The notes under the pieces: generated by a model
Database searches by the model: none
Seen by the model: the letters and a program-made list of their open reading frames with translations, nothing else
Told to the model about the DNA's origin: nothing
DNA from: Hyphococcus sp.
GTDB lineage: Bacteria; Pseudomonadota; Alphaproteobacteria; Caulobacterales; Parvularculaceae
Length of the DNA stretch: 64,000 bases
Assembly: GCA_028284345.1 (NCBI GenBank)
Contig: JANQRY010000006.1
Span: 186,001 to 250,000, forward strand
Direction of reading: 5' to 3'
Shown: in pieces, positions 1-64,000 of the stretch
Position numbering within the stretch: the first letter of the stretch is position 1
How the letters are laid out: each line of letters starts with the position of its first letter
Translations under genes and position numbers: made by a program

Positions 1-1
1 C

Positions 2-295
2 GATATCGGCCTGATGGAAGACCGCGCGACGTTACGCATATCTTCGCAGCACATGGCGAACTGGCTCCTCCATGGCGTCTGCACGGAAGAACAGATCGAC
101 GAGGCCTTCCGGCGCATGGCGGAGAAAGTCGATGGGCAAAATGCGGGCGATCCGGAGTACAAACCGATGACGCCGGCGTTTGACGGCGTTGCCTACCGCG
201 CGGCGCGGGCGCTGGTCTTTGAGGGCGTCGTCCAACCGAGCGGCTATACCGAGCCGCTGCTGCACAAGCACCGGCTGGAGGCGAAGGCGGGCTAG
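2..295 (+). CDS. glcB: Malate synthase G, C-terminal part (cut by window edge)
   Basis: The reading frame is open from the first bases of the window, so this is the end of a longer gene. The visible 97 residues carry the C-terminal motifs of malate synthase [13 protein letters not shown], a QNAGDP turn, and the terminal [18 protein letters not shown] stretch. The enzyme condenses glyoxylate with acetyl-CoA to malate in the glyoxylate bypass. The catalytic TIM barrel lies outside the window, so its integrity cannot be judged. The ATG at base 14 in the ORF track is an internal methionine, not a start. Confidence 0.93.
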
Positions 296-358
296 CGGTT
301 GAACTGTGTCGGCGCGCTTTGATAGGATGGGCGCGAGCGAACTGGAGAAGGGCCCGCG

Positions 359-667
359 ATGACGCGTTTGAGCGAACAGGATCAGGAAAAACTCGACGCG
401 GCGGTCATGCGCCGCCTGATTGATCATCTCGACGCCAACAAAGACGTTCAGAATATCGATCTGATGATCCTCGCCGGCTTCTGCCGGAACTGTCTCGGCA
501 AATGGTACAAGGCGGCGGCCGACGAGCTTGGCGTCGATGTTTCGGACGGCGACGCCCGCGAGCGCATTTACGGCATGCCCTACGGCGAATGGAAAGAAAA
601 ATACCAGACGCCGGCGAGCCCGGAACAACTGGCGGCCATGGACGCGCGCGCCAAGGCCGGGAAATAG
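359..667 (+). CDS. DUF1244 family protein
   Basis: This 102-residue cytoplasmic protein has the hallmark GFCRNCLGKWY motif near residue 40, followed by YGMPYGEWKEKYQ, which defines the small DUF1244 family common in alpha- and gammaproteobacteria. No signal peptide or membrane segment is visible. The two cysteines in FCRNC are typical of the family, and I know of no established function. It lies about 60 bases downstream of the malate synthase gene on the same strand and could be co-transcribed with it. An AAGGG stretch precedes the ATG. Confidence 0.85.
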   Translation: MTRLSEQDQEKLDAAVMRRLIDHLDANKDVQNIDLMILAGFCRNCLGKWYKAAADELGVDVSDGDARERIYGMPYGEWKEKYQTPASPEQLAAMDARAKAGK

Positions 668-824
668 AGGCTGGCGTTGGCGGCGGGTTAAAGGGGGGCG
701 AAAGCCATAACCCGCTCATCCCGGCGAAGGATCGGAAATTTCGATTTAATTTGAGGGCAAAACGCTTAAACGGTCCGCACGCACGCAATAGCCGACGGCG
801 GTCCGGCGTGTTAGATTGCGAGCT

Positions 825-1829
825 ATGAACGACACCCTTCTGAAAGACAGTTTTGGCCGGCGGATCACCTATTTGCGGCTTTCCGTGACGGATCGCTGCG
901 ATTTGCGGTGCCGCTACTGCATGGCCGAACAGATGACGTTCCTGCCGAAGCGGGACGTGCTCAGCCTTGAAGAGCTTGAGCGCATCGCCGGCGCCTTCAT
1001 CGACCGCGGCGTAAAGAAAATTCGCATCACCGGGGGCGAACCGCTCGTGCGGCGCGACATCACCACCTTGCTGGCGCGTCTGTCGCGACGTTTGAAAAAC
1101 GGCGACCTCGATGAATTAACGCTGACGACCAACGGCACGCAGCTTGTTCATCATGCCGATGTTCTGAAAGAACTTGGCGTAGAGCGCATCAACGTATCGC
1201 TGGACACGCTCGATGATGAAAAATTCGAACGCCTCACGCGACGCAACGCGCTTTCCCAGGTATTGCGGGGTCTCGATGCGGCGCAGGCGGCCGGGCTGAG
1301 AGTCAAGATCAACGCGGTTGCGCTCAAGGGCGTCAACGATCAGGAACTGCCGTCCCTCATCGAATGGGCCCATGGCCGCGATATGGACGTGACGCTGATC
1401 GAGGTCATGCCTCTTGGCGAAATCGAAGAAGATCGAACGGATCAGTATTTGCCGCTGACGGCGGTGCGCGACGGGCTTGAAGCGCAGTGGACGCTGACGC
1501 CGATGGACAAGCGCACGGGCGGGCCGGCGCGCTATGTTCGCGTTGAGGAAACCGGCGGCGTGCTCGGGTTTATTACGCCGCTCACGCAGAATTTCTGCAA
1601 CGGCTGCAATCGCGTCCGCGTCACCTGCACGGGGCGGATCTATACGTGCCTGGGCCACGACGACTATATTGACCTGCGCGCGGCGCAACGGGGCCCCGGG
1701 CCCGAGGCGGCCCTGTCGGCGGCGCTCGACCGCGCCATGCTGACAAAGCCCGAGCGCCACGGCTTTCAAATCAAGACGCCCGGCGCTGCGCCGGCCGTGT
1801 CGCGTCATATGTCGGTTACGGGCGGCTGA
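825..1829 (+). CDS. moaA: GTP 3',8-cyclase MoaA
   Basis: A radical SAM enzyme that converts GTP to 3',8-cyclo-GTP, the first step of molybdopterin synthesis, together with MoaC. The N-terminal cluster motif is CDLRCRYC and is followed by the ITGGEPL SAM-binding motif. The C-terminal second cluster is represented by [11 protein letters not shown], with a further cysteine in YTCLGHDD. The protein ends in Gly-Gly, as MoaA proteins do. The track starts at a TTG (816); the ATG three codons later is preferred, giving 334 residues, the usual family length. It opens the moa cluster, with moaD one base after its stop. Confidence 0.95.
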
Positions 1830-1830
1830 C

Positions 1831-2079
1831 ATGGCCCGGCTCCTGTTTTTCGGAAAGCTCGGCGACATCGCCGGGGGCCGCGCGCGCGACTTTCCCTTGG
1901 GCGCCGCGAACACCGTGTCGGCGCTGAAGGCGGCGATTGCGAAGGGCGATCCGGTGCTCGGCGATGCGCTTGCGGCCGCATCCGTGCGCTGCATCGTCAA
2001 CGAAGAAATGACCCACGGCGATGCGGCGATTACGGACGACGATGAAATCGCCTTCATGCCGCCGGTAAGCGGGGGATAG
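1831..2079 (+). CDS. moaD: Molybdopterin synthase sulfur-carrier subunit MoaD
   Basis: This 82-residue ubiquitin-fold protein ends in PPVSGG. The terminal Gly-Gly is thiocarboxylated and donates sulfur to precursor Z within the MoaD-MoaE synthase. The MARLLFFGKLGDIAG opening is typical of the family. It starts one base after the moaA stop and is followed four bases later by moaE, its enzymatic partner, so tight co-translation is likely. Confidence 0.94.
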   Translation: MARLLFFGKLGDIAGGRARDFPLGAANTVSALKAAIAKGDPVLGDALAAASVRCIVNEEMTHGDAAITDDDEIAFMPPVSGG

Positions 2080-2083
2080 GCCC

Positions 2084-2539
2084 GTGATCAGAGTTCTGGA
2101 AACGCCCTTCGATCTCAATCGCGAAATCGCCGCGTTCAACGCCCGCGCCGGCGCGGCCGGCGCTGTCGTGACGTTTTCCGGCGCCGTGCGCGGCGCGGCG
2201 GGCGAGGCGCGCGTCGATGCGCTTGAGCTTGAGCATTTTCCGGGCGTGACCGAACGCTCCATCGCGGCGATCGAAGCCGAAGCGCGCGAACGCTGGCCCA
2301 TAACCGACATCGACATCATCCACCGCGTCGGACGCCTGGCGCCGGGCGAGCCCATCGTCCTTGTCTGCGTCGCCGCGGCCCATCGCCGCGAAGCGTTCGA
2401 GGCCGCTGATTTCCTGATGGACTATCTGAAAACAAAAGCCATGTTCTGGAAAAAGGAATCGCGCAGCGACGGCGAGACATGGATTGAACCGCGGGCGGAG
2501 GATTATAAAGACGCCGCGCGCTGGAAAGAGAGCAAATAG
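2084..2539 (+). CDS. moaE: Molybdopterin synthase catalytic subunit MoaE
   Basis: The 151-residue catalytic subunit that, charged by MoaD, inserts two sulfurs into cyclic pyranopterin monophosphate. Visible motifs are VVTFSGAVRG near residue 27, LELEHFPG, the HRVGRL segment and HRREAF, with the active-site lysine region KTKAMFWKKE near residue 115. It uses a GTG start. Its stop codon abuts the ATG of moaB directly. Confidence 0.95.
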   Translation: MIRVLETPFDLNREIAAFNARAGAAGAVVTFSGAVRGAAGEARVDALELEHFPGVTERSIAAIEAEARERWPITDIDIIHRVGRLAPGEPIVLVCVAAAHRREAFEAADFLMDYLKTKAMFWKKESRSDGETWIEPRAEDYKDAARWKESK

Positions 2540-3070
2540 ATGGGCAAGCGCAAGGACAACGCGCCGTTCAAGCCGGTGCGGATCGCGCTTCTGACCGTTT
2601 CGGACAGCCGCGACGCGTCGACGGACACGTCCGGCGACATCCTGGCGGAGCGCATCACCGACGCCGGCCATGGCCTCGCGGCGCGTGACCTTGTGCGCGA
2701 CGACATTGTGAAAATCCGCGAGACCGTATCGGCGTGGATCGACGATCCCGAAATCGACGTCGTCATCAGTACCGGCGGAACGGGGCTCACCGGCCGCGAC
2801 GTGACCGTCGAGGCGTTGACGCCGCTGTTTGAAAAAACCATCGACGGCTTCTCGGTGGTCTTTCACAATGTGAGTTTTGAAAGCATCGGCCTGTCGACCA
2901 TCAATTCCCGGGCGACGGCGGGTCTCGCCCGCGGCACGATTATCTTCGCTCTGCCGGGATCGAACGGCGCGGTAAAAGACGGCTGGGACAAGGTGATTTC
3001 GCATCAGCTCGACGCCCGCTATGGCCCCTGCAATCTCGTCGAACTGATGCCGCGCCTGTTGGAACAATAA
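2540..3070 (+). CDS. moaB: Molybdenum cofactor biosynthesis protein MoaB
   Basis: A 176-residue MoaB/MogA-fold protein. STGGTGLTGRDVTVEAL around residue 80 and LPGSNGAVKDGWDKV near residue 140 match the MPT-binding loop of the MoaB branch. MoaB/Mog proteins adenylylate molybdopterin before molybdate insertion. No separate mogA is present in this cluster, so MoaB may fill that role here (inference). It is packed without gaps between moaE and moaC. Confidence 0.93.
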   Translation: MGKRKDNAPFKPVRIALLTVSDSRDASTDTSGDILAERITDAGHGLAARDLVRDDIVKIRETVSAWIDDPEIDVVISTGGTGLTGRDVTVEALTPLFEKTIDGFSVVFHNVSFESIGLSTINSRATAGLARGTIIFALPGSNGAVKDGWDKVISHQLDARYGPCNLVELMPRLLEQ

Positions 3071-3550
3071 ATGTCGGATCTCACCCATTTCGATAAGGAC
3101 GGACGCGCGCGGATGGTTGACGTCTCCGCTAAGGCGGAAACGACGCGGCGCGCTGTCGCCGAGGGCCGCGTCGTCTTTTCAAAAGAAACCTATGCGGCGA
3201 TATGGGACGGCGGCGTCAAAAAAGGCGACATCGCGTCTGTCGCGGAACTGGCGGGCGTCATGGGCGCAAAACGAACCAGCGACCTAATCCCATTGTGCCA
3301 TCCGCTGCCGATCGATAAAGTCAGCCTGCGCATTGAACCGAACGATGCTTCTCTCGCGTTCGTCGTTACGGCCGAGGTCAAAACCTCGGGCAAAACCGGG
3401 GTTGAGATGGAAGCGCTGACCGCGGTCAGCATTGCCTGTTTGACGATTTACGACATGGCCAAGGCCGTCGATAAAGCGATAACAATCGAAAACATTCGAT
3501 TGCTGGAAAAATCCGGCGGCAAGTCCGGCGATTACAAACGAATGACATAG
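3071..3550 (+). CDS. moaC: Cyclic pyranopterin monophosphate synthase MoaC
   Basis: The 159-residue partner of MoaA, converting 3',8-cyclo-GTP to cyclic pyranopterin monophosphate. [13 protein letters not shown] near residue 75 and [14 protein letters not shown] near residue 108 are the conserved MoaC blocks, and [16 protein letters not shown] is the classical N-terminus. The start abuts the moaB stop. It is the last gene before the inverted-repeat element that separates the moa block from moeA. Confidence 0.96.
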
Positions 3551-3597
3551 TTCGCTTCGTTTCAAGCCAGTGCAAAATGCAAATACATATTCCCGTC

Positions 3598-3672
3598 CTT
3601 CCCGGCGAAAGCCGGGATCCAGAGACGCGAGCGCCGTCTCTGTTGCAGTGGATCCCGGCTTTCGCCGGGAAG
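3598..3672. repeat. Perfect inverted-repeat intergenic element (REP/MITE-like)
   Basis: Two 23-base arms, CTTCCCGGCGAAAGCCGGGATCC and its exact reverse complement, flank a 29-base centre that holds a second small hairpin (AGAGACG / CGTCTCT). The element fills the moaC-moeA gap. A diverged relative lies at 5546-5650. Similar palindromes with the GGCGAAAGCCGGGATCCA core are known as dispersed intergenic repeats in alphaproteobacterial genomes. As RNA it would form a strong stem, possibly separating expression of the two blocks. Confidence 0.85.
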
Positions 3673-3727
3673 AGCGGTTGGGAGGCGTGAATACGTCAAT
3701 TATTTGCGCCAACAACAACAGTATAAA

Positions 3728-4903
3728 ATGATCAGCGTTGAAGAAGCCCTTTCCATCGTCCTCTCTGGCGCAGCGCCGCTTGGCGTGGAATCGATTGCAC
3801 TCGGCGATTGCGCCGATCGCATCGTCGCCGCCGATATCGTCGCGCGGATCACGCAGCCGCCCTTCGCTGCCTCGGCGATGGACGGTTACGCGGCGCGCTT
3901 CGCCGACGCGACCAAGGGCGAGACGCTGCGCGTGATTGGCGAGGCGCCGGCGGGCGCGCCCTTTGATGGCGGCGTCGGGGCGGGCGAGGCGGTGCGCATC
4001 TTCACCGGCGGCGTCGTTCCACCCGGCGCCGATCATGTGGTGATCCAGGAAGATGCGGCGCGCGAGGGCGACGCCATTACGATTTCCGAAGCGCAGGAAA
4101 GGCCGCGTCATATCCGGCCCGCGGGCGTCGATTTTCAGAAGGGCGATGTGCTTGCGCGCGCGGGGGAGCGGCTTCACGAAATCCACGGCGCGCTGTTCGC
4201 CGCTGCAAACATCGACTCAGTCTCCGTGTTTCGGCGCCCGCGGGTCGCCGTTTTCTCGAATGGCGATGAACTGATTGAACCGGGCGCCGATTTAAAACCC
4301 GGTCAGATCATCAATTCAAACCATTATGCGCTTTGCGCCCTGATCGAAAACTGGGGCGGCGAGGCGACCTATCTCGGTTGCGCCCGCGACAGCGAAGCCG
4401 ACATCGAGGCAATGTTTAAGAAGGCCCGCGACGCCGACATGATCGTCCCCATCGGCGGCGCGTCGGTGGGCGATTATGATTTCGTCAAGACGGCGTTCCG
4501 AAAGCTCGGCGGCGAAACCGGTTTTGAAAAGGTCGCCGTGCGGCCGGGAAAACCGACCTGGTTTGGCAGGCTCCGGTCCGCGCGCATTGTCGGCCTGCCG
4601 GGCAATCCGGCGTCTGCGATTGTCACGGCGACGCTCTTTGTCAGACCGCTCGCGGTCGCGCTCGGCGGCGGCGACCCGACCGCCGCCGAAGGAACGGCGC
4701 CGCTCGCGGCGCCGGTTCCCGCCAATGGCGGGCGCGAAACCTATTTGCGCGCGGTCGTCAGGGATGATGCGATTGCGCCGGCGCCCGATCAGGACAGTTC
4801 GTTGCTGCGCCCCTTCGCCGAGGCGAATGCGCTGATAAAACGCCCGCCGCATGGCGAAGCGTTGCGCGTCGGCGACGCCGCGCCCTTTGTGCGGTTGCGA
4901 TGA
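3728..4903 (+). CDS. moeA: Molybdopterin molybdenumtransferase MoeA
   Basis: The 391-residue enzyme that inserts molybdate into adenylylated molybdopterin. Conserved elements are SAMDGYA (residue ~55), TGGVVPPGADHVV (~95), RPAGVDFQKGDVL (~140), NSNHYAL (~198), GGASVGDYDF (~246) and GLPGNPASAI (~293), in family order. The track opens at a TTG (3704) inside the repeat-proximal region; the ATG at 3728 gives the normal N-terminus MISVEEAL. The stop overlaps the mobA start by four bases. Confidence 0.94.
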   Translation: MISVEEALSIVLSGAAPLGVESIALGDCADRIVAADIVARITQPPFAASAMDGYAARFADATKGETLRVIGEAPAGAPFDGGVGAGEAVRIFTGGVVPPGADHVVIQEDAAREGDAITISEAQERPRHIRPAGVDFQKGDVLARAGERLHEIHGALFAAANIDSVSVFRRPRVAVFSNGDELIEPGADLKPGQIINSNHYALCALIENWGGEATYLGCARDSEADIEAMFKKARDADMIVPIGGASVGDYDFVKTAFRKLGGETGFEKVAVRPGKPTWFGRLRSARIVGLPGNPASAIVTATLFVRPLAVALGGGDPTAAEGTAPLAAPVPANGGRETYLRAVVRDDAIAPAPDQDSSLLRPFAEANALIKRPPHGEALRVGDAAPFVRLR

Positions 4904-5490
4904 CGGGATCGCCGCGCTCACTCGGCGTTATCCTCGCTGGCGGCGCGGCGCGGCGCATGGACGGCGTCGATAAAGGCGCCGTGTCGCTGGCCGGCAAACG
5001 ACTCTTTGATCACGTTTACGAACGCCTGGCGGCGCAGGTCGATCGCGTTCTTGTCGCCGGACCCCATGATTACGACGCCGGCCTCACGGCTGTCGAAGAC
5101 CGGCCTGACGGTCCCGCGGGCCCGGCGGCGGGTCTTTATGCAGCGCTCGCCTGGCTGGAAAAAAACGCAACCGACGCGCGCGGGTTCGTCACGGCGCCGG
5201 TCGATGCGCCGTTCCTGCCGCGGGATCTGGCGGACCGATTGCACGGGGAGGGTGGATCGGCCGTCGCGCGATGCGCCGGCCGGCGTCATCCGACCTTTGC
5301 TTATTGGGACGCGGGCGATCTGTCGGCGTATCTTCGCGCACGCAACCGCGGCGAGGCGCCGGCGCTCCATGACATTGCAGCGTCGCTAAATGCGCGCGAC
5401 GTCGATTTTGACGATGAGACGGCGTTCTTCAACGTCAATGCGCCGGCGGACATAAAAGCGGCGGAAGCGTTGATCGTTGGAGGCGGGTAG
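4900..5490 (+). CDS. mobA: Molybdenum cofactor guanylyltransferase MobA
   Basis: A 196-residue nucleotidyltransferase that attaches GMP to Mo-molybdopterin to form the MGD cofactor used by DMSO-reductase-family enzymes. The N-terminal GVILAGGAARRMDGVDKG loop is the GTP-binding signature, with the family PAGPAAGL and APVDAPFLP segments following. ATG overlaps the moeA TGA. Presence of mobA implies that bis-MGD enzymes exist in this organism; none is in the window. Confidence 0.93.
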   Translation: MTGSPRSLGVILAGGAARRMDGVDKGAVSLAGKRLFDHVYERLAAQVDRVLVAGPHDYDAGLTAVEDRPDGPAGPAAGLYAALAWLEKNATDARGFVTAPVDAPFLPRDLADRLHGEGGSAVARCAGRRHPTFAYWDAGDLSAYLRARNRGEAPALHDIAASLNARDVDFDDETAFFNVNAPADIKAAEALIVGGG

Positions 5491-5545
5491 GGTCGGTTGC
5501 GGGTTGTGCGGGTATTGAGTTTTACGCTCCAACCTCTCCCCCCGT

Positions 5546-5650
5546 TCTTACCGGCGAAAGCCGGTATCCAGGAAAGTTGGTTTTTTTGGATCGTCTCAAA
5601 CGAAGCGATGAAGTTTAACGTTCCTGGACCCCGACTTTCGTCGGGGAAGA
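5546..5650. repeat. Diverged copy of the inverted-repeat element
   Basis: Arms TCTTACCGGCGAAAGCCGGT...TCCAGGAA and TTCCTGGACC...TCGGGGAAGA pair imperfectly across about 46 bases. The arm shares the CCGGCGAAAGCCGG core with the perfect element at 3598-3672, so the two are relatives at different stages of decay. It fills most of the mobA to cytosine deaminase gap between two converging genes and could act as a bidirectional terminator. Confidence 0.7.
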
Positions 5651-5698
5651 CGGAGTTAGGATTTTAGCCGCGCAATCCTTAGCCGACTCCAACAAACG

Positions 5699-6145
5699 TC
5701 ACTCCATAATGTCTTCGTTCCAGAGCGCCTCATTGGCGGCGATGAACGCCTTCATCTGCTCTATGGATGGCGCGTGCGCCGCGTCGATGACGTCGACGCC
5801 GCGTTCGCGCAGGAAATCTTCATTGCCGCCGAAGCTTTGCGTATCGTTGATGACGACGCGCGGGATCTTGAACTGCACGATCGTGCCGGAGCACATCATG
5901 CAAGGGCTGAGCGATGTATAGAGCGTCGTGTCCTTGTAGGTCTTTTGCCGGCCGGCGTTTCTCAGCGCGTCCATTTCGCCGTGGGCGATCGGATCGTTTT
6001 TCTGAACCCGCTGATTGTGGCCGGCGCCGAGAACGGTTTCGCCGCGCGCAAGCACCGATCCAATGGGGAGCCCGCCGGCGTCGGCGCTGATCTTCGCCTG
6101 ACGAAACGCCAGTTCGATCATCTTGCGGTCGAAATCGGTCAGCAT
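5699..6145 (-). CDS. Cytosine deaminase, fungal (FCY1) type
   Basis: A 148-residue zinc deaminase of the CDA fold. The zinc ligands are visible as AHGEMDAL (His and catalytic Glu, residue ~60) and SPCMMCSG (two Cys, ~87). The TLYTSLSPC block, the IPRVVIND strand and the C-terminal WNEDIME closely follow yeast cytosine deaminase (TLYTTLSPC, IPRCVVGE, WFEDIGE). The classical bacterial enzyme CodA is an unrelated amidohydrolase. It would convert cytosine to uracil, and the divergent neighbour is upp, which salvages uracil. The track ORF reads 150 codons too far upstream. ATG 6145 is preferred, and ATG 6169 is possible. Confidence 0.85.
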   Translation of the reverse strand: MLTDFDRKMIELAFRQAKISADAGGLPIGSVLARGETVLGAGHNQRVQKNDPIAHGEMDALRNAGRQKTYKDTTLYTSLSPCMMCSGTIVQFKIPRVVINDTQSFGGNEDFLRERGVDVIDAAHAPSIEQMKAFIAANEALWNEDIME

Positions 6146-6226
6146 GGCTTGGGTTCCGTTTTGCTGCATGATGGACAGGGGCCGTCCCTTCGCCGATAAA
6201 ACGCCCGCGCAAGCGTAGGATTTCTC

Positions 6227-6865
6227 ATGACCGCCGACAATCTCACCCTTGTTCGCCACCCGCTGGTTCAGCACAAGCTGACAATCCTGCGCAACAAGGA
6301 GACCCCGACCGCGCAGTTCCGGCAGGTCTTTCGCGAAATCGCCTTTGTTCTCGGTTGCGAGGCGACGCGGGATCTGGCCCTCGGCGCGGTTGAAATCGAA
6401 ACGCCCCTGGAGCGCGGGTCTTTCCCTTATCTGGAAGGCAAGAAGCTCTGCTTCGTCTCTATTCTGCGGGCCGGCAACGGGTTTCTCGACGGGTTGCTGG
6501 ACCTCGTGCCCTCGGCCCGGGTCGGCCATGTCGGGATCGAGCGCGACGAGGAAACGCTGCAGCCGAAGCTTTATTACTTCAAGGCGCCGGATCACTTGAG
6601 TGAACGGCAGGTCATTCTGCTCGATCCCATGCTGGCGACCGGCGGCACGGCGATTGAGGCCGCCGCGGCGTTAAAGAAGGCGGGTGCAACCCGCATCAAA
6701 TTCCTCTGTCTCGTCGCCGCCCCGGAAGGCGTCGCGGCGTTTGGCGAGGCTCACCCGGATATTCCCATCATCGCCGCAGCGCTCGACCGACGGTTGAACA
6801 AGGTTGGCTATATCCTGCCCGGTCTGGGCGACGCTGGGGACCGGATTTACGGCACAAAAGGCTGA
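6227..6865 (+). CDS. upp: Uracil phosphoribosyltransferase
   Basis: This 212-residue enzyme makes UMP from uracil and PRPP. The PRPP loop [11 protein letters not shown] is at residue ~128, SILRAGNGF at ~80, and the uracil-binding C-terminus [17 protein letters not shown] is intact. It begins about 80 bases from the divergent cytosine deaminase start, so the pair forms a cytosine-to-UMP salvage unit that may share a regulatory region. Confidence 0.96.
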
Positions 6866-7013
6866 AATTCGGGCATTTTTTGCCAAAGCGCGGCGATTCG
6901 GCGCTGAGATTTCCTATTCCAATTCTGCTCATCCCGCGCTATTTTCTGTCGCTTATAGCCGGCGTAGTAGCATCGCCGTCCCGCGCAATCAGGAAAGAGA
7001 ATTCGCCTTGAAT

Positions 7014-8033
7014 ATGGCCGTCACCCCGCCGTTCGACCTCAACACCCATGCGCTCAAATATGCGCCGGAATATGGGGAGCACGACTTTTCCGATCATCTG
7101 CCCATGGCCGTGACGGCGTTGCGCGAACTGGGCGCGACCCCGGAGAGGGTGGAAGCGTTCGCCAAAACCTATCGCAAGAAGCTAAGGCGGAAAAAGGTCG
7201 GAAAAACAAAGATCGACGGGCTTCTCCTTTCTGCGCGCCTTGGCGATCCGACGGTTTACCCGGCCGCGCTCAACTACTTCCTGACGTCGATTGAAAGCGA
7301 GGGGCGGGCGCAGACCCTGGCGGAGCATCTGCCCGAGCTGACGGGCGCCATCGCCGCGGCGGCCTTTCACGGCGTGATCCGGGTGTCGTTCGGCCTGATC
7401 GCCGACAATGACGTGGAAATCGCCGCCGGGCTCGCTTACTGGCACGCTCATGCGACGCCGGTGAAGTTCGCCCGGTCCATCGGCGCCGCTAATAATGATG
7501 CGCAGACGCTGCTCGATGACGTCACCGCGACGTTTTCAAAGCACCGGCGCAAGCTGAAACTGGATCAGCCGACGATTTCCGAACGCATCGCCGAGATCGT
7601 TTCCAATCCGCAGCTCGGCGCCGTTTTGACGCGCGCCGCCGCCGCCGACGTGCCGTTCGAACAGATTGCGGCGACGGCCTTGCGGATCTACATGGCCTCG
7701 CTCGATTTCACGGCGTTGCATTGCGTTACCGGCGTCCACGCAACCCGTATTCTTGCCGAACATGTGGTGATGGACGATCGGCAGTTGCGCAAAGCGCTGT
7801 GGTCGAGCCTGCTCGCGGCCTATGCGTCCATCGGCGCGCCGGCGCTGGAGCCTCTGGCGCCGCCGCCCTCCGGCGCGCCGGACTGGCATGTGATTGCGTC
7901 GGCGGCCCAGTCGTCAGACGACGAACATGACATCAAATTCGCCTATTCCTGTCAGGAAGAAGCGCGCCATTATGGCCGCGACGCCCATTACCGCTTTGCC
8001 GCGGCGAAGCGTCTGAAACTGATCCGGGGGTAA
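7014..8033 (+). CDS. Questin oxidase-like protein (DUF4243 family)
   Basis: A 339-residue protein with the layout of the questin-oxidase-like family: an N-terminal HLPMAVTALRELGAT segment, AAFHGVIRVSFGL near residue 117, ALHCVTGVHATRIL near residue 235, and a C-terminal HDIKFAYSCQEEARHYGRDAHYRFAA block. The conserved His residues in HGVIR, HCVTG and H-D-I-K-F are visible. Fungal members catalyse Baeyer-Villiger-type ring opening of anthraquinones; the bacterial role is not known to me. An AGGAAAGAG Shine-Dalgarno is best spaced for a TTG at 7008, two codons before the ATG chosen here. The longer track ORF overlaps upp and is rejected. Confidence 0.75.
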   Translation: MAVTPPFDLNTHALKYAPEYGEHDFSDHLPMAVTALRELGATPERVEAFAKTYRKKLRRKKVGKTKIDGLLLSARLGDPTVYPAALNYFLTSIESEGRAQTLAEHLPELTGAIAAAAFHGVIRVSFGLIADNDVEIAAGLAYWHAHATPVKFARSIGAANNDAQTLLDDVTATFSKHRRKLKLDQPTISERIAEIVSNPQLGAVLTRAAAADVPFEQIAATALRIYMASLDFTALHCVTGVHATRILAEHVVMDDRQLRKALWSSLLAAYASIGAPALEPLAPPPSGAPDWHVIASAAQSSDDEHDIKFAYSCQEEARHYGRDAHYRFAAAKRLKLIRG

Positions 8034-8045
8034 CGGCGGCGCCCG

Positions 8046-8930
8046 TCAGTTCGCGGCGCGGGCGTCCTCAATGGACTCGATCAACGTCTCCACGTCAAAG
8101 CCTCGCACGACGTTGACGTAGTCGCCCTCAAGCGACGCGATGACAAAGGCTGGCGTGCCGCTGACGCCCATCTCGCGGACAATGTCGTGGGTTTCGATGA
8201 TCGACGACGCGACGTCCGGAGCGTTCCGGTCTTTTTCAAGTTTGGCGAAATCGACGCCGTGTTTTTGCGCGATTTTCCGGATGCGGTCTTTGGTCAAATC
8301 CCCGGACGCTTCCATCATGGCGAAATGCATGTCCAGAAACTTGCCCTGGTCGCGAGACGCCAGGGCCATTTCCGCGGCGTAGTCGGACTTTTGCCCGAAG
8401 ATCGGATATTCGCGGAAAACGAGTTTCACGTCCTTTTCGTTTTCCAGGATGGATTTCATCAGCGGCGCGGCGCGTTTGCAGTAGCTGCAATGGTAGTCGA
8501 AGAGTTCGACCACCGCGACTTTCGCCGTTTTCGGATTCGCCGCCGCAACATATCCGTGTTTCGGATCGAGCAGTCGGGCGAGGTTTTCACGCGCGCCCTT
8601 GACCGCTTGTTCTTGCTGGAGCGCCTCCCGCCGCCGTTGATATTCATTGACGGCTTCCAGAATGACCTCCGGATTGGTCATCAGATATTCGTGAATGAGC
8701 GCGCGGATTTCGTCTTCCTGCAGATCGGAAAAGGACGTTTCGACGGGCGCGCGCTCCGTGATCATGACCGGCGCCGGGATGCGGACCGTCTGCTCGGCGT
8801 CCGGCGTCGCTCCGCCCGCGCCACTCGTCGCGGACGGTTCCGCTGTGGAGAAGGCGACCATCGACACGCCGCCGAGGGCGAAGGCGCCGACGAGGGCGGC
8901 GCCGAGGCCGAGTTTTGTCTTGCTGTCCAC
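8046..8930 (-). CDS. DsbA-family thiol:disulfide oxidoreductase
   Basis: A 294-residue exported protein. A hydrophobic segment at residues ~8-28 (GAALVGAFALGGVSMVAF) is followed by a linker, a helical region EDEIRALIHEYLMTNPEVI (Com1/ScsC-like N-terminal domain), then the DsbA fold with active site CSYC (FDYHCSYCKRAAP) and the cis-Pro loop GVSGTPAFV. It should act in periplasmic disulfide formation or isomerisation. The track starts at 8957, but a GGAG lies eight bases upstream of the GTG at 8930, making GTG the likely start. It precedes no obvious partner; the upstream gene on the same strand is a BepA-like protease. Confidence 0.88.
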   Translation of the reverse strand: MDSKTKLGLGAALVGAFALGGVSMVAFSTAEPSATSGAGGATPDAEQTVRIPAPVMITERAPVETSFSDLQEDEIRALIHEYLMTNPEVILEAVNEYQRRREALQQEQAVKGARENLARLLDPKHGYVAAANPKTAKVAVVELFDYHCSYCKRAAPLMKSILENEKDVKLVFREYPIFGQKSDYAAEMALASRDQGKFLDMHFAMMEASGDLTKDRIRKIAQKHGVDFAKLEKDRNAPDVASSIIETHDIVREMGVSGTPAFVIASLEGDYVNVVRGFDVETLIESIEDARAAN

Positions 8931-8971
8931 CGATTGTTCTCCAGCTACGGCGCCCATGCCCGGCGCATGTC

Positions 8972-10471
8972 CTAAAAATTGTTAGACCGAATATATTGTT
9001 CAGACGCAAATGTCGGGTCAGGGACGTCCGGGGCCTTCTCCGGTTCCGGTTCGGGCCTGCGCGGGGCCGGGGCCGGCGGCTCGACGCCCGGCGGCAGGGG
9101 TTGCGCCTGTCCCTCGGGTTGCGTCGCCAGAATGATATCGGTCGCCTGGCGCCATTCCGGCGTGCCGCGCGTGAGACCGGCCATGGCGCGGCGGGCGAAC
9201 CGGTTCGCATCGGCCTCGGCGCCGGCGTGATAGCGGGACTCTGCCGTCGCCAGCATCGCCAGCGGCTCCTGATTGAGCGCGCCATAGGCGCGTGCGAGTT
9301 CAAACCAGCCGAAACTGTTGTCCGGCTCCAGCAGCAAGGCGCGCTTGAATTCGCCCGTGGCTTCCTCGATCAGCGCGGGCTCGTTGGAAGCCAGCAGCGA
9401 GCGGCCGAGGTTAATCCGCAACAGCGCATTGTCGGACAACAGGCGGATCGCGTTCCGGTGCGGTTCAATGGACTCGTCCGTGCGTCCGAACTCAAACAGC
9501 ATCTGTCCTTCGAGTTCGTGGAAATAGGGATTGTCCGGATCGTCTTCCGTCAGCGTGCGGATTTCGGACAAGGCCTCGTCAATTTTCGCCACCCGGAAAT
9601 AGGCGACGGCGCGCGCGTAGTGAGCCGGTCCGGATTGATCGGTCAGGGGAAATTTTCGCAGCGTCGCATTCGGGTCATGCAGGAAGCCGTAAATCTTCGC
9701 CTGGATATATTTGAGCCGTTCGATTTCTTCCGGCGTGTCTGTAACGTCCACGTAAGGAGACGCCTCCACCCGGGTCTGCAACGCCGTCAGGCGTTCATTG
9801 GCGAGGGGGTGGGTCAGGAAATAGGGGTTCACATTGTAGCCGCGAATAATCTGACTGTTGCGCAGCTTGCGCCAGATTTCGAGAGCGCCGCGGCTCGAAC
9901 GACCGATGCTGTCCATATAGGTGATCGACGCCTGGTCGGCGGACGCCTCCTGACCGCGGCTGTATTTCAGGAAATTCGCCTGGCCGACCGTTTGCCCGAG
10001 GGATAAAATGCCAAGCCCAGCGTCGGGCGCCCCTGCGGCAATCGCGGCGGCGCCGAGCAAAAGACCAAGCAGCATGGGGCGCGACGCGGCGGCAATCGCG
10101 TCGCCGGTTCGCGCAGTATGGCCGCCGGCGAGGTGCCCGGCTTCGTGGGCGATCACCGCCTGAACCTGGTTGGGCGTGTCCGCCGTCGTCAGAAGGCCGG
10201 TGTTGACGCCCATGTAACGCCCGCCGGCGAAGGCGTTGAACGAGCCGTCATTGACGATGAGAATTTTAATCGAGTCGGGCGGCAGGCCGGCGGCGGCGAA
10301 GATCGGCCGTGAATAGTCGTCGAGAAATTTTTCGATTTCAGCGTCGCGCAACAGGCTGATGCTTTGGGCCTGGGCCGCGGCGCCGCCAAAGGCAAATACC
10401 GGCGCGGCGAGCGCCGCGGCGATTTTTCGCCACGACGTTGAAACGCGCCTGAACACAGAACCCTTCCACAT
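8972..10471 (-). CDS. M48-family periplasmic metalloprotease with TPR domain (BepA-like)
   Basis: A 499-residue protein with a signal peptide ending near AAAQAQS. The zinc motif HEAGH is at residue ~118, with the third ligand region ASADQASITYMD near residue 190. The C-terminal half consists of TPR-like helices (HYARAVAYFRVAKIDEALSEI, NALLRINLGRSLL). This architecture matches BepA/YfgC proteases that help assemble or degrade outer-membrane proteins such as LptD. The Pro-rich tail ends in SEQYIRSNNF. It lies between rne and the DsbA-like gene on the same strand, which suggests an envelope quality-control neighbourhood. Confidence 0.9.
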   Translation of the reverse strand: MWKGSVFRRVSTSWRKIAAALAAPVFAFGGAAAQAQSISLLRDAEIEKFLDDYSRPIFAAAGLPPDSIKILIVNDGSFNAFAGGRYMGVNTGLLTTADTPNQVQAVIAHEAGHLAGGHTARTGDAIAAASRPMLLGLLLGAAAIAAGAPDAGLGILSLGQTVGQANFLKYSRGQEASADQASITYMDSIGRSSRGALEIWRKLRNSQIIRGYNVNPYFLTHPLANERLTALQTRVEASPYVDVTDTPEEIERLKYIQAKIYGFLHDPNATLRKFPLTDQSGPAHYARAVAYFRVAKIDEALSEIRTLTEDDPDNPYFHELEGQMLFEFGRTDESIEPHRNAIRLLSDNALLRINLGRSLLASNEPALIEEATGEFKRALLLEPDNSFGWFELARAYGALNQEPLAMLATAESRYHAGAEADANRFARRAMAGLTRGTPEWRQATDIILATQPEGQAQPLPPGVEPPAPAPRRPEPEPEKAPDVPDPTFASEQYIRSNNF

Positions 10472-10510
10472 AGCTGTAAATCCTTAGCGACGAACCGGGG
10501 CGATTTCGAG

Positions 10511-10533
10511 GCGGCGCCGGGCTGCGGCGCCGC
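10511..10533. terminator. GC-rich hairpin between rne and the BepA-like gene
   Basis: GCGGCGCC and GGCGCCGC pair across a seven-base loop in the short gap downstream of the rne stop. There is no clear U-tract, so intrinsic termination is uncertain; it may simply stabilise the rne 3' end. Confidence 0.35.
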
Positions 10534-10591
10534 AATTGTGATCACCTATAACGCGCGAGGGCGCTTAATTCCGTCGCCCGCGCGGCCCCGG

Positions 10592-13393
10592 TCAGGAAGC
10601 GGACCGATGCCACCAGCCGCGTCGCGCCGGTTTTTGCGCCGCGGAGGGCTCTTCCGGAGCGGCATCCTCGTCAGCGGCCGCCGCGGGCGGCGCTGCATCG
10701 TCCTCGGCGGCGGCGCTGTCATCATCGGGCTGCGCGCCATTGGCTGACGCCGTCGGTGAGGCCGCATCTGCGTCGTCGCCGGAATTCACTTCTTCCGCGG
10801 CGACGGGGTCCTGATCTGCGGTCTCCGCTGGGGCGTCGCCGGCGCCGTCCGGCTTCGCAGTCGGGCCGTCGCCTTTGCCCGTGTTGGCTTTGTCCTTGTC
10901 GGAATCCGCAGCGGCGTTGTCGGCGCTGGCGGGACCGGGTGCATCCGTCTCGACCGTTTCCTTGCGATTGCGACGCCCGCCACGGCGGCCTCTGCGCCGG
11001 CGCTTTTTCGGTTTTTCTTCCGAGTCGTCATCGGAACCGGATTGCGCATCCGCCGCAGCCTCGTCCTTGTCGCCGGCCTCGGCGGTTTCGGTCTGGTCCT
11101 TATCGTCGCGATCGCGCCGGGAGCGTCGACGGCGACGACGCTTTTTCGGTTTCTCGTCAGCCTCGGCGCTTTGTTCGATATCGTCTTCTTCTTCGTCCGC
11201 GTCCGCTTCGATGGGTTCGGTCTGGTCGGCGCGGATGACGGGCTGGTCTTTCCGACGCTCCCGCGGCGTTCCGCTCGATTCCAGTTCGTAGTCGTCGCCG
11301 TGCTTGTCGGTATCGGCGACGATCTCGACACTGACGGCGTTGGCGTCTTCGATGCGGTTGATCCAGTCACGGTGATGGTTGAGCACATGCAGCGACACGT
11401 CGATGGACGTTCGCACGGCAATGACGCCGACCCGGCCGGAAATCGCTTCGCCTTCGATCGCCCGCAGAATTCTGAGCGCGGCCATGTTGTGAGAGCGAAT
11501 AACGCCGGCGCCGGCGCAGGTCGGACAGGTCTGCGTGGTGCCGTCGACAATGCCGGAGCGCCGTCGCTGTCGCGACATTTCCAACAGACCGAAAGACGAA
11601 ATCCGCCCCACCTGCACGCGGGCCCGATCGGCCTTCATGGCGTCTTTGAGGGCGCGCTCGACTTTGCGGTTGTTGCGCTGTTCTTCCATGTCGATGAAGT
11701 CGATGACGATCAGACCGGCGAGGTCGCGCAGCCGGAACTGGCGCGCCGCTTCCTCCGCCGCTTCGATATTCGTTTTCAGCGCCGTCTGTTCGATGTTGCG
11801 TTCGCGGGTCGCGCGGCCAGAGTTGACGTCGATGGCGACCAACGCCTCGGTCTGATGGATAACGATATAGCCGCCGGACTTCAGGCGAACCGACGGCTGG
11901 TACATGCCGTCAAGCTGCGTTTCGACACCGTGCTTTAAAAAGATCGGCGCCCGATCCTTGTAGGGCTGCACGTTTTTCGCGTGGCTCGGCATCAACATTT
12001 TCATGAAGTCTTTCGCTTCACGATAGCCGTCTTCGCCTTCCACATAGACCTTCGAAATATCCTTGTCGTAGAGATCGCGGATGGCGCGCTTGATGAGGCT
12101 CGCCTCTTCGTAGATGAGGCAGGGCGCAATGGACTTTAACGTCAGGGAGCGGATGTTCTCCCAGAGACGCAACAGGTAATCATAGTCGCGCTTGATCTCG
12201 GTTTTCGTGCGCTTGGCGCCCGCCGTTCGGATGATCAGCCCCATGCCGCGCGGGACTTCCAGACTGTCGACGACGCGCCGCAGGCGGCGCCGGTCCGACC
12301 CGTTGGCGATCTTGCGCGAAATGCCGCCGCCGCGCGCCGTGTTGGGCATCAACACGCAATAGCGCCCGGCCAGCGACAGATAGGTGGTGAGCGCCGCGCC
12401 CTTGTTGCCGCGTTCTTCTTTCACGACCTGAATCAACAGGATCTGGCGACGCTTGATGACTTCCTGAATCTTGTAGTTGCGCAGGAGGTTCGCCCGCTTG
12501 CGTTTGGCGTTCTTATAGCGCTCGAAAAGCGCGTTGCGTGCCGCGCGGGCGCTCTTGGCGCCGGCTTTGTCGTCGCCGGGGCCTTCTGCGTCATCGGCCT
12601 CGGCGTCTTCGTCTTCGCTTTCGTCCTCGGACGAGGCGTCGTTCGCCTCGGCGCTGTCGACGGGCGCGTCTTCGTCATCGCTGTCGGAATCGTCTGACGG
12701 CGTTTCTTCCGCCGCGTCTTCCGCTTTCAGCGACGGTGCGTCGCCGTCTTCGTCGGCGCCGTCCTGCGGCTCGGCGTCGTCGCCGGGCTCGTCGTCTTCC
12801 GTCGACGCAGGCGCTTCATCGTCGTCATCGCTTTCGCCGCTTTCCTCTTCTTCCTCTTCCTCCTCGGAGTCGCGGCGTTCCGGTGGTTGCTCATCCGCCG
12901 ACGCGTCGGCGTCCTTTGTCTCTTCGTCCGCCGCCGTCTCATCGTCAGCCTGGGCGCGGACGGCGTCCGCGTCGTCGTCGTCTGTCTCTGCATCGGAAAC
13001 GGGGTCGGCGAAGCTTTCGTCCTCGTCGGACGCGGCCTCCGGCCCGTCCTCGTCGTCCTCTTCATCGCCCCGTTGCGACAGCTCCAGCTCGGCGGCGAGT
13101 TCGGCGACTTCCTGCTCGGCCTCCTGCAACAGATTCCGGTCCGACACCGGGATCTGATAATAGTCGGGATGGATTTCGCTGAACGCCAGGAAGCCATGGC
13201 GATTGCCGCCATAGTCGACGAATGCGGCTTGCAGGGAAGGTTCGACGCGGGTGACCCGCGCGAGGAAGATATTACCGCGTAGCGGCTTTCGCGCTGCGGA
13301 TTCGAAGTCGAAGTCTTCGATTTTGTTCTGGGATACGACCGCGACGCGCACCTCTTCCGGGTGGGCGGCGTCGATTAGCATTTTCTTGGACAT
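10592..13393 (-). CDS. rne: Ribonuclease E
   Basis: A 933-residue single-strand endoribonuclease and degradosome scaffold. The N-terminus MSKKMLIDAAHPEEVRVAVV leads into an S1 domain that is split by a roughly 200-residue Asp/Glu/Ser-rich insertion (from about residue 85 to 280). The catalytic core has VDVNSGR and DLAGLIVIDFIDM, and the Zn-link is CPTCAGAG. The C-terminal half is disordered, with two Arg-rich RNA-binding-like tracts (KPKKRRRRRRSRR, KPKKRRRRGRRGG), and ends in ARRGWWHRSAS. The GWW motif matches the PNPase-binding tail described in Caulobacter. The start at 13393 has GGAG nine bases upstream; the track start 14 codons earlier lacks one. Confidence 0.93.
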   Translation of the reverse strand: MSKKMLIDAAHPEEVRVAVVSQNKIEDFDFESAARKPLRGNIFLARVTRVEPSLQAAFVDYGGNRHGFLAFSEIHPDYYQIPVSDRNLLQEAEQEVAELAAELELSQRGDEEDDEDGPEAASDEDESFADPVSDAETDDDDADAVRAQADDETAADEETKDADASADEQPPERRDSEEEEEEEESGESDDDDEAPASTEDDEPGDDAEPQDGADEDGDAPSLKAEDAAEETPSDDSDSDDEDAPVDSAEANDASSEDESEDEDAEADDAEGPGDDKAGAKSARAARNALFERYKNAKRKRANLLRNYKIQEVIKRRQILLIQVVKEERGNKGAALTTYLSLAGRYCVLMPNTARGGGISRKIANGSDRRRLRRVVDSLEVPRGMGLIIRTAGAKRTKTEIKRDYDYLLRLWENIRSLTLKSIAPCLIYEEASLIKRAIRDLYDKDISKVYVEGEDGYREAKDFMKMLMPSHAKNVQPYKDRAPIFLKHGVETQLDGMYQPSVRLKSGGYIVIHQTEALVAIDVNSGRATRERNIEQTALKTNIEAAEEAARQFRLRDLAGLIVIDFIDMEEQRNNRKVERALKDAMKADRARVQVGRISSFGLLEMSRQRRRSGIVDGTTQTCPTCAGAGVIRSHNMAALRILRAIEGEAISGRVGVIAVRTSIDVSLHVLNHHRDWINRIEDANAVSVEIVADTDKHGDDYELESSGTPRERRKDQPVIRADQTEPIEADADEEEDDIEQSAEADEKPKKRRRRRRSRRDRDDKDQTETAEAGDKDEAAADAQSGSDDDSEEKPKKRRRRGRRGGRRNRKETVETDAPGPASADNAAADSDKDKANTGKGDGPTAKPDGAGDAPAETADQDPVAAEEVNSGDDADAASPTASANGAQPDDDSAAAEDDAAPPAAAADEDAAPEEPSAAQKPARRGWWHRSAS

Positions 13394-13980
13394 TGAATAG
13401 GGCTCCGCGGCGCGCGCGAGTCCCGAGGGATCCACAGCCGGCGCCGCTTTTGTTGGTTCGCGGATGTGCGGACGCGATTGCGCGGGCGGCCCGGAAACGG
13501 GCGCCGTCGCAAGTCGAAGTCAGTTTGTGCAACATCGGCGATGTTTCTGTTGTGTGCCGGCGGGGCCGGCGTGTTGTTTTTCTGGCGCTGGAGAATTTAG
13601 CGCCTGCTTTCGCTCCGCGCGTCGTCCTTTCCGACGCGGGCCGGCGAATGGAGCTGCCGGCGCTGATACCGGGACCGGTGAGGGTCCGGAATTTCGCTGG
13701 CGACCGCGGGAGCGCGAGGCGTCCGCAAAATCGCCGATTATTCATCCTGTGCGATGTGGCTAAATACGGCCCGAATCGCAAGTGATTTTTACCATGCCGG
13801 AGCCGGTGGAAAAAGAAAAGGCGGCTCGCGGCGCGACTCAATCTCCCATGTGTTTCTGGACGAACTCTTAATTGCGCTTTAACGGTGTGGCGAGAAAATT
13901 GGGGGTCCCGGAGTATCTTGCGCAATCGACCCGAAACCGGTCGAATGCGGCATTGTGTCGGCGCGGCCGCGCGAGGAACG
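13394..13980. promoter_or_regulatory. Divergent rne/amiC intergenic region
   Basis: This 587-base gap holds no ORF I can support. It must contain the rne leader on the minus strand, which is often long and autoregulatory in RNase E genes, and the amiC promoter on the plus strand. A small GCCGGC-GGG-GCCGGC stem followed by a T-rich run is near 13560, and a CtrA-type box lies near its right end. Confidence 0.5.
13868..13882. promoter_or_regulatory. CtrA-type box TTAA-N7-TTAA upstream of amiC
   Basis: The sequence TTAA-TTGCGCT-TTAA fits the full CtrA consensus exactly. In my scan of the window this was the only exact match, and it lies about 100 bases upstream of the amiC start in non-coding DNA. 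CtrA is the cell-cycle master regulator of alphaproteobacteria and commonly controls division and cell-wall genes. Confidence 0.5.
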
Positions 13981-15270
13981 ATGTTTGAGGCCATGAAAAA
14001 CGCCGTCGTCACTGCCGTTTTCGGCGTCGTCGCGCTTCTGGCGACGGCGCTGCCGGTTGAGGCGGCCGAGCTGAAATCGGTGCGATTCGGCCCGGAATCG
14101 GGCAAAACGCGCATTGTCTTCGATATTGCGGGGGCGCCGGCCTACGCCCTTTCGGGCGACGACCTAGGAAATGGCCGCTTATTCGTTGATTTTAAAGACC
14201 TTTCCATCCCCCCGGCGGCGCTCGCCCTGCAACCGGCCATGGGCCATGTAGCCAACTACCAGTTCGTCAAACAGGACGGCGGCGCCATGCGCGCTGTGTT
14301 GACGCTCAAGAAAACGGCCAAAATCGGGGAAAGTTTCATCATTGAGCCGTCGGCGAAGGTCGCGAACCATCGCCTAGTGATCGACCTCGTCAAAGGGGAC
14401 AAGGCCGCGTTTATCGCCAGCATTCCGGCGCAATATCCCGATCTGGGTCCCGTGATCGAAAAGGCGACCGCGGCGGGCGAAGACGACGTCGCGCCGGCCC
14501 CTACGCTGAAGCGGGAAGTCGCCGCGCCACCGGCCAAGCGCGTTATCGTTGTCGACGCCGGCCATGGGGGCGTCGATCCCGGCGCGATCGGGCCGGGCGG
14601 CACGATGGAAAAGACCGTGACCCTGAAAGCGGCGCTGAAACTGAAGGAAATTCTCGAAAAAACAGGCCGTTACGACGTCGTCCTCACACGAGAGTCAGCG
14701 AAGGATCCGCGTCTGATCCCCAACCAGGCCAAAGAACTTGCGCGCCGCGAGACGCTGGCGCGGGACGCTAATGCGGCGTTGTTTATCTCCATCCATGCGG
14801 ACGCGCTTCGCGACAAGACCATTCGCGGGGCGTCGGTCTACACTCTTTCTGACAAGGGAACAGAGCGTTCGGCCCGTCTGGCGAAGTCGGAAGGCAACTA
14901 TACCGTCTATCGGCTTGATACGCGGGAGTTTCAGGATGATGAGTTTGTGGGCGACATCCTGTTCGACATCGCCCAGGGCAAAACCAAAACAGCGTCGTCG
15001 CGGTTTGCGGACGTGCTGTTGAAGGAACTGTCCGGGAAGGTCCCGCTCCTCAACAGATCCCACCGCAAGGCGGATTTGCGCGTGCTTCTTGCGCCGGACG
15101 TGCCGGCGGTGCTGTTTGAGATGGCGTTTATTTCCAACGCCAAGGATGAAGCGAACCTGAAATCAGCGCCCTGGCGCAACCGCACCATGGCTGCCGTGGC
15201 GAAGGCGATCGACAAGTATTTTGAAGAAAACCCGCAGCAATACGCACAGACCGGCGGCGCCGGGCGGTAG
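13981..15270 (+). CDS. amiC: N-acetylmuramoyl-L-alanine amidase (AmiC-like)
   Basis: A periplasmic zinc amidase of 429 residues that cleaves peptide stems from murein during daughter-cell separation. The signal peptide ends near PVEAAEL. It is followed by an AMIN domain (residues ~25-130), which targets the septum, and an Amidase_3 domain with zinc ligands in VVDAGHGGVDPG and SIHADAL and the catalytic Glu in VLFEMAFISN. The start could be ATG 13981 or 13993; GAGG precedes both closely. The long N-terminal extension in the track is rejected because it runs through the promoter. mrcA follows on the same strand. Confidence 0.93.
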   Translation: MFEAMKNAVVTAVFGVVALLATALPVEAAELKSVRFGPESGKTRIVFDIAGAPAYALSGDDLGNGRLFVDFKDLSIPPAALALQPAMGHVANYQFVKQDGGAMRAVLTLKKTAKIGESFIIEPSAKVANHRLVIDLVKGDKAAFIASIPAQYPDLGPVIEKATAAGEDDVAPAPTLKREVAAPPAKRVIVVDAGHGGVDPGAIGPGGTMEKTVTLKAALKLKEILEKTGRYDVVLTRESAKDPRLIPNQAKELARRETLARDANAALFISIHADALRDKTIRGASVYTLSDKGTERSARLAKSEGNYTVYRLDTREFQDDEFVGDILFDIAQGKTKTASSRFADVLLKELSGKVPLLNRSHRKADLRVLLAPDVPAVLFEMAFISNAKDEANLKSAPWRNRTMAAVAKAIDKYFEENPQQYAQTGGAGR

Positions 15271-15446
15271 CGGATCGACGGCCGGGAATATGAGCAAATC
15301 AGCCAATATGTAACCAAAATGGGCGCGCTTGCGCCTCGCTGCCGTCGCAATTATGCGCTAGCAATGCACTCGAGGGGCGGCGCGCCGTCGGCGGTCAAAG
15401 TCAAGGCCAGACGAGACGCCGACGATGCGCGGCGCGGTGAGATGCG

Positions 15447-18212
15447 ATGAGCGACGACAGCAACGGAAAGAACGGCGCAAAGGGGGACGGAGACGCGCCC
15501 ATTGAGCACGACATGTTCGCGCCCGACGCGAAAAAAAACCCGGCAGACAAGGCGGAGACCGCCGAGGCTGATGACGTGATCGAACTTGGTCCGTCGGAGC
15601 GCTCCGACGCGCGCCCAAGGGATGAAATGACGGCGCCGAAACGTGCTGAAGAAAATCCTGAGCGCGAACCGGCCGCCAAATCCGGCGGGCTGCTTTCAAC
15701 GGCGGTGAATCTCGTCGGCGTTGGTTTCGCCGCCGCGGCCTTCGCCGTCATCGGCGCCGCGATCTTCGTCGCCGGCTATCTTGGCCGGCTTGCGGAGGAT
15801 CTGCCGCCCTATGGCCAGCTTGCAGAATATGCGCCGCCGGTAACGACGCGCGTCTATGCGGGCGACGGCTCGCTGGTCGCGGAATTCGCCCGGGAGCGAC
15901 GCCTGTTCGTGCCCATCGAACAGATCCCCGATCACGTCAAAGGCGCTTTTGTTTCCGCCGAAGACAAGACCTTTTACGAGCATACCGGGCTGGACATGCG
16001 CGGTCTTATTCGCGCGCAAATCTCCAATATTTCGAACATCCTGCAGGGACGGCGTCTCGAAGGCGGCTCGACCATCACCCAGCAGGTTGCGAAAAACTTT
16101 CTTCTGACGAGCGAGCAAAAGATAGACCGCAAACTGCGGGAAATGATGATCTCGCGGAAGATGGAAGCGGCCTTTACCAAGGATCACATTCTCGAACTTT
16201 ATCTCAATGAAATTTATCTCGGCAATCGCTCTTACGGAGTCGCGGCCGCGGCGCTCAATTATTTCGACAAATCCCTGAGCGACCTTTCCGTTGCGGAAGC
16301 GGCCTATCTCGCGGCGATCACCAAAGGCCCGTCGAATTATCATCCGATTGAAAACGAAAAGCGCGCTGTGGCGCGGCGCAACTGGGTGATCGGCCGCATG
16401 CTTGAAGACGGCCGCATCGCGCAAGCCGAAGCCGACGAAGCGCGCGAGTTGCCCCTCGGCGCGCAGATGGCCGACCCGCTGGGCGCCCGCGAATGGACCA
16501 TGGAGTATTTCGCCGAGGAAGTCCGTAAGCAGATCGTCGATCTTTACGGCGTTGAAGCGCTCTATGATGGCGGGCTGGCCGTGCGCACCTCCGTCGATCC
16601 GCGGTTGCAGCGGGCCGCGGGCAAGGCGCTGCGCCGATGGCTTGTCGAATATGACCAGCGTCACGGCTGGCGCGGGCCCCTTGCGACCATGGATATTGAC
16701 CAAAGCGCGGACTGGGGCGCGGACTGGAACGAGGCGTTTTCCGCGACCGTCGCCGACATGGTCGAGACCCGCGCCATCTCCGAAGATTTGGCGCCGTGGC
16801 GCCCGGCGCTCGTCCTCGCTGTCGAGGAAAGCGGGGCGAGGATCGGCTTCGGCGACGGTACCGAAAGCGTTATTCCCGTTGAACAGCTTTACTGGGCGCG
16901 CGAACACATCTCCGCCAATGAACGCGGGCCCGCCATTGAGTCCGCGGCAGATGTCCTTTCCGAAGGCGATATCGTCTATGTCGACGTCGCCCGGGAAATC
17001 ACGGAAGACGAAGACGGCGCGCGCAGCGTCGCCGCCGACGCGCCGGTCATTGACGGCGCCTTTGCGCTGCGACAACCGCCGGCGGTCAATGGCGGCCTCA
17101 TCGCCATTGATCCCCATACGGGCCGCGTCCTCGCTATGGTCGGCGGGTTTTCCTTCCGCATGTCGGAATTCAATCGCGCGGTGCAGGCGGAACGCCAGCC
17201 CGGTTCGACCTTCAAGCCGTTTGTTTATTCCGTCGCCCTCGACAATGGATACACGCCGTCTTCCACCGTGCTTGATGCGCCGTTCGTCGCGCCGGGCGAG
17301 GATAGCTGGTACAAGCCGGGCAATTATGTGGAGGGGCGTTTCGGCGGCCTGTCGACCCTCCGTACAGGGATTGAAAAGTCCCGCAACACCATGACCGCGC
17401 GTCTGGCGCAGGACCTCGGCATCGGCCCGATCATGGAATATATTGAGCGGTTCAAGCTGTCCGACCGGTTGCCGCGCGAACTGGCGATTTCGCTTGGCTC
17501 CGGCGAGACGACCCTGATGAAGATTACCGCCGCCTACTCGATTTTCGTCAATGGCGGCAAGCGCGTCGATCCGGCGATCATCGACCGGGTTCAGGACCGC
17601 GCGGGCGCGACCATCTACACCCGCGACAATCGCATCTGTTCGGCCTGCGATGCGCCGTTCTGGTACGGGCAGGCGGAGCCGCAACTGAACGATCCGCGCG
17701 AACAGGTGCTCGATCCGCGCACGGCCTATCAGATCACATCGATCCTCGAGGGCGTCGTCGTGCGCGGCACGGGCAGCGCCGTGCGGCGCGCTTCCGCCAA
17801 GCCGCTCGCCGGCAAGACCGGCACGACCAACGACTATAAGGACGCGTGGTTCGTCGGCTTTTCGCCGGACCTTGCGACCGGCGTGTTTGTCGGTTTCGAC
17901 CTGCCGCAGACGCTGGGGCAGGGTGAAGCGGGCGGCAAGGTCGCCGCGCCGATCTTCGCCGACTTTATGGTTGAGGCGTTGAAGGACGAACCGGGCATTC
18001 CGTTCCGCGTGCCGTCAGGCGTGCGTCTTGTGCGCGTCGACGCCAAGACAGGCAAGCCGGCCTCCAGCGGCAACGTCATCCTCGAAGCCTTCAAGGCCGA
18101 CGACATCATTGGCGGCGGCCCGTCGTCGGAGGACCTGATCCTCGATCCGCTGTCTTCGGCGGGGCTCGCGGAGGATGAACCGGTCGAAGACGATCTCAAC
18201 GGGCTTTACTAG
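15447..18212 (+). CDS. mrcA: Penicillin-binding protein 1A (bifunctional)
   Basis: A 921-residue class A PBP that polymerises and crosslinks peptidoglycan. A hydrophilic acidic cytoplasmic tail of about 85 residues precedes one membrane anchor (VGVGFAAAAFAVIGAAIFVAGYL). The GT51 domain shows EDKTFYEHTGLD, GGSTITQQVAKN and the ELYLNEIYLG motif. The transpeptidase has STFK (nucleophile Ser), SRN and KTGTTNDYKDAW. The insert between the two domains is consistent with PBP1A-type OB domains. It follows amiC; in related genomes prfB comes next, but here two extra elements intervene. Confidence 0.96.
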   Translation: MSDDSNGKNGAKGDGDAPIEHDMFAPDAKKNPADKAETAEADDVIELGPSERSDARPRDEMTAPKRAEENPEREPAAKSGGLLSTAVNLVGVGFAAAAFAVIGAAIFVAGYLGRLAEDLPPYGQLAEYAPPVTTRVYAGDGSLVAEFARERRLFVPIEQIPDHVKGAFVSAEDKTFYEHTGLDMRGLIRAQISNISNILQGRRLEGGSTITQQVAKNFLLTSEQKIDRKLREMMISRKMEAAFTKDHILELYLNEIYLGNRSYGVAAAALNYFDKSLSDLSVAEAAYLAAITKGPSNYHPIENEKRAVARRNWVIGRMLEDGRIAQAEADEARELPLGAQMADPLGAREWTMEYFAEEVRKQIVDLYGVEALYDGGLAVRTSVDPRLQRAAGKALRRWLVEYDQRHGWRGPLATMDIDQSADWGADWNEAFSATVADMVETRAISEDLAPWRPALVLAVEESGARIGFGDGTESVIPVEQLYWAREHISANERGPAIESAADVLSEGDIVYVDVAREITEDEDGARSVAADAPVIDGAFALRQPPAVNGGLIAIDPHTGRVLAMVGGFSFRMSEFNRAVQAERQPGSTFKPFVYSVALDNGYTPSSTVLDAPFVAPGEDSWYKPGNYVEGRFGGLSTLRTGIEKSRNTMTARLAQDLGIGPIMEYIERFKLSDRLPRELAISLGSGETTLMKITAAYSIFVNGGKRVDPAIIDRVQDRAGATIYTRDNRICSACDAPFWYGQAEPQLNDPREQVLDPRTAYQITSILEGVVVRGTGSAVRRASAKPLAGKTGTTNDYKDAWFVGFSPDLATGVFVGFDLPQTLGQGEAGGKVAAPIFADFMVEALKDEPGIPFRVPSGVRLVRVDAKTGKPASSGNVILEAFKADDIIGGGPSSEDLILDPLSSAGLAEDEPVEDDLNGLY

Positions 18213-18223
18213 GCCCTACTGAC

Positions 18224-18670
18224 TCAATCGGCATCGGATCGGCGGTTATTGCGCTTTGGCCGAATCCGGCCGAGTTCGTCTAACTCCTTTACGCGTTCGC
18301 CCGGAAGACCCAGATACTCGTCGATCGAGTGACGATCATTATTGTCGCGAACCGTGACGACAAATCTTCTTCCGTGCGAATCCACCGAGAAGCGTGCTGT
18401 CAATTCACTGAAAGCATCAACTGAAGCGCCGTGCTTTCTGCATAAATCGTCTAACGCCTCTGAATAAAGAGATATTGCTTTAGCCAACGAAGCGGATGGT
18501 TGGGCGCCTGAGGTGGCGCCGGTTAGAAAATCGACCGTAATGTAGCCTTCGGGACTGTTCGATGCTTCCCCAAATATATCCATTTCATAAACGCCGATCA
18601 TCAGCCCGATCCCGCTTCCAAGCGAGTCAGCGATATTGTGACCAATGGATTTGAGTTCCCCAAACTTCAT
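18224..18670 (-). CDS. Hypothetical protein inserted between mrcA and prfB
   Basis: A 148-residue soluble protein, convergent to mrcA, that I do not recognise. It has no signal peptide, membrane span or catalytic motif I can name. The N-terminal half (GSGIGLMIGVYEMDIFGEA, GYITVDFLTG) looks like a beta-rich domain, the middle is helical (KAISLYSEALDDLCRKHG), and the tail is basic (RPKRNNRRSDAD). The DNA is visibly AT-richer than its neighbours. It interrupts the usual amiC-mrcA-prfB run, so it is probably a later insertion. Confidence 0.7.
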   Translation of the reverse strand: MKFGELKSIGHNIADSLGSGIGLMIGVYEMDIFGEASNSPEGYITVDFLTGATSGAQPSASLAKAISLYSEALDDLCRKHGASVDAFSELTARFSVDSHGRRFVVTVRDNNDRHSIDEYLGLPGERVKELDELGRIRPKRNNRRSDAD

Positions 18671-18681
18671 CGGGTGAGATT

Positions 18682-18813
18682 ATGCCAAAAACGCTTAGTA
18701 TCATAGGCGCGACAGGTTACAGCGGATCGCGCGATCTATTGGTTCAAAGTTGGTTGGAAATCAAAACGACTCGCGTGTTCGCAATCTTCTGCGGCAGGCA
18801 GGACCACATCTGA
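18682..18813 (+). pseudogene. 43-codon fragment with a Rossmann-like N-terminus
   Basis: The ORF opens MPKTLSIIGATGYSG and stops after 43 codons. The opening matches the nucleotide-binding start of DXR/ArgC-type dehydrogenases (LSIIGATG-x-x-G), but no following domain is present in any frame before prfB. It could be a decayed N-terminal fragment brought in with the adjacent reverse-strand gene, or a chance match. It is too short for the ORF track. Confidence 0.3.
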
Positions 18814-18900
18814 TTGATGCTGGCACGCCTGCTGTTTGAATGACCTGCTTTACTCGCCGTCGAACTGGGGCTAGGCAAACGAAGGAAATGGAGACGATCC

Positions 18901-20026
18901 ATGCGCGCGGAAATGCAGGCGCTCATCGATGAAACAAAGCAGTCGCTGGAACTGCTGAGGAGGCGTCTTTGACTGGGATAAAGCCCGGCGGGACCTCGAC
19001 GAACTAAACGCGCGCGCGGAAGACCCGTCGCTCTGGGACGATCCGGAGGCGGCGCAGGCGCTCATGCAACGCCGCAACGCCCTTGAAGCGCAGATGAACG
19101 CCGTCACGGAAATCGACGGCGAACTCAACGACATTTCGGAACTGGCCGAGCTTGCCGAGGCGGAAAACGACGAGGCGAGCCTCGACGAAGCGCAGGAGAT
19201 GCTCAAGGCGCTGCGCGACCGCGCCGCCAAGGCGGAGATCGAGGCGCTGCTTTCCGGCGAGGCCGACGCCAACAATGCGTTTGTTGAAATTCACCCGGGC
19301 GCCGGCGGCACGGAATCGAACGACTGGGCGGCGATGCTTCTGCGCATGTATGTGCGCTGGGCCGAGCAGCACGGCTACAAGGTCGATGTTCTCGAACAGC
19401 AGGCGGGCGACGAGGCGGGGATCAAGTCCGCGACCATCCACGTCAAAGGCCACAACGCCTATGGCTGGCTCAAGACTGAGTCCGGCGTTCATCGTCTCGT
19501 GCGCATCTCGCCCTATGATTCAAACGCGCGCCGCCATACGTCGTTCTCGTCCGTCTGGGTCTATCCGGAAATCGACGACCGCATCGAGATCGAGATCAAT
19601 GAGAGCGACTGCCGGGTCGATACGTTTCGCGCCTCCGGCGCCGGCGGCCAGCATGTGAACAAAACGGACTCCGCTGTCCGCATCACCCACGAGCCGACAG
19701 GCATCGTCGTTCAGTCGCAGAACGAACGCTCCCAGCACAAGAACCGCGCCACTTGCTGGAACCTGTTGCGCGCGCGCCTTTATGAGCGGGAGTTGCAGAT
19801 CCGCGAGGAAGCGGCGGCGGCGACGGAAGCGGCGAAATCCGACATCGGCTGGGGCCACCAGATACGGTCCTATGTGCTGCAGCCCTATCAGATGGTGAAG
19901 GATCTGAGGACGCAGGTCGAAAGCCCGAGCCCCGACGCCGTGCTCGACGGCGATCTCGACGCCTTCATGTCGGCGGCGCTCGCCGCGCGCATCGCCGGGG
20001 AGGCGGGCGAGGGCGCGGAGGCGTGA
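18901..20026 (+). CDS. prfB: Peptide chain release factor 2 with programmed +1 frameshift
   Basis: RF2 recognises UGA and UAA and releases the peptide. The gene starts at ATG 18901, with GGAG upstream, and runs 23 codons to CTT, then an in-frame TGA at 18970-18972. The site reads AGGAGG-CGT-CTT-TGA-C, the classic RF2 slip site with its internal Shine-Dalgarno. After a +1 slip, reading continues at GAC 18971 as [20 protein letters not shown]. The full product is 374 residues, with SPYDSNARR as the codon-reading loop (SPF in E. coli) and the catalytic [14 protein letters not shown]. The ORF track shows only a truncated form from 19064. Low RF2 levels favour the slip, giving autoregulation. Confidence 0.95.
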
Positions 20027-21099
20027 CTCTGTTTCGCGCCGTTGCTGTCCTGTTAGCGGGCGCAACGTTCCTCTTTGCGTGCGGCAATGGGAGTATTGCA
20101 GCCGACAATGCTGACCCGCCAATGAAGGAAAACGAACTGATCGTACTGGCCGCGCCGCGCGACGGCGATCCCTATTACGCCGACGTCGCCGCCGCCATTC
20201 GTGATTTTCACATCGCCTATGCGCAGGCGATATTAGATCACGGCGACGATGTTCTGATCCTCGTGGGCGAAAAGTCCTATTCGCGCTATGCGCAATCGCT
20301 TGACGCGCGCCATCTCGTTATCGCGCCGATGGACGATATCTGGATGCGGGATTTTAGCCTATCAAACGCCGCGGCGCCGGTGATGTTTCGCTATACCGCG
20401 GCAGGGCAGGGCGGCGGCCGCCGCGGCCAGACGGACGCCGACGCTGTGCAGGAGAGGCTTGCGGCGCATCTCGAAGAGGCCGGGCTTGTCTTTGGCGAAA
20501 GCGATCTTCTCAATGACGGCGGCAATGTCGTCGACGATTATGCGGGCCGCGCCGTCGTCAGCCGGAAATTTCTACGCGATAATAATCTCGACGAAGAACG
20601 CGGGCGGCGCGCGCTGCGCGAAGCGCTTGGTCTTCGCCATGTGGCTTTCATCGAAGCCGATGAACAGGGCGGGCTTGAACACGCCGACGGCGTCGTCGCG
20701 TTTACGGACCCGAACCGTCTGGCGATCAACAGCTATCCTGGAGACCCGGCTTACGCCGCGTCGTTAAAGGCGGACCTTCGGGCCGGTCTTCCCGGCGTTG
20801 AAATCCTGGAAATGACAACGCCTTATGACGGGACCGCAATATACGACGATCGGTTTGGGTCTGCATGCGGCCTCTATACCAATATGCTCGTCACGCCGCA
20901 GCGCATCTATTTCCCGCAATTCGGAATCGCCGAAGACGCCATCGCCTTCGCGGCGATTCGCAGTTGGACCGAAAAAGAAATCGTTCCGGTTCCGTCGGCC
21001 GGCGTCTGCCATATGGGCGGCGGGGTTCGCTGCATGTCCTGGCAGCTTCGTGGGGAAAACGCTGAGAGGCTTCGGCAATGGGCGGCGGGTCGCGGCTGA
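20023..21099 (+). CDS. Agmatine deiminase / PAD-family lipoprotein
   Basis: A 358-residue member of the porphyromonas-type arginine deiminase fold. Visible motifs are [11 protein letters not shown] (residue ~100), DGGNVVDDY (~167), EHADGVVAF (~222; the catalytic His-x-Asp-Gly) and the terminal [10 protein letters not shown], with the nucleophilic Cys. Unusually for this family it begins with a hydrophobic segment ending FLFAC, a plausible lipobox, so it may be periplasmic and membrane-anchored. The GTG start overlaps the prfB stop (GTGA), which implies translational coupling. Its substrate could be agmatine or peptidyl-arginine. Confidence 0.8.
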
Positions 21100-21320
21100 A
21101 AAAGACCCCGCCGCCGGCGCAGCGCCCCCTTGGCAAACCCGTGCGGCGCCCGCTAAAACCCGCCGCAATTTGGGGCCGAATGGTCGTTTCGTCGCATTGC
21201 GGCGAGGGGGCTGGCCCGTCCATCACGCTGCTGCTTGGCCCGGTTTCCACGGGGCCCGGCTTTGTCGCCCAGAGTTTCACCCGTTCTCGCCGTCTGGCGG
21301 GATCAGACGCCGGACCGGAC

Positions 21321-21950
21321 ATGATCGGAGCGATCGCTTTTTACCTATTCGCCGCCGCGGCCGTGGGGTGCGGATTCATGGTGATTGCGGCGCGCAACCC
21401 CGTGCATTCGGTGCTGTTTCTGATCAGCGCGTTCCTCTCCGTCGCCGGCCTCTTTGTGCTGATGGGCGCGGAATATCTCGCGATGCTGCTGGTGGTCGTC
21501 TATGTGGGCGCTGTCGCCGTCTTGTTCCTGTTCGTGGTGATGATGCTCGACGTTGATTTCGTCGAGATGAAACAGGGCTTCCTTCAGTACATGCCGATCG
21601 GTTTCGCCCTGTCCGTGCTGGTCGTGATCGAACTCATCATGATCGTCGCCGTCTGGACCTTTCCGCCCGAAAGCGAACTCGCAAGGGCGCACCCGGTCCC
21701 GACCGCAGCGGAAACCGTCGCCGATCCGAACGGGCCGACGAATATCGAAGCGCTGGGCCTCGTTCTCTACACCGACTTCATTCATTTCTTCCAGATCGCC
21801 GGCATGGTCCTGCTGGTGGCCATGATCGGCGCCATCGTGCTCACCTTCCGGACACGGGAAGGCGTCAAGAAACAGGACCCGGTCGCGCAGGTTGCGCGCG
21901 GGCGCGATGTTGAACTCGTCGACATCCAGTCGGGTCAGGGGCTGTCATAG
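21321..21950 (+). CDS. nuoJ: NADH-quinone oxidoreductase subunit J
   Basis: A 209-residue membrane subunit of complex I with five hydrophobic segments; [13 protein letters not shown] and [16 protein letters not shown] are the diagnostic NuoJ stretches. The track ORF begins 81 codons earlier in non-coding DNA; the ATG at 21321 gives the family N-terminus. It is the first nuo gene here, with no nuoA-I upstream, and is followed by nuoK with a TAGTG overlap. Confidence 0.94.
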
Positions 21951-22273
21951 TGGAAAACAGTTTGCTCGACATCGGATTGGGACACTATCTCGCCGTCGCC
22001 GCGATCCTCTTCGCCATCGGCATGGCCGGCATTTTTCTCAACCGCAAGAATGTCATCGTCATCCTGATGTCGATCGAACTGATGCTGCTGGCGGTCAACG
22101 TCAATCTCGTCGCCTTCTCGCAGTTCCTCGGCGACCTGACGGGTCAGGTCTTCGCCTTCATGGTGCTGACCGTTGCGGCCGCGGAGGCGGCCATCGGGCT
22201 CGCTATTCTCGTCGCTTTCTTCCGTAATCGCGGCGACATCGCCGTCGATGACGCCAACCTGATGAAGAATTAG
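21950..22273 (+). CDS. nuoK: NADH-quinone oxidoreductase subunit K
   Basis: A 107-residue, three-helix antiporter-like subunit of the complex I membrane arm. [27 protein letters not shown] contains the conserved membrane glutamate, and [14 protein letters not shown] holds the second. It starts at a GTG that shares its first base with the last base of the nuoJ stop. Confidence 0.95.
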
Positions 22274-22287
22274 GAGCGGCGTCGGTT

Positions 22288-24399
22288 ATGGGGCAACTTG
22301 TCGTTTTGCTGCCGCTCTTCGGCGCCATGCTGTCGATGCCGGTGGGCCGCACCTTCGGGCCAAAGGCGTCGGAATATGTGACGACCGGCCTCATGGCCGT
22401 TGCGGCGATCCTCTCCTGGGTTTTGTTTTTCGACGTCGCCGTCGGACAAAATGCCCGCACGATCGAACTGTTCACCTGGATTGCGTCGGGCGGTTTCGAA
22501 GCCAATTGGGCCGTGCGCCTCGACACGCTGTCGGCGGTGATGCTCGTCATCGTCAACTCGGTGTCCTTCCTCGTCCATCTCTATTCCATGGGCTACATGA
22601 AGGAGTACGGCGAGCAGTCCCGCTTCTTCGCCTATCTGTCGCTCTTTACCTTCGCCATGTTGACGCTGGTGACGGCGGACAATTTCCTCCAGCTCTTTTT
22701 CGGCTGGGAGGGCGTCGGGCTCGCCTCCTATCTGCTCATCGGCTTTTGGTTCAAGAAAAAATCCGCCAACGACGCGGCGATCAAGGCGTTTATTGTCAAC
22801 CGCGTCGGCGATTTTGGTTTTGCGCTCGGCATCATGGCGGTGTTCTACGTCTTCGGTTCGATTGAGTTCGACGCCGTTTTCGAGGCCGTTCGCACCAACG
22901 CGGTCGTCGATCCTTACGGGGCCGTGGCGGCGGCGCCGATCCAGGAATTGCGGATCAACTTCCTCGATAATGACTGGCATGCGCTCACCGTCATCGCGGT
23001 GTTGCTTTTCATCGGCGCCATGGGCAAGTCGGCGCAGTTTCTCCTGCACACCTGGCTGCCGGACGCCATGGAAGGCCCGACTCCGGTCTCCGCGCTCATC
23101 CACGCCGCCACCATGGTGACCGCCGGCGTTTTCCTCGTTTGCCGTTGCTCCGTCATGTTTGAGTACGCGCCGAGCGCCGCGGCGCTCGTCACCATTGTCG
23201 GTGCAACGACCGCGTTCTTCGCCGCGACCGTCGGGCTGCTTCAGGACGACATCAAACGGGTCGTCGCCTATTCGACCTGTTCGCAGCTCGGCTATATGTT
23301 TTTCGCCGCTGGCGTCGGCGCCTATGACGCAGCGATGTTTCATCTCTTCACCCACGCGTTTTTCAAAGCGCTCCTGTTCCTTGGCTCCGGCGCCGTTATC
23401 ATCGCCATGCATCATGAGCAGGACATGAAGAAGATGGGCGGCGTTAAAGACATCCTGCCGCTCACGCATATTCTGATGGTGATTGGCACGATCGCGATCA
23501 CCGGCGTCGGCATTCCGAAACTTTACCTCTTCGGCGCGCCCTTTGGCACGGCGGGCTTTGTTTCGAAAGACATGATTATCGAAGGCGCCTGGCATGCCGG
23601 CCATCTGGGCCGGGCCTTCGGGAATTTTGCGTTCGTGATGGGCTTGCTCGCGGCGGTCATGACGGCGTTCTATTCCTGGCGGCTGATCTTCCTCACCTTC
23701 TGGGGCAAGTCCCGGGCGCCGGAATCGGTGCGCAAACATCCTCACGCTGTGCCCGATGCGATGATGTGGCCGCTTATCCCCCTCGCCATTGGCGCGATTG
23801 TCGCGGGTATGGTTTTTTACGGCGACTTTGTCGGCAAGGAGAAAGAGCAATTCTGGAACGGCGCGCTCTATTTCTCCGACACGCACCATGGAGAAACCGT
23901 CAAGGACGCCGAGCATCTGAATACGGAGGAAGTCGCCAGTGTTGCCGACGATCACGGCAAGGAGGGTCATGCGGAAAGTGCGAAAAAAGACGAAGAAGAC
24001 AAAATCCCCACGTGGGTTTATTGGTCGCCGTTCATCGCGATGCTTTTCGGCTCTCTCGCGGCGGCGTTCCATTATCTACGCGGCGATCCGTTGCGCCCCG
24101 GTCTCCTGCGCCCCGGCGGCATGATTTACGCCTTCCTCAAGAACAAGTGGTATTTCGACGAGATCTATGACTTCATTCTGGTCAAACCCGCGCTCCTCAT
24201 TGGACGTTTCTTGTGGATTGACGGCGACGGCAAGACCATTGACGCCGTGGGCCCCGACGGCATTGCCGCCACCGTTGCGTCAAATGCAAAACGCATCGTC
24301 AAACTACAGTCCGGCTATCTCTATCACTACGCCTTCGCGATGCTGATCGGCATCGCGGTGCTGGTGACGTTCGTTCTGATCCGGATGGGAGGGGGGTGA
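22288..24399 (+). CDS. nuoL: NADH-quinone oxidoreductase subunit L
   Basis: A 703-residue distal proton-pumping subunit with about 16 transmembrane helices. The core has [39 protein letters not shown] and [16 protein letters not shown], the standard antiporter-type motifs. A hydrophilic His/Glu/Asp/Lys-rich stretch near residues 530-570 precedes the last helices, as in other alphaproteobacterial NuoL proteins. It is followed directly by nuoM. Confidence 0.96.
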
Positions 24400-25976
24400 T
24401 GACCGAGAGTTTTGCATCCCAACCCTGGCTGACCATGATGACCTTCGCGCCGCTTGTGGGCGCGCTGTTTATCGTCGCCGCGCGCCTCGTCGCGAAAAAG
24501 AACGCCGACGGCGTCGTTGAAGGCGAAGCGTTAACGCAGCTCGAGCGCAGTTCGAAGGTCATTGCGCTCGGCGCAACCGTCGTGACGTTTGCGATTTCGC
24601 TCCTCGTCTATTCGCTGTTCGATCCGTCGATCGGCGGCTTCCAGCTTGTTGAACAGCATCCGTGGATTGGCGGCGGCGTCTCCTACAAAATGGGCGTCGA
24701 CGGCATTTCCATCTTATTCGTGCTGCTCACGACCTTCATCATGCCGATCTGCATTCTGGCCTCGTGGGACTCCATAAAGACCCGTGTCGCCGATTACATG
24801 ATCGCGTTTCTCGTTCTCGAAACGCTGATGATCGGCGTCTTTTGCGCCCTCGATCTCTTCCTTTTCTATGTCTTTTTCGAAGGCAGCCTGATCCCGATGT
24901 TTCTCATCATCGGCGTCTGGGGCTCGAAGGGCGTCAAGGAGTTCGCTGGCTTTCAGATGCCGTCAAAGGTCTACGCCGCGCTGAAGTTCTTCCTCTACAC
25001 GCTGGTCGGATCGCTGCTTTTGCTGATCGCCATGGCATGGATGTATGCGACGGCGGGGACAACGGACATCGTCGCGCTCCAGCAATTTGATTTCCCCGTC
25101 GGCGCGCAGAAATGGTTGTGGCTGGCCTTCTTTGCCTCCTTCGCCGTCAAGATGCCCATGTGGCCGGTGCATACCTGGCTGCCCGACGCGCATGTGCAGG
25201 CGCCGACGGCGGGCTCGGTGGTGCTGGCGGCGATCCTGTTGAAAATGGGCGGCTACGGGTTCCTGCGCTTCTCCCTGCCCATGTTCCCCGACGCATCGAT
25301 GGATTTCTCGCCCCTCGTCTTTGCGCTGTCGATTGTGGCGATCATCTACACCTCTCTTGTGGCGCTCGCGCAGGAGGACATGAAGAAGCTCATCGCCTAT
25401 TCGTCGGTGGCCCATATGGGCTTCGTGACCATGGGCATTTTCACTGGCACCAAGCAGGGGATCGAGGGCGGTCTCTTCCAGATGCTCTCCCACGGCTTTA
25501 TCTCCGGGGCGCTCTTCCTATGCGTCGGCGTCGTTTATGACCGGATGCATACGCGGGAAATCGCCGCCTATGGCGGGCTCGTTCACCGCATGCCGCTTTA
25601 CGCTTTCTTCTTCCTGTTCTTTACCCTCGGCAATGTGGGCTTGCCCGGCACCTCCGGTTTCGTCGGCGAGATCCTCGCCATGACCGGCGCCTTTAAAGTC
25701 AATTCCTGGATCGCCTTTTTCGCCGCCTTCGGCGTTATCCTGTCGGCGGCCTACGCCTTGCGGCTCTATCGTCAGGTGATTTACGGCGATCTCACAAAAG
25801 AAGCGCTGATGGATATCCCCGACCTCAACAAGCGCGAACTCTTTCTCTTGCTTGCGCCGCTGATGTTCTTTGCGCTGTATCTCGGCTTTAATCCGGGGCC
25901 CGCCCTTGGCGTGTTCTCGCCGTCGGTGGATATCCTTATGGAAAATATGAGCGCCGCGCTCGGGAGCACGCTCTAG
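24399..25976 (+). CDS. nuoM: NADH-quinone oxidoreductase subunit M
   Basis: A 525-residue antiporter-like subunit of complex [38 protein letters not shown] with the conserved Glu, [20 protein letters not shown] and [14 protein letters not shown] are all present. The ATG overlaps the nuoL TGA; the in-frame GTG one codon earlier is an alternative. Confidence 0.96.
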
Positions 25977-25979
25977 GTC

Positions 25980-27422
25980 ATGGGCATTTTCGAACAGCTT
26001 TCCTATGCGCTGCCCGAACTGACGCTCGCCGTCGGGTCGATGGTCCTGCTCGTCGTCGGCGTTTTTCTTGGCGACAAGTCGGCGCGGCAGATCGCATACG
26101 CCAGCGTCGGGTTGCTGATCCTTGCGCTGGTCCTTGTCGTCGCCGGACCGTCGGCGGGCGCCGCGTCCCTGTTTGGCGGCGCGTTCGAAATCGACGCGTT
26201 CTCGTCATTTTCGAAAGTGATCATATTCGCCGCCGCAGCGATCGCCATCCTGATGTCGCAACAATTTATTGACGGCAAAAACGGCGGCCAATTTGAATAT
26301 CCCGTGCTGATCGTGCTTGCGGCCTTCGGCATGGCGCTGATGGTTTCGGCCAACGACCTCATTGCGCTTTACATGGGCGTGGAGATGCAGAGCCTGGCGC
26401 TTTACATTCTCGCCGCCTTCAACCGCGACAGCCGGCGCTCGACGGAAGCGGGCCTTAAATACTTCGTCCTCGGCGCCTTGTCGTCCGGTCTTCTGCTCTA
26501 CGGCGCCTCGCTCGTTTACGGCTTTTCCGGCTCGACCTCGTTTGACGATATCGCCCGGGTCGCGGCGGCTGAAACCGACAATGCGGGGTTGATCATCGGG
26601 CTGGTCTTCCTGATCTGCGGCCTTGCGTTCAAGGTTTCCGCCGCGCCGTTCCATATGTGGACCCCGGACGTTTACGAGGGCGCCCCGACGCCGGTGACGG
26701 CCTTCTTCGCCGCTGCGCCGAAACTCGCGGCCATGGCGCTGCTGGCGCGGGCGATGGTGGTTTCCTTCCCGGGCGTTCTGGAAGACTGGCAGCCGGTGAT
26801 CGCCATGATCGCCGTCGCGTCGATGATCGTCGGCGCCTTTTCGGCGATTGCCCAGACCAACATCAAACGCCTCATGGCCTATTCGTCGATCGGGCATATG
26901 GGCTACGCCCTTGTGGGCCTCGCCGCCGGGACGCGCGAGGGCGTGACGGCGGTCCTCATCTATATGGCGATCTATGTCGCCATGACCATTGGCGCGTTTG
27001 CCTGCATCCTGATGATGCGCCGGCGCGGGGGCATGACCGAAAACATCGACGACCTCGCCGGTCTTTCGAGATCGAACGTGCCGCTAGCGGTGATTTTGAC
27101 TGTTCTGTTGTTTTCGCTCGCCGGGGTGCCGCCGCTCGCCGGCTTTTTCGGCAAGTGGTTTGTATTCTTCGCCGCGGTTGACGCCGGCCTTGTATGGCTT
27201 GCCGTCGTCGGCGTGCTCGCAAGCGCGGTGTCCGCGTTTTACTATCTGCGCATTGTCTGGTTCATGTGGTTTGACGAGCCGGCGCCCGCCTTCGAGCGCG
27301 ATGTCGGCCCGACATTGCGGTTCGCCGCCTGGGGTTCGGCTGCGCTGATGATCCCGTTATTGCCAATTTATATCGGGCAGTTGCGAGGCGTCGCCGAAAC
27401 CGCGGCGGCCGCGCTGTTCTAA
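25980..27422 (+). CDS. nuoN: NADH-quinone oxidoreductase subunit N
   Basis: A 480-residue third antiporter-like subunit of complex I. SANDLIALYMGVEMQSLALYIL, KYFVLGALSSGLLLYGASL and AYSSIGHMGYALVGLAAG match NuoN. It begins four bases after the nuoM stop and is followed four bases later by birA, so the nuo transcript probably continues into birA-coaX-rnj. Confidence 0.96.
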   Translation: MGIFEQLSYALPELTLAVGSMVLLVVGVFLGDKSARQIAYASVGLLILALVLVVAGPSAGAASLFGGAFEIDAFSSFSKVIIFAAAAIAILMSQQFIDGKNGGQFEYPVLIVLAAFGMALMVSANDLIALYMGVEMQSLALYILAAFNRDSRRSTEAGLKYFVLGALSSGLLLYGASLVYGFSGSTSFDDIARVAAAETDNAGLIIGLVFLICGLAFKVSAAPFHMWTPDVYEGAPTPVTAFFAAAPKLAAMALLARAMVVSFPGVLEDWQPVIAMIAVASMIVGAFSAIAQTNIKRLMAYSSIGHMGYALVGLAAGTREGVTAVLIYMAIYVAMTIGAFACILMMRRRGGMTENIDDLAGLSRSNVPLAVILTVLLFSLAGVPPLAGFFGKWFVFFAAVDAGLVWLAVVGVLASAVSAFYYLRIVWFMWFDEPAPAFERDVGPTLRFAAWGSAALMIPLLPIYIGQLRGVAETAAAALF

Positions 27423-27425
27423 CCC

Positions 27426-28172
27426 GTGAAACGCTTACCCTCGGGCGCGCGGCTGGAAATATTCGACAGGCTTGATTCCACAAGCGCCGAGGCCAAACGA
27501 CGCGCAGCGGCCGGCGCGATCGAGCCCGCATGGATCTTCGCCCGCGAACAGACCGCCGGCTACGGACGGCGCGGCCGCCCCTGGGAATCCGGTCTTGGAA
27601 ATTTTGCCGCGACCTATGTGTTTGAACCGGCGGGCCGTCCCGGCGATCTCGGCCAGCTTTCCTATATCACCGCGCTCGCCGTCGCGGAGGCGCTGGACGG
27701 CTACGCAATAGACGGGGCGCTGGCGCTAAAGTGGCCGAACGATGTCCTGCTCGGCGGCGCTAAAATCGCCGGCCTTCTGCTTGAGACCGTTGACGTCGGC
27801 GGGCGTGTCATCCTCTGCATCGGGATTGGCGTGAACCTCAACGCCGCGCCGCGTGGGCTGGAATATCCCGTGGCCCGTCTTGCGGACCATCTGCGCCCCG
27901 GGGTTTCCTCGCCCGCGCCGGAGACATTGGCGGCGCAGATCGACGAACAGTTCGCCGCCTATTACGCCCTGTGGCGGCGCGACGGCTTTTCGCCGATCCG
28001 TGCTGCGTGGCTTGCCCGGGCCAAAGGCGTCGGGGCGAAGGTCCGGGTGCGCCTTCCCAATGAGGAGTTTTCCGGGATTTTTACCGATCTCGACGAAACG
28101 GGCGCGCTGGTCCTGAAAGTCGGCGACGCGGAGCGACGCATCACGGCCGGTGAAATCATGTTTGGCGATTGA
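27426..28172 (+). CDS. birA: Biotin--[acetyl-CoA-carboxylase] ligase
   Basis: The 248-residue enzyme activates biotin as biotinyl-AMP and transfers it to the carboxylase carrier protein. [15 protein letters not shown] is the biotinyl-AMP loop, [17 protein letters not shown] the catalytic Lys region, and GIGVNLN the following strand. It lacks the N-terminal helix-turn-helix of E. coli BirA, so it is a group I ligase without repressor function. It uses a GTG start. Placement after nuoN is common in alphaproteobacteria. Confidence 0.94.
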
Positions 28173-28222
28173 ACCGCGCGCGCCCTATAATCCCGAAACG
28201 AACAAAAAGGCTTAGCTCCCGC

Positions 28223-28996
28223 ATGCTTCTCGCCATTGACGTCGGCAATACCAATTCCGTTATCGCGCTTTTTGAAGGCGATGCGCCGACATCCGTCTGG
28301 CGGACCTCGACTTCGTCGACGCGAACGGCCGATGAATATGCGGCGTGGCTGTCCGGCCTGATGGCGATGACGGGCCGGCGTCTGGAAGACGTCGAGGACT
28401 GCATCATTTCCAATGTGGTGCCGCAATCGCTGTTTCACCTGCGCAATCTTTCGCGGCGCTATTTCGGCTGCGACCCTTTCGTGATCGCTCATGACAATAT
28501 CCCGGGCGTTGCGGTGCGCATCCCGAAGCCGTCCGAGGCGGGCGCCGACCGGCTGGTCAATTCGGTCGGGGCGTTTGTCGCCCATGGCGGTCCGTTGATT
28601 GTCGTCGACAGCGGCACGGCGACGAATTTCGACATTGTCGGCGCCGACGGCGCCTTTGAAGGCGGGGTGATCGCGCCGGGCATCAACCTTTCCATGCAGG
28701 CGCTCCACGACGCCGCGGCGCGGCTGCCGCGGGTGGCCATCGAACGCCCGCCCAAAGTCATCGGCACGGATACGGTGGGCGCCATGCAGACCGGCGTTTT
28801 CTGGGGCTATGTCAGCCTGATCGAAGGCGTCATCGACCGCATCCGCGCGGAATACGCAAAGCCGATGAAAGTTGTCGCTACGGGCGGAATCGCGTCGCTG
28901 TTTCAGGGGGCGACCGATCGCGTCGACATCTTTGACGCCGATCTCACCATTCGCGGCCTTCACGAGATTTACAAGCGCGTAAAGGCGCAAGGCTAA
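28223..28996 (+). CDS. coaX: Type III pantothenate kinase
   Basis: A 257-residue kinase that phosphorylates pantothenate, the first committed step of coenzyme A synthesis. [16 protein letters not shown] is the phosphate-binding loop, [12 protein letters not shown] the pantothenate site, and [12 protein letters not shown] the second phosphate motif. The track start at 28169 adds 18 poorly matching residues; ATG 28223 gives the family N-terminus. Its stop overlaps the start of rnj. Confidence 0.95.
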
Positions 28997-30648
28997 TGTC
29001 GCGTAAGGAACTGGTGTTTCTACCGCTCGGCGGATCGGGCGAAATTGGCATGAACATGAACCTCTACGGGTTCGGCACCGAAGCCAACCGCCAGTGGATC
29101 ATGATCGATTGCGGCGTCATGTTCGGCGATCTTGCGACCCCTGGCGTCGATCTCATTTGTCCGGACCCGACCTATATTCTGGAAGAACGTGAAGGGCTGC
29201 ATGGGCTTTTGCTGACCCACGGCCATGAGGACCATATCGGCGCCGTTGCGCTGCTGGCGCCGAGGCTCGGCTGTCCGATTTACGCGACGCCCTTCACGGC
29301 GGCGCTGGTCAGCCGCAAGCTTGACGAATACGGGCTCGCCAATGCGCCGCTGCGCGTCATCGACATGAATTCCAGGTTGTCGCTGGGCCCCTTCGACCTC
29401 GAATATGTCACGCTCACCCATTCCATTCCCGAACCCTCGGCCATTGTCATCCGCACAGAACTGGGAACGGTGCTGCACACGGGCGACTGGAAGATCGACC
29501 CGGCCCCGACTTTGGGGCCCACCGCCGACGACCTCGCCATTCGCAAGCTAGGCGACGAGGGCTTGCTGGCGATGGTTTGCGATTCGACCAACGTTTTTTC
29601 AAAGGGCGAATCCGGATCGGAATCAAAGGTCCGAAAGAACCTCGTCGACCTGATCAGCAAGCAGGAAGGTCGTGTCGCCGTCACGACATTCGCCTCGAAT
29701 GTTTCCCGCGTCGTGTCGATTTGCGAAGCGGCGGCCGCCGCCGACCGCAGCGTCTGTCTTCTTGGACGTTCAATGTTGCGTATCGTCGATGCCGCGCGCG
29801 AAGTCGGGCTCCTGCCGGAAACGCTGTCCTTTGTTGACCCCAAAGACGCAGGCCATCTGCCGCGCCAGCATGTGCTTTATCTTTGCACCGGCAGCCAGGG
29901 CGAACCGCGCGCGGCGCTGGCGCGCATCGCCCGGGACGATCACCGCGATCTCGTGCTGGGCGACGGCGATACGGTGATCTTTTCGTCAAAGATTATTCCC
30001 GGCAACGACCGCGAAATTTACAATTTGCAAAACGACCTCGTCGATCGCGGCGTTCATATCGTCACCGAGAAGGACGAGTTCATCCACGTTTCCGGCCATC
30101 CCTGTCGCGATGAGTTAAAGGCCATGTATGAATGGGCGCGGCCCCATATTGCGATCCCGGTCCATGGCGAGGCGCGCCATCTCGAAGAGCATGCCGATTA
30201 CGCGACGGATCTGGGCGTTGCGGAAACGCTGGCGCCGCGCAATGGCGATCTCATCCGCCTCGCGCCCGAGGGTCCTGAAATCATCGAGGAGGTTCCCGCC
30301 GGCCGCATGTATCTTGACGGCGACGCCTTGCTGCCTGACGGCGCCGCGCCCATGCGCGAACGGCGAAAACTTGGCTATGCCGGGGTTGTGGTCGTATCGA
30401 CGCTGCTCGATTGTTCCGGCGCGCTCGACGGCGCGCCGCAGATTTTCTGCAAGGGCGTGTTCGCTGGCGAGGCGCTGGCGGAACTGGCGGACGATATCAC
30501 GGCCGCCATCGACGATTTGCCGAAGAAAAAGCGTCAGGACGACGACGCCGTCGAGATTGCCATCCGGCGCGCGGCGCGGGCGTTCTTCGACGATGTCTGG
30601 GGCAAACGCCCGCTGATCGAAACGCATATCCATCGGAGCGGCGCATGA
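28996..30648 (+). CDS. rnj: Ribonuclease J
   Basis: A 550-residue metallo-beta-lactamase/beta-CASP ribonuclease with endo- and 5'-exonuclease activity in mRNA and rRNA maturation. LTHGHEDHIGA is the zinc motif; LHTGDWKIDPAPTLG, CDSTNVFSKGESGSE and the HVSGHPCRDELK block follow. Alphaproteobacteria commonly keep both RNase J and RNase E, and both are in this window. Its stop overlaps the DUF1467 gene start. Confidence 0.95.
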   Translation: MSRKELVFLPLGGSGEIGMNMNLYGFGTEANRQWIMIDCGVMFGDLATPGVDLICPDPTYILEEREGLHGLLLTHGHEDHIGAVALLAPRLGCPIYATPFTAALVSRKLDEYGLANAPLRVIDMNSRLSLGPFDLEYVTLTHSIPEPSAIVIRTELGTVLHTGDWKIDPAPTLGPTADDLAIRKLGDEGLLAMVCDSTNVFSKGESGSESKVRKNLVDLISKQEGRVAVTTFASNVSRVVSICEAAAAADRSVCLLGRSMLRIVDAAREVGLLPETLSFVDPKDAGHLPRQHVLYLCTGSQGEPRAALARIARDDHRDLVLGDGDTVIFSSKIIPGNDREIYNLQNDLVDRGVHIVTEKDEFIHVSGHPCRDELKAMYEWARPHIAIPVHGEARHLEEHADYATDLGVAETLAPRNGDLIRLAPEGPEIIEEVPAGRMYLDGDALLPDGAAPMRERRKLGYAGVVVVSTLLDCSGALDGAPQIFCKGVFAGEALAELADDITAAIDDLPKKKRQDDDAVEIAIRRAARAFFDDVWGKRPLIETHIHRSGA

Positions 30649-30890
30649 ACATCGTCGCCGTCATCGTCATCTTCGTCATCTGGTGGTGGATTGCTTTTCT
30701 CGCCGTCCTGCCCATGGGCGTCGAAAGCCGCTGGGAGGCGGGCGACGACGGCGTCGAGGGCGCCGATCCCGGGGCGCCGAACGACCCGCAACTGAAAAAG
30801 AAAGCCTTTCGCGCAACCCTGATCGCCGCGGCGTTAACGATTGTCACGTCGGCGATCATCGCCAGCGGCGTCATCAATTTTCGCGACTGA
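30645..30890 (+). CDS. DUF1467 family small membrane protein
   Basis: This 81-residue protein has two hydrophobic segments (VIVIFVIWWWIAFLAVLPMG and LIAAALTIVTSAIIASGVI) flanking an acidic loop and a short KKK cluster, the layout of DUF1467. The ATG overlaps the rnj stop by four bases. The family regularly sits behind rnj in alphaproteobacteria, but I know of no defined function. Confidence 0.88.
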   Translation: MNIVAVIVIFVIWWWIAFLAVLPMGVESRWEAGDDGVEGADPGAPNDPQLKKKAFRATLIAAALTIVTSAIIASGVINFRD

Positions 30891-30972
30891 GCTCCATTGT
30901 CTTGCCAAGGCCGCCGGGCTGGCATAGCTACGCCCCGCAGGCGCGCGCGCCATGAAGCGCCCGGGAGCGGAT

Positions 30973-32418
30973 ATGAGCGAAGCACCGCATACGGATGACG
31001 TAGGCGAGGACGTCGATGCTGCGGCCGAGGACGCCCAGTTTGCCGAAGACCGCACGCTCAGCACGGATTTCGTCGATGCGGTCAGCGTCGCCATCGAAAA
31101 GGGCGACCCCCTCGAATTCGAATATCTGACGAAAGACCTGCATCCGGCCGACATCGCCGACCTCCTCGGTCTTTTGAGCGAAGATCAGCGCGAGCGCCTC
31201 ATTGAAATCAAGGAAGGCGGTCTCGCCGCGGATGTGCTCGCCGAGCTTGACGACGATCTGCGCGAGGATGTCGTCGAGGCGATGGACCCGACAAAGGTCG
31301 CCGAAGCTGTCGTCGAACTCGACACGGATGACGCCGCCTTTGTCCTTGAAGATCTCGACGCGGAAAAACAGGCTGAAATTCTCGCCGAAGTGCCGCTTGA
31401 AGAGCGGCTCGCGGTCCGCGCCGCGCTTGATTATGAAGAAGAAAGCGCCGGCCGCGTTATGCAGCGCGAGTTTTTCGCCGCGCCCGGCTACTGGACCGTC
31501 GGCCAGATTATCGACCGCCTGCGCTCGACAGAGGATTTGCCCGACCGCTTCTACGAGGTCTTCGTTGTCGATCCGGCGTTCAAGCCGATCGGCGAGGTGC
31601 CGCTGTCGACCCTTCTGAAACGCCCGCGCGAAACGCGAATCGACGAAATCATGCTGACCACCGCGCGGAAGATCCCGGTCACCATGGACCAGGAGGAAGT
31701 CGCCTATCTCTTCGAGCAGTATAATCTGATTTCATCGCCGGTCGTCGACGCGTCGGACCGTCTGGTCGGCATGATCACCGTCGACGACGTCGTTGAAATG
31801 GTGCGCGAGGAAACCCAGGAAGACATGCTGGCTCTCGGCGGCGTTGAAGCGGACACCGGGCTTTCCGACACCGTTGTCGAGACGGTCCGCTCGCGATTTT
31901 CATGGCTGGCCGTCAACCTTGCAACGGCGATCCTGGCGTCGCTGGTGATTGCGTTCTTTGACGGCGCCATCGGACAGATCGTGGCCCTTGCCGTCCTGAT
32001 GCCGATTGTTGCGTCCATGGGCGGCAATGCGGGCACGCAGACGCTTACCGTCGCCGTGCGCTCCATCGCGACGAAAGACTTAACCCCCTCCAACGCCGCG
32101 CGCATCATCTGGCGCGAAGCGCTGGTCGGTCTCGCCAACGGCATGCTGTTCGCTGCGATCATGGGCGCGCTCGCCGGGCTCTGGTATTTCCTGTCCGGAT
32201 GGGGCGACCAGGCCGAAGCGATCGGCCTTGGCGCCGTTGTCGGCGCGGCGATGATCGTCAATCTGCTTTGCGCGGGGCTTGCTGGCATTCTGGTGCCGCT
32301 CGGCCTGCAGCGCGCCGGTCAGGATCCGGCCGTTTCGTCCGCCGTCTTCGTCACGACGGTCACGGACGTCGTCGGCTTTTTTGTTTTTCTGGGACTTGCC
32401 GCCGCGGTGTTGCTTTAA
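30973..32418 (+). CDS. mgtE: Magnesium transporter MgtE
   Basis: A 481-residue Mg2+ channel. The N-terminal superhelical domain (HPADIADLLGLLSEDQRERL, VLEDLDAEKQAEIL) is followed by two CBS domains (ESAGRVMQREFF, SPVVDASDRLVGMITVDDVV) and a C-terminal five-helix pore (ILASLVIAFFDG, MPIVASMGGNAGTQTLTVAVR). The acidic N-terminal domain senses cytoplasmic Mg2+ and gates the pore. ATG 30973 has GGAG five bases upstream; the track ATG at 30952 has none. Confidence 0.94.
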   Translation: MSEAPHTDDVGEDVDAAAEDAQFAEDRTLSTDFVDAVSVAIEKGDPLEFEYLTKDLHPADIADLLGLLSEDQRERLIEIKEGGLAADVLAELDDDLREDVVEAMDPTKVAEAVVELDTDDAAFVLEDLDAEKQAEILAEVPLEERLAVRAALDYEEESAGRVMQREFFAAPGYWTVGQIIDRLRSTEDLPDRFYEVFVVDPAFKPIGEVPLSTLLKRPRETRIDEIMLTTARKIPVTMDQEEVAYLFEQYNLISSPVVDASDRLVGMITVDDVVEMVREETQEDMLALGGVEADTGLSDTVVETVRSRFSWLAVNLATAILASLVIAFFDGAIGQIVALAVLMPIVASMGGNAGTQTLTVAVRSIATKDLTPSNAARIIWREALVGLANGMLFAAIMGALAGLWYFLSGWGDQAEAIGLGAVVGAAMIVNLLCAGLAGILVPLGLQRAGQDPAVSSAVFVTTVTDVVGFFVFLGLAAAVLL

Positions 32419-32427
32419 AACGCAACG

Positions 32428-32464
32428 ACGCCGGCGACAGACCTAGTTGATCTGTCGCCGGCGT
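32428..32464. terminator. Bidirectional hairpin between mgtE and the PEP-CTERM-like gene
   Basis: A perfect 14-base stem, ACGCCGGCGACAGA with TCTGTCGCCGGCGT, closes a nine-base loop between two convergent genes. On the minus-strand side the stem is followed within about ten bases by TTTT. It should stop transcription from at least that direction. Confidence 0.7.
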
Positions 32465-32478
32465 GAAGCATGTCTCGA

Positions 32479-33002
32479 TTAGCGAAGCGCGGGCCGTAGA
32501 AAGCGCCAGTAGACGAGGGCGCTGGTGATCAAAATAATCAGCATGCCCGGTTCCGGCACGTCGACCGGCGGTTCTTCCGGCGGCGGAATAACCGGCGGCA
32601 CGTGAATAGGCGGCGGCCCGAATATGGGCGGCAAAGACGGCGCAGGCTGCTCCGGCGGATACGCCTTCGGCGCTTCCGTCGGCGCCGGCGGCGCGGCTGG
32701 CGGAACCCGCCCGGTTTCGACTGCCGGCGCCGGACTATAACCGGCGAGGCGCGTCGGAACGGGGCGGGGTGTTAAAAAGAACGGCTGGCGGCCCTCCGCT
32801 GGCCTTCTTCGCCTTCGCCGCAACACCCGCAATTGACCACAATGTCGTTGCGAATGTCGCCGACCGCGCGCGCCAACCAATCGGCGTACTCGTCGTCGCC
32901 AACGGCGTCGCCGCCGCCGCCGCCGAAGCCGCCGGTCCAGATGATCGCGCCCGCGAGAATCAGAGCGGCGATGATGTTTGCGATCCCGTTGCTGCCAAGC
33001 AT
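32479..33002 (-). pseudogene. PEP-CTERM-like protein, reading frame broken at a T5 run
   Basis: The front part begins at ATG 33002 with GAGG six bases upstream and encodes a hydrophobic segment (IANIIAALILAGAIIWTGGF), a Gly run and a NCGCCGEGEEG loop, then stops at TAA 32772. The neighbouring frame continues at once with a Pro-rich stretch and ends in VPEPGMLIILITSALVYWRFLRPALR, a good PEP-CTERM sorting signal (VPEP, hydrophobic helix, basic tail). One extra T in the run CTTTTTAA joins the frames into about 174 residues. It may be a true frameshift, a homopolymer sequencing error, or -1 slippage on T-TTT. Exosortase genes are not in the window. Confidence 0.65.
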
Positions 33003-33438
33003 GACAATCCTCTACTGCTCCGGAATTCCCCGTGAGACGCCCTGCATTGATACCGGCCGTCCTGCGCCAACGGCCGAAGCAATCGCCATTCGCGCAGGGC
33101 CGAACTTCACAAGTCCCGTGCCAAGCGGCGAATTCCGGCGAAAAATGCGAAATCCGACGCAAATCAACGCCTTATCGCCGATCAGCCGCAGCTATGGAGG
33201 GTATTTCGGGAAAAATTTCTAACGGCGATTGTCTCAAAACCGGCCAGAATCGGCGATTGTACGAAATTGACACAAGAGCAGCGGCGGGATCGGCCCGCCG
33301 GGCGGCGCGTCTACCCAAGGCCGGGCCCATGTGTTACTTAAAGGTTAACGCGGCGCACCGGGGGCGTTGCGGCGTAATTCGGATTTGCCTTGCGTAGCGT
33401 CGGCTCCGTGAGGGTGGTGAAGAGGGGCAGCGGGTCTG
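33003..33438. promoter_or_regulatory. Divergent intergenic region before the lysozyme gene
   Basis: This 436-base gap separates the reverse-strand PEP-CTERM-like gene from the forward lysozyme gene. Short ORFs in it have no recognisable features. A TTAAAGGTTAA stretch near 33337 resembles a CtrA half-site pair but with the wrong spacing. No promoter can be assigned with confidence. Confidence 0.4.
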
Positions 33439-34410
33439 ATGCGGACGGGTGACACCGGGCTCAATCTGATCAAGGGATATGAAGGGCTGCGCATGGCGGC
33501 CCATTATGCGCCCAGCGAACAGTGGACCGTCGGGTATGGCCACACCTCGTCGGCGCGTCATGGCATGTCCGTCACCGAAGGCGACGCGGAACGGTTGCTC
33601 CGCGAGGACGTGCAACCGATCGAGCAGTTGATTTCGGACACGGTGCGCGCGCCGCTCAACCAGAACGAGCATGACGCCCTTGCCTCGCTGATCTTCAATA
33701 TCGGCGAAGAGAACTGGAAGCGGTCCACCGTTTTGCGCAAGCTGAATGCGGGCGACAAGATCGGCGCCGCCAACGCCTTTGAGATGTGGACCAAGGCGTT
33801 TGTGAACAATGAACTGGTTTCGCTCGACGGGCTTGTGCGCCGGCGCGCGGCGGAGAAATCCCTGTTCCTGATGCCGACCGATGCGTCGCTGGTTGTTCCG
33901 AGCTCTGACGTTTCGCCGGCTGCTGAGTGCGAACCGGAATATGTTTCCGACAAGGTTTTAACGGCGAAGCCCGCCGTTGATTTTGACGAGATCCGCGAAA
34001 ACCGGAAAAAGGCGCTGTCGCCGGAAGAACGCGCGGCGCGCACGCGCGCGCTCTTCGCCGCGACGCAGGCGCTTTCCGGCGAACCCACCAAGATGATTAT
34101 TTCCAAGGAAGAAGAATACGCTGATATGGGCGTTACCGTGGGCGCGGTGCTTGCGGGGCTGCTCGCGCTCGCCATGACCGCGATGGGGGCGATCCTTCTG
34201 TTGGGACAGGAAGCGCCGGGCGTCGCCGAGCGCCTCGGGCTTTCCTATGATCGCTTTGCGGCGATCTTTGAAAACCTGCCCATGTGGCTCGCCGCCATCG
34301 GCGCGGCCATGTGCTATTTCATCCTTTACATCCTGGTGAAGCGCGTCGCGCGGCACGATTTAAAGCGCCAGCGCGCGCAGGATGTCGCCCGCCTCAGAAT
34401 TGCCGAATAA
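33439..34410 (+). CDS. Membrane-anchored GH24 (phage-type) lysozyme
   Basis: A 323-residue protein. Residues 1-145 form a T4-type lysozyme domain, with the catalytic Glu in GYEGLR, then WTVGYGHTS, LLREDVQPIE and a C-terminal RRRAAEKSLF typical of GH24. The Asp found in T4 lysozyme is replaced in the YAPSEQW loop, as in several GH24 branches. There is no N-terminal signal peptide. Instead there are two hydrophobic helices near residues 231-253 and 281-302, the second followed by a basic tail. No phage genes are nearby, so it is likely a chromosomal murein hydrolase. How its catalytic domain reaches the periplasm is unclear. Confidence 0.85.
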   Translation: MRTGDTGLNLIKGYEGLRMAAHYAPSEQWTVGYGHTSSARHGMSVTEGDAERLLREDVQPIEQLISDTVRAPLNQNEHDALASLIFNIGEENWKRSTVLRKLNAGDKIGAANAFEMWTKAFVNNELVSLDGLVRRRAAEKSLFLMPTDASLVVPSSDVSPAAECEPEYVSDKVLTAKPAVDFDEIRENRKKALSPEERAARTRALFAATQALSGEPTKMIISKEEEYADMGVTVGAVLAGLLALAMTAMGAILLLGQEAPGVAERLGLSYDRFAAIFENLPMWLAAIGAAMCYFILYILVKRVARHDLKRQRAQDVARLRIAE

Positions 34411-34440
34411 GTCGCGCGCAACATCGCCAGAACCATTTTG

Positions 34441-34872
34441 ATGGCTTTGCATCTTGTGAAACTGTGCGTCGGCGCCGCGTCGGTCGACGATCAGCGGGCC
34501 TGGATCAAGAAACGCGTTGCGCAAAACGAACGCAACGGTCTTGGCCGCGTCCATGATTGCGTGACCCGGATGCGGCCGAAGCGGGCGGACGAATTGCTCG
34601 ACGGCGGTTCGCTCTACTGGGTCATCAAGGGCGTCGTGTTGGCGCGGCAGCGCATCCTCGCCCTAGAGCCCCGGCGGGGCGGCGACGGCGTCGAACGGAC
34701 GGCGATTATGCTCCAGCCCCGGCTTCATCTTACCGAGCCGCAGCCGCGGCGGGCCTTTCAGGGCTGGCGCTATCTGCCGGCTGAGGAAGCGCCTTCCGAT
34801 CTTTCCGTCCGGCGTGGTAAGGGTGCGCCGCCGGAACTCTCCGCGGCGCTGGCTGATCTTGGTCTCCTTTAA
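34441..34872 (+). CDS. DUF1489 family protein
   Basis: This 143-residue soluble protein has the family opening MALHLVKLCVGA, TRMRPKRADELLDGGSLYWVIKG around residue 42, and RAFQGWRYLPAEEAPSDL near residue 100. DUF1489 is a conserved alphaproteobacterial family; I know of no defined activity. ATG 34441 is preceded by an in-frame TTG that the track uses. A short gap separates it from the next gene on the same strand. Confidence 0.88.
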   Translation: MALHLVKLCVGAASVDDQRAWIKKRVAQNERNGLGRVHDCVTRMRPKRADELLDGGSLYWVIKGVVLARQRILALEPRRGGDGVERTAIMLQPRLHLTEPQPRRAFQGWRYLPAEEAPSDLSVRRGKGAPPELSAALADLGLL

Positions 34873-34886
34873 GGAACGTCGAAGCC

Positions 34887-35690
34887 ATGAAACTGGAAAG
34901 GCGACATGCGATTTTGGGCGGCGTCGGTCTTGTCGCCGCGGGCGCAGGTGTGATCGGCCTGGCGACGCGCCAACCAGACGAGACGATGGAAACGCCGACG
35001 GTGGTTGCCGCGGACGAGACTGAAATCTGTCTCGATGCGGATATTGCGTTTCTGCCCGGCGATCAGGCTGGGTGTTTCAAGCGCAGCGAATTCGCAAAAT
35101 GGGAAGCCGCGCCGCTCGTCGATCCGGAACGCGGCGCGATTGTCGTCTCCATGAGTCATCCGACCGACGCCAGTCGAGACGCAGCGCAATGCGCGACTTG
35201 CCGTGATTTCAGGGAACTGCGTTTTGACGGCTGGTACGCGTCGACGTCGCGCGACATGCGCCGGGAGGCGTTCTTCACGCGCGCCTGCGGCGTCCTCTCT
35301 GCGCTGCGCGGCGCGGAGGCGGCGACAATCACGTATTTCGGCGAAACCGGCCTTGAGGCCGGCGAGGTCGCATCGCTGGCGGCGGACCGGCTGTTGCGCG
35401 TCGGGGCCGATCCGGCGGCGGCGCCGGGCGACCCTGAAATTGTCCAGACTGCCCCGGCAAGCTGGCGGATCAGCGCCGGCGGGCAGACGGTGCGCATTGA
35501 CGAGGTGGCGCTGGCGGATTTCGACGGCGATAATATCGCGGAAATCCTCGCGGTGTTCATCACCGGCCCCGATGACGCCACCGCCAGAATCGCGGACGCG
35601 GCGCTCCTTGAGAAAGACGCGGCCGGCGCCGCCCTCACTGTGACGCCGCTTGATTCGCCCTCGAAAAATCAGGCAAAAAACAGAATTTAG
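34887..35690 (+). CDS. Exported protein of unknown function
   Basis: This 267-residue protein begins MKLERRHAILGGVGLVAAGAGVIGLA, an Arg-Arg-containing signal or anchor sequence. Three cysteines cluster in GDQAGCFKRS and CATCRDF. Near residue 210 it has ALADFDGDNIAEILAVF, which looks like one FG-GAP/calcium-loop repeat. I recognise no family. AAGG lies about ten bases before the ATG. It sits between a DUF1489 gene and a SPOR lipoprotein, so an envelope role is plausible. Confidence 0.7.
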   Translation: MKLERRHAILGGVGLVAAGAGVIGLATRQPDETMETPTVVAADETEICLDADIAFLPGDQAGCFKRSEFAKWEAAPLVDPERGAIVVSMSHPTDASRDAAQCATCRDFRELRFDGWYASTSRDMRREAFFTRACGVLSALRGAEAATITYFGETGLEAGEVASLAADRLLRVGADPAAAPGDPEIVQTAPASWRISAGGQTVRIDEVALADFDGDNIAEILAVFITGPDDATARIADAALLEKDAAGAALTVTPLDSPSKNQAKNRI

Positions 35691-35801
35691 GCCCCTATGG
35701 GCGTCATATGCCCGCTTGGCGCGCCGGTCGGCGCCCGGTATGGTGTGCGGGCTTTTGAGCGAATTCCGACCCGTTGGCGCCTCTGGATGGGAGACTGCGA
35801 T

Positions 35802-36563
35802 TTGCGTGCGGCGAAACTCGTATTGCTGACTTGCGCGGCTGCGCTGCTCGCCGCCTGTTCGACCTTTTCAGGCGATAGCGAGGCCGCGCGCGGCGCGGAG
35901 GACGCCTTCTCTGACCCGAAGGAAATTGAGGCGCAGACAAAACTGGCGCGCCTGCAGACGGAGAATGCGCGGCTCGCCAATCGCGTCCTCGAACTGCAGC
36001 GAGAAAACGACGCGCTGCGGCGCGCGCGCGCCTCTGCGGCCGCCGAAGCCGCGGCGGAGAAAGCCGAGGCGGAAGAGGCGTCTCAGCCGGCCGAGACCGC
36101 CGTCGCCCTGCGCGAGCCTGAAGTGCTGAAGCAGCCGGTTGTCGACAATCCGGAAACGCCGGAGATGACGAGTACGGAGGTGCCGGTGGAGCCGGCGCCG
36201 CGGCTGACGCAACCGACCTTTGAATCGACCGACGCGGTCTTCGAAAACGAAGCGGATTCAGAAACGCGCGCGCCGGCGATGCTGTTTGGCGTTCATCTCG
36301 CCTCATACCGCAAGGAAGACGAGGCGCGGGAAGGGTGGCGCAAGCTGCAACGGGAAAACCCCGACGAGCTGGGTCTCCTCGAGCCGCGTCTAGAAACGGT
36401 GAACGTGCCGGAGCGCGGGCCGTTTCTGCGGCTGATCGGCGGCGGTCTGTCGTCGCGGGAAAAGGCCGAGGCGTTGTGTTCCAACCTCAAGATCAAGGGA
36501 CTTTATTGCGCCGTGTCGGATTTTTCCGGCGAGCGTCTGTCTCTCGTTGAAAACACCGGCTGA
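35802..36563 (+). CDS. SPOR-domain lipoprotein
   Basis: This 253-residue lipoprotein has a signal sequence (RAAKLVLLTCAAALLAACS) with lipobox LAAC. A coiled coil follows (residues ~45-85, ARLQTENARLANRVLELQRENDALRRA), then an Ala/Glu/Pro-rich linker and a C-terminal SPOR domain (FGVHLASYRKEDEAREGW ... LRLIGGGLSSREKAEALCSNLK). SPOR domains bind denuded glycan at the division septum. The start is most likely TTG 35802, which has GGGAG eight bases upstream; the track ATGs lack a Shine-Dalgarno and would bury the signal sequence. Confidence 0.82.
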   Translation: MRAAKLVLLTCAAALLAACSTFSGDSEAARGAEDAFSDPKEIEAQTKLARLQTENARLANRVLELQRENDALRRARASAAAEAAAEKAEAEEASQPAETAVALREPEVLKQPVVDNPETPEMTSTEVPVEPAPRLTQPTFESTDAVFENEADSETRAPAMLFGVHLASYRKEDEAREGWRKLQRENPDELGLLEPRLETVNVPERGPFLRLIGGGLSSREKAEALCSNLKIKGLYCAVSDFSGERLSLVENTG

Positions 36564-36566
36564 GAT

Positions 36567-37361
36567 TTACTCCGGCGGCGCAATCTCAAATCGCCGCTCA
36601 TCGAACACGCGGCCCTGATATTCCGCTGCGCCCTCGTAGCGTAGGGTGAGCTGGCCCGCGCCGAGGGAAAAGAACCCCAGCGGCAGTTCGAACAGGCGCA
36701 TCTCCGCATCCGGATAGCCGGCGATATTTTCTCGCACCGCCAGCGTCTGACGCTCCCCGTCCGCCGGATCGAATATGGCGACCAGCCGGCCGAAGGTTGA
36801 GTGCTCGCCCGTCGGCGCAATCGCCGTTGACAAGAGCAGGAGCCCGTCACTGTCGCGCAACAGTTTCGTATCGGCGATGCTGGCGCGCGCCGCGCCCGAG
36901 CCGCGCAGGATGACGGGGACCGAGACGCCCGCGTCAATGTCCACCTGCAACCCCGTATCGCTCGCCTTGCGCATCAGCGTGCGGGTCGCGGCGGTTTCAA
37001 TCAAGAGATGCGACCGACGCTCGCCGATAGGCGGCGTCGCGCCGTCGCGAACGGCGATGACAATTTCAACGCGCGCGCCTGGTTCGAGCTGGAAGTGCGC
37101 CGGCCGCAGCGTAAACCACGGCGCTGCGCTTAAATCCTCGCGGATCTCGGCGTTGGCGTTTTCGTATCCCAACGGCGTCGCGGAGAGGTCGATCCAGCTT
37201 GCGCGCCCTTCAAGAATGCGCGGCGTCGGGTTGGAGACGACAAACCGGCCTTCGCTGCGGTCGGCGTCCAGAACCTCGCGCAGCGGGCTCACCGCCATAT
37301 CCGCCGCCGCCGGCGAGACGGCCGTCAGGGCGGCAAAAAAGCTGATCAACGCTGTTCGCAT
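36567..37361 (-). CDS. PapD-like periplasmic chaperone
   Basis: A 264-residue exported protein. Signal peptide MRTALISFFAALTAVSPAAA precedes MAVSPLREVLD and a first Ig-like domain (FVVSNPTPRILEGRASWID, FTLRPAHFQLEPGARVEIVIAV), with RSHLLIETA in the position of the subunit-binding strand, as in fimbrial chaperones. The second half is less typical. No usher or pilin gene is adjacent, so it may serve another exported partner. It converges on the SPOR lipoprotein and diverges from mipZ. Confidence 0.75.
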   Translation of the reverse strand: MRTALISFFAALTAVSPAAADMAVSPLREVLDADRSEGRFVVSNPTPRILEGRASWIDLSATPLGYENANAEIREDLSAAPWFTLRPAHFQLEPGARVEIVIAVRDGATPPIGERRSHLLIETAATRTLMRKASDTGLQVDIDAGVSVPVILRGSGAARASIADTKLLRDSDGLLLLSTAIAPTGEHSTFGRLVAIFDPADGERQTLAVRENIAGYPDAEMRLFELPLGFFSLGAGQLTLRYEGAAEYQGRVFDERRFEIAPPE

Positions 37362-37431
37362 AACGCCCGCCGTTGCAAGAATCGCATCACTATCTTGGTT
37401 AATGCGAGACGGGTTTCGCTTGCGTAAGCAA

Positions 37432-37447
37432 ACGGCGTTAACGCCGT
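37432..37447. promoter_or_regulatory. Perfect 16-bp palindrome upstream of mipZ
   Basis: ACGGCGTTAACGCCGT reads the same on both strands and lies 30 bases before the mipZ start, in the gap shared with the divergent chaperone gene. Its position and symmetry suggest a homodimeric regulator site. The factor is unknown. Confidence 0.4.
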
Positions 37448-37476
37448 CCGTAGGGGCGACGGCAAGAGGGTTTCCG

Positions 37477-38325
37477 GTGACTCACGTCATTGTTCTTGGA
37501 AATGAGAAGGGCGGGTCGGGCAAGACGACCACGGCGATGCATGTGGTGATCGCCCTCCTCAAAAGCGGCTGCCGCGTGGGCGCGATCGATCTCGATCTCA
37601 GGCAGCGCAGCCTGACGCGATATTTTGAAAATCGCCGAAAATTCAGTGAACTCAAGGGTAAAGACCTCTGCTTTCCGGTGATTTCGGAAGTCGAGGCCTG
37701 TTCCATCGACAGCCGCGAGGATTCCATGCGGCAAGAGACCGAAAACCTCGCTGCGGCGCTCTCGGCGCTGGAGGGGTGCGATTTCGCCGTCATTGACTGC
37801 CCCGGCGCCAACACGCATCTGTCACGGCTCGCTCATATCCACGCCGACACCATCATCACCCCGCTCAATGACAGCTTTGTCGATTTCGACCTTCTGGCGC
37901 GGATCGATCCGGAAACGGGCCGCATTTCGGGGCCGAGCCTTTACAGCGAGATGGTCTGGGATGCGCGCAAACGCCGGGCGATGACCGGCGTTCCGGGCTC
38001 GATTGACTGGGTTGTCCTGCGCAACCGGTTGTCGGCGACCCGCGCCAACAACAAGAAGCGCATGGGCGAGAAACTCGACGATCTTTCCGCGCGGATCGGC
38101 TTTCGGCTGGCGCGCGGGTTTGGCGATCGGGTCATTTACCGGGAGCTCTTTCCCACCGGTCTGACCCTGCTCGACCTCGGCGGCAAGGATTCGCCGGTGC
38201 GTCTTTCGACGATGAGCCATGTGACCGCGCGCCTTGAGATCCGCTCGCTCATCGCATCGCTGAACCTGCCTCGCGCCGTGTCTAAAGACGGCCAGGACGC
38301 GCCGGACGCCGTCGCAGCAGCGTAA
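37477..38325 (+). CDS. mipZ: Division-site positioning ATPase MipZ
   Basis: A 282-residue ParA-family ATPase that forms a bipolar gradient and blocks FtsZ assembly away from midcell. The deviant Walker A motif is NEKGGSGKTTTAMH at residue ~7, DLDLRQRSLTRYFENR follows switch I, and CDFAVIDCPGANTHLSR is the Walker B region. DWVVLRNRLSATRANNKKRM is characteristic of MipZ rather than ParA. A GTG start with AGAGGG six bases upstream fits. The track ORF reads back through the divergent gene and is not used. A J-domain gene follows. Confidence 0.93.
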   Translation: MTHVIVLGNEKGGSGKTTTAMHVVIALLKSGCRVGAIDLDLRQRSLTRYFENRRKFSELKGKDLCFPVISEVEACSIDSREDSMRQETENLAAALSALEGCDFAVIDCPGANTHLSRLAHIHADTIITPLNDSFVDFDLLARIDPETGRISGPSLYSEMVWDARKRRAMTGVPGSIDWVVLRNRLSATRANNKKRMGEKLDDLSARIGFRLARGFGDRVIYRELFPTGLTLLDLGGKDSPVRLSTMSHVTARLEIRSLIASLNLPRAVSKDGQDAPDAVAAA

Positions 38326-38421
38326 CGGGCGTCTGCGTTAAGTCATAGCGCTGCCCATCGTCGTCCGTCCGTGCTAGGACGGTCGTCGATTGTCACCCGT
38401 AACGCAGCGCCGCAGGAACCG

Positions 38422-38901
38422 ATGTCGCTTGGACTTGTCGCCTTGTTGATGGCCGCCGCCGGGGCCGGCTGGTTGCTGTTGCGGCTTGCGCGCAAGCAGG
38501 GAGATGGGTCTGCAGGCGGTGCGCGCAACGTGACGATGTTGAAAGCCATCGTCTGGTTCGGCCTCGCCGCCGCGCTGTTCGCGGCGAAACTCTGGCCGCT
38601 CGCCTTCATGGTGTTGATCGCCGCCGGCGGGGTCAGCGCCATCGAGATGTGGCGCGACCGCGCCGTCCGGGAAGACGAGGCGGCCAATGCGGCCGCGCGG
38701 CCGCCCGCGCGCATCATGGATGCGGCGGAGGCGGCCAGCGTCCTCGGCGTCGCCGACGACGCCGACGCCGACGCCATCCGCGCGGCGCACAAGAAACTCA
38801 TCGCGCAGATCCACCCCGACAAGGGCGGCACCGATTATCTCGCGGCGAAAATCAACGAAGCGCGGGACGTGATGCTGGCGAAGGTTGGAAATGGCGCCTA
38901 A
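38422..38901 (+). CDS. Membrane-anchored J-domain protein (Tim14/Pam18-like)
   Basis: This 159-residue protein has two hydrophobic segments in its first 75 residues (SLGLVALLMAAAGAGWLLLRLA; IVWFGLAAALFAAKLWPLAFMVLI) and a C-terminal J domain. The J domain reads EAASVLGV, IRAAHKKLIAQIHPDKGGTDYLAAKINEARD, with the HPD motif that stimulates Hsp70 ATPase. The spacing and wording closely resemble mitochondrial Tim14/DNAJC19 (HPDKGGSPYIAAKINEAKD). It should recruit DnaK to the membrane. ATG 38422 has AGGA five bases upstream and is preferred to the track start at 38371. Confidence 0.88.
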   Translation: MSLGLVALLMAAAGAGWLLLRLARKQGDGSAGGARNVTMLKAIVWFGLAAALFAAKLWPLAFMVLIAAGGVSAIEMWRDRAVREDEAANAAARPPARIMDAAEAASVLGVADDADADAIRAAHKKLIAQIHPDKGGTDYLAAKINEARDVMLAKVGNGA

Positions 38902-39625
38902 AGACGTTGCGCAGAACATCTACGATCCTGATTTCGTAAAAGACGTGTTCGATCGCTGCTCCGAAAAATACATCGCTTTTAGCTATGTCTGCTCCTTCGG
39001 GTTTACCGAACGCTGGCGGCGGCAGTGTGTGGCCGCATTGCCGCGAACAAGTAGCGAGGCAACGCGCGGTTACGATTTGATGGCTGGCACTGGCGAAGCT
39101 TGGCCGCACTTGTTGCGTATCCGCCCGGAAGTCGAAGAAGTAACAGCCGTTGATATTTCATCGGGGATGCACCGGCGTGCGATGGACAGGCTACATCGCC
39201 ACCGCGCAAACAAGATCGCGTTTATTGAAGACGACGTGCTGAAAAGCGATCTTCCCGCCGAAAGCGCGGATTTTGTTATTTCAACCTTTGGTTTGAAGAC
39301 TTTTAACGATACGCAGCTTCAAAAACTTGCTGCGCTGGTGTCGCGCGTGCTGAAACCCGGCGGGGTCTTCTCCATGATCGAAGCATCGGATCCGAAAGGA
39401 TGGACTTTTCGCCCATTATATCAATTCCATTTGCTACGGGTTCTGCCGATGATCGAAAGGCTGTTTCTGAATGGCGCGCAGGATTTTGCGATGATTGGGC
39501 GCTACACTACGAACTTTGGCGACACGCGACGTTTCGCCGAGCATTTAGCCCGCAATGGCCTGCAAACGGAGTATCGTCGATATTTCTTTGGTTGCGCGAC
39601 GGGCGTTGTCGGACGCAAACAGTAG
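38891..39625 (+). CDS. Class I SAM-dependent methyltransferase (UbiE-like)
   Basis: This 244-residue methyltransferase has motif I YDLMAGTGEAWPHL (residue ~65), the acidic residue VTAVDISSGM, a FIEDDVLKSDLPAESADFVISTFG block, and LKPGGVFSMIEASDP as the post-motif. The order fits UbiE/COQ5-type enzymes, but the substrate is not evident. The start overlaps the J-domain gene by 11 bases. Base composition is somewhat lower in GC than the flanking genes, which may indicate separate origin. Confidence 0.8.
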   Translation: MAPKDVAQNIYDPDFVKDVFDRCSEKYIAFSYVCSFGFTERWRRQCVAALPRTSSEATRGYDLMAGTGEAWPHLLRIRPEVEEVTAVDISSGMHRRAMDRLHRHRANKIAFIEDDVLKSDLPAESADFVISTFGLKTFNDTQLQKLAALVSRVLKPGGVFSMIEASDPKGWTFRPLYQFHLLRVLPMIERLFLNGAQDFAMIGRYTTNFGDTRRFAEHLARNGLQTEYRRYFFGCATGVVGRKQ

Positions 39626-39634
39626 CGATCGTCG

Positions 39635-40339
39635 TCACCCAAACAACTCACCCAGAAAATTCGTCATGGCCTGCCATGACCGCCGGTCTGCGTCGGCGTT
39701 ATAGACGGTTCCGAAGCCCGGATCGTTGGCGGCGGGGTTGGTGAAGGCGTGCATGGTTCGCCCGTAAGCGTGGAGCTGCCAGTCGGCGCCGGCCTTGGTC
39801 ATTTCCGTACTGAACGCTTCAACGTCCGACGGCGGCGCCATGGGATCGTCCCAGCCGTGCAGGACCAGCACTTTCGCATCGATGTTGTCTTTTGTGGCGC
39901 CCGGCGCGCCGAGTAGCCCGTGAAAGCTGACGACGCCTTTTGCGTCGCCGCCGGAGCGCGCGATATCGAGGACGCAAAGGCCGCCGAAGCAGAAACCGAT
40001 GGCGGCGAGGTTCGAGCCGTCGACCTCCGGCAACGCCTTCGCCATGGCGACAACGTCGCTGAGGCGCGCCTGCAGCATGGCGCGGTCGCCGACGAATGGC
40101 TCGATCAGTTTCTGGTTTTCTTCCGTGGACTGTCCGAGAACGCCCTTGCCGAACAGATCGACAGCGACGCCGGTATAGCCGAGACCGGCGAGGGCCGTCG
40201 CCTTGTTGTTTTCAAAATCCGACCGCCCGGCCCAGGCGTGAAACACCAGAACCCCCGGCGCCGGTTCTCCGTTATGGGCGACGAACGCCTCGAAGGTTTT
40301 GCCGTCAATGTCGTAGTCGTGCGCGCGGGTTTCGGTCAT
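39635..40339 (-). CDS. Dienelactone hydrolase family protein
   Basis: This 234-residue alpha/beta hydrolase has the DLH-type nucleophile elbow IGFCFGGL with a catalytic Cys, the acid in VLHGWDDPMAP, and His in GRTMHAFTNP. It probably hydrolyses a lactone or ester; the exact substrate is unknown. ATG 40339 has GGAG seven bases upstream. The track extends the ORF into the pyk 3' region. It lies behind pyk on the same strand. Confidence 0.88.
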   Translation of the reverse strand: MTETRAHDYDIDGKTFEAFVAHNGEPAPGVLVFHAWAGRSDFENNKATALAGLGYTGVAVDLFGKGVLGQSTEENQKLIEPFVGDRAMLQARLSDVVAMAKALPEVDGSNLAAIGFCFGGLCVLDIARSGGDAKGVVSFHGLLGAPGATKDNIDAKVLVLHGWDDPMAPPSDVEAFSTEMTKAGADWQLHAYGRTMHAFTNPAANDPGFGTVYNADADRRSWQAMTNFLGELFG

Positions 40340-40388
40340 GGGGACGCTCCTTGCCTGTGAGACGCGCGCAGATTTGCGCGAAGGTGCG

Positions 40389-41810
40389 TCAGCTTTCAAG
40401 GGCGCCGATGCGGCTGATTTTGAGCGTGTTGGTCTTGCCCGGTCGGCCGAACGGATAGCCGGCGAGAATGATGATGCGGTCGCCGTCCTCGCCGCCATGG
40501 TCGACGGCGAGGCGGTCCGCCTTTTCGATCATTTCATGGAAGTGGGAAATGTCCTCGGTGACGACGGGCCTGACGCCCCAATAGAGGGCGAGGTTGCGCG
40601 CGACCCGTTCATCCGGCGTTGCGGCGACGACCGGGCAATGGGGCCGGTCGCGGGAGAGCCGCCGCGCCGTTGAGCCGGTCTTCGTGTAGGCGACGGCGTA
40701 GCGGCAATGCAGCACTTCGGCGATGCGCCGGGCCGACAGGGTCATGGCGTCGGCGGTGGTGTAGTCTTCGTCCTCGCGCCGGTCGCTCTTATAGCTGCCG
40801 GATTCGTCGTCCTTTTCCGTGGCGACAATGATCCGGTCCATGATGGCGACGGCGGTCGGCGGATGACGGCCGACGGCGGTCTCGGCCGACAACATCACCG
40901 CGTCGGCGCCCTGATAGACGGCGGTCGAGACGTCGGAGGCTTCGGCCCGGGTCGGGGCGATCGATTCGACCATGGATTCCAGCATGTGCGTTGCGACGAT
41001 CACCGGCTTGCCGGCGCGGCGGCAGGCGCGAATGATGCGGCGCTGGATCAGCGGCACGTCTTCGGGCGCGCATTCGACGCCGAGATCGCCCCGGGCGACC
41101 ATGATGGCGTCGGCCTTGTCGATGATCTCGTCGAGATAGTCGACAGCCTGGGGCTTTTCGATTTTTGCGATGATCCCGGCGCGGCCCCTGATCAGCGTTT
41201 TCGCCTCGTCAATGTCCTCGGGCTTCTGAACAAAAGAGAGGGCGACGTAATCGACGCCGAGGCTGAGGGCGAATTCGAGATCTTCGCGGTCCTTGTCCGT
41301 CAACGCCGAAATCGGCAGGACGCGGCCCGGCGCGTTGACGCCCTTGCGGTCTTTCAGCACGCCGGGCGTATCGGCTCTCACCGTAATGGCGTCGCCTTTG
41401 CGCGCGGAGACCGTGACCTGCAGTTTGCCGTCGTCGAATTTGAGCATGTCGCCGGGCTCAAGGATGTCGAGGAGTTCTTTGTGCGGGATCGGGATGACGC
41501 CGGCCTCGTTCGTTTCCCCGGCGTGAGCGAGTTTGTATTCCGCGCCGTATCTCAGCGTGATTTCGCCGCCTTTAAACGCCCCGGTGCGGATTTTCGGCCC
41601 CTGCAGGTCCGCAAAGACGGCGAGCGGCGTTCCGGTCTCCGTTTCGATGCGGCGGATAGCTTTCGAGATCTGCGCCAGTTTTTCATGCTGGCCGTGGCTC
41701 ATATTGAGCCGAAAGACGTCGACGCCGGCGTCGTGGATGAGCCGCAACATGGAGGGCGAGGAACTCGCCGGTCCGATGGTTGCTACGATTTTCGCCAGGC
41801 GCTTTCGCAT
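40389..41810 (-). CDS. pyk: Pyruvate kinase
   Basis: The 473-residue glycolytic enzyme transfers phosphate from phosphoenolpyruvate to ADP. The N-terminus RLAKIVATIGPAS, FRLNMSHG, the active-site block IIAKIEKPQAVDYLDEI, MVARGDLGVE and the KPVIVATHMLESM region are all intact, with a regular C-terminal regulatory domain. It is separated from petC by a hairpin and from the hydrolase by about 50 bases. Confidence 0.96.
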   Translation of the reverse strand: MRKRLAKIVATIGPASSSPSMLRLIHDAGVDVFRLNMSHGQHEKLAQISKAIRRIETETGTPLAVFADLQGPKIRTGAFKGGEITLRYGAEYKLAHAGETNEAGVIPIPHKELLDILEPGDMLKFDDGKLQVTVSARKGDAITVRADTPGVLKDRKGVNAPGRVLPISALTDKDREDLEFALSLGVDYVALSFVQKPEDIDEAKTLIRGRAGIIAKIEKPQAVDYLDEIIDKADAIMVARGDLGVECAPEDVPLIQRRIIRACRRAGKPVIVATHMLESMVESIAPTRAEASDVSTAVYQGADAVMLSAETAVGRHPPTAVAIMDRIIVATEKDDESGSYKSDRREDEDYTTADAMTLSARRIAEVLHCRYAVAYTKTGSTARRLSRDRPHCPVVAATPDERVARNLALYWGVRPVVTEDISHFHEMIEKADRLAVDHGGEDGDRIIILAGYPFGRPGKTNTLKISRIGALES

Positions 41811-41863
41811 TTGGCGACGTTATGGCCGTTTTCGGCGATAGGAAAGCCGCGAGTTTCCGTTGT

Positions 41864-41885
41864 GGCGTCCCCTTTAGGGGACGCC
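41864..41885. terminator. Hairpin downstream of petC
   Basis: GGCGTCCCC and GGGGACGCC pair perfectly across a TTTA loop right after the petC stop. No U-tract follows on the minus strand, so it is a probable 3'-end stabiliser or weak terminator. Confidence 0.5.
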
Positions 41886-41892
41886 CGCCGCG

Positions 41893-42819
41893 TCAATGGG
41901 CGTCGGACCAGATTTTGCGGTAGGACCAGTAAAGCAGGCCGGCGAGGATCACGAGGTAGATGATCGTGACGAAGCCGAGGGATTTACGCGCTTCCATTTT
42001 CGGCTCAGCGGCCCACATCAGAAACTCGGTGACGTCGGCGGCATACTGCTCAACCGTTTGCGGCGAGCCGTCGGCGTATTCGATCATGCCGTCGGCCAGC
42101 GGCGGCGCCATGGCGAGAACGCCGCCCAGCGGGACCTCGACGCCCTCCTGCGCATAACCCTTTTCGTCCACATATTCCGGTTTCAGGTTCTGGGACATGT
42201 CGCCGGGGAAATAGGGGTTGTAGTAAAGGCCCGGGGCGACCTCGACCGTTGACGGCGCGTCTTCGTACCCGACAAGCAGGCTATAGAGATAATCGGGCCC
42301 GTGATGGCGCGCCTTGGTGATCAGCGACAGGTCCGGCGGCAGCGCGTTGTTGTTGGCGAGGCGCGCAATCTGTTCGTTGGCAAAGGGCCCGGGAATGCGG
42401 TCGGAAGGCAGGGCCGGGCGTTGGAACATCTCGCCGAACTCGTCCGGCCCGTCCGTCACCTGAAATCTGTAATTCGCGGCAATCGCTTTGACCACCGGGT
42501 TTTCGTTCGGGTTGGAACAGTCAACGCTCTCCGGGACGCCGGCCGGGCATTGGTCAAGATAAAACGGCCCGCCCTTTTGTCCGAGATTGCGGAAGGACAG
42601 GAGCTCCACGCCGTGACAGTTTGAGCACAAGGCCTCGTAGACCTGGAAACCCCGTTGCAGCGCGTATTGGTCGAACGTTCCGAAGGGGCCGGCGAAGTGC
42701 CAGTGATGATGCTGGACCTTCTTGGCTTTGCCGGCCGCTGCGTTGGCGGCGGCGGCGGCGGCGAAGGAGGCGCAAAGCGCAAGGACGATCAGGCGGGCGT
42801 GTTTCATCGTAATGCTCAT
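41893..42819 (-). CDS. petC: Cytochrome c1
   Basis: The 308-residue haem c subunit of the cytochrome bc1 complex. The signal peptide ends near ANAAAGK. The haem-binding CSNCH lies at residue ~55, the axial Met region in GGVLAMAPPL, and the single C-terminal anchor is SLGFVTIIYLVILAGLLYWSYRKIW. The track ORF fuses it to a shadow of petB; the ATG at 42819 (or 42807) is right. It accepts electrons from the Rieske protein and passes them to a soluble cytochrome. Confidence 0.95.
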   Translation of the reverse strand: MSITMKHARLIVLALCASFAAAAAANAAAGKAKKVQHHHWHFAGPFGTFDQYALQRGFQVYEALCSNCHGVELLSFRNLGQKGGPFYLDQCPAGVPESVDCSNPNENPVVKAIAANYRFQVTDGPDEFGEMFQRPALPSDRIPGPFANEQIARLANNNALPPDLSLITKARHHGPDYLYSLLVGYEDAPSTVEVAPGLYYNPYFPGDMSQNLKPEYVDEKGYAQEGVEVPLGGVLAMAPPLADGMIEYADGSPQTVEQYAADVTEFLMWAAEPKMEARKSLGFVTIIYLVILAGLLYWSYRKIWSDAH

Positions 42820-42824
42820 TGCGA

Positions 42825-44114
42825 TTATTCCGCAGGGACGGCGCCGGCCGGCGCGGCCGCTTCGGGCGGTTTCGGTTTGGTCACGGCCTCGGCGATGGAT
42901 CGCGGCATGGGCTTCGGCGTTTCCATGATGCCGAGGAGGGGCAGGATCAGGAGGAAGAACGCGAAGTAGTAGGCGGTGAAGATCTGCGCCCACATGACAT
43001 AGATGCCTTCCGCCGGTTTGCCGCCCAGCCAGCCAAGCGCGAGGCAGGCGACGACGAAGAGGAAGAACCACAACCGCGCCACCGGGCGATAGCGCATGGA
43101 GCGCACTTTCGACGTGTCGAGCCAGGGCAGGACGAACAACACCAGGATCGAACCGAACATGGCGAGGACGCCGCCGAGTTTCGCCGAGATCGGGCCGATG
43201 TCGAAGGTGATGGCGCGCAGGATCGCGTAGAACGGCAGGAAGTACCATTCCGGCACGATCGAGGGCGGCGTCACCAGCGGGTTCGCTTCGATATAGTTGT
43301 CGGCGTGCCCGAGCGCGTTCGGATTAAAGAACACGAAAGCGGCGAACAGGATCAGGAACAGAACGATGGCGAAGCCGTCTTTCACCGTGAAATACGGGTG
43401 AAACGGCAGCGTGTCCTTTTTCACGTCCTTTACGTCGACGCCGGTCGGATTGTTGTTGCCGCTGGTGTGGAACGCCCAGATGTGCAGCGCGACGACGCCG
43501 AAGATGGCGAAGGGCAGGAGATAATGCAGCGAGAAGAACCGGTTCAGCGTCGGATTGTCGACGGAGAACCCGCCCCAGAGCAGCGTGCGGATGCTTTCGC
43601 CGACCACCGGGATGGCCGAGAACAGATTGGTGATCACCGTCGCGCCCCAATAGGACATCTGACCCCAGGGGAGCACATAGCCCATGAACGCCGTCGCCAT
43701 CATCAGGAGGAAGATGATGACGCCGAGAATCCAGCTCATCTCCCGCGGCGCCTTGTAGGAGCCGTAATAAAGACCGCGGAACATGTGAATATAGACAGCG
43801 AGGAAAAACAGCGACGCGCCGTTGGAATGGAGATAGCGCATCAGCCAGCCATAGTTCACGTCGCGCATGATGTGTTCCACCGACGCGAAGGCGTAATCGA
43901 CATGGGGCGTATAGTGCATGGCGAGGATAACGCCGGTGATGATCTGGATAACGAGGCAGATCACAAGGATGGCGCCGAAGGTCCACCAGTAGTTGAGGTT
44001 CTTCGGCGTCGGGAAGTCCATGAAGTCGGCGCTGAAACGGACAATCGGCAGACGCTTGTCGAGCCATTTCTCGAAGCCGGTGGACGGATTGTATGTAGAC
44101 GGATGACCGCTCAT
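42825..44114 (-). CDS. petB: Cytochrome b of the bc1 complex
   Basis: A 429-residue membrane subunit with two b haems. [25 protein letters not shown] and [10 protein letters not shown] bracket the haem ligands, [14 protein letters not shown] and [19 protein letters not shown] carry the Qo-site PEWY motif. ATG 44114 starts the family N-terminus. It lies between petA and petC with gaps under 20 bases. Confidence 0.96.
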
Positions 44115-44128
44115 TTGTTGTCTTCCTG

Positions 44129-44722
44129 CTAGCCGATGCGCACGACAGTGTCGGATATGAACTGGAATGGCGGGATGGGGAGGTTCTCCGGCGCCGGTCC
44201 TTTTCGAATACGGCCCGCCGTATCGTAATGAGAGCCGTGGCACGGGCAGAACCAGCCGCCATATTCGCCCTTGTTTTCGCCGGACGTCGTGCCGAGCGGG
44301 ATGCAGCCGAGATGGGTGCAGACGCCGACGAGGACCAGCCATTCCGGTTTCGCTTCGCCGTCGGCGCTGGTCGTGCGCGCATTGTCGCTCGCCTCGGCGC
44401 CGGACAGATTGGCGTTGCGCGCGTCGTCATCGACGAGGGCGGATAACGGTGTTGTTTCGGCGTCTTCAATTTCCGCCGGCGTGCGCCGGCGGATGAACAC
44501 CGGCTTGCCCTGCCAGAAGATCTTGATCGCTTGGCCCACCTCAACGGCGGAGAGATCGACTTCCTTGGTCGACAGCGCCAGCACCGAGGCGTCCGGGTTC
44601 ATCTGATGCACCAGCGGCCAGGCGACCGCGGCCGCGCCGACGGCCGTGGCGGCCGTGCTGAAGATATGAATAAAGTCCCGGCGGGTTGGTTCGCCCGTTT
44701 GCGTCGGATCGCTGGTCGTCAT
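44129..44722 (-). CDS. petA: Rieske iron-sulfur subunit of the bc1 complex
   Basis: A 197-residue 2Fe-2S protein. A Tat-like signal anchor ([25 protein letters not shown]) precedes the head domain, whose cluster ligands are CTHLGC and CPCHGSHYD. The region between residues ~85 and 130 contains an Asn/Ala/Asp-rich loop longer than in minimal Rieske proteins. The track begins at a TTG seven codons upstream; ATG 44722 is preferred. It is the first gene of petA-petB-petC. Confidence 0.95.
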
Positions 44723-44882
44723 TGCAAATGTCGCCCCTGACAAGTTATCGCGCTGTTATCTCGGTGGAATTGCGCGCGCGTGTTTTGCATGTCCTATGTA
44801 CTAAGTCTAGGCGGTGAGGGACTGCGGCCTAGCGTCGCTCACCGGGCGGCGCATCGGCGCAAACGATAAGGAAAAGGCGACC

Positions 44883-45338
44883 TTGCGACTGGCGCTCTAT
44901 CAACCGGACATCCCCCAGAATGTCGGCGCGGCGATTCGGGCGGCGGCCTGCTTTGGCGCTGCGGCGGAGATTATTGAGCCCTGCGGGTTTCCGCTCAATG
45001 CGCGGGACGTGCGGCGTGCGGCCATGGATTACAGCGCAATGGCGCCGCCCGCGGCCCATGCAAGCTGGCGCGCCTTTCTCGACACGGTTGGCGGCGCGCG
45101 TCTCGTCCTGCTGACGACGGCGGGGGATGCGTCCTTGTGGTCGTTCGGCTTTCGCGACGACGATATCTTGATCCTCGGCCGGGAAAGCGCCGGCGTTCCG
45201 CAAGAGGTCCACGACGCGGCCTCGGCGCGCCTTCGCATCCCGATGGCCGAAGGCGCGCGATCGCTCAATGTGGCGACCGCCGGCGCCATCGCGCTCGCCG
45301 AGGCCCGCCGGCAATTGGGGTGGGGAAGTCGAGCCTAG
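44883..45338 (+). CDS. trmL: tRNA (cytidine(34)-2'-O)-methyltransferase TrmL
   Basis: This 151-residue SPOUT methyltransferase modifies the wobble ribose in tRNA-Leu. LYQPDIPQNVGAAIRAAACFGA, ILGRESAGVPQEV and RSLNVATAGAIALAEA are the three SPOUT motifs. The likely start is TTG 44883, with AAGG five bases upstream, which gives the family N-terminus; the track start adds 23 unrelated residues. The stop shares a CTAG with the stop of the convergent neighbour. It diverges from petA. Confidence 0.92.
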   Translation: MRLALYQPDIPQNVGAAIRAAACFGAAAEIIEPCGFPLNARDVRRAAMDYSAMAPPAAHASWRAFLDTVGGARLVLLTTAGDASLWSFGFRDDDILILGRESAGVPQEVHDAASARLRIPMAEGARSLNVATAGAIALAEARRQLGWGSRA

Positions 45339-45712
45339 AAGGCCCAACTGCCGGGATTGTCGATGGGTTCGCCCTTGGACAGCGCCTGCATGCCTTTGAC
45401 GATGCGGACGATGTACCAGACCAGCACGACAATGATCAGCACAAACCCAATCAGAACAACCATCAGCAGACAACTGATCAGACCGTATAGAAGGCCTTTC
45501 CAGAAGATATTGATCTGATTGTTATAATGAGATTTCAGCCAATCCGGCGCTTCGCCCTTGGCCATATAGGCCATGACGACGCCGACGATTGAGGTGACGC
45601 CGACGATGAAGGCGACCAGATAGAGAATATAGATCAGGTTGGCGTTGCCGCGCTCGCTGGGGTTGGTTGAGATGGGCGGCTCCTGGCTCGGCGTCGGCTG
45701 CGTGTCGGACAT
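45335..45712 (-). CDS. DUF4870-like membrane protein
   Basis: This 125-residue protein has a Pro/Ser-rich N-terminus and three hydrophobic stretches: [26 protein letters not shown], a central [17 protein letters not shown] and [35 protein letters not shown] is the signature of the DUF4870/YbaN-like small membrane family. The function is unknown. GAGGAA precedes the ATG at seven bases. Confidence 0.8.
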
Positions 45713-45864
45713 CGCTCGGTTCCTCTTATGGCTGCGGCGTCAGGGCCGTCACGATGGGCCGGTTCGGCATCGTTCGCAAATGCAACGCAAACGCTTGTCG
45801 CCCGCGCCGCCCATTGATAGGAAGCCGCCCGAATCACCTGTTTTCACCCGCAAGGACAAATATC

Positions 45865-46287
45865 ATGGCGCTCGAACGCACCTTTTCCATCATCAAGCCC
45901 GACGCAACCCGTCGCAACATCATCGGCAAGGTCATCGCCAAGCTGGAAGAGGGCGGCCTGCGCGTCATCGCCCAGAAGCGCATTCACATGACCCGGGAGC
46001 AGGCGGAAGGGTTTTACGCCGTCCACAAGGAGCGCCCGTTTTTCGGCGAGCTTGTGGAGTTCATGATGTCCGGCCCCGTGGTCGTCCAGGTCCTCGAAGG
46101 CGATAACGCCATTAAACGCAATCGCGAAATCATGGGCGACACCAACCCGAAAGACGCCGCCCCCGGCACCATCCGCGCCGAGTTCGCCGAATCCATCGGC
46201 GAAAACACCGTACACGGATCCGACGGTCCCGACACGGCTCGGGACGAGATCAAGTTCTTTTTCTCCGACGACGAAATCGTCGGCTAG
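45865..46287 (+). CDS. ndk: Nucleoside diphosphate kinase
   Basis: The 140-residue enzyme equilibrates nucleoside triphosphates. [18 protein letters not shown] is the N-terminal motif and [20 protein letters not shown] contains the phosphorylated His near residue 117. The track ORF starts 66 codons too early and reads through the upstream gap; ATG 45865 is correct. Confidence 0.96.
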
Positions 46288-46334
46288 CGGCGGCGGGTTT
46301 TCGTTCCTATATCGGTTCCGGGAGGGATTCGCAT

Positions 46335-46502
46335 ATGGATCGGAAAATCAAAATTGAACAGCATGGCGGGCTCGGCGTCCTCTGGATGATCGGCTGGCTC
46401 TTTACGATCGGGTTCTTGAAATTCGGCTTCTGGAAAGGCGTCCTTGCGCTGATTGTCTGGCCGTATTTCCTCGGCGCCCATTTCGCCGCGATCACAGGGT
46501 AG
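46335..46502 (+). CDS. Small membrane protein (55 aa), missed by the ORF track
   Basis: This ORF encodes 55 residues: a short basic start (MDRKIKIEQHGG) and one or two hydrophobic helices (LGVLWMIGWLFTIGFLKFG, GVLALIVWPYFLGAHFA). A strong GGAGGG lies eight bases upstream of the ATG. It follows ndk on the same strand. I recognise no named family. Confidence 0.8.
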   Translation: MDRKIKIEQHGGLGVLWMIGWLFTIGFLKFGFWKGVLALIVWPYFLGAHFAAITG

Positions 46503-46549
46503 GGGCGACGCGCCGCCGATATGGCGTAGCCCTACATTCCGTAAACTGA

Positions 46550-46945
46550 GTGACCGGAAACTTACTGATCGATTCGGCGATTTCCCTCAGCGCCATTGCG
46601 TTGATGGTGTTCGCCGCCTGGCTCGCGTTCAGGGCGCCGCCGGCGGTCGTCGATGAAAGCGCCGCCCAGTCGCGCCTTGCGTTCGACGAGCCCGATTTTC
46701 AGCCCTTGGCGTGGCTTTTCGACGGTGAAGGCCGGGCCGCGCTTGCCGAAGGCGCCGACGGAGACTTCGCCCTTGTCTTCCGCCTTGGCGCCGATCTCGT
46801 CACGCGCCGGTTCCCGGCCGGCGTGGCGTCGGCAACGGCGAAGGAGGGTGCGCTTATCGTCAGGCCGGCCGATCCGGGGGCGGGCCCGGTGACGTTGCGC
46901 GCAGCCGGCGCTGACGACTGGGCTCGCAAAATCGCCGCCGGGTGA
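46550..46945 (+). CDS. Hypothetical single-pass membrane protein
   Basis: A 131-residue protein with an N-terminal hydrophobic helix (ISLSAIALMVFAAWLAFRA) and a soluble remainder that alternates acidic and hydrophobic segments. No family is recognised. It starts at GTG with no convincing Shine-Dalgarno and sits directly before the sterol-desaturase gene, 12 bases away, so co-transcription is likely. Confidence 0.6.
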   Translation: MTGNLLIDSAISLSAIALMVFAAWLAFRAPPAVVDESAAQSRLAFDEPDFQPLAWLFDGEGRAALAEGADGDFALVFRLGADLVTRRFPAGVASATAKEGALIVRPADPGAGPVTLRAAGADDWARKIAAG

Positions 46946-46957
46946 TATCAACAGACC

Positions 46958-47878
46958 ATGGAATTCCCGAACGTTATCGCCTGGGCGGTGCCGGCCTTTG
47001 CGGCGCTTGTTCTCGCCGAGATCGTCATGGCCCGGATCACCGGCAGGGGTCGCTTTGAGGCGCGTGATTCCGCGGCGAGCCTGATCATGGGGTTCGGTAG
47101 CGAACTGGCGCCGCTCCTGGGCGGCGGCGCCGTCGTCGCCGCGGTCTTTTATGCGGCCTACGAATTTCGTCTTGCAGACATTCCAAACACATTTTGGGCG
47201 GTCGTTCTGTGCTTCGTGCTGGACGATCTTCGATATTACTGGTGGCATCGCATCAGCCATGAGCGTCGCTGGTTCTGGGCGAGCCATGTGGTGCACCATT
47301 CCTCGCAGCACTACAATCTGACGACGGCGCTGCGGCAGACATGGACGGGACAGATCATCGGGCAGGTGCTCTTTAAAACCCCGCTCGTGTTTCTCGGTTT
47401 TCATCCGGCGATGGTCTTGTTCGTCGGCGCCGTGAACCTGATCTATCAGTTCTGGATTCACACCGAGCTGATCGGTCGCCTGGGGCCGTTCGAATGGATC
47501 TTTAACACGCCGAGCCATCACCGCGTTCATCACGCGACCAACCCGCGATATCTCGACGCCAACTATGCCGGCACGCTGATCATCTGGGATCGGATGTTCG
47601 GGACGTTCATCGCCGAAACCGACGAGGAGAAACCGCGCTACGGGATCGTCAAAAATCTCGGCACGTTCAATCCGCTGGTCATTTCCTTCCATGAATGGAT
47701 CGGCATCGCCAAAGACGTCCTCGCGGCGAAGTCCTGGCGCGACCGCATGGGTTATCTGTTCGGGCCGCCGGGATGGTCGCCGGACGGCTCGCGCATGACA
47801 TCGGCGATGATCAAGGCGCGCTGGGCGAGGATTCATGCGGAAAACGCGCCCGGCGGCGGCCCAATTGCGGCGGAATAG
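46958..47878 (+). CDS. Sterol desaturase / fatty acid hydroxylase family protein
   Basis: This 306-residue integral membrane di-iron enzyme has the His clusters WWHRISHE, HVVHHSSQHYN and HRVHHATN, the ligand set of the FA_hydroxylase family. Three to four hydrophobic helices flank them. Bacterial members hydroxylate or desaturate lipids such as carotenoids or hopanoids; the substrate here cannot be told. Confidence 0.88.
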   Translation: MEFPNVIAWAVPAFAALVLAEIVMARITGRGRFEARDSAASLIMGFGSELAPLLGGGAVVAAVFYAAYEFRLADIPNTFWAVVLCFVLDDLRYYWWHRISHERRWFWASHVVHHSSQHYNLTTALRQTWTGQIIGQVLFKTPLVFLGFHPAMVLFVGAVNLIYQFWIHTELIGRLGPFEWIFNTPSHHRVHHATNPRYLDANYAGTLIIWDRMFGTFIAETDEEKPRYGIVKNLGTFNPLVISFHEWIGIAKDVLAAKSWRDRMGYLFGPPGWSPDGSRMTSAMIKARWARIHAENAPGGGPIAAE

Positions 47879-48000
47879 CGGCCGGAATCCCTTCAGAATC
47901 CACGAAATTTCCCAATCCGCCCGAGAAAGATCACGAAGTTTCCACGCGCCTGACGTGATCGGGGGCGAACATTCCTTCGGACGACGAAGGAGAGAGTGCA

Positions 48001-48534
48001 ATGATTTCCGTCGCAATGAAAATCGCCGCCGCCGCAGTCGCCGCCGCCGGCCTCGCCTACACCTCCGCGGAGACCGCCTTGTCCGGCGCCGCTTATGGCG
48101 ATGAGGACCGCCTGACGGCGTTGACGGAGGCGGCGCTGGTCGAACACGCCGCGGCCGTCTTCCAGCGCGCCGACCGCGATCAGAGCGGCGCCCTCGACAA
48201 TGACGAATACGCGGCCCTGTCGATTGTCTCGGCGGAACTGGCGCGGCTCAACGGATTTGTGGTCATTGAAAGCGCGGACGGCTTCGGGACGCTGGCGCTG
48301 TCCGGATCGACGCCGTCCGCCTTGAGCCAGATCGAACATGTGCGCGTCGATGCGGTCGCGCGCTCGACATTTTACCAGCACGCCGGCGATGACGGGCTTA
48401 TGAGCGAACAGGAATATGCGGACGCGCAGCGGGCCGTGTTCGATGTTGCGGATTTCAATCGCAACGGCGTGTTGAAGCGCGGCGAGCTAAAGGCGTTCGC
48501 CCACCGGCAGGCCCTGCTTTCCGCCGGCGCCTGA
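48001..48534 (+). CDS. Exported EF-hand protein
   Basis: A 177-residue protein with a signal peptide (KIAAAAVAAAGLAYTSAETA). Two EF-hand loops are visible: DRDQSGALDNDEY (residue ~58) and DFNRNGVLKRGEL (~150), each with the acidic and Gly positions needed for calcium binding. The region between them may hold a degenerate hand (GDDGLMSEQEY). A strong terminator follows at once. Confidence 0.82.
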   Translation: MISVAMKIAAAAVAAAGLAYTSAETALSGAAYGDEDRLTALTEAALVEHAAAVFQRADRDQSGALDNDEYAALSIVSAELARLNGFVVIESADGFGTLALSGSTPSALSQIEHVRVDAVARSTFYQHAGDDGLMSEQEYADAQRAVFDVADFNRNGVLKRGELKAFAHRQALLSAGA

Positions 48535-48550
48535 CGCGGAGCGGGTATGG

Positions 48551-48589
48551 AAAAAGGGCCGCCGGCAACAACGCCGGCGGCCCTTTTTT
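48551..48589 (+). terminator. Strong intrinsic terminator after the EF-hand gene
   Basis: A 16-base stem, AAAAAGGGCCGCCGGC with GCCGGCGGCCCTTTTT, closes a six-base AACAAC loop and ends in a T run. It is symmetrical enough to work on both strands. Confidence 0.92.
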
Positions 48590-48724
48590 GACGTCCCCGC
48601 GTCCAGTGCAAAGAGGACTTCTGACGGGATTAGCCTCGTGATCGCGCAGGCGATCAAGAGGCGCCGGCGCCATTTGACGACTTCTGCGCCGAATGTCGGA
48701 TGAAATGGTTCATCCTGCTGAATT

Positions 48725-49783
48725 CTAGGCAAAACCGGCTATTTTCTTCGCGTCGATATCGTGTTTGCGAACGATGCCGCGGAGCTGATCGTAGCTGAGG
48801 CCGAGACCCTTGGCGGCGCGCGTCTGGCTGCCGCCGGCGACGGCGAGGGCGTCCGTGACGAGGCGCCGTTCGATTTCATCGAGATGGGCGCGGAGGTCGT
48901 TGGTCGGTCCGGTCAGGGCCGGCGCGGCCCGGGGGACAGGCGCACGGGCGGCCGATCCGTCCGCGGCATCCGCTCCGATTTGCGCGCCTTTCGGCGCGCC
49001 CGCCTGATCAAATGGGTCAATGGTTACGCTTTCGATCTGCGCCGGGCCGCTGGCGCGCGACCAGTGAAACATCGCCCGTTCCGCGGCGTTCTTCAGTTCA
49101 CGGACATTACCGGGCCAGGAATGGCTTTGCAGCGCCGCGACGGCGGCGGGCGCGAGGCCGGGAAAGGGAACGCCAAGTTCCGCCGCCATGGCCGCAGCGA
49201 AATGGGCCGCCAGCAAAGGGATATCCTCGCGCCGGTTTCGCAGGGGCGGCGCAACGACCACGTCGAAGGCCAGCCGGTCGAGCAAGTCGGCGCGGAAGCC
49301 GCCGCGCGCCGCGCGGGCGCGCAAATCAACATTGGCGGCCGCGACGATGCGGACATCGGCGATGCGCGCTTCCTCACCGCCGACCCGCTCATATTCGCCA
49401 TATTCAATGACGCGCAGGAGTTTTTCCTGAACCCGTCCGCTGGCCGAGGCGATCTCGTCAAGGAACAACGTGCCCCCTTCGGCGCGCTCGAACCGGCCGC
49501 GATGCTTTTTTGCGGCGCCGGTGAAGGCGCCGGCCTCGTGTCCGAACAATTCGCTTTCAAGCAGCTCCTCGTTCATTGCCGCGCAGTTGAGTTTCACGAG
49601 CGGCGCCTCCCAGCGCGGCGACAGGAAATGCAGCCGCGCCGCCAAGAGTTCCTTGCCCGTGCCGCGCTCGCCGAGAATCAGCACCGGGCGATCGACCTCC
49701 GCCACATCGGAGGCATGGGCGAGGGCGTCGAGAAAAACAGGGCTCTGGCCGATCAGTTCAGGCGCGGTGGGTTGCGGTTCCAT
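48725..49783 (-). CDS. pspF: Psp operon transcriptional activator PspF
   Basis: A 352-residue sigma-54 activator without an N-terminal receiver domain. The AAA+ core has Walker A GERGTGKE, the sigma-54 contact motif GAFTGA in GHEAGAFTGAAKKHRGRF, Walker B GGTLFLDEIASA and the Arg-finger region WPGNVREL. A Fis-type helix-turn-helix closes the protein (GGSQTRAAKGLGLSYDQLRGIV). Absence of a sensory domain fits PspF, which is held inactive by PspA. It is divergent from the psp operon across a 197-base gap. Confidence 0.92.
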   Translation of the reverse strand: MEPQPTAPELIGQSPVFLDALAHASDVAEVDRPVLILGERGTGKELLAARLHFLSPRWEAPLVKLNCAAMNEELLESELFGHEAGAFTGAAKKHRGRFERAEGGTLFLDEIASASGRVQEKLLRVIEYGEYERVGGEEARIADVRIVAAANVDLRARAARGGFRADLLDRLAFDVVVAPPLRNRREDIPLLAAHFAAAMAAELGVPFPGLAPAAVAALQSHSWPGNVRELKNAAERAMFHWSRASGPAQIESVTIDPFDQAGAPKGAQIGADAADGSAARAPVPRAAPALTGPTNDLRAHLDEIERRLVTDALAVAGGSQTRAAKGLGLSYDQLRGIVRKHDIDAKKIAGFA

Positions 49784-49800
49784 GCGTGAAAAATACCATA

Positions 49801-49833
49801 TTTACCGGCGAAATTATCCAATAGTTAGGTAAA
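49801..49833. promoter_or_regulatory. Possible PspF upstream activating site
   Basis: TTTACC and GGTAAA form an inverted pair 21 bases apart in the AT-rich part of the pspF-psp gap, about 85 bases upstream of the -24 element. The distance suits an enhancer site, but the sequence does not closely match the E. coli PspF sites I know. Confidence 0.35.
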
Positions 49834-49916
49834 TTTTACGCGAATTGCAATGCCATTGAAAACCGGCTTTTCATAATATCGTTTGAAATCAGTATCTTAT
49901 AAAAATTCGCGAAAGT

Positions 49917-49932
49917 TGGCACGGCTTTCGCA
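49917..49932 (+). promoter_or_regulatory. Sigma-54 promoter of the psp operon
   Basis: TGGCACG-GCTT-TCGCA matches the -24/-12 consensus TGGCACG-N4-TTGCA at every fixed position except one. The GG and GC dinucleotides have correct spacing. It precedes the small ORF at 49981 by about 50 bases and is divergent to the sigma-54 activator gene pspF. Confidence 0.88.
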
Positions 49933-49980
49933 ATGGTTAAGGCCAGACGGGAAATCTAACCCCGCAAACAGGAGATCAGA

Positions 49981-50106
49981 ATGAGCCGATACCGATATGA
50001 CGACCGTTATTGGGAGAACCGGTTGGAACGGGCCGTCACCGGCCGCGCCGGTTTCGCCTGGGGCGCTTTTTTCCTCGGTTTCATACTTGGCGGGATCATT
50101 TTTTAA
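49981..50106 (+). CDS. 41-aa membrane protein leading the psp operon
   Basis: This ORF of 41 codons starts MSRYRYDDRYWENRLERAV and ends in one hydrophobic helix (GFAWGAFFLGFILGGIIF). GGAG lies six bases upstream of the ATG. It is the first gene after the sigma-54 promoter, and its stop runs into the Shine-Dalgarno of pspA. Length and composition fit a Psp-associated membrane peptide, but it is neither PspB nor PspD by sequence. It is too short for the ORF track. Confidence 0.85.
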   Translation: MSRYRYDDRYWENRLERAVTGRAGFAWGAFFLGFILGGIIF

Positions 50107-50120
50107 GGAGACCATGACCC

Positions 50121-50795
50121 ATGGGCGTTTTTTCCAGACTGAGCGACATCGTCAATTCGAACATCAACTCCATGCTCGACCACGCCGAGGATCCCGAAAA
50201 GATCGTGCGGCTGATTATTCAGGAGATGGAGGACACGCTGGTCGAAGTGCGGGCCAACGCAGCGCGCGCCATCGCGGACAAGAAGGAAATCACGCGCAAG
50301 CGTGACGAATTCAAGCGCCGCGCGGCCGAGTGGGAAACCAAGGCGGAACTGGCCATCGGCAAGGACCGCGAGGACCTGGCGAGAGGCGCGATCGCCGCCA
50401 AACGCAAGGCCGAGGAAATGATCGACCTCCTCGACAAGGAACTGGAGGCGATCGACGAGACGGTCGACAAGACCAATGACGACCTCGCCAAATTGCAGGG
50501 CAAGCTCAAGGAAGCGCGCGCCAAGCAGCGCTCGCTCGAAGTTCGCCGCAATGCAGCATCCGACGCGGTGCGCATCAGCCGTCAGGTCCACGACGGCCGC
50601 ATCGACGAGGCGTTGGCGCGGTTCGAACGCTATGAGCGCCGCGTCGACGAACTGGAGGCGGAAGCGGAAAGCTGGGCGCTCGGTCGTCCGCGTACGCTGG
50701 AAGACGAATTCGCCGAGCTGGAATCGGAAGATGCAGTAAAAGCCGAGCTCGACGCCTTGAAAGCGCGCCTTGCCGCACGCACATCGCAAAGCTGA
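50121..50795 (+). CDS. pspA: Phage shock protein A
   Basis: A 224-residue ESCRT-III-like coiled-coil protein. The N-terminus MGVFSRLSDIVNSNINSMLDHAEDPEKIV contains the amphipathic membrane-binding helix and the conserved DPEK motif; long helices follow to residue ~190. PspA binds PspF in unstressed cells and moves to damaged inner membrane on stress. AAGGAG precedes the gene. Confidence 0.96.
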   Translation: MGVFSRLSDIVNSNINSMLDHAEDPEKIVRLIIQEMEDTLVEVRANAARAIADKKEITRKRDEFKRRAAEWETKAELAIGKDREDLARGAIAAKRKAEEMIDLLDKELEAIDETVDKTNDDLAKLQGKLKEARAKQRSLEVRRNAASDAVRISRQVHDGRIDEALARFERYERRVDELEAEAESWALGRPRTLEDEFAELESEDAVKAELDALKARLAARTSQS

Positions 50796-50819
50796 GCGGG
50801 TTAGAGAAGGGATTGGGCG

Positions 50820-51065
50820 ATGGCAGATTTTATCTGGGTTGTGGCGATTGTCGCCATCATCTTCGTGGCTTGTCCGGCGGTGTTCCTGCACTACCAGACG
50901 GAACTCCGGAAAACGAAGTCGATTTCCGCCGACGACGAACGTCTTGTCGATGATCTCTGGCGCACGGCGCAACGGCTGGAACGCCGCGTTGAAGCGCTGG
51001 AAACAATCCTCGACAAGGAAGCGCCGGACTGGCGCGACGACTATCCGGAGCGCCCCAATGCCTGA
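50820..51065 (+). CDS. pspB: Phage shock protein B
   Basis: An 81-residue single-pass protein. A transmembrane helix (FIWVVAIVAIIFVACPAVFLH) is followed by a coiled coil (DERLVDDLWRTAQRLERRVEALETIL), the PspB layout. It transmits membrane stress with PspC to PspA. Its end overlaps the pspC start by eight bases. Confidence 0.92.
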   Translation: MADFIWVVAIVAIIFVACPAVFLHYQTELRKTKSISADDERLVDDLWRTAQRLERRVEALETILDKEAPDWRDDYPERPNA

Positions 51066-51528
51066 GCATCATCACCATCACCACCATCATCACTGGCGCG
51101 ATCGTTCAAGCTACGCCTTTCGCGCCGGCGCGCCCGGACCCGGCCCCAATCGCCATCGTCTGTACCGGGATAAAAAGCGCGGCATGCTCGCGGGCGTTTG
51201 CGCCGGCATTGCGAATTATTACGGATGGCCGGTTGAATTTGTCCGCATCGCGGTGATCGCGTCGTTCTTTTTCTTCGGACCGTTCACGATCCTCGCCTAT
51301 GTGGTCGCGGCCTTTCTTATCAAAACGGGCCCCGCCATTCCGGAATATGGATCGCGGGAAGAAGAAAAATTCTGGCGCACCTTTTCGACGCGGCCGCGGG
51401 TCACGTTCTCGGAACTGAAGCACCGGTTCCGGGCTCTTGATGCGCGCATTGTCGATCTCGAAACGGCGGTGACGTCGAACGAATACGGGCTGCGCAAGGC
51501 GTTTCGCGATCTCGAACGCGGCGCCTGA
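51058..51528 (+). CDS. pspC: Phage shock protein C with native poly-His N-terminus
   Basis: A 156-residue protein. Nine consecutive His residues follow MPE. The PspC domain reads HRLYRDKKRGMLAGVCAGIANYYGWPVEFVRI, then a hydrophobic helix (VIASFFFFGPFTILAYVVAAFLI) and a C-terminal coiled coil (ELKHRFRALDARIVDLETAV). ATG 51058 overlaps pspB; the track start 96 codons upstream is out of the gene context. The His codons are mixed CAT/CAC, so they are not a cloning tag. Confidence 0.92.
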   Translation: MPEHHHHHHHHHWRDRSSYAFRAGAPGPGPNRHRLYRDKKRGMLAGVCAGIANYYGWPVEFVRIAVIASFFFFGPFTILAYVVAAFLIKTGPAIPEYGSREEEKFWRTFSTRPRVTFSELKHRFRALDARIVDLETAVTSNEYGLRKAFRDLERGA

Positions 51529-51663
51529 CTAAATAAAACGGCTTGAGATTTCTGCGCCTCGACGCGGGCGAACGGGCGGAGTCCGTTCTGCGCGACGCGC
51601 CAGAGGAAGGGTCTGCGGAGCGGTCTGGAGACAGGCCGACGGAGAGGACGGGAGAGAGGAACC

Positions 51664-51828
51664 ATGACGATATTGCTGATGATCGCCAGGGCGCTGGGAT
51701 TGATCCTCGCGGCGACGCTCCTTTTCCTCGGCTTCGCCGAAGCGCTTGATGCAAAAATGATCGGCGTCTCCCAGCAGGGGCTCTGCGCCGGCCAGCCCAT
51801 TACCGGGTGTTTTCTGACAATCATTTAG
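51664..51828 (+). CDS. Small membrane protein (54 aa) after pspC
   Basis: This ORF of 54 residues begins MTILLMIARALGLILAATLLFLGFAEA, a clear hydrophobic helix, and ends with a two-Cys tail (GLCAGQPITGCFLTII). GAGGAA lies upstream of the ATG. It may belong to the psp transcript, although 135 bases separate it from pspC. No family is recognised. Confidence 0.7.
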   Translation: MTILLMIARALGLILAATLLFLGFAEALDAKMIGVSQQGLCAGQPITGCFLTII

Positions 51829-51936
51829 AAGGCGCTTGCCGTGATCTCTCTTGCTGTGATCTCTGGCGGCGCCTATCCTCGTCGGTCTATGCCGCGCCTT
51901 TAAATCGGCGCGGCTTCAGCGAGGACGCAGGCAAAA

Positions 51937-53016
51937 GTGAGTAAAGGGGACGGGAACGGCGCTTCCGGCGCCGGCCGCGGGAAGAAGAAGCGAGCGCCAA
52001 GCAAAAACGCCGGGCGGGCAGCGCAGCGGCGTCTGCGCTTCGCGGCGCTTGATCTCGGCACCAACAATTGCCGCTTGCTGATCGCCGCGCCCCAGGGCAG
52101 GGAGCTGCGGATCGTTGACGCCTTCTCGCGCATTGTGCGCCTCGGCGAAGGGGTTTCGACCAACGGCGTTCTTTCGCAGACGGCGATGGACCGCGCCGTT
52201 GACGCATTGAAAGTTTGCGCCCGGAAGATGACCCAGCGCGGCGTTACCCATCAACGCTGCATCGCCACGCAAGCCTGTCGGTCGGCGGAGAACGGCGCGG
52301 CGTTTCTTGCGCGCGTCAAAAGCGAAACCGGCCTCCGGTTCGATGTCATCACGCCCGAGGAGGAAGCCCGGCTCGCCGTCGCCGGGTGCGAGGATCTGAT
52401 CGATGCAAAGGCCGGCGCCGCGCTGATCTTCGACATTGGCGGCGGCTCCACGGAATTGTCATGGATGAAGCGCAACGGCGACGGCGGGTACGACCTGGCG
52501 GCGTGGACGTCGATCCCCTTCGGCGTTGTCAGCCTCGCGGAAAAATATGACGGCCGTCAGTTGACGGAAGACGCCTATCAAAGCGCTGTCGATGAAGTGC
52601 GCGCGGCGCTTGTTGCGTTCGGCGATCCGGCGGGGCTGGCCGACATTTTCAGCGCCGGCGAGGCGCATTTTCTCGGCACCTCGGGGACGGTTACGTCGAT
52701 CGCCGGCGTGCATCTCAAACTGCCGCGATATCGACGCGACAAGGTCGACGGCCTCTGGTTGACGACGGACGAGGCAAGCGCCGTGACGAAGCGCTTGAGC
52801 GCGATGTCGCTTGCCGAGCGCGCGGACGAACCCTGCATCGGTCCCGAACGCGCCGATCTCGTCGTTTGCGGCTGCGCCATTCTAGACGCACTGACGCGCC
52901 AATGGCCGGTCACGCGCATTCGCGTCGCCGATCGCGGTCTGCGCGAGGGGCTCCTTGCCGATCTCGCCAGGCAGGCGCGCAAGGAACGCCGGCGCAAGCG
53001 TCGCCGCAAAGCGTAA
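51937..53016 (+). CDS. Ppx/GppA-family phosphatase
   Basis: This 359-residue member of the ASKHA fold has phosphate-1 AALDLGTNNCRLL, phosphate-2 LIFDIGGGSTEL, and GTSGTVTSIAGVHL as the following loop, in family order. Members hydrolyse polyphosphate or pppGpp. The N-terminal 30 and C-terminal 12 residues are strongly basic, possibly nucleic-acid- or polyphosphate-binding. It uses a GTG start. Confidence 0.9.
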   Translation: MSKGDGNGASGAGRGKKKRAPSKNAGRAAQRRLRFAALDLGTNNCRLLIAAPQGRELRIVDAFSRIVRLGEGVSTNGVLSQTAMDRAVDALKVCARKMTQRGVTHQRCIATQACRSAENGAAFLARVKSETGLRFDVITPEEEARLAVAGCEDLIDAKAGAALIFDIGGGSTELSWMKRNGDGGYDLAAWTSIPFGVVSLAEKYDGRQLTEDAYQSAVDEVRAALVAFGDPAGLADIFSAGEAHFLGTSGTVTSIAGVHLKLPRYRRDKVDGLWLTTDEASAVTKRLSAMSLAERADEPCIGPERADLVVCGCAILDALTRQWPVTRIRVADRGLREGLLADLARQARKERRRKRRRKA

Positions 53017-53456
53017 GCGATTGCAGCCTGCTCTAAGACGCGACATGCTCAAAAGAGCCGCCGCTTTCGGCGACGCAATTAAGAACTGCCCAACCGCTCT
53101 TTGCTGCTCGCGCGGCATCACTACTCAAATTTTTATATCAGTCGCCTTTACACGCCCTGGCGCCGACGGCTGCCATTGACGAATTGCGGCCTCAAAACCG
53201 GACCACAGATCGGCGTTTGGGGCCGATGAATCGTTTTGTCGGATTGCTCCGCGCCCGAACTTTCCCTCACGGAACACTATAGAGTTTTCCGGCTTCGTGA
53301 CCACGGCGGGCCCGCATGCGCCGGCGTGATTGGCGAGCGTTGTCTGCGGCGTATTGTCGGTCGCGGCGACGCCCGCAATCTGCTATTCAACCTCGTGCAG
53401 CGCATCGAGACCGCGCGACTCACCGTTAAGATATAATCTTGACTTATACCTAATAT

Positions 53457-53475
53457 CAGAAAAACCGTTTTTCTG
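53457..53475. promoter_or_regulatory. 19-base palindrome CAGAAAAAC-C-GTTTTTCTG
   Basis: Two perfect nine-base arms around a single C lie 86 bases upstream of the receptor start. It may be a regulator-binding site or part of the leader RNA fold. Confidence 0.45.
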
Positions 53476-53517
53476 ATTTCCTTCGCGTGTGCAACAATAA
53501 CCGCATCAAAAGAAAAA

Positions 53518-53546
53518 GACCGCGTTTCAGCGGTCGCGTTGTTTTT
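53518..53546 (+). promoter_or_regulatory. Leader hairpin with T-tract before the receptor Shine-Dalgarno
   Basis: GACCGC and GCGGTC pair over a GTTTCA loop; GCGTTG and TTTTT follow, then the GGGAGGG ribosome site and ATG 53561. A terminator-like stem this close to the start could attenuate or occlude translation. Confidence 0.4.
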
Positions 53547-53560
53547 GGGAGGGTCTCAAC

Positions 53561-55711
53561 ATGAAATTTTGGATGCGTTCAACGTGCGCTGGACTTGCAC
53601 TGTCTGTGTACGGATTTAATGCTGCTGCGCAGGACGCAGCGCCGGCGGAAGGAAGCACGCGAGCGCTTGAGACCATCGTGGTCACAACGCAAAAGCGTGC
53701 TGAGAGCCTGGAAGATATTCCGATTGCGATTACGGCGCTCGGCGCGGCTTCGCTGGAACGCAATCAGGTCGAAAATTTCATCGATTTGAATGGATTGATT
53801 CCCAACGCTCAGTTCTCGGGCTCATTGGGGATTAATTCCGTTTTCCTGCGGGGTATCGGGACGGCGGCGCTTGGCATCGGCCCGGATGCAAGTATCGCAT
53901 TTCACAATAACGGCGTTTATATCGCGCGACCGAGGGTTCAGGCCGCTGCATTTATGGATGTAGAGCGCATCGAAGTCGTGCGGGGCCCGCAAGGCGACCT
54001 TTACGGTCGAAACGCGACCGGCGGATCGATCAATGTCATTTCGCGGTCGCCAGGCGAGGAAGTTGAGGCGAACGCGTCCGTATCATACGGCAATTACAAT
54101 ACGGTCGCTGTGCGAGGCGGCGTAGGCGGACCGCTTTCTGAGGGCGTTCGCGCGCGCATTGCCGGCATTTACAAATCGAACAACGGCTTCGGCGAGAATA
54201 TCGCGACAGGAAACCCTGTTGACCACACCGATGAGCACGGCGTTCGCGGCGCGCTGTCTTTTGATCTTCTGGATGACCGCTTAACCCTGGATGTGATCGG
54301 CGACTACTATCGTGCTGACGATTCAATCGGCGGCTGGCACTATTTTGGACAAGGCAACCCCGCTGTGCCCTTGGTCGCCACCTCACCCGCCTTTGGAGGC
54401 GTTATCGCCTCTGATATTCGGGATATCGCATCTGATCGCGACGCCAGCCGCGACTTCAGAGCTTATGGCGGCGCGGCCACGCTCACCTATGAGGCGACGG
54501 ACTCCATTACGCTTAGGTCAATCACCGGGTATCGGGAGTCCGATCTCCTTTATATGTCCGATCTGTCCGGCGGGACCGAGCTGGGCGTATTTATCGACAA
54601 CAGCGAAGAGCAAACGCAGTTAAGCCAGGAAATCCAGATGTTGGTCGATGGCGACCGCTGGAATCTCATTTTGGGCGGTTACTATTTCAACGAAAAAATT
54701 GACGGCTTCTCCCGTGCGCCGTTGTTCTTCTTCCCCGGCGCCACTTTTCTCCAAATCGGTACGGGTGAAACAGACGCCTACGCGGCCTTCGCTAATTTCA
54801 GCTACGATATAACCGATCAAATCAAGGTTATTGCGGGCCTGCGGTACAGCTACGAAGAGCGTTTTGCCGACGGGACATTTACCGTTGGAGCAGGCGGACC
54901 CTTTCCAACGGGCGGAATGGCGGATTGGGATTCTGTGACGCCGAGAGTGGTCGTCGAGTATCAACCCAATTCGGACCTCTTGCTCTATGCAAGCGTGTCC
55001 AAGGGTTTCAAAAGCGGCGGCTGGCTGATCGGCGCAACCGGCCCGGTGACGAACCCGGAAATTCTGTGGAGTTATGAAGTCGGCGCAAAAGTCACCGCTT
55101 TTGACGGGCGGGCGCAAGCCAACTTCGCCGCTTTCTATTATGATTATAGTGACTTGGTCGTCAGCCGTGTCGTCGGGCCCAATCTCATTCTGGAAAATGC
55201 GGCGGAAGCCACCAATCTGGGCGTTGAGCTCGAGCTCGCGGCGGCGGTCACCGACCAACTGACCGTCAACGCCACCTTTGGGTATCTCAACGCGGAGTAT
55301 GATGAATACAGCACGGCAAACCCGGTTTTCCTCGCGGACGGCGTACAGGATCTGGCGGGCAATAAACTGAGCAGCGCGCCCGAGTTTACCTATCGAATCG
55401 GGGCGGACTACACGGTTCCTCTCAATACCGGGGACTTGACGCTCAGCGCTGACTTCGCGGGCCAGTCAGAGGTGTTCTTCACGCCGTTTAATGAAGCGGC
55501 CGCCTCGCAAGGCGCTTACGGCATTCTGAATGCGCGTCTAAAATACACGACGCCGGATGAGAGATGGAGTGTCTCCGTTTTCGGTCGAAATCTGACCGAC
55601 AAGACGGTCATCCTCAATAACATCATCTCGGCGGGCTTTTTGGGCTTCCCGCGCCTGGGCACGCTCAACGACCCGCGTACCTACGGTGTGGAGATCGGCT
55701 TCAACTACTAA
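53561..55711 (+). CDS. TonB-dependent outer-membrane receptor
   Basis: A 716-residue receptor. The signal peptide ends near NAAAQDA. The TonB box region is ETIVVTTQKRAESLEDIP, then a plug domain (IDLNGLIPNAQFSG, VERIEVVRGPQGDLYGRNATGGSINVISRSPG) and a 22-strand barrel ending in a terminal aromatic residue (VEIGFNY). It resembles sphingomonad/Caulobacter-type receptors for non-siderophore substrates, but the ligand is unknown. There is no STN domain. A strong terminator closes the gene, so it is a single-gene unit. Confidence 0.93.
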   Translation: MKFWMRSTCAGLALSVYGFNAAAQDAAPAEGSTRALETIVVTTQKRAESLEDIPIAITALGAASLERNQVENFIDLNGLIPNAQFSGSLGINSVFLRGIGTAALGIGPDASIAFHNNGVYIARPRVQAAAFMDVERIEVVRGPQGDLYGRNATGGSINVISRSPGEEVEANASVSYGNYNTVAVRGGVGGPLSEGVRARIAGIYKSNNGFGENIATGNPVDHTDEHGVRGALSFDLLDDRLTLDVIGDYYRADDSIGGWHYFGQGNPAVPLVATSPAFGGVIASDIRDIASDRDASRDFRAYGGAATLTYEATDSITLRSITGYRESDLLYMSDLSGGTELGVFIDNSEEQTQLSQEIQMLVDGDRWNLILGGYYFNEKIDGFSRAPLFFFPGATFLQIGTGETDAYAAFANFSYDITDQIKVIAGLRYSYEERFADGTFTVGAGGPFPTGGMADWDSVTPRVVVEYQPNSDLLLYASVSKGFKSGGWLIGATGPVTNPEILWSYEVGAKVTAFDGRAQANFAAFYYDYSDLVVSRVVGPNLILENAAEATNLGVELELAAAVTDQLTVNATFGYLNAEYDEYSTANPVFLADGVQDLAGNKLSSAPEFTYRIGADYTVPLNTGDLTLSADFAGQSEVFFTPFNEAAASQGAYGILNARLKYTTPDERWSVSVFGRNLTDKTVILNNIISAGFLGFPRLGTLNDPRTYGVEIGFNY

Positions 55712-55734
55712 GTGAGATTGCCGGCAAAGCGAGA

Positions 55735-55763
55735 AAAGGGCGGTTCTTACCGCCCTTTTTTTG
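55735..55763 (+). terminator. Intrinsic terminator after the first receptor
   Basis: AAAAGGGCGGT and ACCGCCCTTTT form a perfect 11-base stem with a TCTT loop and a run of T residues. Confidence 0.93.
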
Positions 55764-56078
55764 CGCCGGGTGGAAATAGGAAATTGTAGCAGAAAATGCT
55801 AAGCGGCGCCCCGGGGCAGGGCGCCAGAATGAAAAAAGAACAGCTCGGAAAATCGTGAGACCCCCAATTTTTCCGCCTTTTATCGGGCTTTCTTGAAATT
55901 TGTCCCCCTGTTTCCGGGCGTTTTCCGGTCTCGAAAACAGCTGAGTGCTTCCCAAATTTTGTTCGTTTGGCTTGATTTCGCGGTACGAAAACAAAACGCG
56001 CGGGAATTGATCCGGGTTTTGACGCCTGAATACTCTCATGATTGAGGGGTTGTGCGTCAACGCCCGGAAGGGAGCGCG
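55764..56078. promoter_or_regulatory. Upstream region of the ECF sigma gene
   Basis: About 315 bases without a gene. The right half is AT-rich (AAAACAAAACGCGCGGGAATTG). TTGATC and ATACTC, 17 bases apart near 56010, are a weak sigma-70-like pair. Nothing stronger was seen. Confidence 0.35.
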
Positions 56079-56654
56079 ATGTCCGGCAAGGACAACAAAA
56101 TCACGAATGCGTTCGTTGAATATCGGGACGTGCTCGTTCGGGCGCTGCTCAGGCTTTCCGTCCGGCCGTCAGATGTTGACGATATCCTGCAGGAAACGCT
56201 TGCGCGCACGCTTGAGGCGAATGAGCAGAAGCGGATTGATCATCCCAAGAGCTACCTCTTCACGGTTTCGCGCAACATTGTCTTCCGCGACCAGAAGCGT
56301 CAGTCCCGGGAGATTCAGTGGGAAATCGACGAAGCGGTTCTGGAATCCAACGACGCGCCCACTGACCGGGAGATTTATTACCGGCAGATGTTGGAAGCCT
56401 TTTGGAAGGCGATGGATTCCCTGCCGCAAAACCATCGACGGGCGATTTTGCTACGCCGCATCTACGGCCTGTCGCATAAGCAAATTGCAAAGAAAATGGG
56501 TCTTTCAGTGAACACGGTTGAGAAATATTTCGCGAAGGGCATCAAGCGTTGTCAGGATGTGATGTCCCGCCGGGGGTATGGGGTCGAATTTGTCGGGGAA
56601 AGGACGGTGAAACGATCTCATAAGGTAGACGGAAAAGGCGGCTCTAATGAGTAA
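56079..56654 (+). CDS. FecI-type ECF sigma factor
   Basis: A 191-residue ECF sigma factor. Region 2 (VRPSDVDDILQETLARTLEANEQ, PKSYLFTVSRNIVFRDQKRQ) and region 4 (LPQNHRRAILLRRIYGLSHKQIAKKMGLSVNTVEKYFAKGIKRCQ) are complete. It belongs to the iron-transport-regulator-like branch and should be controlled by the FecR-like protein encoded next, whose start overlaps by eight bases. ATG 56079 has GGGAG upstream; the GTG at 56052 is less likely. Confidence 0.93.
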   Translation: MSGKDNKITNAFVEYRDVLVRALLRLSVRPSDVDDILQETLARTLEANEQKRIDHPKSYLFTVSRNIVFRDQKRQSREIQWEIDEAVLESNDAPTDREIYYRQMLEAFWKAMDSLPQNHRRAILLRRIYGLSHKQIAKKMGLSVNTVEKYFAKGIKRCQDVMSRRGYGVEFVGERTVKRSHKVDGKGGSNE

Positions 56655-57720
56655 CGAAAACGGCGTCGTATCCTTGCGGCCGACGGAAAACGAAACGCTT
56701 GAGGCTGCGGACTGGCTTGCAAAGCTGGATCGCGGCGATCTGACGGCGGAAGAGAAGGCGGCGTTTCGGCGCTGGCTGTCAGAAGACCCGCGCAACAAGG
56801 ACGCCATTAAAGACGCAGCATCCCTTTGGTTCGGGCTGAATGAGCCATTGAGCAGGCTCGGCGCGATGGATGTTCGAGCCGACCTCGGCGTGAAAGACGA
56901 CCTGTCGCCCCTGGCTGCCTTCGGCGGCGCCTTTGCGCGCCTTCGGACAGCTGCGTTCGCCGGCGTATTTTTCATGGTCGGCGTCGCCGTCGCGGCCTTC
57001 GTCATTATCAATAATCAGCCGTCTGTCGTCGACGGATATTATGCGACAACGATTGGAGAGACGAAGCGGGTCGCCCTTGAAGACGGCTCGGATGTTCATC
57101 TCAACACCAACAGTATCGTTGAACAAAGTTTTTCGCGCAAAGAACGCGCTGTTCGTCTGGTCGCCGGCGAGGCGATTTTTGACGTCGCGCATGACGAAAA
57201 GCGTCCCTTCGTCGTGTACGCTGCGGACGGCGTTATTCGGGCGATCGGAACCCGCTTTGCCGTTCGCATGGCCGACGACAGGGTCAGCGTTACCGTCACG
57301 GAGGGAAGGGTGGCCTTCCAACAGCGCACGGAAGCGATCGCTGGCGATGACGACGCCGCGCCTAGTGCGGCGCAAAAAACTTTTCCGGTGATCGTTGGAA
57401 AGGGCGAGGCGGCGGAAATCAGCCAGAATAAAACCGGAACGCCTCCTCAGGCGGTTTCCGCCGGCGAACTCGCCCAGCGCCTGTCATGGGCGCAAGGCAA
57501 GCTGATATTTTACGACAAGGACCTTCAAACCGTCGTCGACGAAGTCTCGCGATACACGGTGGTCGAAATTCTGATTTTGGATGAGGCGCTGAAAACGGAG
57601 AAAATCTCCGGGATTCTCGAAATCGGCGATGTTGACATGATGTTGGACGGTATTGAGGGGGCGCTGGGCGTCGAGGCGGACTGGATTTCATCAAATCTGG
57701 TGCATCTGACGGCCACATAA
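56647..57720 (+). CDS. FecR-type anti-sigma regulator
   Basis: A 357-residue inner-membrane sigma regulator. The N-terminal DUF4880-like helical domain (AADWLAKLDRGDLTAEEKAAFRRWLSEDP) is cytoplasmic, one helix crosses the membrane near residue 105 (AAFAGVFFMVGVAVAAFVII), and the periplasmic FecR domain (ETKRVALEDGSDVHLNTNSIVEQSF, RLVAGEAIFDVAHD) is followed by a C-terminal STN-like segment (LIFYDKDLQTVVDEVSRYT) that contacts the receptor. Its location between the sigma factor and an STN receptor is canonical for cell-surface signalling. Confidence 0.93.
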   Translation: MSNENGVVSLRPTENETLEAADWLAKLDRGDLTAEEKAAFRRWLSEDPRNKDAIKDAASLWFGLNEPLSRLGAMDVRADLGVKDDLSPLAAFGGAFARLRTAAFAGVFFMVGVAVAAFVIINNQPSVVDGYYATTIGETKRVALEDGSDVHLNTNSIVEQSFSRKERAVRLVAGEAIFDVAHDEKRPFVVYAADGVIRAIGTRFAVRMADDRVSVTVTEGRVAFQQRTEAIAGDDDAAPSAAQKTFPVIVGKGEAAEISQNKTGTPPQAVSAGELAQRLSWAQGKLIFYDKDLQTVVDEVSRYTVVEILILDEALKTEKISGILEIGDVDMMLDGIEGALGVEADWISSNLVHLTAT

Positions 57721-57743
57721 AATGTTCGAAGGGAGGGAAAAAT

Positions 57744-57809
57744 ATGACGGTAAAAAAAACGTCAAAAAAAATAGGCGGGTTTTCCACTGCGGCCGCTCTC
57801 ATGAGATAG
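57744..57809 (+). CDS. 21-aa leader ORF ahead of the signalling receptor
   Basis: The ORF MTVKKTSKKIGGFSTAAALMR has a far stronger ribosome site (GGGAGGG six bases upstream) than the receptor ATG at 57820, which has none of note. It stops 10 bases before that ATG, so termination-reinitiation coupling is likely. Two A8 runs lie inside it. It is not in frame with the receptor, and a TGA blocks a +1 readthrough. Confidence 0.5.
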   Translation: MTVKKTSKKIGGFSTAAALMR

Positions 57810-57819
57810 GTCGCAACGG

Positions 57820-60582
57820 ATGGATCATTCGAAGCAGCGACTGAGGGATAAAAAGAGGGGCGGAAGTGGCAAGCAATCTTGGATAGTATTGAGTGTTGTG
57901 ATTCTTCTAAGCAGTTTCGCAAATCATGCGGGTGCTGAAGAACACGAAACCAAGCGCTACACTTTATCCATTCCCGCCTCTGACATGGACCTCGCCCTGA
58001 TCGCGCTAGCGCGGGAAACGGGCAAGTCACTAGTCATTCCCTCAGAGGGTATAGCCGGCAAGCGCTCAAAGGCGCTTGACGGTTCATACACGCTGTCTGA
58101 AGCGCTTTCGATAATGCTTGAAAGCGCAAACCTCACCGGCGGCCTGACCGAAAGCGGGGTCATAACGATCTCGCAAAAAAATGGCGAAGGCCTAAACCGG
58201 GAGGAAGAAGTGAACAGCGGTAAGTTAAAAACGGGCTTATTGGCGGGCGTGTCGGCGTTTCTGTTTGGCGCCGGCGGCGCAGCAGCGCAGGACGCCGGAG
58301 CGGAGGACGCCGCCGAAAATCCGGTCTTGGCGTCATCGACCATCGTCGTGACGGCGCGGCGTCGGGCTGAATCGCTGCAGGATGTTCCTGTGTCGTTGGA
58401 GGTGGTCACCGGCGAATATCTGGCTGAAACCAACTCAAACACATTGATTGACCTCGCCTCGTTAAATCCCGCCTTGCGTGTCGTCGAAGGCGGCCGCAAC
58501 ACGGAACTGTTTATCCGCGGCACGGGTTCCGGCGAGAGCCAGGCCTTTGAACAATCCGTCGCCACCGTTATCGACGATGTCTATCACGGGCGCTCGCGCA
58601 GCATCATCGGGCCTTTCTTCGACGTGCAGCGGATCGAAATCCTGAAAGGTCCGCAAACGACCTATTTCGGTGCGAACGCCATCGCCGGCGCCCTGAACAT
58701 CGTCACCAAAAAGCCGTCAAACGAGTTTGAGGGCTATATTCGCGGGCTGATCTCTCCGAAATCGGGCGAAACCAGAGGCGAAAACGGCGGTCAATACGCG
58801 ATTGAGGGCGCCGTCAATGCGCCGCTCTCGGACGATCTCGCGCTGCGGATTGCGGCGACCCATAACGGGCATGATGGCTACTTTTTCGACGTTGTGTCAG
58901 GCGAGACAGGGCCGAAAGACGAGCGCACCGCGGTTCGCGCGACGCTTCGCTACAACCCCGATGACCGGCTGGACGTTACGCTCAAGGGCGAATGGAGCAA
59001 GGCCGATATGAATGCGGGCCTGGCGACGGTTTATGAGCCTTGCCCGCCGGATCCGGCCTTTGGCCCCGGAGGGGCCGGATTCTTTTGCGGCCTCGCGCTT
59101 GGTACAGGCGCGCCGGTCGGCATCGAAAACCATCAATTCGCTGTGACGCCGGGGTCATTCCGTCGGCTGGACAAATATGAGGCCGCGCTCAACATTGATT
59201 ACGACCTCGGCTTTGCAACCCTGACCTCCACAACGGGCTATTACGAGTTTGATCTCGACCTCGAGATCGATACCGATATTCTGGCGCCGAACCTGTTTTC
59301 GGTTGGCGCGCCTGAACAGTCCAGTCAGTTCAGTCAGGAACTGCGCTTAACGTCCGAAACCGGCGGAGCCATAGAATACATCGCTGGCCTCTATTTTCAG
59401 AACGAGGACATGAGCACGCAGCAACCGGCCAGGTTCAACTTTTTGGACTCGGTAATTGCAGGCATTCCGCCCCTGACGCCCCTGGTGCCGTTGCTTCCGC
59501 TCGGTCAGGTGATTACCGCCGATCAGACAACCAACACCTATTCGGCGTTTGCCGCGGTGACCTGGAACGCAATGGATGATTTCAGGGTCACGGGCAGCCT
59601 GCGCGGTTCTATCGTCGACAAGGAGTTTGACTGGTCGCTTTACTACGGGACGGCGGCGGAGCCCTTTGGCGAGATCGTTCGGGACGACGCGTTGAACTTC
59701 GCGGCCTTGATCCTCGCGCTCGAGGGAACCCCGGGCATGCTTTCGCTTGATCGCAACGACAAAGGGCTGATGCCGGGCGTGCGGCTGGAATATGACGCCT
59801 TTGACGATGCGATGGTGTATTTCGCCTTCACGCGCGGTTTCAAGGCCGGCGGTTTCAATGTGGCGGAGACGTCGGCGATCCCCGCGAACTTCGGTTTCAA
59901 TCCGGAATTTGTGAACGCCTACGAAGTGGGCCTCAAAAGCCAGTTTTTTGATCGCAGAGTACGGGTTAATCTCGCGCTCTTCCGAAACGATTTTTCCGAT
60001 CTTCAGGTGTCGTTTTCGGACCCGGGCGGCGGCGGTTTCAACAACGTCATCAGCAACGCCGCCCAATCGCGATCCCAGGGGCTGGAGCTGGAGGCCGAGT
60101 GGGCGGTCAACGAGTTCTTCCGCCTTTCCACGGCGTTTACGGCGCTTGATTCCGAATATGTCAGCTACGAAGGCGCGAACCCAACCGAAGCGCAACAGCT
60201 GGCCGGCCTGACGACCCAGGATCTAAGCGGCGTTCGCACGCCGAACGCGCCGGAGTTTAGCGGCAATGTGACAGGCACGTTCACCGTTCCCGTATTCGGA
60301 GACTTTGAACTCGTCGGCCAGGGAATCGGTATTTTCTCGACAGAGTATAATATCAGGTCGACAATTGATCCGCTCACCGTGCAGCCGGGCTATATGCGCG
60401 TCGACGCCAGAATTACCTTCAGACCGGAAGATGGTCCGTGGGCGTTTGATGTGATTGGCAAGAACCTGAACAATCAGACCATACGGATCTGGACGACCAC
60501 TGGCGCGACGACGGAAGGCGTGTTTGTGATGAACCGCGTCCCTTACAGGAATATCGCGTTCCAGCTTCGCTATGACTTCTAG
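57820..60582 (+). CDS. STN-containing TonB-dependent receptor with internal start
   Basis: A 920-residue FecA-type transducing receptor. Signal peptide (WIVLSVVILLSSFANHAGA), then an STN signalling domain at residues ~45-120 (YTLSIPASDMDLALIALARETGKSLVIP). At residue 131 a second precursor begins: GTG 58210 with GGAGG five bases upstream, followed by a complete signal peptide (KLKTGLLAGVSAFLFGAGGAAAQDA), TonB box (SSTIVVTARRRAESLQDVP), plug (VQRIEILKGPQTTYFGANAIAGALNIVTKKP) and barrel to the terminal Phe. Initiation at the GTG would give a 790-residue receptor without STN. It follows fecI/fecR-like genes. The ligand is unknown. Confidence 0.9.
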   Translation: MDHSKQRLRDKKRGGSGKQSWIVLSVVILLSSFANHAGAEEHETKRYTLSIPASDMDLALIALARETGKSLVIPSEGIAGKRSKALDGSYTLSEALSIMLESANLTGGLTESGVITISQKNGEGLNREEEVNSGKLKTGLLAGVSAFLFGAGGAAAQDAGAEDAAENPVLASSTIVVTARRRAESLQDVPVSLEVVTGEYLAETNSNTLIDLASLNPALRVVEGGRNTELFIRGTGSGESQAFEQSVATVIDDVYHGRSRSIIGPFFDVQRIEILKGPQTTYFGANAIAGALNIVTKKPSNEFEGYIRGLISPKSGETRGENGGQYAIEGAVNAPLSDDLALRIAATHNGHDGYFFDVVSGETGPKDERTAVRATLRYNPDDRLDVTLKGEWSKADMNAGLATVYEPCPPDPAFGPGGAGFFCGLALGTGAPVGIENHQFAVTPGSFRRLDKYEAALNIDYDLGFATLTSTTGYYEFDLDLEIDTDILAPNLFSVGAPEQSSQFSQELRLTSETGGAIEYIAGLYFQNEDMSTQQPARFNFLDSVIAGIPPLTPLVPLLPLGQVITADQTTNTYSAFAAVTWNAMDDFRVTGSLRGSIVDKEFDWSLYYGTAAEPFGEIVRDDALNFAALILALEGTPGMLSLDRNDKGLMPGVRLEYDAFDDAMVYFAFTRGFKAGGFNVAETSAIPANFGFNPEFVNAYEVGLKSQFFDRRVRVNLALFRNDFSDLQVSFSDPGGGGFNNVISNAAQSRSQGLELEAEWAVNEFFRLSTAFTALDSEYVSYEGANPTEAQQLAGLTTQDLSGVRTPNAPEFSGNVTGTFTVPVFGDFELVGQGIGIFSTEYNIRSTIDPLTVQPGYMRVDARITFRPEDGPWAFDVIGKNLNNQTIRIWTTTGATTEGVFVMNRVPYRNIAFQLRYDF

Positions 60583-60666
60583 AGCCTGATGCGAGGGGCG
60601 ATGCGGCGCGCGCGGCATCGCCTCCGTTCGGGCCCGTCGGCGCCGGTATCCTGAAGGAGGAGAAGC

Positions 60667-61188
60667 ATGTCGCAAGTTCTCGAAGAGGAAAAATCGTCGA
60701 AACCAGCCGCCACGCCGCAACCGTCCAACGTTCTGACTTGCGCGACGCGCGGGTCCGTCACGATTAACTGCCCGGTCGAATTTGTCTGGCAGGTCTTCAT
60801 CGACTTCCCGAAATGGTCCGTGACCGTCAAGAAGGCGGAATTGGTGAAGGGCGAGTGGGACAAGGAGGGCGGGGTGGTTCTGGTCACCAAGCAGGACGAT
60901 GTCGGCCTGCAGCCCATGCTTATTGAGAACCTGCGGGTCAAACCGCACACGCAGCTCGTCTACAAAGTCGACTCCAAGGACGGCGATCAGGTGCGCGGGT
61001 TTCTCGACGTGACCTTTCAGGACCTCGGCGACAGGACGCAGGTGACCTATAGCAACTACGTCACCTACACGAATGTGTTCGAGTCGCTGAGCCAGTGCCA
61101 TGGCGACGCCGCGGATCGGGAGATGGAGGAGAATTTCCTCACGCTCTACAAGGATTACGCCGAAAAGACGTATGCGGAACGCGGCTAG
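60667..61188 (+). CDS. SRPBCC-family protein
   Basis: A 173-residue protein of the START/Bet v1-like fold. A disordered opening (SQVLEEEKSSKPAATPQ) is followed by SVTINCPVEFVWQVFIDFPKWSVTVKKAELVKG, the first SRPBCC helix-grip unit, and QLVYKVDSKDGDQVRGFLDVTFQD. The cavity usually binds a hydrophobic or aromatic ligand. AAGGAGGAG precedes the ATG. It is 84 bases behind the receptor on the same strand and may be its cargo-handling partner. Confidence 0.82.
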   Translation: MSQVLEEEKSSKPAATPQPSNVLTCATRGSVTINCPVEFVWQVFIDFPKWSVTVKKAELVKGEWDKEGGVVLVTKQDDVGLQPMLIENLRVKPHTQLVYKVDSKDGDQVRGFLDVTFQDLGDRTQVTYSNYVTYTNVFESLSQCHGDAADREMEENFLTLYKDYAEKTYAERG

Positions 61189-61278
61189 ACCCGGGCCGCC
61201 CCGGGTCCCGTCGCTGCGCCGGAATTCATGCGCGTTGTCAGTTCGGAACAACAGGCGGCGATTGCCGGCGAGGCGCCG

Positions 61279-61896
61279 CTAAACGCCGCCGACGTTTTCG
61301 TCGTTGACGTGCAAGATAACCTCTTTGGGGGTCGCCTTTTGAACGGTCTGCCCCGCTATGCATGCATTTTCTGCGGCGCGAATAAAGGACTTCAGCTTAT
61401 CAAGCGGTTCCGGGCTGTCGATAAAAACATGGGTTTCGAAAAAATCCGCTCCAGCCGCAACATTATCCACATCATCTCGACCACTGTCTTCGATAGACAA
61501 CGAGGTGGCGTACCGCGCCCGCTGTTCGACCCGCATGTTGTCAATTTTCAGGTTTTGCCTTCTGGCGAGGATTGTGATGTGGGTCATCAGACAGAAAACA
61601 ACGCCTACGGAAAAATACATCAGAGGAGACGGCGCCGAATCGAAACCGCCGCCTGTGACGCCTTCATCGGAGATAATTTCGAACACGCCCCAGCCCGGCA
61701 CATTTGTGGAAACGCGCGCGCGCTTTAGGAGTGCGCCCTCCAGCATACTCTCCGCAACGACATCAAGATCGAAATTCAGCTTTTCGCCGGGCTTTGCTTT
61801 TTTGAAGGGAACCGCCTCGAAGGCTTTTGGCGCTGCAGAATCTGGCGTTTTCTGCACAATCGTGTTGTCGTTCATCTCCCATTTGACAGTCGTCAT
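61279..61896 (-). CDS. OsmC-family protein
   Basis: A 205-residue protein. The central helix region SPLMYFSVGVVFCLMTHITILARRQNL and the later AENACIAGQTVQ provide the two redox Cys positions of the OsmC/Ohr fold, and RVEQRARYATS and FETHVFIDSPEPLDKLKSFI match the strand-helix units. The family reduces organic hydroperoxides. A GTG two codons upstream is an alternative start. It faces the SRPBCC gene (convergent) and diverges from the GST gene. Confidence 0.75.
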   Translation of the reverse strand: MTTVKWEMNDNTIVQKTPDSAAPKAFEAVPFKKAKPGEKLNFDLDVVAESMLEGALLKRARVSTNVPGWGVFEIISDEGVTGGGFDSAPSPLMYFSVGVVFCLMTHITILARRQNLKIDNMRVEQRARYATSLSIEDSGRDDVDNVAAGADFFETHVFIDSPEPLDKLKSFIRAAENACIAGQTVQKATPKEVILHVNDENVGGV

Positions 61897-62366
61897 CTGC
61901 ACATATTCCTTTTTCTGTTACGCGTTAAAGAGAGCGATTTGGCCTCAGGCAATTCGACTCTGAAGGGGGCGGAAATCATGCGGCGGCGCGATGCCGGAAA
62001 GCGAGGCGGTTCCCATCGTCCGGCCTGTCAGAGCCTCAAGCAATCAATTTCAACCTCTGGGAATGATCTAACGTAATGAGCGACGGGGCGCTTTCAAAAT
62101 AAACATAAAGTATGTTATGAGTCAAATGACGAGCCTTGTCGCCAATACAAGCGCCAAACTCGTCTACGAACTGGTTTTTGTACGGAACAAATGGGGTTCC
62201 AGCGGGTTTTAAGCGGGCAAGTACATTTGAAGCCGATGAAATTGGAAACGATCGATGCTCGTTCGGTTGCGCTTCCGCGAACGCCGCCCGAGTCGTCGAT
62301 CTGCAAATTAACGTGAGCGCGCGCAATGCGATTGGGCGACCGAATTGATAAAGGAGAATGCTAGCG
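61897..62366. promoter_or_regulatory. OsmC-GST divergent intergenic region
   Basis: This 470-base gap is AT-richer than its surroundings and contains no ORF I can support; a reverse ORF (62036-62326) and a short forward ORF from ATG 62117 have no recognisable content. The inverted repeat AACATA-AAG-TATGTT (62102-62116) is the only regulator-like site seen. Confidence 0.45.
62102..62116. promoter_or_regulatory. Operator-like inverted repeat AACATA-N3-TATGTT
   Basis: Perfect six-base arms around AAG in the divergent gap. Size and AT content fit a small dimeric repressor or LysR-type site. No regulator gene is nearby. Confidence 0.3.
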
Positions 62367-63323
62367 ATGCAGGAAATTGACAGCCTGGCGAGAGAAACGC
62401 GCGGGACGCTTGGATATGCCGATGACGGCGTCGCCGGGGCTTCAGGCGCGCCTCTGCGATATGAGCTTTTTCATAGCGCGAAATCGATCTGCTCGCAGAA
62501 AGTACGCGCCGTTCTCGCGCATCACGAAATTCCATATCTCGACAGAGAGATGGACGTGATGAAAGGGGATAATTTTACGCCGAGCTATGTGCATTTGCGT
62601 CTGCTGGGCTGCGAACGTATCGGGGCGCCGTTGGCGAAGTCCCATAAGGGCAGCACATCGGTAAAATCAGCGGGGTGCGATCCGTGTGTGGTCCCGACAT
62701 TGATCGATTGGGAACAGAATGCGGTGCTCGTCGATTCCAAACGGATTTGTCTTGAGTTGGATGAAACGGTTGCTGAAGAAAACAAGCTCATGCCGAAGGC
62801 GCTCGCCGACGACATCAGTCGGGAACTGGAACATGTTGATGATCTGCCCAATGTTCAAATGCTGTTGGCGAAGGCCCCTGGGGGCGTCGACACCAACGTC
62901 GCCAAGCTTGGTCTTAACAGCGGAATTTACACGGGGAGCAGAATAGAGTTTTGTAGGCGTTTCATGGAGAAGTCCGCCGACGACCCCCGCCTGATGGAGG
63001 CTTATTCCGCTAAGATCGACAAAGAGAGCTGCGCGGCGAGCGAGCTGTTCAGCGATCAGGCTGTGGAGATCGCCTATGACGTCGCGGAAAACGCTTGCGG
63101 CGAACTTGAGAAGAAACTCGCGAAGCGTGGTTCCGCATGGCTGTTCGGCGACAAGGTCACGATGGCCGATGTCTTCTGGGGAATAGAGCTGTTGCGGTTT
63201 AGGAACCTGGGCACGGCGTCGTTCTGGGACGACGGGCGTCTTCCACATGTCGCGCACTATGTGAGCGCTGTGTCGGCGCTTCCGTCGATCAGAAAAGCGA
63301 CAATGGGAGACGCGCTTTTTTGA
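62367..63323 (+). CDS. Glutathione S-transferase, LinD/PcpC-like
   Basis: A 318-residue GST-superfamily protein, longer than ordinary GSTs. The N-terminal thioredoxin fold has YELFHSAKSICSQKVRAVL; the SICSxK core carries the Cys that acts as nucleophile in tetrachlorohydroquinone dehalogenase PcpC. As I recall them, LinD proteins share ELFH-x3-S-x-CSQKVR, VVPTL-D, DSK-ICL and WLFGD-xx-xADxFW, all present here. This suggests reductive dehalogenation of a chlorinated hydroquinone or a related thiol transfer. ATG 62367 is preferred to 62358, whose AAGGAG is too close. Confidence 0.82.
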   Translation: MQEIDSLARETRGTLGYADDGVAGASGAPLRYELFHSAKSICSQKVRAVLAHHEIPYLDREMDVMKGDNFTPSYVHLRLLGCERIGAPLAKSHKGSTSVKSAGCDPCVVPTLIDWEQNAVLVDSKRICLELDETVAEENKLMPKALADDISRELEHVDDLPNVQMLLAKAPGGVDTNVAKLGLNSGIYTGSRIEFCRRFMEKSADDPRLMEAYSAKIDKESCAASELFSDQAVEIAYDVAENACGELEKKLAKRGSAWLFGDKVTMADVFWGIELLRFRNLGTASFWDDGRLPHVAHYVSAVSALPSIRKATMGDALF

Positions 63324-63659
63324 CGAATGGCGCCGCCAGCGCAGGGGAGCATACGCGTCGTCTTGCTCGCCGCCTGCTATCTTATTGATATGATATGAGG
63401 GGGTGGTGCCCAGGGCGATTTCTAAACCGGATAAACCTTATTTGGCGCACATAAGGCATTGAAATAATTCCGTTTATTCGGACAGCCCCGAGCAGCAAAG
63501 CCGACAAAACGGGGGCTGTACAAGGGGGCTGATGGTTCGGTGATCGCAGGGAGCTCTATTTCATAGGCGGCTACCCATCTAGTAAGGCCGAGAACTTTTT
63601 AACGCTGGAGCAATTGTGTGGCATCTCTTCAGTCGAACATTCTTTTGGGAGATCGATTG
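63324..63659. other. 336-base gap between the GST gene and the edge lipoprotein
   Basis: No gene is supported. The sequence is AT-richer than the window average. CCCGAGCAGC...GGGGGCTG repeats G/C blocks near 63485-63530 but does not fold into a recognised RNA. No terminator is apparent after the GST stop. Confidence 0.4.
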
Positions 63660-64000
63660 ATGAGAACTGCTTCACTTCACCTGCTTTTTTGGGCCTTGGC
63701 TTTTACTGTTTCCTGCCAGAACCAGATAGAGAGTGATGAAGCGGTTAAAAACGCTATTATAGCAACAACGCAGCCCGAAACACTGAGACCAGTTGAGATG
63801 GGAGAGCATGTTCGTAGCTTGCTCGAAGCCCAAGACTACCATGAAGCGCGCATTTGGTATTTTCGGGGATTTGCGAGATCTTCTGTAGAAAGTGAACTCA
63901 CTGACAACTACGCCCTTACGGCATTTAGCCAGCATGCCAAGTCGACGCCGAAGTTCAAGCACATCATAGATATTGAAATCGAAACACTTCGGGCTGTCGT
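63660..64000 (+). CDS. Putative lipoprotein, cut by window edge
   Basis: The reading frame is open from ATG 63660 to the end of the window (113 codons) and is missing from the track because no stop is reached. GGGAG lies eight bases upstream. The N-terminus MRTASLHLLFWALAFTVSCQN is a lipoprotein signal with lipobox TVSC. The rest is hydrophilic (SLLEAQDYHEARIWYFRGFARSSVES) and resembles a helical, perhaps TPR-like, region. GC content is clearly lower than in core genes, suggesting transfer. No family is recognised. Confidence 0.65.
   Translation, partial: MRTASLHLLFWALAFTVSCQNQIESDEAVKNAIIATTQPETLRPVEMGEHVRSLLEAQDYHEARIWYFRGFARSSVESELTDNYALTAFSQHAKSTPKFKHIIDIEIETLRAV

Follow-up and report, generated by a model that had tools for sequence, protein, structure and literature searches.

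The predicted psp transcript of the Parvularculaceae genome studied here begins with a gene for a 41-aa microprotein (MSRYRYDDRYWENRLERAVTGRAGFAWGAFFLGFILGGIIF), and a homologue of this gene precedes pspA almost throughout the order. The microprotein is under purifying selection, which is strongest in its helix, and is a predicted tail-anchored inner-membrane protein. Our leading, still tentative interpretation is that it represents a tail-anchored component of the Psp operon, both in this order and in some other Alphaproteobacteria, where it would act as a membrane-side partner of PspA.

The window, i.e., the whole stretch of 64 kb that was analysed, comes from a 3.4 Mb genome placed near Marinicaulis; the named records of close relatives belong mostly to Marinicaulis and other Parvularculaceae. 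It contains a complete psp locus in the canonical order, with pspF divergent and the 41-aa ORF followed by pspA, pspB, and pspC. The features of the locus (window positions) are as follows:

48725..49783, minus strand: pspF, divergent sigma-54 activator (TIGR02974, 449.2 bits, cut-off 443.55)
49917..49932, plus strand: sigma-54 (-24/-12) promoter TGGCACGGCTTTCGCA (pattern match)
49970..49974, plus strand: Shine-Dalgarno AGGAG of the 41-aa ORF (sequence)
49981..50106, plus strand: gene of the 41-aa tail-helix microprotein (conservation before pspA, pN/pS 0.22)
50050..50103, plus strand: predicted C-terminal transmembrane helix, residues 24-41 (alignment, pN/pS, AF2 helix)
50105..50110, plus strand: ribosome-binding site AAGGAG of pspA, overlapping the stop codon of the 41-aa ORF (sequence)
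50121..50795, plus strand: pspA (TIGR02977, 287 bits, cut-off 242.95; PF04012, 1.9e-42)
50820..51065, plus strand: pspB (TIGR02976, 74.7 bits, cut-off 51.7)
51058..51528, plus strand: pspC (TIGR02978, 119.5 bits, cut-off 104)

PspF, PspA, PspB, and PspC all scored above their own NCBIfam cut-offs, which establishes the PspFABC gene content. The pattern TGGCACGNNNNTYGCW had a single match in the window (0.02 expected), and no other was found in the rest of the 3.4 Mb genome; the reversed control pattern gave 0 matches. The sigma-54 promoter lies in the pspF-pspA gap, and rpoN was found in the host genome. Because the sigma-54 site is located upstream, pspABC downstream, and pspF is divergent, the 41-aa ORF was assigned as the first gene of the predicted transcript. 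This agrees with the original prediction that the first gene behind the sigma-54 site, at exactly 49981-50106 (+), is this ORF and not pspA. The psp transcript of E. coli starts with pspA. The locus thus resembles the classical sigma-54 Psp system (PspF-PspABC, E. coli type) in its divergent PspF, sigma-54 promoter, PspA, PspB, and PspC, but differs from it in the extra microprotein gene between the promoter and pspA. The ORF is separated from pspA by 14 nt, and the overlap of its stop codon with the ribosome-binding site could couple the translation of the two genes. In most microprotein-bearing relatives, a sigma-54-like site is located 190-440 nt before pspA, and a GGAG-type site precedes the equivalent ATG in most relatives.

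The PspC sequence starts with MPEHHHHHHHHHW (51058-51100), a natural run of nine histidines that precedes the PspC domain; to judge from antisense ORFs in relatives, many PspC proteins of the genus may start in this His-rich way. The sequence GTGAAAAATACC (49784-49796) adjoins the pspF start and was detected in a comparable position in 13 of 83 loci, a count in which the locus of the window figures twice; one of the 13 (L091) belongs to another family. The sequence is a candidate PspF-binding or autoregulatory site. A 54-aa hydrophobic ORF located 3' of pspC (51664-51828) was, in contrast to the 41-aa ORF, found in 3 of the 39 searched, the near relatives G001, G014, and G016.

Selection on the ORF was estimated from 21 same-length sequences of the genus, which differ mostly at the third codon position. 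The pooled pN/pS was 0.22 for the whole ORF, 0.34 for residues 1-20, and 0.08 for residues 21-41, the true ratios being probably lower because synonymous differences are near saturation. In the two other frames of the same sequences, the ratio was about 1.7.

The gene is tightly linked to pspA in the order. All 43 loci first examined (genus, family, and order) had a homologue directly before pspA. The order sample comprised 299 genomes, of which 125 were PspA-positive (126 pspA places) and 174 pspA-negative. The microprotein was detected at E <= 1.2e-9 in 123 of the PspA-positive genomes (124 places), and 123 of the 126 pspA genes had the homologue 12-97 nt upstream (median 31 nt) on the same contig and strand. 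The original prediction depended on the ORF being conserved in relatives with the same promoter, and with these counts it stood. The single unpaired microprotein place was observed in G855, whose pspA is located at a contig end. No match of E <= 1.2e-9 strength was obtained in the 174 pspA-negative genomes; the weak matches in two of them, G053 (with an internal stop codon) and G745, were not counted. The genome G815 carries two pspA genes, each with its own, different microprotein copy in front. Genomes of one genus are not independent of each other, and the Fisher value computed for the association of pspA with the microprotein is therefore not to be taken literally; the association still holds over about two dozen genera.

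Two real exceptions without the microprotein, G862 and G819, were found among the 126 pspA places. In G862, the microprotein gene was lost and the sigma-54 site, pspF, pspA, pspB, and pspC were all kept; the sigma-54-like site TGGCACGCCGCGTGCA is located shortly upstream of pspA, with no ORF between them. This locus (L142), the one clear natural loss of the gene, has two pspB matches 3' of pspA. In G819 (L141), two short Arg-rich ORFs (MHNVIAFSP.. and MSAAFPETP..) fill the slot upstream of pspA. In genus g19 (L033, L034, and L035), a further short basic ORF (MTFRT../MTYRT..) lies ahead of the tail-helix gene, ~180-450 nt before pspA, so that the transcripts of these loci may begin with two microproteins.

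The class sample included 337 genomes, 40 of them with PspA. Using a profile against the set of upstream ORFs (E <= 1e-4), the microprotein was found before pspA in 10 of these 40 genomes; G339 and G266, which matched less well but show the pattern too, extend the count to 10-12. In 8 further class loci, the slot is occupied by another small or hydrophobic ORF. Some of these 8 may be diverged relatives, and the four beside a MGIFSRTRDIIA-type PspA look unrelated to the microprotein. The remaining 20 pspA loci had neither the microprotein nor another small or hydrophobic ORF in the slot; in these 20, the sigma-54 site, where found, is mostly 48-85 nt before pspA. The gene occurs where pspF and pspA are separated by about 324 nt or more and is missing where the gap is short. 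In other families (L065, L068, L088, L090, L092, and L096), the slot between the sigma-54 site and pspA holds small ORFs of membrane type that resemble the microprotein little or not at all. On the PspA tree, the microprotein is patchy and about seven changes are needed, a distribution that would fit an old component with several losses, repeated gain being the alternative. A search of 349 phylum genomes detected no convincing microprotein outside the class. The weak matches in class and phylum (E 0.0001-0.01) were located away from pspA or contained internal stop codons and were not counted, and a plasmid search with PspA, which retrieved almost only enterobacterial PspA and one Sphingomonas sequence, was uninformative for the microprotein. 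Since roughly half of the pspA operons sampled in the class have no gene of this kind, and G862 has lost it, the microprotein is not essential to Psp.

In all members of the family, the N-terminal part is variable, 20-50 residues long, and net positive, with many Arg, Tyr, and Asp residues; a single C-terminal helix follows and reaches the last residue or its neighbour. The alignment of 31 diverged sequences showed W27, F30, and G33 to be invariant, G37 to be present in 28 of 31, and R22 to be nearly invariant as well; the N-terminal segment was net positive in all 31. The 41-aa ORF itself has both the W-x2-F-x2-G-x3-G pattern in the C-terminal helix and the position directly before pspA. AlphaFold2 modelled the protein as a single helix (residues 4-40) with a mean pLDDT of 75, and with 75-91 per block from residue 21 onward. 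The earlier description of an Arg/Tyr-rich N-terminus with one C-terminal helix was borne out. The conserved helix residues were not significantly clustered on one face in the test applied (p = 0.2). The positive tail suggests, by the positive-inside rule, an N-in, C-out topology.

No Pfam or NCBIfam model, including any LiaI-type domain or the PspD and PspG profiles, matched the 41-aa ORF, and its relatives had no consistent Pfam match. The PDB profile search revealed no relative of solved structure; its best match, PsaJ (E = 0.24), was read as a chance match to a hydrophobic helix. The structure search gave no match either, as expected for one helix. Two large Psp surveys (Ravi et al. 2024, PMC11237479; PMC9239133) list pspFABC operon variations and, in the portions considered here, do not mention the microprotein gene; to this extent, the claim that it is not described in the classical systems was supported. 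Given this silence and the lack of a Pfam or NCBIfam model, the microprotein is rated as a new added component of the known Psp system. Being short and without a model, it was probably missed by profile-based surveys. It shares with PspD and PspG of Enterobacterales, which are small membrane-associated members of the PspF regulon, the small size and the link to PspF, but its gene has a different position and no family match. The nearest parallel is LiaI of Bacillus subtilis, encoded in the liaIH operon and described in PMC9239133 as anchoring LiaH, a PspA homologue, to the membrane: there too, the gene of a small membrane protein stands just before that of a PspA homologue on a stress-induced transcript. 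The 41-aa ORF has the same placement, immediately before pspA on one predicted transcript; however, it differs from LiaI in having no detectable sequence relation, a single C-terminal helix, and sigma-54/PspF control instead of LiaRS.

The microprotein is most likely a membrane partner of PspA, one that would at best resemble LiaI in its way of working and is unrelated to it. A PspA-related role is the most likely one because the gene is tightly linked with pspA and with no gene outside the operon. Membrane stress would free PspF, and the microprotein would be made just ahead of PspA and inserted so that the basic tail stays in the cytoplasm and the C-terminus reaches the outer face. It could then provide newly made PspA with a docking or assembly place at the membrane. 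The W-x2-F-x2-G-x3-G pattern might serve helix-helix contact, i.e., self-association or contact with PspB/PspC, and the variable Arg/Tyr/Asp tail might meet PspA or lipid head groups. The paired duplication in G815, the linkage in the order, the occurrence with long pspF-pspA gaps, the purifying selection on the helix, the invariant W27, F30, and G33, the net-positive N-terminal segment, and the LiaI precedent support the partner role. Against it, PspA of microprotein-bearing species retains an N-terminal membrane helix of its own (MGVFSRLSDIVNSNIN) and therefore has no obvious need of an anchor; the operons that do not have the gene and the non-significant clustering on one helix face also speak against it. 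Of the two functions originally proposed, a PspA anchor or partner appears to fit the anatomy better than a sensor: with the helix closing the protein at its C-terminus, there is no periplasmic part. Sensing of external signals is therefore unlikely, and the helix itself might sense how the membrane is packed. A wider claim, which we regard as conceivable but doubtful, is that the microprotein is a missing Psp subunit, a dedicated PspA membrane receptor for a large part of Alphaproteobacteria. In some sister lineages, small membrane proteins unrelated to it would have taken over its slot, and a docking partner of the LiaI kind would thus have arisen repeatedly.

Other roles were considered. 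The microprotein might be a regulator that, bound to PspB/PspC within the membrane, adjusts the release of PspF from PspA, as feedback or as an intrabilayer signal relay. The presence of pspF, pspB, and pspC in the microprotein-bearing loci examined, a conserved single helix whose G-x3-G suits contact with other membrane helices, and the second pspB match accompanying the loss in G862 are consistent with such a function, but the gene belongs to the very operon that it would control, is dispensed with in many pspFABC operons of Alphaproteobacteria, and encodes no periplasmic part for sensing; this role is unlikely. It is rather improbable that the helix acts as a free membrane effector, which would itself alter the packing of the bilayer or its proton leak during stress, alongside PspA. 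The model for this function is E. coli YohP, a short stress-induced membrane protein that alters membrane rigidity and potential (PMC12719787). Such stress-linked, single-span microproteins of under about 50 aa are similar in size and anatomy; the present one, however, is encoded inside the psp operon and has an invariant W/F/G pattern and a longer cytoplasmic tail. Its position beside pspA and the paired duplication argue for a pspA-linked role, and the invariant positions exceed the needs of a helix that meets lipid only. There is little probability that the gene is a leader ORF, whose translation rather than product controls pspA by coupling: the stop codon overlap in the window and the short distance to pspA in Parvularculaceae agree with this, but selection acts on the amino-acid sequence, whose general character is maintained from family to family, and the distance varies from 12 to 97 nt. 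A chance ORF within a long 5' untranslated region, for which nothing but the short length speaks, was ruled out with near certainty by the codon statistics, the invariant residues, and the conservation upstream of pspA.

The microprotein seems to have been overlooked in a stress system that is otherwise well studied, its role being inferred. For the delivery of PspA to the damaged membrane and the signalling of the PspA state, it offers a conserved 41-residue candidate partner whose docking is testable in the species that carry it. The psp operon in many Alphaproteobacteria is thus more than pspFABC.
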